From Gemmatimonadota bacterium (GTDB lineage: Bacteria; Gemmatimonadota; Gemmatimonadetes; Longimicrobiales; Gaopeijiaceae): a stretch of 33,341 bases of DNA. The number at the start of each line of letters is the position of its first letter. Within the stretch, counting starts at the first letter, position 1. Under the pieces are notes generated by a model. That model saw nothing but the letters and a program-made list of their open reading frames with translations. It was not told the origin of the DNA and did not search any database. Of this stretch, positions 1 through 33,341 are shown piece by piece. A program made the position numbers and the translations under genes. The stretch lies in the NCBI GenBank assembly GCA_009841165.1, contig VXMI01000028.1, forward strand, positions 1 to 33,341, written 5' to 3'.

Positions 1-53
1 AAAGCGGACACATTGCGTGCTCCGAAAAGCGGACATATCATTTGCTCTCGACA
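1..53. mobile_element. Probable terminus of an IS21-family-like insertion sequence
   Basis: The 10-mer AAAGCGGACA occurs at 1-10 and again at 26-35, a direct repeat with 25-base periodicity. Read on the minus strand, the segment begins TGTCGAG at position 53 and carries TGTCCGCTTT twice. IS21-type elements are known for ends starting in TGT and containing several short repeated transposase-binding sites. Aminotransferase homology starts right after this segment. I infer that this is the outer end of an IS whose body lies left of the window; no transposase is visible here, so the family name is tentative. Confidence 0.5.
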
Positions 54-597
54 CCTCCACGACGAAGGGGTCGACTTCGCCTGCGGCAACGGCTACAAGT
101 GGCTGCACGCGGATTTCGGCTGCGCGCCCTTCTACGTGCGCCGCGAACACCTGGAGTGGCTGAGCGCGGACCGATACGGGCACCGGCAGGTCGCCGAAAC
201 CCTGCCCGGTCACCGCTTTCGACTGAAGACCAGTGCCGCGAAGCTGGAATACGCCAACCCAGCCTACGGGCCGGTCACCGCGCTGGACGCCGCTCTCGAG
301 TTTCTGGGAGAGGTCGGGCTGGACAGGATCGCCCAGCATACCCACTCCCTGGCGGCAGAGTTGCGCGAAGGCGCCCGGGCGCTGGGCATGCGGATGTTCA
401 CTCCGCCGAACAACCCGTCGCCGATCGTCAGCTTCCATCACGGGCTCGACCACGAGCGGTTGGGCCGGGCCCTCGCCGACGAAGGCGTGGCGGTCACGTT
501 TCAGGAAGACGGGAAGCTGCTGCGGGCCGCCGTGGGGATGTTCAACAACCGCGATGACGTGGAGCGGCTGCTGGGGGTGATAGGGGGGCTAGTGTAG
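54..597 (+). CDS. Class V aminotransferase / kynureninase-like PLP enzyme, C-terminal part (5' end lost)
   Basis: About 180 residues of a fold-type I, class V aminotransferase (cysteine desulfurase, kynureninase and isopenicillin-N epimerase superfamily). Near the start is GVDFACGNGYKWL, the usual segment around the lysine (codon 97-99) that binds pyridoxal phosphate. The normal C-terminal small domain follows, ending in LRAAVGMFNNRDDVERLL, typical of the family. The N-terminal ~170-200 residues with the rest of the PLP site are absent. Upstream in-frame codons (1-53) encode no family sequence and match an insertion-sequence end, so the TTG at 13 is probably not a true start. The copy is probably inactive unless the window edge simply hides something else. 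The exact substrate cannot be told from this fragment. It is convergent with the receptor gene that ends at 633. Confidence 0.75.
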
Positions 598-617
598 GCG
601 CCTACGGACTGCTGCAG

Positions 618-632
618 CCGTCCGGCCGACGG
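618..632. terminator. Short hairpin between convergent genes
   Basis: CCGTC (618-622) and GACGG (628-632) can pair around a 5-base loop in the 35-base gap between the convergent aminotransferase and receptor genes. No T-run follows on either strand, so this is only a possible bidirectional terminator. Confidence 0.25.
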
Positions 633-3600
633 TCAGAAGCGTAGCCGCGCGCCCAGTTGCGCGCGCCGGGTATCCCCCAGCCCGCTGCGGATGGAACCGT
701 CGAAGTTGAAGAGCAGCGAGCCTCGGGCGGTGTCGAGCGAGTTGTCGGCGTTCGTCAGGTTGAAGATCTCGAAGACGGGCTCGACCGTCCGCTCGCCGCC
801 GACGGCGAAGGGCCGCGACAGCTTGATGTCCCAGGTGAAGAACGCGTTTTCGCGGCGCAGCGTGTTGCGCTCCAGGATCCCGCCGTCCGTGCAGATGCGG
901 TCCGAGGGCTGGGCGGCCCGCTCGCCGCGCCGCGCACAGCTCTCCGAGACCGGCGACGCCGACAGGTAGCGCAGGATGTGGCTGAACGCGATGTCCCCGG
1001 GCAGCGAGAACGCCAGGTAGCCGGTGGCCTTGTGGCGCCGGTCCCGATCGGACCAGCCGAAGTCGGGCGCCAGATTGGACGCATCCGCATACCGGAATGT
1101 GAAGGGATCGCGCTCGTTGTCGTCGTCCGACTTATCGAACGACAGCGTGTAGCTCAGGTCGAGGGCCAGCCGCCCGTCCAGGGCGTCTTGGGCGCGCAGA
1201 CCGGCCGTCACGGCGTGGTAGCGTGACCGCGCAGTGCTCTCCGCCACCGTCAGCGTGCCGATGCCGCCCCCTCCGGGGTGGGTGCCGATCCCGAACGGCG
1301 ACCCGAAGACCGCGTCGTTGCGGTTGACGAACCGGAAGAGGTGGTCGCCGCGCGCGTGCTGGTACGAGAGACTCGCGGCCACTTCGCCCGGCAGCTCCCG
1401 TTCGATCTCGGCCGCGAACGACCAGGTGCGCGGCAACTCCAGATCCCTGGCCGTGACGTGTATGTCGGGCAGGAAGGGCGCCGTGGCGCTCCCGTCGATG
1501 AGCTCGCCGATCGCGGGCGGTCCCTGCTCCGGCAGCCCGAAGCTGCTGCGGAAGAAGATCTGCTGGAACGCACCGTTCGTGGTCACGCTCTGCGCGAACA
1601 CCAGAATGGGAATGCGCGCATGGTACGCGCCGGCGTTGAGCCGAACGACGGTCCGTCGGTCGCCGCCGACATCCCACGCCAGGCCAAGCCGCGGCTGGAA
1701 GTTGTCGAGATCGTCGGGGACCGTCCCGTCGGAGGGGAATCGCGTGTTGTTCAGATACGGCGCGAAGAAGGTCGCCTCCGGCTGGACCGCGACCTGGGGG
1801 TGCCACGTTCCCTCCCAGCGCAGGCCGAGGTTCACGGTCAGGCGGTCGTTGGGCTTCCAGGTGTCCTGCAGGAATAGCGCCAGTTCGTCCACCCCGAAGT
1901 CACCCCTGCCCAGGCGGTCCGGCGCCACCCCCGGAACCGTACCCGACTGCAGGTAGGTGAGCACGGGTCCGGTGATGGCGGTCCCCGCGGGACATTCCCC
2001 GGTCGCGCTGTCCGACCCGTCCGAACACGTCACGTACCGGCTCCCCTGCGTCACGAAGTTGATGAAGCCGTCGACCGAGTCGAAGATGTATCGGCCGTTG
2101 GCGAAGCCGATGAACTGCTGGGTGATCCCCGTCCGGTTGTACTCGACGCCCGCCTTGAGCAGGTGGCGGCCAGTCAGCCACGACCAGTTGTCCACCACTT
2201 GCAGCCGCGTGTCGTACGCCGGATCGATGGGCAGGAAGAACGGCAATCCGATCCGGAACCCGTCGGCGAAATCCATGCCGATGTCGGGGAAGGGCCGCCC
2301 GCCCAGCTTCGCGAACTGCGGCGTGGCGGGAGGCGCCGAGCCCGGCATCAGCGGCCCGTCGTACCAGCGTACCCGGTCCTCGCGCGCCCACTGCACGCGC
2401 AACTCGTGCGACATGGTGCTCCCGATCAGCGACCGCCAGCTGAAGTTGAAGGCGTGCGCCTCGTCGGTCTCCACCCCGTTGGCCGACACGCCCCACGAGT
2501 CCACGTCGAAGGTGCCGTTCAGCTGCTCGGACCAGTTGTAGTTGTACTTGAACGAGAGCTGGTTGCTCCCGTCGAGGTGGAAATCGGTCTTGAAGAGCAG
2601 TGCGCGGGCATCGTCGGTGCGGGTGATGGGCCCGAACTCGTCGTCGAAGAGCCCGGGCCACCGCGCAGTCAGAAAGTCCCGGAGCCGCGCCAGGTTCCCG
2701 GGTTCGCGGACCAGCCGCCGGGCCTGCTTGGTCTCGGTCGCCGCCTGCTGGTCGTACGCCACGAAATAGAACGCGCGGTCGCGCACGATCGGCCCGCCGA
2801 CGGTGAAGCCGAACTGGCTCCGCAGAAAGTCCGGCTCTCCCGCCTGCAGCGCAGCCGGATACGCCGCTGACACCCCGTCCCACTGGCCGAAGTAGTGCGC
2901 GGAACCCGCGAACTCGTTGCTTCCGGACTTTGTGATAACATTCACAAACCCCCCGGCCGACCGCCCGAACTCGGCCGCGGCGCCCTGGTTGACCACGACG
3001 ACCTCCTCGATGGCGTCCTGGCTGAAGGTGAACGCCGGCCGCTGCCCTCCCCGCTGCTCGCCGAAGAACGGATTGTTGAAGTCGGCCCCGTCGACGATGA
3101 AGTTGTTGAAGATCCCGCGCTGGCCGCTGATGTTCAGCTCGTCTCCGTCCGGCCCCTGCGAGATCGCGACCCCTGGAGTCAACAGCGCCAGGTCGAGGTA
3201 GTTGCGCCCGTTGTTGGGAAGCGCGTCGACCACCTCCCCGGGCAGCCTGGTCGAACTCGTAACGTCCTCGGGGTGTACAAGTTGCTCGCGATGTCCCTCG
3301 ACCGTGATCCCCTCCAGCTCGACCACGCCGAAGCGCAGCGTCACCGACAGTTCCTCGCCGACGCGGAGCACCAGGCCGGGTGAGACGGCCGATCCGAGCT
3401 GATCCTCGGCCCGCGCGGCAACGTCGTAGCGTCCGAGCGGAAGGAGCGGGCGCACGAAAGTGCCGGCAGAGGTGGTGCGCACCGTGGTCGCCAGCGCCGT
3501 CTCGAGGTGCACGATCTCGACGACCGCTCCGGCAACGGGTGTGCCGGTCGCGTCCAGAACCTGGCCCCGGATCACACCCGTGGACGCCTGCGACTGGGCG

Positions 3601-3710
3601 GAAGCCGGGCAGGGCATGACCGCGAGGACGAATCCCAGCGCGAGCGCACAGGCTGGCAGCGTGAGGGGGGTGGGAGGGCGGCGGGAGCGGGTTCGGCTGC
3701 CGGATCTCAT
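633..3710 (-). CDS. TonB-dependent outer-membrane receptor, Oar/CarboxypepD_reg type
   Basis: A 1025-residue outer-membrane protein. The N-terminus has a basic stretch, a hydrophobic core and a signal-peptidase-I site (PASA|Q, about residue 38). Residues ~43-125 form a carboxypeptidase-regulatory-like beta-sandwich (GVIRGQVLDATGTPVAGAVV). A plug domain follows (~150-265) with IVDGADFNNPFF and GRSAGGFVNVITKSGSNEFAG, typical of Oar-like receptors. The rest alternates aromatic beta-strands and loops and ends in a terminal Phe (GARLRF), as expected for a barrel inserted by the BAM complex. Such receptors import large or scarce ligands using TonB energy. The ligand cannot be read from the sequence, and no adjacent SusD-like gene, siderophore gene or clear TonB box was seen. 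ATG at 3710 is the natural start because it leads directly into the signal peptide. Confidence 0.93.
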   Translation of the reverse strand: MRSGSRTRSRRPPTPLTLPACALALGFVLAVMPCPASAQSQASTGVIRGQVLDATGTPVAGAVVEIVHLETALATTVRTTSAGTFVRPLLPLGRYDVAARAEDQLGSAVSPGLVLRVGEELSVTLRFGVVELEGITVEGHREQLVHPEDVTSSTRLPGEVVDALPNNGRNYLDLALLTPGVAISQGPDGDELNISGQRGIFNNFIVDGADFNNPFFGEQRGGQRPAFTFSQDAIEEVVVVNQGAAAEFGRSAGGFVNVITKSGSNEFAGSAHYFGQWDGVSAAYPAALQAGEPDFLRSQFGFTVGGPIVRDRAFYFVAYDQQAATETKQARRLVREPGNLARLRDFLTARWPGLFDDEFGPITRTDDARALLFKTDFHLDGSNQLSFKYNYNWSEQLNGTFDVDSWGVSANGVETDEAHAFNFSWRSLIGSTMSHELRVQWAREDRVRWYDGPLMPGSAPPATPQFAKLGGRPFPDIGMDFADGFRIGLPFFLPIDPAYDTRLQVVDNWSWLTGRHLLKAGVEYNRTGITQQFIGFANGRYIFDSVDGFINFVTQGSRYVTCSDGSDSATGECPAGTAITGPVLTYLQSGTVPGVAPDRLGRGDFGVDELALFLQDTWKPNDRLTVNLGLRWEGTWHPQVAVQPEATFFAPYLNNTRFPSDGTVPDDLDNFQPRLGLAWDVGGDRRTVVRLNAGAYHARIPILVFAQSVTTNGAFQQIFFRSSFGLPEQGPPAIGELIDGSATAPFLPDIHVTARDLELPRTWSFAAEIERELPGEVAASLSYQHARGDHLFRFVNRNDAVFGSPFGIGTHPGGGGIGTLTVAESTARSRYHAVTAGLRAQDALDGRLALDLSYTLSFDKSDDDNERDPFTFRYADASNLAPDFGWSDRDRRHKATGYLAFSLPGDIAFSHILRYLSASPVSESCARRGERAAQPSDRICTDGGILERNTLRRENAFFTWDIKLSRPFAVGGERTVEPVFEIFNLTNADNSLDTARGSLLFNFDGSIRSGLGDTRRAQLGARLRF

Positions 3711-3745
3711 CGTGACGGGGTTCCGTGAGCGTGCGCGGACGCTTG

Positions 3746-3757
3746 CCTGATTTCAGG
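3746..3757. promoter_or_regulatory. Small palindrome in the receptor/DUF3179 divergent region
   Basis: CCTGA-TT-TCAGG is a perfect 5-bp-arm inverted repeat in the ~125-base divergent intergenic region, 36 bases upstream of the receptor start. It could be an operator for the receptor gene. It is short enough to occur by chance. Confidence 0.25.
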
Positions 3758-3834
3758 TTGGGGTTGTGGCCCGGGTCATGTCGTATGGACATTCCCACCA
3801 ACAGCAGGGACCTTTCCGCCACCTCGGACCATCC

Positions 3835-4998
3835 ATGACCGGGCCGGTCGCCACAATGTTCGCACTTCACGTCGGCACCGCGCAATCGCGCAGGGCGGCG
3901 CCGTGGTGCGTTCTTTCCACCCTGTTGCTGGCGGGGTGCGACGGTGCGGGCGGCATCGGCACCGGCCTTACTCCCGACGACGATCTCGTCTGCGATCTCG
4001 ACCCCGCCTTCCTCGCCGACGGCGGGGTCGGGCGGGACGGAATCCCGGCGCTTACCGACCCTGAGATCGTGCCCACCTCGCCGATGATTCCGGCCAACTC
4101 CTTCGTGCGCGACCACGACCGCGTGATCGCGGTGCAGTTGGGTGCGGACTGGATCGTGATTCCGCACAACATCATGTGGCGCCACGAGATCGTGAACTTC
4201 AACGGCGACGACCGCATGGTCGTGACCTACTGCCCGCTCACCGGGTCGGCTCTGGCCTTTCGGCGCAACGCGGTGGGCGGCGCCGAAATGCGCGTGTCGG
4301 GCCTGCTCTACAACGCCAACCTCGTCATGTACGACACCAACGTGCCGGAGTCCTTCTGGCTGCAGATGCTGGGCGAGGCCCGCTGCGGCCCACAGACCGG
4401 CACCCGTCTCGAGAGGCTGCCGGCCGTGGAAATGACCATGGCCGGCTGGAGATCGCTGCACCCCGATTCGCGCATGGTGGGCGCGCCCGGCGGCTTCAGC
4501 GACTGGCGGCTCTACGTGCGCAATCCGTACGGAGACGAGTACGAGGATCCGCACAACGCCGACTTCCTGGATCACCCGATCCCGCTGGACGACGGGCGGC
4601 TGCCACCGAAGGAGCGCGTCCTGGGCCTGCCCGGCAGCCCTCCCGGCGCGCCGCCCCAGGCGTTTTCCTTTGGCGCGATGGCGTCGCTGGGCGACCACGC
4701 CGCCCTCCAGTTCATCTACCGGGACGCCCCCGCAATGGTCATCTGGGACGGCATGCGCGAGGCGGCGATGGCGTATCGTCCGGAGGTCGGCGGCCGGGCG
4801 GCCAACTTCGTCGCGGGCGAGGGCGGTGTGGTGGACGACCTGACCGGTACGACATGGGCCGTCGACGGTACGCCCGTTGCGGGACCACTGGCGGGAACGA
4901 GGCGCAGGCTGCGCCCCATTGCCGATGCCTACGTCGCCTTCTGGGCCGCCTGGGCGGCGTTTCATCCGGGAACGAGGCTGATGCCCGACGGAACATGA
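3835..4998 (+). CDS. DUF3179 domain lipoprotein
   Basis: About 387 residues. A lipobox, LLLAGC, places the lipid-modified Cys at residue 35, after an RR-containing n-region and a hydrophobic stretch, so the protein is exported and membrane-anchored. The body matches DUF3179: IPALTDPEIVPTSP, then DRVIAVQLGADWIVIPHNIMWRHEIVN, then VVTYCPLTGSALAF with its conserved Cys, and DWRLYVRNPYGDEY near the middle. The biochemical role of DUF3179 is not established. Upstream GTG 3766 and ATG 3778 would give an unusually long n-region, so I prefer ATG 3835; ATG 3856 is also possible and no clear ribosome-binding site decides. It is divergent from the TonB receptor and followed after ~100 bases by an amidohydrolase. 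Confidence 0.85.
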   Translation: MTGPVATMFALHVGTAQSRRAAPWCVLSTLLLAGCDGAGGIGTGLTPDDDLVCDLDPAFLADGGVGRDGIPALTDPEIVPTSPMIPANSFVRDHDRVIAVQLGADWIVIPHNIMWRHEIVNFNGDDRMVVTYCPLTGSALAFRRNAVGGAEMRVSGLLYNANLVMYDTNVPESFWLQMLGEARCGPQTGTRLERLPAVEMTMAGWRSLHPDSRMVGAPGGFSDWRLYVRNPYGDEYEDPHNADFLDHPIPLDDGRLPPKERVLGLPGSPPGAPPQAFSFGAMASLGDHAALQFIYRDAPAMVIWDGMREAAMAYRPEVGGRAANFVAGEGGVVDDLTGTTWAVDGTPVAGPLAGTRRRLRPIADAYVAFWAAWAAFHPGTRLMPDGT

Positions 4999-5101
4999 CC
5001 GGCAGGCCCCGGGGGCAGGGTTGCGCACGGCCACGCCAGTGCGGAATCTCAGACATCGCGGCTCCGCCGCCACACCTACTGCAACGCATACAGGCCCCGC
5101 C

Positions 5102-6601
5102 ATGTCCCGACTCTCTCCAGGCTCCCGCAATCAGCTCTTGCTTCTCGCTGTCGTCGTCGCCGGCGCCCTCGGTGCATTCTGGTGGATGAGGGGCTCCACG
5201 CACGACCTCGTCATCGTGAACGGCCGCGTCATGGACCCGGAAACGGGGCTCGACGCCACGCGCAATCTCGGAATCACCGCCGGGACGATCGTTGCGGTCA
5301 CCGAGGACGCGCTGGAGGGAAGCGACACCATCGACGCGACCGGGCTCGTGGTGGCGCCCGGGTTCATCGACCTCCACGCGCACGGCCAGAGTTCGGTGGG
5401 CGAACGTCTGCAGGCGCTGGACGGAGTGACCACCGCACTGGAGTTGGAGATCGGTGTCTATCCGGTGGCTGCCTGGTACGCCTCGCGCGAAGGCAGCACG
5501 CTGCTCAACTTCGGCGCGACCGTGAGCCACCCGAATGCCCGAACGAAGCTATTGGCGGGTATCGATGTCGGGCACCAGCCGACTCTGCCCCCGGGCGAGA
5601 ACGAGTCGATGGGCTCGGACATCATCTATCAGGAGTTGGACGACGCACAGGTTGCCGAGCTGGCGGCTCTGATGGAGGGCGGTCTGGAGGAAGGCGGCCT
5701 CGGGTACGGCTTCGGAATCACCTACACCCCGGGCGCTTCGCGAACCGAGATCATCGACCTCTTCGAGTCGGCCGCAGCAAACGGTGTGCCGGCCTACGTG
5801 CACCTGCGCGCAGCGGATGAGGGCGGCAATCTCGGGCCCTTTCAGGAGGTGATCGCCAACGCCGCCGCTACCGGGGTGTCGCTGCATATCGTCCACCTCA
5901 ATTCCTCCGCCGACGAGTCGGCGATGGACGCCCTGGGCCTGATCCGTGGCGCTGCGGAGCGTGGGCTGGACGTCACCACGGAGGCGTATCCGTACACCGC
6001 GTCTTCGACCTTCATCGAGTCCGCGCTGTTCGACCCTTGGGAGGGGCTGGACGACTCGGAGTACCAGCGCCTGCAGTGGCCCGGCCAGGCGGAGCGGCTG
6101 AACACGGAGACCTTCCGGCAGTATCGCGAGCAGGGCGGATGGGTAGTCATCCACGGCCGCAACGAGGAAACGAACGAGTGGATCGTCGCGCAGCCGGATG
6201 TGATTGCCGCAAGTGACGGCATTCCGTTCCTGTTCACCTCGGTGCACCCGCGTGGCGCCGGAACGTTCGCCCGCATTCTTGGTCACTATTCACGCGACCG
6301 GGGCGTGATCAGCCTGATGGACGCGCTTGCCAAGATGACGATCCTGCCGGCCCGGCGGGTTGAGGGTGCAGCTCCCGTGATGGCCCGCAAGGGCCGGGTG
6401 CAGGAGGGCGCCGATGCCGACCTGGCCCTCTTCGATCCCGAGACCGTGCTGGACATGGCGGACTACGATGCTCCGGCAACCCCCTCGCGCGGATTCATGC
6501 ATGTGCTCGTCGGCGGCACGCCGGTGGTGCGCGACGGGAACCTGGTCGACGGGGTGTATCCCGGACAGGCGATCAGGAGAGTGAGCGCTCCGGTTTCGTA
6601 G
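5102..6601 (+). CDS. Membrane-anchored amidohydrolase, D-aminoacylase (N-acyl-D-amino-acid deacylase) family
   Basis: A 499-residue metal-dependent amidohydrolase. Residues ~11-28 are hydrophobic, a likely uncleaved anchor or signal. The catalytic part opens with LVIVNGRVMDPETGLD and the metal-ligand motif GFIDLHAHG (His92, His94). Later family landmarks are YVHLRAADEG, LHIVHLNSS, an ASDG aspartate, SVHPRGAGTFARILGHYSRD, and the C-terminal strand block RVQEGADADLALFDPETV. The order and the HPRGAGTF segment match N-acyl-D-amino-acid deacylases and the related amidohydrolase-family-3 enzymes, which release D-amino acids from N-acylated forms. The substrate is inferred from family only. ATG 5102 is chosen over upstream codons because it leads straight into the anchor. 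It may feed the amino-acid and amide catabolic genes in this window. Confidence 0.85.
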   Translation: MSRLSPGSRNQLLLLAVVVAGALGAFWWMRGSTHDLVIVNGRVMDPETGLDATRNLGITAGTIVAVTEDALEGSDTIDATGLVVAPGFIDLHAHGQSSVGERLQALDGVTTALELEIGVYPVAAWYASREGSTLLNFGATVSHPNARTKLLAGIDVGHQPTLPPGENESMGSDIIYQELDDAQVAELAALMEGGLEEGGLGYGFGITYTPGASRTEIIDLFESAAANGVPAYVHLRAADEGGNLGPFQEVIANAAATGVSLHIVHLNSSADESAMDALGLIRGAAERGLDVTTEAYPYTASSTFIESALFDPWEGLDDSEYQRLQWPGQAERLNTETFRQYREQGGWVVIHGRNEETNEWIVAQPDVIAASDGIPFLFTSVHPRGAGTFARILGHYSRDRGVISLMDALAKMTILPARRVEGAAPVMARKGRVQEGADADLALFDPETVLDMADYDAPATPSRGFMHVLVGGTPVVRDGNLVDGVYPGQAIRRVSAPVS

Positions 6602-6766
6602 GGGATTTGTCATCGGCACCCCGCCAGGCGCGCGCATTGCCGAAAAGCTGGCCCATCGAGCCATGGAACCGCCCGCCCTTCCGGCCAATACTGTGGTCCC
6701 TATCGGCCGCTGCTGCTCCTGAAGCGCTGGCGGCTGCGATCGCGACGCCACATTTTGGAGGTCATG

Positions 6767-7189
6767 ATGGGCTTCGATACACTCCGGGCAGCCCACAGGT
6801 TGCGAGACGAAGCGGGTTTCGATGAGACCCAGGCAACGGTGCTGGTCCTCACCTTCGCCGAGGGATTCGCGGAGCGTTTCCCGACCAAAGGAGATCTGCA
6901 TGAGGTCGACACGTCGATCCGTGTTGAACTCAAGCGGGTCGAGGCTTCCATCCGCGGCGACATGGGGAAGATGGAGACCTCGATCCGCACCGACATGGAG
7001 AAGCTCGAGACTTCCATCCGCGGCGACATGGAGAAGATCGAGACTTCCATCCGCGGCGACATGGAGAAGATCGAGACTTCGGTCCGTACAGGGCTGCGAG
7101 ACCTTGAGAACCGCATGACAATTCGGATGGGCGGGCTCATGGTTATCGGGATCGGCGTGCTGCTCTCGCTCCAGAGGTTCCTGTCCTAG
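6767..7189 (+). CDS. CCDC90/DUF1640-like coiled-coil protein with C-terminal membrane segment
   Basis: A protein of about 140 residues. It starts GFDTLRAAHRLRDEAGFDETQA, the head of the bacterial DUF1640/CCDC90 family (relatives of mitochondrial MCUR1/Fmp32). A long charged helix is built from near-identical 11-residue units (DMEKIETSIRG). A hydrophobic segment at the end (RMGGLMVIGIGVLLSL) probably anchors it in the inner membrane. Bacterial members have no settled function; a role as an oligomeric membrane-tethered coiled coil is an inference. GGAGG at 6757-6761 sits five bases from ATG 6767, which selects that start over ATG 6764 or TTG 6755. It stands alone between an amidohydrolase and an exported peptidase. 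Confidence 0.75.
   Translation: MGFDTLRAAHRLRDEAGFDETQATVLVLTFAEGFAERFPTKGDLHEVDTSIRVELKRVEASIRGDMGKMETSIRTDMEKLETSIRGDMEKIETSIRGDMEKIETSVRTGLRDLENRMTIRMGGLMVIGIGVLLSLQRFLS
6959..7090 (+). repeat. Four tandem 33-bp units inside the coiled-coil gene
   Basis: Units start at 6959, 6992, 7025 and 7058, each opening GACATGG(A/G)GAAG. Each encodes 11 residues of the pattern DMxKxETSxRx. Units 2, 3 and the first part of 4 are nearly identical in bases, which points to recent duplication. An 11-residue period fits a hendecad coiled coil. More diverged units precede the array. Confidence 0.9.
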
Positions 7190-7248
7190 TCCGTGTCAAC
7201 GGAGTGCAGGATGTTTGGGGGACGCCCATTCCGCGTGTGATGTCAAGC

Positions 7249-7271
7249 AAACATTACATAATGTCATGTTT
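7249..7271. promoter_or_regulatory. AT-rich nested palindrome upstream of the S9 peptidase gene
   Basis: ACATTA-CA-TAATGT (7251-7264) is a perfect 6-bp-arm inverted repeat. It overlaps a second inverted pair, AAACAT (7249-7254) and ATGTTT (7266-7271). CATAAT at 7257-7262 could serve as a -10 element. The patch is strikingly AT-rich for this genome and lies 45 bases before the peptidase start, so it is probably the promoter/operator region of that gene. Confidence 0.45.
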
Positions 7272-7315
7272 TCCATACAATTCGCTCAGACACCCGACTC
7301 GCCAGGAGAACTGTC

Positions 7316-9376
7316 ATGATTCGCCCACGCCTCGTTGCGCTCCTGCCCTCCAACATCCTTCCCGTTGCCCTCGCGGCCGTCGTGTTCGCCGCCCCGGCCG
7401 CAGCCCAACAGCGCCTCTCGCTCGACCAGTACATGGACATCGAGAGCGTGTCCAACCCGCGGATCTCGCCTGACGGCGCCCGGATCGTTTACACCAGGGG
7501 GTGGATCGACGAGCGCAACGACCGGCGCGAGTCGGCGCTGTGGATGATGAACGCCGACGGATCCAGGAAGCGGCACCTTGTTGACGGGGGCGGCGGCGCC
7601 TGGTCACCGGACGGCACCCGCATCCTCTACACCGCGCCGGGCGACCCGGGCGGCTCGCAGCTTCATGTCCGCTGGATGGACGCCGAGGGCCTGTCCACGC
7701 AGATCACGCGCCTCGAAAACGGGCCATCCAACCCCCGCTGGTCGCCCGACGGCAACTCGATCGCGTTTACGAGCAGGGTGTCGGACCGGGCCGACTTCGC
7801 GGGGGTCGATCTGCCGGCCAGACCGGACGGCGCCCAGTGGGAACGGGAACCCAAGGTGGTCGAGCGCCCGGCCTACAAGCGGGACGGCATCGGCTATGTG
7901 GACACGGGATGGACGCATGTATTCGTAGTCCCCGCCGAAGGCGGCACCCCCCGGCAGCTCACCGACGGGGACTGGAACCACTCCTCGATCGAGTGGAGTC
8001 CCGACGGGACCGAGATCTACTTCACATCGTTCCGTCACGAGGACGCCGACAGGCCGGAGCACTGGCAGGAGTCCGAGATCTACGCCGTCTCGGTGGCCAG
8101 CGGGGAGATCCGCCAGCTGACCAGCCGCCGCGGACCCGACGGCAGTCCCGTCCCCTCCCCCGATGGGTCGCTCATCGCCTACACCGGCATCGACGCACAC
8201 GACGACACCTACCGCAATCAGAAGATCTACGTCATGAACCGCGACGGCTCCGGCTCGCGCGTCATTTCGGGCGACTACGACCGCCAGGTGGGCGCCATGA
8301 CCTGGGCGCCGGACGGCGGCGGCCTGTACTTCAATGTCAGCCGCGACGGCTACCGGCAGCTTCACTTCGTGTCACTGGATCGGGGCGTCAGGATGCTCAC
8401 ATCGGGCGAGCACCTCTTCGCCATGTCGTCCTTCTCCGACGACGGTGTCGCGGTGGGCACGATCGCCAGCGCCCACGAGCCTGGCGACATCTACCGCTTC
8501 AACCTCACCACGCCTGAGGCAGTGACCCGCCTTACCGACGTCAACTCCGATGTCCTGGGCCACGTGCAGCTCGGGGAAGTCGAGGAGGTCTGGTACGACT
8601 CCACCGACGACTTCCAGATCCAGGGATGGATCGTCAAGCCACCCGACTTCGACCCGTCGCGCAAGTACCCCATGATGCTCGTCATCCACGGCGGTCCGCA
8701 CGCCATGTACAACGGGGGCTTCAACTTCGCGTTTCAGGAGCACGCCGCGAACGACTACGTCGTCCTCTACACCAATCCCCGCGGCTCCACCGGCTACGGC
8801 ACCGAGTTCGCCAACGCGATCAACCACGACTACCCGGGGGCCGACTTCCCCGACCTCATGGGAGGCGTCGACGAGATGCTCGCGCGCGGCTACGTCGACG
8901 AGGAGAACGTCTTCGTCTACGGGTGCTCGGGCGGCGGCATCCTGACCAGCTACATCGTCGGCAACACCGACCGCTTCCGCGCCGCGTCCGCCAACTGCCC
9001 CATCGTGAACTGGATCTCGGCGATGGGCACCTCCGACGCGATCAGCTACTTCCGGACCTTCGAAAAGCCATTCTGGGAGGATCCGGCCGAGTGGATCGAC
9101 CGGTCGTCCATCTTCTACGTCGGCAACGTCACCACGCCCACCATGTTCCTGACCGGCGAGATGGACATCCGCACCCCCATGCCGCAGACGGAGGAGATGT
9201 ACCAGGCGCTGCAGTACCTGGGCGTCCCCACGGTGATGGTGCGCTTCCAGGGGGAGTGGCACGGCACCAGCCGGCGCCCGTCCAACTTCCTGCGCACCCA
9301 GCTCTACCTGCGGAAGTGGTTTGAGAAGTGGGGGAGTCACAAGGATCCCATGACGACCGAAGAGGGCGGCAGGTGA
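7316..9376 (+). CDS. Exported S9 family peptidase (prolyl oligopeptidase / acylaminoacyl-peptidase type)
   Basis: A 686-residue serine peptidase. Residues 1-30 form a signal peptide ending AAPAAAQ. Residues ~35-400 are a beta-propeller with repeated WSPDG-type blades (PRISPDGARIVY, WSPDGNSIAF, WSPDGTEIYF). The C-terminal alpha/beta-hydrolase domain starts near residue 430 (IQGWIVKPPDFDPSRKYPMMLVIHGGP). Catalytic residues visible are Ser538 in YGCSGGG (more often GGSYGG), Asp617 in GEMDIRTP and His649 in EWHG. It should cleave short peptides in the periplasm or outside the cell. AGGAGA lies just upstream of ATG 7316. Its stop overlaps the start of the next gene in GTGA, so the two are translationally coupled. 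Confidence 0.93.
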   Translation: MIRPRLVALLPSNILPVALAAVVFAAPAAAQQRLSLDQYMDIESVSNPRISPDGARIVYTRGWIDERNDRRESALWMMNADGSRKRHLVDGGGGAWSPDGTRILYTAPGDPGGSQLHVRWMDAEGLSTQITRLENGPSNPRWSPDGNSIAFTSRVSDRADFAGVDLPARPDGAQWEREPKVVERPAYKRDGIGYVDTGWTHVFVVPAEGGTPRQLTDGDWNHSSIEWSPDGTEIYFTSFRHEDADRPEHWQESEIYAVSVASGEIRQLTSRRGPDGSPVPSPDGSLIAYTGIDAHDDTYRNQKIYVMNRDGSGSRVISGDYDRQVGAMTWAPDGGGLYFNVSRDGYRQLHFVSLDRGVRMLTSGEHLFAMSSFSDDGVAVGTIASAHEPGDIYRFNLTTPEAVTRLTDVNSDVLGHVQLGEVEEVWYDSTDDFQIQGWIVKPPDFDPSRKYPMMLVIHGGPHAMYNGGFNFAFQEHAANDYVVLYTNPRGSTGYGTEFANAINHDYPGADFPDLMGGVDEMLARGYVDEENVFVYGCSGGGILTSYIVGNTDRFRAASANCPIVNWISAMGTSDAISYFRTFEKPFWEDPAEWIDRSSIFYVGNVTTPTMFLTGEMDIRTPMPQTEEMYQALQYLGVPTVMVRFQGEWHGTSRRPSNFLRTQLYLRKWFEKWGSHKDPMTTEEGGR

Positions 9377-10353
9377 CCGTCACGGGGAGCCTGCGGGAGG
9401 GCCGCCGCACCGTCCCGGGGACCGCGACCGCGCATGGCATCGGCGGTGGCGCGGCGCTGGTGGATGTGCACTTCCAGGATCGCGCCACGATCATCGGGGT
9501 CGGGGTTCTGGAACTCCCGCAGGGCGGGATCGCGCTGGTCGACACCGGCCCGGAGGCGCGCCTGGACGGCCTGCGTGCCGGCCTCGCGGAACTGGGGCAC
9601 AGCCTGCAGGACGTGCGCGCCATCCTCCTCTCGCACATCCACCTCGACCACGCGACGGCGGCCGGCGGCATCGTGCGGGAAGCCCCCGGCGCGATCGTCC
9701 ACGTACACGCGGTCGGCGCGCCCCACATGGCCGACCCGTCCCGCCTGCTCGCCTCGGCCGGCCGCATCTACGGCGACGCGATGGCCACCCTTTGGGGCGA
9801 GTTCCTCCCCGTGCCGCGCGCGTCGCTCCGCGTCGTCGACGAGGGTGACACGGTCTCGCTGGGCGGCCGCCGCTTCGAGGTCGGGTACGTGCCCGGACAC
9901 GCCAAGCACCACGTCGCCTACTTCGAAGCCGCGACCGGGACGGCGTGGGTGGGCGACGTGGGCGGCATACGGATCCGGGGCGGACCGACGATCCCCGTGA
10001 CTCCACCCCCCGACATCGATGTGGAGCTGTGGAAGGCGAGCATGGGAAGGGTGATGGCGTGGGCGCCGGAGCGGATCGTCGCCACGCACTTCGGCCCGTA
10101 CGGGGCTCTCCGGTCGCACTTCGCCGAACTCGGCGCGGAACTGGACGCGTGGGCCGGTTGGGTGCGCGACTCCCTCGGTGACTCGAGCTTCGCCGACGAC
10201 CGCGCGCGTGCCCACGCCTTCTCGGACTGGGTAACCGCGCGGCTCGGCGATAAGATCCCCGAAGGGCACATGGCGCTATATGCGACCGCCTCGGGGTTCT
10301 TCGATTCGTGGTGGGGGCTGGCGCGGTATTGGCGAAAACGCGGAGCCGCCTGA
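9373..10353 (+). CDS. Metallo-beta-lactamase-fold hydrolase
   Basis: About 326 residues. The metal-binding motif HIHLDH is at residues 88-93, preceded by IALVDTGPEA and LRAGLAELGHSLQDVRAILLSH, the standard start of the MBL fold. Further ligands are suggested by VGYVPGHAKHHVAYF, GTAWVGDVGG (Asp) and IVATHFGPYG. No signal peptide is seen, so it is probably cytoplasmic. A helical C-terminal extension (~90 residues) follows the fold. The fold covers thioesterases, lactonases and glyoxalases; the substrate cannot be told. GTG 9373 overlaps the stop of the preceding peptidase gene (GTGA). An upstream in-frame ATG-equivalent at 9328 would overlap by 49 bases and is less likely. Confidence 0.85.
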   Translation: MTVTGSLREGRRTVPGTATAHGIGGGAALVDVHFQDRATIIGVGVLELPQGGIALVDTGPEARLDGLRAGLAELGHSLQDVRAILLSHIHLDHATAAGGIVREAPGAIVHVHAVGAPHMADPSRLLASAGRIYGDAMATLWGEFLPVPRASLRVVDEGDTVSLGGRRFEVGYVPGHAKHHVAYFEAATGTAWVGDVGGIRIRGGPTIPVTPPPDIDVELWKASMGRVMAWAPERIVATHFGPYGALRSHFAELGAELDAWAGWVRDSLGDSSFADDRARAHAFSDWVTARLGDKIPEGHMALYATASGFFDSWWGLARYWRKRGAA

Positions 10354-10371
10354 CGGGGCGAAGGAGGCGCC

Positions 10372-11784
10372 GTGCGGACCGTCCGCCCACCGCTTGCCGC
10401 CATCGGCACGGCCGCCGCGCTCCTCGCGACCGCATGCGGCACCGCCGAGGAGCCCACGAGCCCGGTCGCTCCCCCCACCCCCACGGCGACCGTCCGGGTG
10501 ACCCCCGCTACCGCGTCCGTCGAGGTGGGCGACACCGTCCGCTTCACGGCGACCGTGACAGACGCCAGCGGCCAGCCGGTCGCCAACCCCGCCGTCACCT
10601 GGTCCACGTCGCAGGCAGGCCAGGCCTGGATCCGCGAGGATGGCCTGGTGACGGGCGCCGCCCCCGGGCTGCCCACCGTCACCGCCACCAGCCACGGGGC
10701 GACGGGCGCCGCCACCCTGACCGTCACCGCGTCTCCGATCTCCGCGCTGCTCCTCGATGTGCGCCAGCGCCACGGCCTCATCGGCCTCACGGGCGCGATC
10801 GTCACCAGTGACCGGTTCGTCGCAGTGGGTGCCGCCGGCACGCGGGCGCACGGCTCTCTCGTGCCGGTCACGATCCATGACAAGTGGCACCTGGGTTCCA
10901 TCACGAAGTCGATGACCTCCACCCTTGCCGCGATCCTCGTCGAGGAGGGCGCCCTGGAGTGGAGCACCACCCTCGAGGCCGCCTTCCCCGCCTTCCCCGA
11001 CATTCACCCCGACCTGCGCCCGGTCCCCTTCGAGCCGGTCCTCGCCCATCGCGGCGGCTTCACCAACGAGATCGGTCAGTTCTCGTCCTGGACCCAGATG
11101 CTGACGGGCACTGACGCACTGCCGGCCCAGCGACGCGCCTTCGCGCTCGAAGTCCTCGGCACGGCCCCCGAGTTCCCTCCGCTCCAGACCTACCACTACT
11201 CCAATGTCGGCTACATGGTCGCGGGTGCGGCGCTCGAAGCCGTGACCGGGCAGCAATGGGAGACCCTCATCCGGACACGCCTTTTCGCGCCCCTGGGCAT
11301 GGACGACACGGGGTTCGGCGCTCCGGGAGTCCCGGGCGCCATGGACCAGCCCCGCGGACATCTGGGACAGGGCACAGGCAGGTTTGCGCTGGAACCGGGC
11401 GATCCACGTGCCGACAACCCGCCGGGCCTCGGCCCCGCCGGGACGGTGCACGCCACGATGCATGACCTGGGACGCTACATCTCGATGCACCTGGCCGGCG
11501 AACAGGGCCGGGCGGACGTGCTTCAGCCCGAGTCAATCCAGCGGCTGCACACCCCGGCCGAAGGGTTCAGCTACGCGTCAGGGTGGGTCGTCACAAACCG
11601 GCAGTGGGCGGGGGGACGCGCCCTGGCCCACTCCGGCAGCAATCTGCGCTGGTACGCCGTGGTCTGGATGGCGCCCGAGAGGGACTTCGCAGTGCTGGTG
11701 GCAACGAATCAGGGCGGCGAAACCGCCTTCGAGGCGACCGACGAAGCGGCCGGACGCCTCATTGAACTACACCTGGCTCGATAG
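10372..11784 (+). CDS. Lipoprotein serine hydrolase (class C beta-lactamase fold) with N-terminal Ig-like domain
   Basis: A 470-residue protein. A lipobox (LLATAC) near residue 22 makes it a lipoprotein. Residues ~38-118 form a bacterial Ig-like (BIG2) domain: VRVTPATASVEVGDTVRF ... VTWSTS ... GLVTGAAPG ... ATLTVT. The hydrolase domain (~125-470) has the three landmarks of the penicillin-binding-protein/class C family: Ser176-x-x-Lys in LGSITKSM, Tyr276 in YYSNVGY, and His420-Ser-Gly. Members include D-aminopeptidases, esterases and cell-wall peptidases, so the true reaction is open. AAGGAGG lies a few bases before GTG 10372, which selects that start. Its last 26 bases overlap the end of the convergent serine-hydrolase gene. 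Confidence 0.88.
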   Translation: MRTVRPPLAAIGTAAALLATACGTAEEPTSPVAPPTPTATVRVTPATASVEVGDTVRFTATVTDASGQPVANPAVTWSTSQAGQAWIREDGLVTGAAPGLPTVTATSHGATGAATLTVTASPISALLLDVRQRHGLIGLTGAIVTSDRFVAVGAAGTRAHGSLVPVTIHDKWHLGSITKSMTSTLAAILVEEGALEWSTTLEAAFPAFPDIHPDLRPVPFEPVLAHRGGFTNEIGQFSSWTQMLTGTDALPAQRRAFALEVLGTAPEFPPLQTYHYSNVGYMVAGAALEAVTGQQWETLIRTRLFAPLGMDDTGFGAPGVPGAMDQPRGHLGQGTGRFALEPGDPRADNPPGLGPAGTVHATMHDLGRYISMHLAGEQGRADVLQPESIQRLHTPAEGFSYASGWVVTNRQWAGGRALAHSGSNLRWYAVVWMAPERDFAVLVATNQGGETAFEATDEAAGRLIELHLAR

Positions 11785-12982
11785 CCTGGTACACCAGCTC
11801 CAGGAACCGCCCCACCGGGTTGTTCCCTCTCGGCGTCTGGGTGAACACCAGTACGATCAGCCCGTTGTCCGGGTCGACGAAGGCGTTCGTCCCGTCGGAT
11901 CCGCCGTGCGAGAACACTCCTTCCTCCGACACCGACCACCCGTAGCCGTAGTAGCTGGCCGGACCGTCCGACCCCGGGTTGGTGCGTATCTTCGGCGTGG
12001 TCATCAGCGCCACCGATTCCTCCGACAGGTAGCGCCGCCCGTCGTACACCCCGCCGTTCAGGAACATCTGGCAGAAGATCACATAGTCGTCGGCCGTCGA
12101 GATCATCCCGCCCGAGGCGCGCACGAACGGCACCTGCGGCGGATCTCCCGGCGTCCACCCCGGCGCCCAGCCACCCTCGCCGTCGCGCTCGTAGTAGACC
12201 ACCGACATGCGGTCGAGCTTGCCGTCCATCCTGTCGTCGATCTCGTGGTGGTAGCTGTCGTGCATCCCCAGCGGCGTGTACAGCTCACGGTCCAGGTAGG
12301 CGTCCATCTGCATGCCCGAGGCCATCTCGATGAGCGCGCCCAGGGTGTTGTAGCCGGGGTTGTTGTAGCTGTAGCTGGTGCCCGGCGCGACCTCCGCGCC
12401 GACGGGACCGAACCGCGCCGCCTCCAGCTGCAGGGTGGGCGCGTCCGGGTGCTGCGCCGACTGCCGCATGAATGGCTGCAGGAAGAGGGTGGGGATCCTC
12501 AGCCCGCTGGAATGCGACAGCAGGTGGCTGATGTTGATGAACCCGGCCCGGTAGTTGTCCCACGACGGCATGTGCTCGCGAACGAGGTCGCCGTAGGCCA
12601 GCTCTCCGTCCTCTACGAGCATCGCAATGCCCGTCGCGACCACCGGCTTCGTGTTCGACGCCATCCGGAAGAGCGTGTTCGGCTCCATCGGGATGTCGCG
12701 TGCCCGGTCCCGCCAGCCAAGCGCCTCGTGCAGAACGACCTTGCCGTCCTTCGCCACGAGCAACACCGCGCCGACCAGATCCCCGCGCGCGATCGCCTCC
12801 TCGTACAGCGCCACACCCCCGGCGAGCACTCCCGCCGACATGCCGACATCGGCCGGCTCTCCGCGGGTGACCACCGGCCCCTGCGCGCCCGCCGCCGCCG
12901 CCCAGGCCGCCGCCACGACCACCGACGCAGCCCACGCAACGGCCGCATACAGACCACCGCCGGCTCTCGTCAACCTCTTCAT
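11759..12982 (-). CDS. Secreted serine hydrolase, beta-lactamase/D-aminopeptidase family
   Basis: A 407-residue exported protein with a signal peptide (basic MKRLTRAG, hydrophobic core, AAAAGAQ). Catalytic landmarks of the class C beta-lactamase fold are Ser109-x-x-Lys112 (MASNTKP), Tyr206-Asn-Asn (SYSYNNPGY) and His359-Gly-Gly (FSHGGSDG). GGMISTADDYVIFCQMFLNGG is typical of the EstB/D-aminopeptidase-like branch. No Ig-like domain is present, unlike in the convergent neighbour. ATG at 12982 overlaps the stop of the upstream DUF2891 gene as ATGA, so the two are probably translated together. The substrate could be an ester, an amide or a D-peptide; the neighbourhood favours peptide or amide scavenging. 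Confidence 0.9.
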   Translation of the reverse strand: MKRLTRAGGGLYAAVAWAASVVVAAAWAAAAGAQGPVVTRGEPADVGMSAGVLAGGVALYEEAIARGDLVGAVLLVAKDGKVVLHEALGWRDRARDIPMEPNTLFRMASNTKPVVATGIAMLVEDGELAYGDLVREHMPSWDNYRAGFINISHLLSHSSGLRIPTLFLQPFMRQSAQHPDAPTLQLEAARFGPVGAEVAPGTSYSYNNPGYNTLGALIEMASGMQMDAYLDRELYTPLGMHDSYHHEIDDRMDGKLDRMSVVYYERDGEGGWAPGWTPGDPPQVPFVRASGGMISTADDYVIFCQMFLNGGVYDGRRYLSEESVALMTTPKIRTNPGSDGPASYYGYGWSVSEEGVFSHGGSDGTNAFVDPDNGLIVLVFTQTPRGNNPVGRFLELVYQAIEPGVVQ

Positions 12983-14220
12983 CCGAAGCCTCCCTTCATG
13001 GCCTCAACCAGGTACTTGACCGCAAACGAGCCGATCCAGTGCGAACCCGCATAGTCGGCGTCGAACATCGTCTCGAAACCCGCCCGCGCATGCACCTCGG
13101 CCAGCGCGCGCAAGCCCTCGACGCGCGCATCGTCCGCAGGCAGGGCGCCGGCAATCCTCAGCATCGCGTCGGCCCGCGTGAACGCCAGCCCGATGAGGTG
13201 CGAACGCGCCCCCAGAACCGCCCGCAGCGAGTCGTTGGTGATCACGGCCCCTCCCTCCGACGGCGCACCCTCCGCCTGTCCCGCCGCAGCCGGATCCCGC
13301 AGCGATACGAACTCGTCGGAATCGAGGGGTGGAAGAAAGTCGTCCAGCCACGCGACGTAGGCATCCCGCTCCATCACAATGCCCATCAGCGCCGCTTCTT
13401 CGAGACAGGGCGACACGAAGTCGGAACGCCCGGGCTCGTAGGCGGTCGGACAGCGGCGATCGCCCGAGAAGAAGCGGACAGCGGCGTCCCGCAGCGCCAC
13501 CTCGAGCTCGGGACGTGCGCGCATGGCCGCGGCCTGCAGGCTCATCGCGATCGCGAAGGCGGTGTTCGGATGCACCCCGGTCCGCACCGGCCCCTCCAAC
13601 TCCCCCAGGTAGGCCGCCAGCCGCTCGGCCACCAGGTTGGTTGCGGGCTCGAGCCGCGCGGCCCATGTGAGCGCGTCGGGATCGTCCCAGGACGCGAACT
13701 CCGCCTGCAGCAGCAACAGCCAGGCCCAGCCGTAGGGCCGTTCGAACGAAGGATTGTCGGTGAGGTACGCCAGCTCGCCCTCCATCGCAGCCTCGGAGAG
13801 GTGGTCCCTGAGCTTCTCGCGGATCAGCGGCCCGACCGGCAACCCTGGCACCTCCTTGAGCAGGCGAACCATCGCCCACGTCGAGTTCACCGCCGAGTGC
13901 CAGTCCCAGCAGCCGTAGAAGGCGCGCTCCTGCTCGAAGCCCCGCCGGCGCGTGTACGCGACATCGTCCAGGTACCCCTCGCGGTCCGGACGGAGTGCGT
14001 GCGGACGGTCGACGCACGACAGCGGCATCGCGGCGAGCGCGAGAGCCCGCTCCAGGTCCAGAACCGCGGGCCCGCCCTCCGACTCCACAGCTCCGGCCGC
14101 CCCTTCGGGCTTCGTGGCCATTTCGATCGGACGATCGGCGGGCTCTTCGGGCGCACAGGCCGCAGAGAACAACAGAACCGCCCCGGTGAGGAGCGTTGCC
14201 GGGACGATCGGTGGGGCCAT
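12979..14220 (-). CDS. DUF2891 family lipoprotein
   Basis: About 413 residues. The N-terminus is hydrophobic with a lipobox-like FSAAC. The body matches DUF2891: FYGCWDWHSAVNSTWAMVRLLKE, then LTDNPSFERPYGWAWLLLL, then RTGVHPNTAFAIAMSLQAA, and near the end SHLIGLAFTRADAMLRIA and GSHWIGSFAVKYLVE. Conserved Trp, His and Glu residues and the repeated helices suggest an alpha/alpha-barrel, but DUF2891 has no assigned reaction. ATG 14220 gives a signal with no basic residue; a TTG at 14247 would add two arginines and may be the real start. The stop overlaps the downstream serine-hydrolase start by four bases, so the pair probably acts in one process. Confidence 0.82.
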   Translation of the reverse strand: MAPPIVPATLLTGAVLLFSAACAPEEPADRPIEMATKPEGAAGAVESEGGPAVLDLERALALAAMPLSCVDRPHALRPDREGYLDDVAYTRRRGFEQERAFYGCWDWHSAVNSTWAMVRLLKEVPGLPVGPLIREKLRDHLSEAAMEGELAYLTDNPSFERPYGWAWLLLLQAEFASWDDPDALTWAARLEPATNLVAERLAAYLGELEGPVRTGVHPNTAFAIAMSLQAAAMRARPELEVALRDAAVRFFSGDRRCPTAYEPGRSDFVSPCLEEAALMGIVMERDAYVAWLDDFLPPLDSDEFVSLRDPAAAGQAEGAPSEGGAVITNDSLRAVLGARSHLIGLAFTRADAMLRIAGALPADDARVEGLRALAEVHARAGFETMFDADYAGSHWIGSFAVKYLVEAMKGGFG

Positions 14221-14397
14221 GCGCGGGGTGGTTGGAGGTGTTCTCAACGTGTGGGCCGCTGCTGAAGCTGGCAATAGCCTCGCCGCCTCGAATCGCCCAT
14301 CTATCGCAGACGTGGCAAGTTGCCGTCCGTAGTCGTGCGGACCAAGATGGGTATCGGCTATGGCGTCTGCCACGAATGACTCGGCCGGAGGCGACCG
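14221..14397. other. Divergent intergenic region, DUF2891 / permuted flavoprotein
   Basis: A gap of 177 bases that must hold promoters for both divergent units. GGAGG at 14387-14391 is a good ribosome-binding site for GTG 14398. I see no convincing -35/-10 pair and no strong palindrome. Confidence 0.4.
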
Positions 14398-15549
14398 GTG
14401 GACCGACGGACAATGCTGAAGATCGGCGGCATGAGCCTGATCGGGAGCGGGCTGGGCGCGTGCTCGGTGCGCTCGTGGTCCGTGGATCGCCCTTCGCTTG
14501 TCCTGGCTCCCGTCCGGGCGGATTGGGATCGTGTCATCCGCACCACCGTGGGGCTGCGGCCACATCGACCATCCGGGTTCGTGCTGCACGCCGAGCGGCT
14601 CGGCGGGACCACCGTGATCCACAACTACGGCCACGGCGGGGCGGGCATGTCGATTTCGTGGGGCACGGGACAGATGGCCGCCGAGATGGCCCTCGAACAC
14701 GACGGCCGCGCCGCGGCGGTGATCGGCTGCGGGGTCGTGGGGCTCACCTGCGCGCGTCAGCTCCAGCGCCGCGGGTTCCGGGTCACCATCTACGCCATGA
14801 CGGTGCCCCCGAACACGACCTCGAACATGTCACTCGCCGGCTTCACCCCCACGTCGGGGCTCGTCGACCGCGATCTCCGTACTCCCGGCTGGGACGCGCA
14901 GTTCCGCGAAGCCGTCGAGATTTCGTACCGCCAGCTGCAACTCCTGGTGGGGCGGGGATACGGCGTGTCGTGGATCCGCAGCTTTGCGCTGAGCAACAAC
15001 GAGCCCCGCGCGCGGCAACAAGACCGCGAGTCGGAGCGCCCACCGCTGCTGCCGGCGCACCTGCGCACGGGGACGACCCGACTCGGCCCCGGCGAGCACC
15101 CCTTCCCGACCCGCTACGCGACCCGGCGCACCCAGATGCGCATCGAGCCCTCGATCTACCTCGAGGCTCTCGTGCGCGACGTCATCGACTTCGGCGGGCG
15201 CATCGTCATCCGCAAGTTCACCGAGCCGAGCGAACTGGTGGCGCTGGAAGAGTCCCTCGTGATCAACTGCACGGGCCTCGGGGCGCGTGATCTCTTCGGT
15301 GACACCGAACTGGTCCCCGTGAAGGGCCAGCTGACGGTGCTGGTGCCCCAGCCCGAAGTCGACTACGGAACCTTCGGGGGACCCGGGCCATCCCGCGGCG
15401 GGCTCGGCATCCACATGCAGCCGCGCAGCGACGGGATCGTGCTGGGAGGTACCGCCGAGCGCGGGGAATGGTCGCTGGAACCCGACCAGGAGGCCCTGGA
15501 GCGCATCGTGATATCCCACCAGGCGCTTTTTTCCGCGATGCATGCCTGA
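14398..15549 (+). CDS. D-amino-acid-oxidase-like FAD flavoprotein with circularly permuted motif order; exported Tat/lipoprotein-like
   Basis: A 383-residue flavoprotein. The N-terminus DRRTMLKIGG resembles a twin-arginine signal, followed by a lipobox-like LGAC (Cys22). Residues 51-95 hold GLRPHRPSGF and VIHNYGHGGAGMSISWGT, which in D-amino-acid oxidases form the C-terminal FAD-binding end. Only after this comes the Rossmann motif AAVIGCGVVGL (~107-116), normally at the N-terminus, then NTTSNMSLAG, INCTG (289-293), VKGQL (~309) and VLGGTAERGEW (348-358). The chain stops where the GxRP block would normally follow. It probably oxidises an amine or D-amino acid with FAD and O2 or a quinone; the substrate is unknown. 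GTG 14398 has GGAGG six bases upstream. It leads a co-directional run of GcvT-like and CrtI-like genes. Confidence 0.85.
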   Translation: MDRRTMLKIGGMSLIGSGLGACSVRSWSVDRPSLVLAPVRADWDRVIRTTVGLRPHRPSGFVLHAERLGGTTVIHNYGHGGAGMSISWGTGQMAAEMALEHDGRAAAVIGCGVVGLTCARQLQRRGFRVTIYAMTVPPNTTSNMSLAGFTPTSGLVDRDLRTPGWDAQFREAVEISYRQLQLLVGRGYGVSWIRSFALSNNEPRARQQDRESERPPLLPAHLRTGTTRLGPGEHPFPTRYATRRTQMRIEPSIYLEALVRDVIDFGGRIVIRKFTEPSELVALEESLVINCTGLGARDLFGDTELVPVKGQLTVLVPQPEVDYGTFGGPGPSRGGLGIHMQPRSDGIVLGGTAERGEWSLEPDQEALERIVISHQALFSAMHA

Positions 15550-15579
15550 TCCGGCGGGGCGTAGCACGGGACCGTCCTG

Positions 15580-16797
15580 ATGCTCCTCGGGACCCCCTTT
15601 CACCCGCGCACCGCCGCCCTATGCGGCAGCCGCCGCTGGCGCAACTGGTCGGGGTACGCCGCGGCGCTCAGCTACGAGCCCGGCCACGAGTACGAGTACT
15701 ATGCAGTGCGCAGCGGCGCGGCGCTCTTCGACATCTCGCCGCTGCGCAAGTACGAGGTCACGGGCCCTGACGCGGCCGCGCTCGTGGACCGGGTGGTGAC
15801 CCGGAGCACGCTCGACTGCCCGGTGGGAAGGGTGCTCTACACGCCCTGGTGCGACGAGGCCGGCAAGCTGATCGATGACGGCACCGTGCAGCGCCTGAGC
15901 CCCGACACCTTCCGCATCACCGCCGCCGACCCGTGCCTGCGCTGGTTCCAGGATTGCGCGCTCGGAATGGACGCCACCGTCCGAGACATCTCGCTCGACC
16001 TCGCCGCGCTCGCGCTTCAGGGCCCAACCTCGCGGGACATCCTCGCCCGGCTTGTGACCGGCGCGGACATCGCTGAGCTCCCGTATTTCGCGCTGACCGA
16101 GTGCCACATCGGCGCGGCCCCGGTCACGATCACCCGCACGGGCTACACGGGCGACCTGGGCTACGAAATCTGGCTCGCGCCCGAGCACGCGCTCGCCGCG
16201 TGGGACGCGCTCATCGAGACCGGCCGCGGCTACGGGATCGCACCCACCGGGCTCGACGCGCTGGACGTGGCCCGCATCGAGGCCGGCCTGCTGCTCAAGG
16301 AGGTCGACTACGTGTCGAGCTGGACGGCGCTGATCGAGTCGCGCAAGTCGTCGCCGTACGAAGCGGGCCTCGGGTGGACGGTCCAGCCGCGGCCAAGCCG
16401 CGATTTCGTGGGCCAAAGGGCGCTCAAACGCGAAGCCGCCAACCCCTCGCAGTGGGCCCTGGCCGGCGTCGAGGCCGACTGGCCGGGCATCGAGAAGCGC
16501 TTCGCCGCCGTGGGCCTGCCGCCGCTGGTGGCCGGACGGGCCTCGCGCGACGCCGTCCCTATCTACGCAGGTGCGGCGCGCAAGGGCGGTCGCGCCGTCA
16601 GACAGATCGGCTACATCACCAGCGCCACCTTCTCGCCGATCCTCAAGAAGTACATCGCGCTCGCCACCATCCGCCGCGACTTCGCGGAACCGGGCAGCCC
16701 CATCGAGGTCGAACTGACCGTGGAGTTCGTGCGCCACAGGGTCCCGGCACGCGTGGTCCCGACGCCCTTCTTCGACCCGGCGCGCAAGCGCGGCTGA
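15580..16797 (+). CDS. GcvT-like aminomethyltransferase / folate-dependent demethylase
   Basis: A 405-residue protein of the glycine-cleavage T-protein superfamily. Seen in order: YYAVRSGAALFDISPLRKYEVTGPDA (~40-65), the folate-site segment GKLIDDGTVQRL with paired Asp99-Asp100, LALQGPTSRDIL, TRTGYTGDLGYEIW (186-198) and GLDALDVARIEAGLLL. A C-terminal barrel ends in GYITSATFSPILKKYIALA. Family members move a C1 unit from an aminomethyl, dimethylglycine, sarcosine or sulfonium donor to tetrahydrofolate. No gcvH or gcvP lies nearby, so glycine cleavage is unlikely here. It sits 30 bases after the permuted flavoprotein and 5 bases before a CrtI-like flavoprotein, so it is probably in one operon with them. 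The substrate is not known. Confidence 0.85.
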   Translation: MLLGTPFHPRTAALCGSRRWRNWSGYAAALSYEPGHEYEYYAVRSGAALFDISPLRKYEVTGPDAAALVDRVVTRSTLDCPVGRVLYTPWCDEAGKLIDDGTVQRLSPDTFRITAADPCLRWFQDCALGMDATVRDISLDLAALALQGPTSRDILARLVTGADIAELPYFALTECHIGAAPVTITRTGYTGDLGYEIWLAPEHALAAWDALIETGRGYGIAPTGLDALDVARIEAGLLLKEVDYVSSWTALIESRKSSPYEAGLGWTVQPRPSRDFVGQRALKREAANPSQWALAGVEADWPGIEKRFAAVGLPPLVAGRASRDAVPIYAGAARKGGRAVRQIGYITSATFSPILKKYIALATIRRDFAEPGSPIEVELTVEFVRHRVPARVVPTPFFDPARKRG

Positions 16798-16802
16798 GCG
16801 CA

Positions 16803-18443
16803 ATGACCCGCAAATACGACGTGATCGTCATCGGCGGCGGCCACAACGGCCTCGTGCACGCCGCCTACCTGGCGCGCGCCGGCCTCGACGTGTGCGTGCT
16901 CGAACAGCGCCCTCTCGTCGGCGGCGCCACCGTCACCGAGGAGATTTTCCCGGGCTTCAGGTACAGCGTGTTCTCGTACGTGGTCAGCCTGATGCGCCCC
17001 GACATCATCCGCGAACTCGACCTCCCCCGTCACGGGCTCGCAATCCTGCCACTCGAAAGCACCCTCACCCCGCTGCCGGATGGCGACCGCCTCTACCGCG
17101 ACGCCGACCACCACCGCACCTGGCGCGAGATCGCGCGCTTCTCGATTCGCGACGCCGAGGCCTACAACGAATACGGCCGGTCGCTCTTCTACATGGCGCG
17201 CGCCGTGAAGCACCTCCTCGGCATCGCCCCTCCCGATCCCGCACGGCTGGGTCCGCGCGACATCCGCGGCCTGCTCGGCCTCGCCCGACACTTCCTCGAC
17301 CTCGAACCCGACCAGCTGCACATGCTCGTCAAGCTCATGACGATGAGCGCCGCCGACTTCGTCGACGAGTGGTTCGAGACCGACGTGCTCAAGGCCACGC
17401 TGTCCGCCAGCGGGATCATCGGCACCTTCCTCGGCCCGCGCTCGCCGGGCACCGCCTACGTCCTGCTGCACCACTACATGGGCGAGATCGACGGCCACTT
17501 CCGGGCGTGGGGCTTCGCCAAGGGCGGAACCGGAGCCGTGGCCAACGCGATCGCTTCCGCCGCGCGCGAGGCGGGAGCCGAGATCCGCACCGATGCGCCG
17601 GTGGCACGGGCGTTGGTGAAGAACGGGCGTGTCAATGGCGTGGCGCTCGCCAACGGCGACGAATTGCACGCCAGCGTGGTCTCCTCCAGCCTCGACCCGC
17701 ACCGCACCTTCCTCGACCTCGTCGACGAGGACGCGCTCCCCGACGACCTGCTCAGCGCCGTCCGCGCCTACCGCTTCCGCGGCTCCTCCGGCAAGGTCAA
17801 CCTGGCGCTCGACGCCGCCCCCGACTTCACCTGCATGCCCGGCCACGGTCCGCACCTGCGGGGCGCCGTCTCGATCAGCCCGTCCATCGACTACCTCGAA
17901 CGCGCCTACGACGACGCCAGGTACGGCGACTTCTCCCGCGAACCCTACATCGACATCGTCATCCCCTCGGCGATCGATCCAGCCATGGCGCCGCCCGGCA
18001 AGCACGTCATGTCGTGCTTCGTGCAGTACGCGCCCTACGAGCTGCGCGAAGGCACCTGGGACGAAAAACGCGAGGCCTTCGGCGACACCGTGGTCGACAC
18101 CCTGGCGCGCTACATCCCCAACATCAGGGACATCATCCTGCACCGTCAGGTCGTCACGCCGCTCGACATCGAGCGCACCACGGGCCTCACCCAGGGCAAC
18201 ATCTTCCAGGGCGAGCTGACCCCGTCGCAGCTCTTCTTCCTCCGGCCGGCCGCCGGGTACGCGGGCTATCGGACGCCGGTGCGCGGCTACTACCAGTGCG
18301 GATCGGGCACGCACCCGGGCGGCGGCATCATGGGCGCGCCCGGCAAGCTGGCGGCCGGCAGAGTGCTGGCGGACTTGCAGCGGGGGCTCGGCAGGCGACG
18401 CGGACGGATCTCCACGTCCGGGCCGGGGAGGAGGGGGAGGTGA
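16803..18443 (+). CDS. CrtI/PYROXD2-like FAD-dependent oxidoreductase (first of pair)
   Basis: A 546-residue flavoprotein of the phytoene-desaturase-like superfamily. The dinucleotide motif VIVIGGGHNGLVHAAYLARAG is at residues ~7-27, followed by LEQRPLVGGATVTEEIFPGF. The substrate region includes WGFAKGGTGAVANAIASAA. The C-terminal FAD signature is YYQCGSGTHPGGGIMGAPG. No carotenoid-pathway gene is nearby, and the sequence resembles PYROXD2-type proteins more than carotenoid desaturases. I infer an amino- or acyl-group dehydrogenase linked to the GcvT enzymes; the substrate is unknown. No signal peptide is present. ATG 16803 starts 5 bases after the preceding stop. Its own stop is inside the GTGA overlap with the next gene. 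An Arg/Gly-rich tail of ~20 residues follows the conserved end. Confidence 0.88.
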   Translation: MTRKYDVIVIGGGHNGLVHAAYLARAGLDVCVLEQRPLVGGATVTEEIFPGFRYSVFSYVVSLMRPDIIRELDLPRHGLAILPLESTLTPLPDGDRLYRDADHHRTWREIARFSIRDAEAYNEYGRSLFYMARAVKHLLGIAPPDPARLGPRDIRGLLGLARHFLDLEPDQLHMLVKLMTMSAADFVDEWFETDVLKATLSASGIIGTFLGPRSPGTAYVLLHHYMGEIDGHFRAWGFAKGGTGAVANAIASAAREAGAEIRTDAPVARALVKNGRVNGVALANGDELHASVVSSSLDPHRTFLDLVDEDALPDDLLSAVRAYRFRGSSGKVNLALDAAPDFTCMPGHGPHLRGAVSISPSIDYLERAYDDARYGDFSREPYIDIVIPSAIDPAMAPPGKHVMSCFVQYAPYELREGTWDEKREAFGDTVVDTLARYIPNIRDIILHRQVVTPLDIERTTGLTQGNIFQGELTPSQLFFLRPAAGYAGYRTPVRGYYQCGSGTHPGGGIMGAPGKLAAGRVLADLQRGLGRRRGRISTSGPGRRGR

Positions 18444-20044
18444 AACAGTACGACGCGGTCGTCGTGGGGGGCGGTCACAACGCACTGGTGACGGCCGCCC
18501 GGCTCGCTTGCGAGAAGTGGAAGGTCCTCGTGCTGGAGCGGCGTGCGGTTCTGGGGGGCGCGGCCTCGACGGATGAGATCTTTCCCGGCTGCGCCGTCAA
18601 CGTGGCCGCGCAGGACGCGGGACTCTTCCCCGCCGGCCTCGCCGCCGACCTGGACCTCGCCGCCCACGGCCTCGAGTGGGTCCGTCCTCCCGCGCTGGCC
18701 ACCTCGCTGACCGGTGGCGGCGAGGCGCTCACCCTGTGGCGGGACCCCGCGCGCACCATTGACGAGATCGCCCGTCACAACCGCGCCGACGCGGCCCGCT
18801 TCCCCGACTGGGCCGACCACCTGCGCACCATGGCGCGGGTGTTGCGCGTCGCCCTCGACCACCCGGCCCCCGCCCCGCACGACATGACCAAGCGGGAGCG
18901 GCTCCGCCTTCTCCGCCCCCTCATCCAGGCGGGCCGGCTGGGCAAGCGCACGGTCGTGGAACTGCTGCGCGTGGCGCCGCTCCCGGCCCGCGACCTCCTC
19001 GACGACTGGTTCGAGAGCGGTGCCCTCAAGGGAATGCTCGCCACCACCGCGCTGGCGGGCTCCCGTCACGGCCCGAGCGCCATGGGCGGCGCCCTGCGGA
19101 TGCTGTACCACGCCACCGGGCGCGAACCCCACGGCTTCCGCTCGTCGGCGTTCGCCAAGGGCGGGATCGGGGCGCTCTCGGCTGCACTGGCCGGGGCGGC
19201 GCGGGCCCACGGGGCCGAGGTGCGCACCGCGACCGAGGTCGAGCGCATTCTCGTCGACGACGGCGCCGCGACCGGGGTCGCTCTGGCCGACGGCGAAGAG
19301 ATCGCCGCCCGGTGCGTGATCTCGGGCGCCGATCCCCACCGCACCTTCTTCCGGCTGGTGGGCGCGCCGCGGCTGGGCCCCGAGTTCAACCGCAAGGTCG
19401 CCAACATCCAGCTGCGCGGGACCACCGCGATCCTGCACCTGCTGCTCGACGGGCTCCCACCGCTCCCGGACGCGGCCGAGCGCCTTGCCGGCCACACGCT
19501 TGTCGCCCCCACGCTGGACTACCTCGAACGCGCCGCCGACGACGCCAAGTACGGCCGCGCCTCCGACCGCCCCCACCTCGACATGGTGATCCCAACGCTA
19601 CACGACCCCGCGCTCGCGCCCGCCGGCCACCATTTGGCCTCGATCCAGATCCGCTACGCCCCGTACCACCTCCGCGACGGCAGCTGGGAGGACGATGCGA
19701 CCCGCGACGCCCTCCTCGCCACCGCACTCCATGTCCTCGACGACTTCCTCCCTGGCATGCGCGACCGCATCGTCGACCACCGCCTGCTCACGCCGCTCGA
19801 CCTCGAGACCGAGCTCGGTCTCACCGCCGGCGACGAGTACCATGGCCAGATGGGACTCGACCAGATGCTCTTCATGCGCCCGATCGCGGGTTGGGCGCGG
19901 TACAGGACGCCGGTCGAGGGGTTGTTCCTGTGCGGCTCGGGGTGCCATCCGGGGGGCGGCGTGACGGGAGGACCGGGCCGTCTTGCCGCAGGCGCGATCT
20001 TGCGCGAAGGGAAGCCGGTGGCGCGATTGAGCGGGCGCTCGTGA
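18440..20044 (+). CDS. CrtI/PYROXD2-like FAD-dependent oxidoreductase (second of pair)
   Basis: A 534-residue paralogue of the preceding flavoprotein. It has the N-terminal VVVGGGHNALVTAARLA, LERRAVLGGAASTDEIFPGC, the central FAKGGIGALSAALAGAA, and the C-terminal LCGSGCHPGGGVTGGPGRLAAG. Both proteins share SxxLDPHRTFxxLV-like and DYLERAxDDAxYG blocks, so they arose by duplication but have diverged widely. A heterodimer is possible, as tandem pairs of this type with overlapping genes suggest fixed stoichiometry; this is an inference. GTG 18440 overlaps the upstream stop as GTGA and has a G/A-rich ribosome-binding site (GGAGGAGGGGGAG), which sets this start. Longer in-frame upstream reading is a shadow of the previous gene. 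Confidence 0.88.
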   Translation: MKQYDAVVVGGGHNALVTAARLACEKWKVLVLERRAVLGGAASTDEIFPGCAVNVAAQDAGLFPAGLAADLDLAAHGLEWVRPPALATSLTGGGEALTLWRDPARTIDEIARHNRADAARFPDWADHLRTMARVLRVALDHPAPAPHDMTKRERLRLLRPLIQAGRLGKRTVVELLRVAPLPARDLLDDWFESGALKGMLATTALAGSRHGPSAMGGALRMLYHATGREPHGFRSSAFAKGGIGALSAALAGAARAHGAEVRTATEVERILVDDGAATGVALADGEEIAARCVISGADPHRTFFRLVGAPRLGPEFNRKVANIQLRGTTAILHLLLDGLPPLPDAAERLAGHTLVAPTLDYLERAADDAKYGRASDRPHLDMVIPTLHDPALAPAGHHLASIQIRYAPYHLRDGSWEDDATRDALLATALHVLDDFLPGMRDRIVDHRLLTPLDLETELGLTAGDEYHGQMGLDQMLFMRPIAGWARYRTPVEGLFLCGSGCHPGGGVTGGPGRLAAGAILREGKPVARLSGRS

Positions 20045-20055
20045 AAACGTTCACA
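20040..20055. promoter_or_regulatory. CRP/FNR-like palindromic operator
   Basis: CGTGA-AAACGT-TCACA fits the CRP consensus TGTGA-N6-TCACA at nine of ten arm positions. The symmetric core is GTGAA-AACG-TTCAC. It overlaps the stop codon of the second CrtI-like gene and ends 53 bases before the DmdA-like start, a good place for a regulator of that gene. The binding protein is not known. Confidence 0.45.
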
Positions 20056-20069
20056 ATGTCAAACCCCAA

Positions 20070-20092
20070 ATCCTCAACCCCCGATCCTCAAC
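20070..20092 (+). repeat. 9-bp direct repeat in the leader of the DmdA-like gene
   Basis: ATCCTCAAC occurs at 20070-20078 and again at 20084-20092, 14 bases apart, between the CRP-like site and the GGAG ribosome-binding site (20097-20100). It could be a regulator half-site pair or a trace of slippage. Confidence 0.35.
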
Positions 20093-20108
20093 ACCCGGAG
20101 ATACATGC

Positions 20109-21272
20109 ATGACCACCTTCGACATGGCCCTTATCCAGCGTGGGGCCCGGCTTCGCCGTTCGCCCTATTTCGACGCCACGCTGCGCGCCGGCTGCCGCGC
20201 CTACACGGTCTACAACCACATGTTTCTGCCCACGCGGTACGACGACCTGCACGCCGAGTACGAGCGGCTGCGGACCGGGGTCACGGTGTGGGACGTGAGC
20301 GTGGAGCGGCAGGTCGAGATCACCGGGCCGGACGCGTTCGCGTTCACGAACATGCTGACGCCGCGCGACCTGTCGAAGTGCGCGGTCGGCCAGGGCAAGT
20401 ACGTGCTGATCACGGCCGAGGACGGGGGCATCGTGAACGATCCCGTGCTGCTGCGGCTCGGCGAAAACCACTTCTGGCTGGCTCTGGCGGACAGCGACGT
20501 GCTGCTGTGGGCGAAGGGGGTGGCGCTGAATTCGGGGCTGGACGTGCGGCTGTGCGAGCCCGATGTGTCGCCGATGCAGGTGCAGGGGCCGAAGTCGAAG
20601 GAGGTCGTGCGCCGTCTGTTCGGGGAGGGGGTCGCGGGGCTGCGCTACTACTGGTTCGCGGAGACCGACCTGGACGGCATCCCGGTGGTGGTGACCCGGA
20701 CCGGGTGGAGCGGCGAGGTCGGCTACGAGATCTACCTGCGGGACGGGAGCCAGGGGATGGAGTTGTGGGACAGGGTGATGGAAGCGGGCGCCGATCTGGC
20801 TATTGCGCCGACTGGGCCATCGGACATCCGGCGGATCGAGGCGGGAATCCTGAACTACGGGATCGACATGACGCTGGATACGAATCCGTACGAGGTCGGG
20901 CTGGGGTGGCAGGTGGACCACGGCCAGGAGGGGGGCTTCATCGGGCGTGAGGCGCTGGCGCGGATCGCGGCGGAGGGACCGCGGCGGCTGTTGGCGGGGG
21001 TCGAGATCGCGGGCGCACCGCTCGACCTGAACATGACGCGGTGGCCGGTGTGGGCGGACGGGGCGGGGGGCGAAGGCGGCGAGGCGATCGGCTTCGTCAG
21101 CTCGGCGGTGTGGTCGCCGCGGCTGAAGCGGAATATCGGCTACGCCATGGTGCCGATGCCGCTCGCGGAGTTGGGGACGCGGCTGCGGGTGGCCACGCCG
21201 GACGGGGATCGGGAAGCTGCCGTGGTACGCAAGCCTTTCGTGGATCCGGACAAGGACATTCCGAAGTCGTAG
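20109..21272 (+). CDS. DmdA-like folate-dependent demethylase (GcvT family)
   Basis: A 387-residue protein closely resembling the dimethylsulfoniopropionate demethylase (DmdA) branch of the GcvT family. It has LRRSPYFDATLRAG, AYTVYNHMFLPT, WDVSVERQVEITGPDA (61-76), LTPRDLSKCAVGQGKYV, GGIVNDPVLLRL (Asp111), LADSDVLLWAKGVAL, EPDVSPMQVQGPKS, and at the end NPYEVGLGW and VRKPFVDPDKDIPKS. True DmdA usually reads SGYSxQGG-type where this one reads TRTGWSGEVGYEIYL, as in amine-demethylating GcvT proteins. I therefore call it DmdA-like and do not assign the substrate. It would transfer a methyl group to tetrahydrofolate in the cytoplasm. GGAG lies 8 bases before ATG 20109. It follows the flavoprotein pair after 64 bases containing a CRP-like site. 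Confidence 0.82.
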   Translation: MTTFDMALIQRGARLRRSPYFDATLRAGCRAYTVYNHMFLPTRYDDLHAEYERLRTGVTVWDVSVERQVEITGPDAFAFTNMLTPRDLSKCAVGQGKYVLITAEDGGIVNDPVLLRLGENHFWLALADSDVLLWAKGVALNSGLDVRLCEPDVSPMQVQGPKSKEVVRRLFGEGVAGLRYYWFAETDLDGIPVVVTRTGWSGEVGYEIYLRDGSQGMELWDRVMEAGADLAIAPTGPSDIRRIEAGILNYGIDMTLDTNPYEVGLGWQVDHGQEGGFIGREALARIAAEGPRRLLAGVEIAGAPLDLNMTRWPVWADGAGGEGGEAIGFVSSAVWSPRLKRNIGYAMVPMPLAELGTRLRVATPDGDREAAVVRKPFVDPDKDIPKS

Positions 21273-21293
21273 TCTTCGGTGGCCCCGCGCCAG

Positions 21294-21317
21294 TTGCAGC
21301 CGGTACGGTCGCTGCAA
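21294..21317. terminator. Hairpin between convergent genes
   Basis: TTGCAGC (21294-21300) and GCTGCAA (21311-21317) form a perfect 7-bp stem with a 10-base loop in the 53-base gap between the DmdA-like gene and the convergent SDR gene. There is no long T-run, so it is a probable but weak bidirectional terminator. Confidence 0.45.
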
Positions 21318-21325
21318 TCAAATCC

Positions 21326-22402
21326 TCAGCGACTCGCCGTCGGTTTGACGAGGCCGTCGTCCAGCAGTTGTTGAAAGTGGTCGACGATGGATTCCTTGGC
21401 CGGTCGGAAGCTCATTCCCAGGGCGTCACTTGCGCGGCTGCCGTCGAATCTGAGCGGATACCCCAGATTGCGTTTCGCGACGGACTGGGGGATTCCCCGC
21501 CGCGAAGCGAGCATCAGGGCGGCGGTGTTGGAGACGGTTCGCCGGGGGAACGGAAAGTCATCGCCGAAATGTGACCGCAGGACGGCACCTATCTCGAACA
21601 GCGTTCGCGACTCGGCGACGAGGATGTGGCGCCCGTTCGCATCCGGCAGCATCCCCGCGCGCACGTGAGCTTCGGCGACATCGCGCACGTCCACGATCGC
21701 GAATTCGAGATCGGGGGCGCCGAAGCGGTAGTACCCGTTCCCGAAATCCCGCATGACCAGGACGCCCTCCGCCTTCGTATGGCGGCTCAGGCCGGGCCCC
21801 AGGACCAGTCCCGGGTTTACGGCCACCAGATCCCACCGGTCCTGTTCCGCGGCCATCTCCCATGCCAGCCGCTCCGAGAGCGTCTTGGAGTACGAGTACG
21901 GCTGATGGCGTACGCTGCTGGTCGTGTTCCAGTGGCTCTCGTCGAACCGGTCCCGGCCCGCGTCCTCCAGATCGGCGGCATCCCCGTAGGTCGCGACGAT
22001 GCTGGAGGTCAGGACGACCCGACGCACCGACGGCGCGCGATTGGCGGCGTCGAGCACATGCCTGGTGCCTCGCGTCGCCGGTTCGACGAGATCGCGCATC
22101 GGATCCTCGACATTGCGCACAATGAGCGGTGACGCCGTGTGGAACACGAGTGTACACTCCATCATGGCCCGGTCGAACCCGGCCGGATCCAGCAGGTCCG
22201 CCCGGAACAGGGACAGCGTGCCGGCAGCGTCTTGCGCGATCGCCCGGAGGTGGCCGGTTTTTTCCGGGTCGGCGGGGTCGCGCACCGTCGCATGCACGTC
22301 GACACCTCGTTCCAGGAGCCCCTTGACCAGCCAAGACGCGACGTATCCATTTGCGCCGGTGACAAGTACAGGTCCTGGGGTGTGCAGCATCAAGTCGGCC
22401 AT
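21326..22402 (-). CDS. Extended SDR, dihydroflavonol-4-reductase-like NAD(P)-dependent reductase
   Basis: A 358-residue extended short-chain dehydrogenase/reductase. The cofactor motif VLVTGANGYVASWLV is at residues ~12-26. The catalytic Ser lies in VVLTSSIVA (~133) and the Tyr-x-x-x-Lys is Y169-K173 in QPYSYSKTLSE, followed by NPGLVLGPG. These place it with dihydroflavonol-4-reductase/aldehyde-reductase-like enzymes, which reduce aldehydes or ketones with NADPH. The C-terminal substrate domain ends normally (MSFRPAKESIVDHFQQLLDDG). The substrate is unknown. It is divergent from the permease gene with only 43 bases between the two starts and convergent to the DmdA-like gene. It could reduce an aldehyde made elsewhere in this region, but nothing in the sequence proves that. 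Confidence 0.85.
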   Translation of the reverse strand: MADLMLHTPGPVLVTGANGYVASWLVKGLLERGVDVHATVRDPADPEKTGHLRAIAQDAAGTLSLFRADLLDPAGFDRAMMECTLVFHTASPLIVRNVEDPMRDLVEPATRGTRHVLDAANRAPSVRRVVLTSSIVATYGDAADLEDAGRDRFDESHWNTTSSVRHQPYSYSKTLSERLAWEMAAEQDRWDLVAVNPGLVLGPGLSRHTKAEGVLVMRDFGNGYYRFGAPDLEFAIVDVRDVAEAHVRAGMLPDANGRHILVAESRTLFEIGAVLRSHFGDDFPFPRRTVSNTAALMLASRRGIPQSVAKRNLGYPLRFDGSRASDALGMSFRPAKESIVDHFQQLLDDGLVKPTASR

Positions 22403-22445
22403 TCGGGCTCTTCGGAAACGTTCCTGGACGGGGAGATGGTGACAG
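22403..22445. promoter_or_regulatory. Compact divergent promoter region, SDR / permease
   Basis: Only 43 bases separate the two divergent starts, so their promoters must overlap each other or the genes. GGGAG at 22431-22435 is the likely ribosome-binding site for TTG 22446. No clear -10/-35 pair stands out. Confidence 0.35.
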
Positions 22446-24179
22446 TTGAGCCGTACTGAAGGTACTCGACTGCGTTACGCGGCCGATGAGAAGCCTCCCG
22501 GCTTGGTGTCTCTCTTCATCGGCTTGCAGGTCGGCATCCTGGTGTGCGTTCCGGTCGTCGTGGTCACCACCATCGTGGCGCGCGCGGCCGGCCTGGACGA
22601 CAGCTACCTGTCGTGGGCGATCTTCGCCAGCATGCTGATCGGCGGAATCGTCACCGTCCTGCAGGCGAGCCGCCTGGGCGCATTCGGTGGGGGAAGCCTG
22701 ACCGTGATGGGCGCTTCCGGCGCTGCCATCGGCGTAGCGGTTCTCGCGCTGGTCACGGGTGGACCTCCCCTGCTCGGGATACTCGTGGTCGCATCGGCAA
22801 TCAGCCAGTTCATCCTTTCGGCCAGCCTCTCTCGTCTCAGGCACGTCATTACTCCGCTGGTGTCCGGTACGCTCCTCGCGCTTGTGTCGGTGACGGTGAT
22901 GCCCATGGGATTCGCCATGCTGACACGCGTACCCGACGACGCGCACCCGGCCGCCGCACCGACGGTCGCCGCGGTGACGATCCTGATCGTCGTCGGTCTG
23001 ATGCTTCGCGCCCCCCGGATGGTGCGGGCCTGGACCCCGGTACTCGGCTTGGGCGCGGGATGTGTGACCGCCGCGTTCTTCGGGATCCTGGACCTTGGCC
23101 GCTTCGCCGATGCCGGCTGGATCGGCGTGCCGGCACTGCCGCCGCTCGCGTTGGACCTGAGCTTCGGCCCGGGCTTCTGGATCCTGCTGCCCGGCTTCCT
23201 GTTCGTGACCTTCGTGATCACGGTCAGGCAGGTGGGAGATTCGGTGCGCATGCAGCGGCTGTCATACCGAGCGCCTCGCGCGATCGACTTCCGCAAGGTC
23301 GAAGGGGCCGTCAACGCCTGCGGCGTCGGCACTCTACTCTCCGGATTCGCGGGGGTGCTGCCGCCCTGGCCCTACGTCGCCGGCATCTCCATGGCGGAGG
23401 GAATCGGTGTGGCAGCCAGGAGGATCGGCGTCCATATCGGAATCGTGTTTGTGTGTCTGGCGTTCGTGCCCAAGATCGTGGCCCTGATCCTCTCGATCCC
23501 GCTTCCGGTGCTCGGCGCCTACCTCACGGTGATCTTCGGACTGACCTTTGCGCAGGGAATGCGCGTCGTCTTCCACGAAGGCGCGCACCGGCAGAATGCC
23601 CTCGTCGCCGGACTTTCGCTCTGGATCGGGATAGGCATCCAGTTCCAGGCCATATTCCCCGCCCACCTTGCGACGCCCACCGGCCGAATGCTGGCAAACG
23701 GCCTGACCGCCGGGGGGCTGACCATCCTTCTCCTGACCCTCTTCCTCGAACTGACCGGACCCCGCCGCATCAGGACGGAGGTGCCGCTTCGTCCCGAAAG
23801 CCTTCCCCGACTCGATCGTTTCGTGGTCGACTTCGCGGCTCGATACGGATGGGGTACGAGTGCGACGGAGCGGCTCTGGGCGGCGTCCGAGGAAGCGCTG
23901 CTGAGTCTCCTGCGACAGGAAGAGGATGATCGCGCACCGGCCAACGAGGAACGTCGCCTGCGCGTGGTGGCCCGGAACGCCCGGGACGGCGCGTCACTGG
24001 AATTCACCGCGGCCACGCATGCCGGCAACCTCGAAAACCAGATGATGCTCTTCGGCGACCGTCCGGACCCGACCAGCGAACGGGATCTCTCGCTGGCGCT
24101 GCTGCGGCATCACGCCTCATCGGTGAAGCACCGGGAATACCACAACGTCGACATCCTCACGGTGGGCGTGAAAAGGTGA
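22446..24179 (+). CDS. NCS2/SLC23-type permease fused to a degenerate SpoIIAB/RsbW-like ATPase domain
   Basis: A 577-residue inner-membrane protein. Residues ~18-437 form the multi-helix NCS2 (xanthine/uracil permease) fold. It has YAADEKPPGLVSLFIGLQ at the start, VRQVGDSVRMQRLS (260-273), and GTLLSGFAGVLPPWPYVAGISMAEGIGVAARRIG-like central helices (295-328, quoted as a region). A cytosolic domain follows, ~445-577: LPRLDRFVVDFAARYGW, ERLWAASEEALLSLL, LSLALLRHHASSVKHREYH. It resembles the HATPase_c_2 anti-sigma-kinase fold, but the N-box Asn is replaced (Ser487) and no clear DxGxG is seen, so kinase activity is doubtful. The transported solute is probably a nucleobase or similar anion. TTG 22446 has GGGAG 10 bases upstream. 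A STAS gene follows 81 bases later. Confidence 0.8.
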   Translation: MSRTEGTRLRYAADEKPPGLVSLFIGLQVGILVCVPVVVVTTIVARAAGLDDSYLSWAIFASMLIGGIVTVLQASRLGAFGGGSLTVMGASGAAIGVAVLALVTGGPPLLGILVVASAISQFILSASLSRLRHVITPLVSGTLLALVSVTVMPMGFAMLTRVPDDAHPAAAPTVAAVTILIVVGLMLRAPRMVRAWTPVLGLGAGCVTAAFFGILDLGRFADAGWIGVPALPPLALDLSFGPGFWILLPGFLFVTFVITVRQVGDSVRMQRLSYRAPRAIDFRKVEGAVNACGVGTLLSGFAGVLPPWPYVAGISMAEGIGVAARRIGVHIGIVFVCLAFVPKIVALILSIPLPVLGAYLTVIFGLTFAQGMRVVFHEGAHRQNALVAGLSLWIGIGIQFQAIFPAHLATPTGRMLANGLTAGGLTILLLTLFLELTGPRRIRTEVPLRPESLPRLDRFVVDFAARYGWGTSATERLWAASEEALLSLLRQEEDDRAPANEERRLRVVARNARDGASLEFTAATHAGNLENQMMLFGDRPDPTSERDLSLALLRHHASSVKHREYHNVDILTVGVKR

Positions 24180-24260
24180 CCGGGCCCTTGACTGGCCCAC
24201 CCATGGACCCCTTTTCTTTACTGAAGCAGTGTTCAAGGCAGATTCCATGACGGAGCAAAC

Positions 24261-24608
24261 ATGACAGTCGACCTGAAGTGGGTAAGGTCCGGTGATACGC
24301 TCATCGCCTCCCTTCTGGGCCGCATCGACAGCGGCAGCGCCGAGGACTTCCAGAGACTGCTGGAAGAGGGTCTTGGGCCCGATGACCGCCATCTGGTCCT
24401 CGATTTCGAGCGGGTGGCCTTCATCGGCAGTGCCGGCCTTCGCGTGTGCCTGGTCATCGCCAGACGATTCACCGGTCCGGGCAAGAGGTTCGGGCTGTGC
24501 TCGCTCTCGCAGTTCAACCGCGACATCGTTGCGGTAAGCGGATTCGACCAGATCATCAATGTCTATGATTCCCGAGCGACGGCGATCGAGTCCTTTGCGA
24601 ATGGCTGA
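24261..24608 (+). CDS. STAS-domain protein, anti-anti-sigma-factor (SpoIIAA/RsbV) type
   Basis: A 115-residue single-domain protein. LVLDFERVAFIGSAGLRVCLVIARRF is the core of the STAS fold (quoted here only as a region, 45-70). The phosphorylatable serine expected in this family is Ser57 in IGSAGLR. Such proteins bind unphosphorylated to an anti-sigma kinase or to a transporter tail and release a sigma factor or change transport. The preceding gene encodes a permease with an anti-sigma-kinase-like tail, so the two probably interact; this is an inference from order. GGAG at 24252-24255 sits 5 bases before ATG 24261. Confidence 0.87.
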   Translation: MTVDLKWVRSGDTLIASLLGRIDSGSAEDFQRLLEEGLGPDDRHLVLDFERVAFIGSAGLRVCLVIARRFTGPGKRFGLCSLSQFNRDIVAVSGFDQIINVYDSRATAIESFANG

Positions 24609-24680
24609 ATCCTTGCATCCGGAACGGACCGCTGGCCTCCCATGGCTTTCCCGCCAATCTCCCACCATTGGAGTTGAACA

Positions 24681-24959
24681 ATGACGAACCGCCAGGAAAA
24701 GACCATCACGATCAGGAGCGCCGTCGATCTCAACATCGTCGGCGAGAACATCCTCGACATCGCGGCTTTCGCAATCGAGAAATACGAGTTCCAGAACGAT
24801 ACCGACTTTTCCGGTGAAGCGCGTGAGGAAGCCGCAAAAAGGATCCGCGACGCGCTGTGGGAGAAGGTCAAGGAGATGAGAGCCAAGCGGCAACAGTGGC
24901 TCGAGCAGATGTTCGAAACGGCCGACCGGGTGGTAGAGGAGTTCGCCGACCAGTCGTAG
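24681..24959 (+). CDS. Small orphan protein of unknown function
   Basis: A 92-residue protein I do not recognise. It begins with a short beta-like stretch (KTITIRSAVDLNIVGENI). It continues as charged amphipathic helices rich in Glu, Lys and Arg (AREEAAKRIRDALWEKVKEM, then QMFETADRVVEEF). No signal, membrane segment or cysteine is present. GGAG at 24670-24673 lies 7 bases before ATG 24681, a good ribosome-binding site, which supports a real gene. It is co-directional with the STAS gene 72 bases upstream and with the PKS 96 bases downstream. Its location suggests a partner of the permease/STAS module or of the synthase, but no motif shows which. Confidence 0.65.
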   Translation: MTNRQEKTITIRSAVDLNIVGENILDIAAFAIEKYEFQNDTDFSGEAREEAAKRIRDALWEKVKEMRAKRQQWLEQMFETADRVVEEFADQS

Positions 24960-24963
24960 CTCT

Positions 24964-24976
24964 GCTGCCTGGCAGC
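24964..24976 (+). terminator. Weak hairpin upstream of the PKS
   Basis: GCTGCC-T-GGCAGC is a perfect palindrome right after the orphan-gene stop (24957-24959). It is followed by GTTTCTTCT, a loose pyrimidine run. It may be an inefficient terminator that separates the STAS module from the PKS. The stem is short, so confidence is low. Confidence 0.3.
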
Positions 24977-25055
24977 GTTTCTTCTCCATTTCCAGAACTC
25001 TCGGGTCTGGCGTCGTGACTTCGGCCCTGACGCTGCTCGGGCAGGGTATCGTGAA

Positions 25056-28000
25056 ATGAGATCAGACCCGCTGAACTCTGCTTATCCCGTCGCCATTGTC
25101 GGGTACGCGTACCGAATGCCGGGCGGCATTCGTTGCGACGACGACTTCTGGCGGCTCCTCGCCGAGCGCGAGATAGTCAGGGAGCCCGTAACCGACCGCT
25201 ACGGTCGCGGCTACCAGCCCATCGGCGGATTCTCGGGCCCAGGCCGCTTCGGCAGTGCCTTCGAAGGGTTGATACGTGACCAGGGCGAGCAGCGGATGGA
25301 CAGCGGCCTGTTCGGGGTCTCGCGCAACGAGATGGCGTACATGGATCCGCAGATCCGGATGCTGCTGGGCTGCTCGTGGGAGAGCTGCGAACACGCCGGG
25401 TGGGATCTGAACGCACTTCGGAACAGTTCCACGGGCGTATTCATCGGGGCCCAGGTCGCGTCCACGGCCAACTGGCGGGCTCTGTACGGGACCAACGAGT
25501 TCTCCATCCTGAGCATCGACGCCTCGATGCTGGCCAACCGCATTTCGTACCACCTCAATCTCATGGGGCCGTCGCTCGCATGCTCCACGGCCTGCTCGGC
25601 GTCCCTGTCCGCTCTTCACACGGGCATCAACGCGATGCGGCAGGGCGACTGCGATCAGGCTCTGGTGGGGGCCGCCACCTACCTTGGATCGGCTCGCTGC
25701 AGCGCTTCGTTCAACGCTCTTGGAGTCATCAGTCCCGATGGCAGGTGTCACTCCTTCGACGCTGACGCCAACGGCTACATGCGCGCCGAAGGGGCGTTCG
25801 TCTTCGCCATCAAGCCGTTGGAGGTTGCCGAAAGGGACGGCGACCACATCTTCGCCGTGATCGAAGCCACCGCGGTGAACACGGCCGGGACCGCCGACGA
25901 CGCCGAGGGCATGGCCCAGGGGCGGTACATCACCGCACCCACCCGTCATTCGCAGGTCGATCTGATGCGCACGGCCTGTGCACGCGCCGGACTCGGCCCC
26001 GAGGACTTCGACTATATCGAAGCACATGCGACCGGCACCGTCGTGGGAGACCGCATCGAAGGAAACGCGATCGCGCAGGCTTTCGGGGGCGTCGAGCGCG
26101 ATGTCCCGCTGCGCGTCGCCAGCGTCAAGAGCAACGTGGGGCATCTCGAGGCGGCGGCGTTCAGCGCCGCACTGCTGAAGGTCATACTCATGATGCAGCG
26201 CCGGACCTTCGCACCCATCTCGAAGAATTTCCTGGCCCCGAATCTGGAAATCGACTTCGAGAGCTGCCCCATGCAGGTGCAGACTGCGTGCGAGCCCTTC
26301 CCGGACTCCCCGGTCGTGGTCGGCATCAATTCATTCGGGTTCGGCGGGGCCAACGGGCACTGCGTGGTGAGGGAATACCGGCCGGAGCGGCCAAGAGCCT
26401 GGTCGATGCCTCTGGCTCCACGCGCCGGATACATGATTCCGCTGTCCGCGCGCAACGCCAATGCCCTGGCGGAGGCTGCCCGGGGCCTGGGGGAGATCCT
26501 CGACGGGCGCGACATCGACCTGTACACACTGGCGGGCAATCTCAGCCGCAGGCGCACCCATTTCCCCGTGCGGGCCGCTTTCGCCGTGCGAGATCGCGAA
26601 CAGCTCGCAGCGGCGTTGGACGCTTTCGTGGAGGAACCGTCCGACGTGTCCACCGGGGAAGAAGGTGAGCGCCGGGTGGCGATGGTGTTCTCGGGCCAGG
26701 GCACGCAGTGGGCGGGATGCGGGCGCGCGCTCTACGATGCCGACCCAGTGTTCCGTCGGGTGGTCAACGCCATCGAAGAGGAGTGGCGGAAGCACTCCGG
26801 GACATCGCTGCGGGACGCCTGCTTTGCGGCGAGCCAGGAGGAACTGAACGAAGTCCAGCTGGCGCAGCCCGTGATTTTCATGATTCAGTGCGCACTGGTT
26901 GAACTGCTCTCGACCTGGGGCGTCCACCCGGACTGCGTGATCGGACACAGCTCGGGCGAAGTGGCTGCAGCCTACGTCAGTGGGGCCCTGTCCCTGGCGG
27001 AGGCCACGCATCTGGTCTATCACCGCGCCACCCTTCAACAGAGAGTGGCCGGCTCGGGACGGATGCTCGCGATCGGCCTGGACCGCCCGGGTGTGGAGAC
27101 GCTGCTGGAGGAGTTGCGGGTGCCGTTCGAGCGCAGGAACCATCGCGCCCCACAGGTCGAGATCGCCTGCGAGAACGCGCCGGCCAACACCGTGGTCTGC
27201 GGCAAGGAGCCCGCGCTGCAGCCCGTCCTGGCGGAACTCGAGCGCCGCGGCCTGCAGAATCGGCTCATCCCCGGCAACATCGCGTTCCACTCGACGGCGA
27301 TGGACCCGCTGCGCGACGACGTGATCGCCTCCCTGTCCTTCCTCGACGCATGCGCTTTCGACGCAGACGTTCCGATGGTGTCTTCGGTGACCGGAACGGC
27401 GACGCAGCGCCTGGACGCCGAGTACTGGTGGTCCAACATCCGCCAGCCGGTGCATTTCGCGGCGGCGATGGAGACCGTGGTCAGGGACTACCGTCCCGAT
27501 ATTATCCTGGAGATCGCGCCGCACGGCGCGCTGCAGCCGCTTATTCGGCAGTGCGTGGAAGGCGCCTCTTCGGTCCCGGTCTGTATCCCAACCCTGATGA
27601 AGGACCAGGATGCGTGTCTCGGATTCCAGGAAACACTGGGAGCCCTGTACCGGAACGGCGTCGAACTGGACTTCGCTTCCCAGTATCCTCGCCCGGAACC
27701 CATCGCCCACCTCCTCCCGGGGCATCCGCAGGAACAAACGACCACCCACGACGACCTGGTCGACGACGAGATGTTCGTCCAGCGCGGCCAGTATTCGCAC
27801 GGGCCGCTGGTCGGCCACAGGGTACCGTGCGACCACATTCTCTTCGAGGCGCGCCTTTCCGAGCAGGATTTCCCCTGGCTGACCGACCACCGGGTTCATC
27901 GCGCGCCGATCATTCCGGCCGCGGGCTACATCGAACTGCTCCTGCAGGCGTTCTCCGGGAACCCCATCAACATCGAGGAGATCGAGTTCCTGCAGCACAC

Positions 28001-31000
28001 CCCCGTGGGCAGGACGCCGGTGCGCCTACAGACCGCCCTTTTTCCGATTCCCAACGCTCCGGACCAGTTCACCTTTACCATTTCGTCCCGTTCCTTCGAG
28101 GACGACGACTCGGGTACGCTGCACTGCCGGGGCCGGGTCCATCGGGTGGATGCCGATCATCCGCTCGACGCCTACGCGACACTGGACGAGGTGTTGGCCT
28201 CGGCCTTCGATCCCGAGCCCCTGGGCACCGGTGCCGAGTTCTACGAACAGATCGAAGCGGTCGTAGGCGACGACTTCGAGTTCGGCCCCGAGTTCCGCAG
28301 CGTCAAGCAGATCGACATGGATGCCAACTCGACGGACATGCTGCTTGACATAGAAGTCGACGAAGAGCTGTGGGTGACCGCCCAGGAGGAGGGCTATGTC
28401 ATGTATCCGCCGCTGACGGACGGCGGATTGCAGATCTTCCTGCGCTACCTGATGCGCCTGCCCGATTTCTTCTCCATGCCGCAGCGGGCCTGTAACGTGA
28501 CCTTCCTGCGTCCCCCGACGGGACCGCGGATCGCCTGTCACCTGGTGGATACGGGTGAATGGTACGATGTGGACGAACGCGGCCAGTACACCAAGCCGCT
28601 CGGCGAACTCTACATCGGCAGCCTCAGCTTCTACGATCGCGCCACGGGACACCTGATCGCCCACATCGGCGAGTACCACTCATTCAATAGCAATCCCCGG
28701 TGGAGCGACGTACCGGACAGCAAGCACGTCGTGGCATGGCAGCCCAGGTTCGTGCCTCCGGCGCCGTCAATCGGCAATGCAATCCGGGACGGAGAGGTCG
28801 ATCCCGCCGCGCTGATCGCCGCGTTCGAGCAGGGGGCTCTCGGGGCCCGCTATTCGTGCCATGTGATCGAGGTGGCTGGTGAACGGGAGCCCGATAACAC
28901 AATACTAAACAAATGTATTAAGTATCTTTCGGGTCCGGACGCCCAGACCGAGTTCTGGATTCTCGGCAAGGACGAGGAATGCGCACGGGCCCACTACGAG
29001 GCCTTCAATCATCGAGAGGCCGCTCTTCGTTTTGCCCCGCTCGATCCGATGTCGGAGCAGGTGCGGGATCTGGAGATGACCTCGGGCCTGCTGCGTCCCG
29101 CCGCCGCCGAGATCCTGTTCCTGCACTCCGACGCTGCGGCGTTCGGGCCGGAGCAGTGGGCACTCCTGCATCGGCTGACCGTTGCGGGCGGGCTCGCGGT
29201 GGTCTTTCACGCCGACGGCGAGGCGGTTGATCCGGGCGAGGGCTGGACGAGCGTGCATGCGGGGAAGCGCACGACGCTCCTGCAGGCGCCGCAACGCCAT
29301 GCCGACCCGCTCGACACCGACGGCGCGACCGAAACTCCACGGCCACGGTGGGTGATCGGCGAGCCGGACAGCTGGGCTTCGGACTGGGCGGCCCTGCTCG
29401 ATTCACCCGGAGTCCACCAGGTTCCCTGGGCCAGTTACGAGGCAGGCGACTTCATGACGCTGGAGGAATGGCCCTCGGCGGCCGATCTGGAGGCGATCGA
29501 CATCTTCTGCGGCCCGGATCCCACGGATCCCACCGGAGAACGGGCGGTTTGGCAGCTGGTCTCGTTCCTTCAGGCCGTGGCCCCATTCCGCCTGGAGAAT
29601 GCGACCCGCAACTGCCGCCTGACCATCGTGACTTGCGGGGCCGTCCGCCACGTGGACGATCCACGCGGCAGCGCCCTCTGGGGATCGGTCCGCAGCATCG
29701 CCCTGGAGCTCCTTGCCGAGGACACCGGAATCGATTTCCGGCTCGTGGACCTGGGTGCGAAGAGCGACCTGGAGACCCTGGCCGTTCTGGACCGGATCGA
29801 CTTGCGCGAACGCGAACTTGCGGTGCGGGAGGGACGGCTCTGGGCCCCACGGGTGATCAGCCTGCGGGAGCGCGCCCCCCTTGTCCCCGTGGGCGAAGAT
29901 CCAACCTACCGGCTCCGCCTGGACAACCCCGGCCAGGTCAGCGGGCTGCAGATGACGACCAGCGAATTGCCCCCGCCGGGCCCGGACGAAGTGGAGATCG
30001 AGGTCGCTGCGGCTGCGTTGAACTTCCGCGACGTGATGGTTACCCTGGGCCTTCTCCCCGCCATGGCCTACGAGCGCTCGGCGCTGGGACGCGAAGTAGG
30101 CATCGAGGGCAGCGGAGTCGTTCGGCGCATCGGCGATGGCGTGACGCGACTGCAGGTCGGTGACGAGGTAGCCGTTACGGCGGGTGGCTGTATCGGCAAC
30201 CGGGTCGTGGTCAACGAGCATCTCGCCTTCCTGAAGCCGCCCGGGATCAGCATGGAAGAGGCCGCGTCGTCGTTGTCCGTCTACGTGACCGCGTACTACT
30301 CGCTCGTTTACCTGGCCCGCCTGAGGAAGGGACAGCGGGTCCTCATCCACTCGGCGATGGGCGGCGTCGGACAGGCCGCCATTGCCCTGGCGAAGCATGT
30401 CGGCGCGGAGGTCTACGCCACCGCGGGCAACGAGAGCAAACGCAACCAACTGCTGGCAATGGGCGCCCGCGGGGCCTTCGACTCGCACAGCCACGAGTGG
30501 TACGACGATCTGATGGAGGCCACGGACGGCGAGGGCGTCGACGTGGTGCTCAATTCGCTCGCGGGGCATCACATCGCGCTCTGTCTCAAGGCACTGCGCC
30601 CCTCCGGCTGGCACTGCGAGATCGGCAAGGTCGACATCTACACCGACAACTCGCTGAGCATGCGCGTGTTCCGCAAGAATCTCCGCTTTGCGGCGATCGA
30701 TGTCGACCGGCTGATGCTCGACGATCCCGTCCTGTCACACATGCTTTCCCAGGCTTGTCTGGACCTGATGGCGGAGGGCGCGGTGCCTCCACCCTCCCTC
30801 ACGGCGTTCCCCTACCGGGGCTATGCCAGGGCGCTACGCCTCATGACTACCGGCCAGCACCAGGGGAAGCTGGTCCTGACGGCGCCACCTGCCGGCACCG
30901 AACGCGGGTTCGGGATTGCCGATACACGGCCCTTCCTCGACCCCGATGCGACCTACCTGGTGACAGGCGGCCTGGGCGGCTTTGGTCTGCGCTTCGTGCC

Positions 31001-32183
31001 CTACCTGATCGCGGTGGGAGCGCGGCACCTGACCCTGATGGACCGGGATCCGGACAGAAGCCGTGACCTGGAGTGGATTCGCCAGAAGACTACCCTGTCG
31101 AAGATGGACGAGGACTACGAGATCGACATCTTCGCGGGCGATGTGCGCAGCGAAGCCGACGTCCGGCGTTGCGTAGCCCGGATACAGCGACCGCTGAAGG
31201 GTGTGTTCCACCTCGCAGGAAGCCTCGAGGACCGTTCGTTCCTCGATACATCCCCGGAGTCGCTGAACAGGGTGTTCGCGCCGAAGGCCCAGGGTGCCCT
31301 GAATCTGCACCATGCCACTGCAGAATGTGATCTGGACCACTTCGTACTGTTTTCGTCCATTGCGTCGACGTTCGGCAATCTCGGACAGATCAACTACAGC
31401 GGGGCAAGCGCCTACCTGGACGGGCTGGCCGCCTGGCGTTGTCGGCGCGGCCTCCCGGGTCTTTCGTACAACCTGGGCCCGGTCACCGAGGTCGGCATGG
31501 CGGCGCGCAGCCTCCACGTCATGAGATTGATGCGAATGGCCGGCATGACCACCGTCAGCGCCAACTTCGCGATTGCCAATCTCGACTACGCCCTGCGCAC
31601 CATGCCCGGCCATGACCATCTGGTCACCGCGCTGTTCTCGAACCCGCCCTGGTCCGTGGATTCTCCCGACTACATGCGCAACGGACGCCTGCTGAACAAT
31701 CAGGCGGCATTCGACGTGGACGCAGGCGGCGATCTGACCATCGACAGTGTCGTCGCGCAGATCTCCGCGAAGGTGGCCGAACTCTGTGGCCACGACGAGG
31801 GCGACATGACCGAGCCCTTGTCGAGCTTCGGGCTGACCTCGATCTCGGTCGCCGAACTGGGCGCCTTCGTCCAGACGCAGTTCAACTACCAGGTCAGCGC
31901 CCTCGAGCTCATGACCACCGCCACGGCCCTGTCTCTCGCGCGGTCGATCGTCGAGGGCACGGGATCGGACGAAGAGGCGGCGGATGTGGCCGAGCTTGAC
32001 GGTTCATCGGCCACATCCGACCAATTCCGGCACCGGGCACGACGCCGAAGCTCGCCCTTTGCAAACAGGATCGAGGATCACTTCCCGAACGGCCAATCCG
32101 CCGCCGTAACGGGCGGCGACGGATCCGACCGTGATCCCACGGCCGCCAGCGCGGCGAAGTCGGTTTCCGTGTCGGACGGCTGA
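25056..32183 (+). CDS. Single-module fully reducing type I polyketide / fatty-acid synthase
   Basis: A 2375-residue synthase. Domains in order: KS ~12-445 (Cys180 in STACSAS, His324 in EAHATGT, His363 in KSNVGH); AT ~540-860 (GHSSGE, Ser632; IAFHS favours malonyl-CoA); DH ~915-1215 (His945, Asp1122 in YPPLTDGGLQ); a degenerate methyltransferase ~1225-1410; a structural pseudo-KR ~1430-1600; ER ~1625-1945 (HSAMGGVGQAA near 1765); KR ~1966-2180 (GGLGGFG, Ser2101, Tyr2114); ACP ~2230-2300 (Ser2262 in GLTSIS). A disordered tail follows. There is no thioesterase. All reductive domains look active, so iterative use would give a saturated chain, as in animal FAS or highly reducing PKSs. ATG 25056 lies 11 residues before the KS; the ribosome-binding site is weak. 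A thioester reductase follows after 5 bases. Confidence 0.95.
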   Translation: MRSDPLNSAYPVAIVGYAYRMPGGIRCDDDFWRLLAEREIVREPVTDRYGRGYQPIGGFSGPGRFGSAFEGLIRDQGEQRMDSGLFGVSRNEMAYMDPQIRMLLGCSWESCEHAGWDLNALRNSSTGVFIGAQVASTANWRALYGTNEFSILSIDASMLANRISYHLNLMGPSLACSTACSASLSALHTGINAMRQGDCDQALVGAATYLGSARCSASFNALGVISPDGRCHSFDADANGYMRAEGAFVFAIKPLEVAERDGDHIFAVIEATAVNTAGTADDAEGMAQGRYITAPTRHSQVDLMRTACARAGLGPEDFDYIEAHATGTVVGDRIEGNAIAQAFGGVERDVPLRVASVKSNVGHLEAAAFSAALLKVILMMQRRTFAPISKNFLAPNLEIDFESCPMQVQTACEPFPDSPVVVGINSFGFGGANGHCVVREYRPERPRAWSMPLAPRAGYMIPLSARNANALAEAARGLGEILDGRDIDLYTLAGNLSRRRTHFPVRAAFAVRDREQLAAALDAFVEEPSDVSTGEEGERRVAMVFSGQGTQWAGCGRALYDADPVFRRVVNAIEEEWRKHSGTSLRDACFAASQEELNEVQLAQPVIFMIQCALVELLSTWGVHPDCVIGHSSGEVAAAYVSGALSLAEATHLVYHRATLQQRVAGSGRMLAIGLDRPGVETLLEELRVPFERRNHRAPQVEIACENAPANTVVCGKEPALQPVLAELERRGLQNRLIPGNIAFHSTAMDPLRDDVIASLSFLDACAFDADVPMVSSVTGTATQRLDAEYWWSNIRQPVHFAAAMETVVRDYRPDIILEIAPHGALQPLIRQCVEGASSVPVCIPTLMKDQDACLGFQETLGALYRNGVELDFASQYPRPEPIAHLLPGHPQEQTTTHDDLVDDEMFVQRGQYSHGPLVGHRVPCDHILFEARLSEQDFPWLTDHRVHRAPIIPAAGYIELLLQAFSGNPINIEEIEFLQHTPVGRTPVRLQTALFPIPNAPDQFTFTISSRSFEDDDSGTLHCRGRVHRVDADHPLDAYATLDEVLASAFDPEPLGTGAEFYEQIEAVVGDDFEFGPEFRSVKQIDMDANSTDMLLDIEVDEELWVTAQEEGYVMYPPLTDGGLQIFLRYLMRLPDFFSMPQRACNVTFLRPPTGPRIACHLVDTGEWYDVDERGQYTKPLGELYIGSLSFYDRATGHLIAHIGEYHSFNSNPRWSDVPDSKHVVAWQPRFVPPAPSIGNAIRDGEVDPAALIAAFEQGALGARYSCHVIEVAGEREPDNTILNKCIKYLSGPDAQTEFWILGKDEECARAHYEAFNHREAALRFAPLDPMSEQVRDLEMTSGLLRPAAAEILFLHSDAAAFGPEQWALLHRLTVAGGLAVVFHADGEAVDPGEGWTSVHAGKRTTLLQAPQRHADPLDTDGATETPRPRWVIGEPDSWASDWAALLDSPGVHQVPWASYEAGDFMTLEEWPSAADLEAIDIFCGPDPTDPTGERAVWQLVSFLQAVAPFRLENATRNCRLTIVTCGAVRHVDDPRGSALWGSVRSIALELLAEDTGIDFRLVDLGAKSDLETLAVLDRIDLRERELAVREGRLWAPRVISLRERAPLVPVGEDPTYRLRLDNPGQVSGLQMTTSELPPPGPDEVEIEVAAAALNFRDVMVTLGLLPAMAYERSALGREVGIEGSGVVRRIGDGVTRLQVGDEVAVTAGGCIGNRVVVNEHLAFLKPPGISMEEAASSLSVYVTAYYSLVYLARLRKGQRVLIHSAMGGVGQAAIALAKHVGAEVYATAGNESKRNQLLAMGARGAFDSHSHEWYDDLMEATDGEGVDVVLNSLAGHHIALCLKALRPSGWHCEIGKVDIYTDNSLSMRVFRKNLRFAAIDVDRLMLDDPVLSHMLSQACLDLMAEGAVPPPSLTAFPYRGYARALRLMTTGQHQGKLVLTAPPAGTERGFGIADTRPFLDPDATYLVTGGLGGFGLRFVPYLIAVGARHLTLMDRDPDRSRDLEWIRQKTTLSKMDEDYEIDIFAGDVRSEADVRRCVARIQRPLKGVFHLAGSLEDRSFLDTSPESLNRVFAPKAQGALNLHHATAECDLDHFVLFSSIASTFGNLGQINYSGASAYLDGLAAWRCRRGLPGLSYNLGPVTEVGMAARSLHVMRLMRMAGMTTVSANFAIANLDYALRTMPGHDHLVTALFSNPPWSVDSPDYMRNGRLLNNQAAFDVDAGGDLTIDSVVAQISAKVAELCGHDEGDMTEPLSSFGLTSISVAELGAFVQTQFNYQVSALELMTTATALSLARSIVEGTGSDEEAADVAELDGSSATSDQFRHRARRRSSPFANRIEDHFPNGQSAAVTGGDGSDRDPTAASAAKSVSVSDG
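28893..28931 (+). other. AT-rich rare-codon patch inside the PKS gene
   Basis: Codons 1280-1292 read GAT AAC ACA ATA, then CTA AAC AAA TGT, then ATT AAG TAT CTT TCG. ATA, CTA, ACA and similar codons are nearly absent elsewhere in this GC-rich gene. The patch lies at the start of the degenerate methyltransferase region, at the DH to pseudo-MT boundary. Confidence 0.7.
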
Positions 32184-32188
32184 TTCAC

Positions 32189-33341
32189 ATGACCCACGCG
32201 TCCGCGACGAAACGCCCCGTCCCGCCCCTGGCAGGCACCCTGCCGCCCGAATGCCAGCGCGATCTCACCGCATTGCGCCGCGTTGTTCGCGCCGCGCTCG
32301 AAGACGCCTCGCCGCTGGACCCGGTTTCACCCGCGGATTTCCGCCATGTTCTGGTTACCGGCGCAACCGGATTCGTCGGTCGCTTCCTCGTGCGCGACCT
32401 GCTCGCGCACGAATCCGAACTGACGGTCCATTGTGTCGTGCGAGCCGAATCGGCGGAACGCGGCTTCGAGCGACTGCGCGCCAACATGGAGCACGCGGAG
32501 ACCTGGGACGATGCGTTCACATCGAGAATCCACGTTTACGCCGGTGATGTCTCGCAGGCGCGGTTCGGGCTCTCGCACGCCGACTTCGACCGGCTGTGCC
32601 GGGAAATCGACGCTGTCCACCACCTTGCGGCCAACCCGAACCTGGTCGCGTCCTACCGGTCTCTCCGCCAGGTAAACGCTCTCGGAGTGCGCGAGGTCCT
32701 CCGGCTGTGTCTGAGTGTACGCCTCAAGCACCTGTTTCACGTCTCGACGATGGGTGTGTTCCCCGAGTACGTGCACTCCTTTGCCGGCGAATACCGCGAC
32801 TGCTACATCGGCGACCATGCGCAGCCGGACCTGGGTCGGATGAAGAGGGTGATGCCGCTCGGGTTGCTCGGGTATTCCTGGAGCAAGCTTGTGGCGGAAC
32901 AGGCCGTCCTGTTCGCGCATCAGGCCGGCTTGCCGGTGGCGGTCTTCCGTTTCGGGCAAACCACCATGGCCTCCACCGGTTACGCCCAGTCGGACACCCC
33001 ACCGCAGCTTGTCTTCGCGGCGGCGGTCGAGGTCGGAATGATTCCGCAGGGGTTCACCATGCGGGCCACCGACGATCCGGCGGATACGCTGACGCGCATG
33101 TGCACCGACATTTCCATGAATGTGAATCGGCGCTTCACCATCTACAGCTGCTGCAACAACGCGCCGTCGTACCGGGCCATGCAGCTCGCGGAGTTCGGCC
33201 TCAATTATCCGGAGGTTCCCTATACCGTTTTCAAGCGCGCCTGTCAGGCGCACGGGGACGCGTCTCCGATGGCCCGCAGCTGGCCCCTGTTCGATCACTT
33301 CGCCCCCTATTGGTTTCGGGGCTCCGAAACCGTCCAGACGC
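32189..33341 (+). CDS. Thioester-reductase-like SDR (stand-alone R domain), 3' end outside window
   Basis: An open frame of 384 codons that reaches the window edge without a stop. After ~45 linker residues comes VLVTGATGFVGRFLVRDLL (~54-72), the NADPH-binding motif of thioester-reductase and carboxylic-acid-reductase C-terminal domains (Lys2, CAR, MxaA type). Then follow VHCVVRAES, VHHLAANPN, LKHLFHVSTMGVFPEY, the catalytic Tyr229-x-x-x-Lys233 (GYSWSKLVAEQ) and VAVFRFGQT. Such enzymes release a carrier-bound acyl chain as an aldehyde, sometimes on to the alcohol. The PKS just upstream has no thioesterase and ends only five bases before this ATG, so this protein is its likely off-loading partner. 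Ribosome binding is weak, which fits translational coupling. Confidence 0.87.
   Translation, partial: MTHASATKRPVPPLAGTLPPECQRDLTALRRVVRAALEDASPLDPVSPADFRHVLVTGATGFVGRFLVRDLLAHESELTVHCVVRAESAERGFERLRANMEHAETWDDAFTSRIHVYAGDVSQARFGLSHADFDRLCREIDAVHHLAANPNLVASYRSLRQVNALGVREVLRLCLSVRLKHLFHVSTMGVFPEYVHSFAGEYRDCYIGDHAQPDLGRMKRVMPLGLLGYSWSKLVAEQAVLFAHQAGLPVAVFRFGQTTMASTGYAQSDTPPQLVFAAAVEVGMIPQGFTMRATDDPADTLTRMCTDISMNVNRRFTIYSCCNNAPSYRAMQLAEFGLNYPEVPYTVFKRACQAHGDASPMARSWPLFDHFAPYWFRGSETVQT

Follow-up and report, generated by a model that had tools for sequence, protein, structure and literature searches.

A protein family of the D-amino-acid oxidase fold with swapped segment order and a putative export signal

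D-Amino-acid oxidase (DAAO) is a textbook flavoenzyme that is used in biosensors and in antibiotic production. A gene on a Gemmatimonadota contig (the window, the entire 33,341-nucleotide stretch of DNA analysed here) raises the question of how a protein with DAAO motifs comes to carry its C-terminal elements in front of its Rossmann motif, behind what resembles an export signal. Our reading, to which we assign a probability of roughly 0.8, is that the gene product is a natural circular permutant with the fold shared by DAAO and D-aspartate oxidase (DASPO), most likely a periplasmic, lipid-anchored flavoenzyme of the DAAO type. The analysis itself shows that the segments are homologous to DAAO/DASPO and swapped in order, that the body is predicted to take their fold, and that the family is broad and forms a single clade; that the enzyme is exported, anchored to lipid and binds FAD, and what kind of substrate and chemistry it has, are inferences.

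The coding sequence (14398..15549; this and the following features lie on the + strand) specifies a circularly permuted DAAO-type FAD oxidoreductase of 383 amino acids that matches Pfam DAO (PF01266, E 4e-34) and has full-length homologues of the same order. Its reading frame is intact, remaining open from the GTG start at 14398 to the stop that ends at 15549. A GGAGG ribosome-binding site, read in the sequence, lies six bases 5' of the GTG (14387..14391), an arrangement that recurs upstream of two relatives (L004 and L006). Residues 1-22 (14398..14463) form a twin-arginine signal (R3 R4) with a lipobox-like LGAC end (Cys22), recognized by pattern only. The moved block follows (residues 43-100, 14524..14697); it comprises the GLRPHR strand (GLRPHR at residues 52-57), the HNYGHGG loop and the next helix, is homologous to DASPO 280-336 and DAAO 274-330, and is C-terminal in ordinary DAAOs. 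Within it, VIHNYGHGGAGMSISWG spans residues 73-89 and YGHGGAG residues 77-83. A new junction (residues 99-104, 14692..14709) connects the formerly C-terminal helix with the formerly N-terminal strand and opens the DAAO body (residues 104-380, 14707..15537), which contains the Rossmann GCGVVG (residues 110-115, 14725..14742), TTSN (14815..14826) and, as further landmarks, NCTGLGAR, GQL, LGGTAERGEW and the last helix. Upstream lies a DUF2891 gene on the opposite strand and 30 bp downstream a GCV_T gene. Since neither neighbor is a DAAO gene, a gene-boundary artefact or two DAAO genes run together can be ruled out.

A phmmer search of PDB sequences returned two non-collinear matches for each DAAO/DASPO chain. 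Against human D-aspartate oxidase, residues 103-382 of the query matched chain residues 12-275 (E 1.2e-15) and residues 47-99 matched chain residues 280-335 (E 4.4e-6). A profile of 87 relatives strengthened both pieces, to E 7.8e-35 for the body and 9.7e-11 for the block, and the ordinary order was found in all DAAO/DASPO alignments listed from the profile search. The body (residues ~104-380) thus corresponds to DAAO/DASPO from the N-terminus to ~269 and the block (~45-100) to ~274-336, so that the order of the two is swapped. In a rotation test, the window protein was cut at every third residue and aligned to four canonical-order bacterial DAAOs with Smith-Waterman and semi-global scoring; these replaced HMMER local scores, which were uninformative for the scan since the variable middle interrupts the local match. 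The score peaked at residues 99-105 against all four canonical proteins, rising for one of them (L021) from 236 in the natural order to 330 when rotated at 102-105. The moved block gained 95 Smith-Waterman units, whereas none of 500 shuffled versions of it gained more than 28, and rotation of one canonical protein against another brought no gain. When a canonical protein served as query, permuted proteins were matched in two swapped pieces.

These results fulfil what is expected of a natural permutant: both segments are homologous to the known enzyme, their order is swapped, the old termini are joined, and the whole chain is accounted for. The ordinary DAAO order, with the Rossmann motif first, is absent, and consequently we class the window protein as a permuted variant and not as an ordinary DAAO/DASPO member. 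The sequence-only reading had placed the GLRPHR/HNYGHGG block ahead of the Rossmann motif and the remaining landmarks in DAAO order; the landmarks were located as it stated, and the phmmer, profile and rotation results establish the swap. In the event we envisage, the last quarter of the chain, from the substrate-arginine strand through the HNYGHGG loop to the next helix, would long ago have been shifted ahead of the Rossmann strand; a short linker would have joined the old termini, and the new ones would have arisen in the loop behind the helix after LGGT...EW.

An AlphaFold2 model built with 87 homologues reached a mean pLDDT of 90.5 and a pTM of 0.87; an earlier AlphaFold model made with 17 close homologues was poor (pLDDT 57.5) and was discarded. 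Foldseek ranked human DASPO first (E 3.9e-16), followed by other DAAO and DASPO structures. VIA-align superposed model residues 101-380 on human DASPO (6rkf) with Z 22.2 and residues 104-380 on residues 1-269 of pig DAAO (1kif) with Z 21.8 and an rmsd of 2.7 over 256 residues. According to the model, then, the flavin domain and sheet of the DAAO/DASPO fold are present in residues 104-380. Glycine oxidase ThiO and other enzymes of Pfam DAO (PF01266) belong to the wider fold family and are a weaker structural match than DAAO/DASPO (Z ~17). Identity with ThiO was rejected, the score of 43.5 bits being far below the NCBIfam cut-off of 250.8.

A DAAO fold with permuted connectivity had been proposed from the sequence, and the model upholds this for the body, which superposes, and only in part for the block. 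Residues 46-98 lie outside the aligned range of the sequential VIA-align superposition. Their predicted elements (strands 46-56, 62-68 and 71-77, helix 80-98) fit the DAAO C-terminal block in strand-strand-strand-helix order and in homology, with pLDDT 96-99 (ten-residue blocks over 41-100 average 96-99); where they sit in three dimensions is inferred from homology and model confidence and not from superposition. Between the old C-terminal helix, which runs to residue 98, and the Rossmann strand, which begins at residue 105, lies a new junction of about six residues, which is modelled at pLDDT 98-99 over residues 91-110 and is variable in length and sequence among homologues. The chain had also been said to end after LGGTAERGEW and one more helix, and the model places this final helix at residues 364-379.

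R54, the counterpart of the catalytic Arg283 of mammalian DAAO, is invariant in 135 of 135 aligned sequences, as are H75, H79, G81 and G83. The GxRPxR and YGHGGxG elements of bacterial DAAOs are present as GLRPHR and YGHGGAG, and the Rossmann GxGxxG as GCGVVG, in which G110, G112 and G115 are invariant. The window protein thus resembles human D-aspartate oxidase (6rkf) and mammalian DAAO (1kif, 2du8) in the fold of residues 104-380 (Z ~22), in the GLRPxR and YGHG motifs, and in the catalytic arginine, but differs from them in the order of its segments and in the histidine that its subclade carries at the Tyr228 position. From this conservation we infer, without activity or FAD data, that general DAAO chemistry is retained. 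R54 would hold the carboxylate of a D-amino-acid-like substrate that would be oxidized in the periplasm, a hydride would pass to FAD, and the imino product would hydrolyse to a keto acid and ammonia.

The alignment column of Tyr228, the substrate-binding tyrosine of mammalian DAAO, holds Tyr in 75 and His in 39 of the 135 sequences. The window protein has His339 (15412..15414) and lacks the expected tyrosine. This histidine covers most of the window subclade (47 proteins) and occurs outside it in only one other sequence. In most of the same subclade, Phe replaces the Trp of most relatives at position 149. The two replacements together leave room for a substrate other than a standard D-amino acid, and they suggest, from alignment columns alone, an altered substrate preference in the window subclade.

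No conserved neighbor pointing to the substrate was found across phyla, and neighboring genes differ between phyla. In Sphingopyxis (L068:7213-10365) the permuted gene sits between hslV and hslU, and about a dozen sphingomonad loci have similar flanks. Two local associations bear on the chemistry. In Kozakia baliensis (L134:3866-5526) a cytochrome c gene begins six bases after the permuted gene, and at five marine Gammaproteobacteria loci a cytochrome-c-domain protein is encoded 0.1 to 2.2 kb downstream, with PQQ dehydrogenases near some of them. These neighbors would suit a permuted DAAO-fold dehydrogenase whose reduced FAD passes its electrons to a periplasmic cytochrome c or into the respiratory chain and not to O2. 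However, no cytochrome c gene adjoins the window copy or most homologues, and the nearest solved relatives are oxidases; we consider this alternative unlikely, though far from negligible. The second association is a window cluster (15580-21272, + strand) that starts 30 bp downstream with GCV_T, continues with two CrtI/amine-oxidase-like flavoproteins and a second GCV_T, and looks like a catabolic operon. The cluster is kept in five relatives (L031, L032, L034, L037 and L061). Its proximity and repetition, together with the histidine that replaces Tyr228 in most of the subclade, could mean that the substrate has shifted to N-methylated or other amino compounds, in a demethylation pathway shared with the downstream GCV_T and FAD proteins. 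Such a shift is doubtful given that the permuted enzyme is predicted to be periplasmic, whereas GCV_T proteins are expected in the cytoplasm, and that a copy close in sequence (L033) lacks the cluster. The cytochrome c and PQQ neighbors and the GCV_T cluster nevertheless keep both possibilities alive beside our preferred reading of a DAAO-type enzyme.

The Tat-like and lipobox-like N-terminus noted in the window protein proved to be a rule of the family. Export signals were scored by pattern match (twin arginine, hydrophobic stretch and lipobox cysteine) and not with a trained signal-peptide predictor. The window protein meets the full Tat-lipoprotein pattern. A Tat-like signal occurs in 118 of the 123 permuted proteins with a scorable N-terminus, 106 of which also have the lipobox cysteine, and in the alignment R3 and R4 are found in 128 and C22 in 121 of the 135 sequences. 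No signal was present in a rhizobial and Nonomuraea group (L131-L133 and L176), nor in L177, in which the upstream part is missing from the reading frame. Export therefore appears to be general in the family with the exception of the rhizobial/actinomycete subclade. Eukaryotic DAAO and DASPO enzymes carry a peroxisomal tail; the permuted family has the Tat/lipobox signal instead. Judging by these patterns, in most members the folded, FAD-loaded enzyme probably leaves the cytoplasm and is anchored in the periplasm as a lipoprotein, both export and lipidation being inferred. The signal-less copies are found in Rhizobium, Bradyrhizobium and Nonomuraea (L131:3995-5056, L133:3929-4981, L132 and L176), and the rhizobial ones are flanked by a berberine-bridge-type FAD enzyme and a thiamine-diphosphate enzyme.

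Homologues of the same order, whose existence the sequence-only reading had proposed as a check, form one family, mostly with export predicted, of 134 distinct proteins in several phyla (Gemmatimonadota, Acidobacteriota, Pseudomonadota, Verrucomicrobiota and one actinomycete), including a copy in a single-contig genome (G001). Aligned members are 40-97% identical to the window protein. Among 40 near genomes searched, 16 others carry the full-length permuted form, one of them in a single contig. A scan of named genomes gave at least 80 loci, with the permuted order collinear in 80 of the 80 listed, in genera such as Sphingopyxis, Sphingomonas, Novosphingobium, Hyphomonas, Henriciella, Dokdonella, Edaphobacter and Luteolibacter. 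In surveys with stated cut-offs, full-length permuted copies occur in 41 of 200 Gemmatimonadota genomes (counted manually) and permuted copies in 10 of 149 Acidobacteriota genomes (canonical order in six), in 20 of 398 Pseudomonadota genomes (20 of 20 collinear with the permuted order), and in 2 of 145 genomes of the phylum of Luteolibacter. A larger Acidobacteriota search gave up to 13 permuted versus 8 canonical, three by match pattern only. No canonical DAAO was found in the 398 Pseudomonadota genomes; the weak canonical-profile matches in three Pseudomonadota genomes (L195-L197) are without the YGHGG motif and resemble other members of the DAO family. We saw no genome with both orders, in searches limited to the best-scoring candidates of each genome. 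More distant members come from plasmid records (Niveispirillum, Rhizobium, Bradyrhizobium, Kozakia and the actinomycete Nonomuraea) and share about 33% identity with a Sphingomonas copy; viral contigs yielded no relative.

In a tree built from the window protein, the 134 distinct permuted homologues, all rotated, and 12 canonical bacterial DAAOs, the separation of the two orders is complete, with a support of 1.0 on the canonical side. The canonical-order bacterial DAAOs (L020-L025 and L146-L151) share GxRPxR and YGHGGxG with the window protein and are ~26-35% identical to it after rotation; they differ in having the ordinary order and in forming a separate clade. Residues 101-381 of the window protein are matched by structures of glycine oxidase, sarcosine oxidase and glycerol-3-phosphate dehydrogenase starting in the N-terminal region of each. 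Consequently the canonical order is common to the wider superfamily, and it is probably ancestral, with the permutation derived, most simply once. The claim of a single origin is provisional because the canonical sample came from Gemmatimonadota and Acidobacteriota only, without eukaryotic or actinobacterial canonical sequences. No tandem-duplication intermediate with two blocks was present among the fetched ORFs. The opposite polarity, in which the permuted order came first and gave rise to the ordinary one, is compatible with the rotated tree, where both forms are single clades and which alone gives no direction, but it conflicts with the order common to the wider superfamily and is very improbable. 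An origin of the swap in frameshift, misassembly or fusion of two adjacent DAAO genes, the outcome that would have overturned the sequence-only reading, has only the fragmented window assembly (239 contigs) in its favor and is refuted by the 134 distinct same-order homologues (including the single-contig genome and named isolates), by the two-piece canonical matches, by the absence of two block copies from any ORF and by the unrelated neighbors, since it would require one error common to all homologous assemblies.

The permuted family is large and old and not a single odd gene. Our search of the literature, confined to open-access sources, retrieved no relevant paper on a permuted DAAO, a Tat-exported DAAO or the natural permutation of a flavoenzyme; as far as we found, the permuted exported family is apparently undescribed, although an earlier description is possible. 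Canonical-order enzymes of Rubrobacter, Streptomyces and Arthrobacter have been described along with the GxRPxR and YGHGGxG elements of bacterial DAAOs, and just over ten bacterial genes had been identified, all in one group printed as "Acinetobacteria" (PMC9844085, 2022). At a frequency of ~5% among the Pseudomonadota genomes sampled and 20% among those of Gemmatimonadota, the permuted, putatively exported branch would account for some of this apparent scarcity, since full-length searches are broken up by the swapped order and the copies are named only 'FAD-dependent oxidoreductase'. The family offers a clean natural experiment in how a cofactor-binding fold survives relocated termini, and a place to seek periplasmic breakdown of D-amino acids. 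A wider proposal is that this large, old and unrecognized family supplies most enzymes of this type in Pseudomonadota and is also common among Gemmatimonadota and Acidobacteriota, that it is a periplasmic lipoprotein, and that some members reduce cytochrome c and not O2. We regard the proposal as a whole as possible but somewhat unlikely; if true, its cytochrome-c-reducing members would represent a novel type of periplasmic D-amino-acid dehydrogenase.

Several individual copies deserve mention. One Acidobacteriota genome (G265) has four permuted copies (L143, L153, L157 and L158). In another single-contig genome (G021) the permuted gene (L019, 1967894-1968232) is interrupted at the Rossmann strand by an unrelated transposase-family-like coding sequence and looks broken. 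A Mesorhizobium copy (L135:2750-3813) is split into two annotated FAD-dependent oxidoreductase genes, with a frame disruption in the Rossmann motif. Three records titled Gammaproteobacteria or Acidimicrobiia (L032, L033 and L055) hold copies nested among those of Gemmatimonadota or Acidobacteriota, and in the phylum search the L055 genome behaves like one of the Acidobacteriota; some of the record names therefore look wrong.
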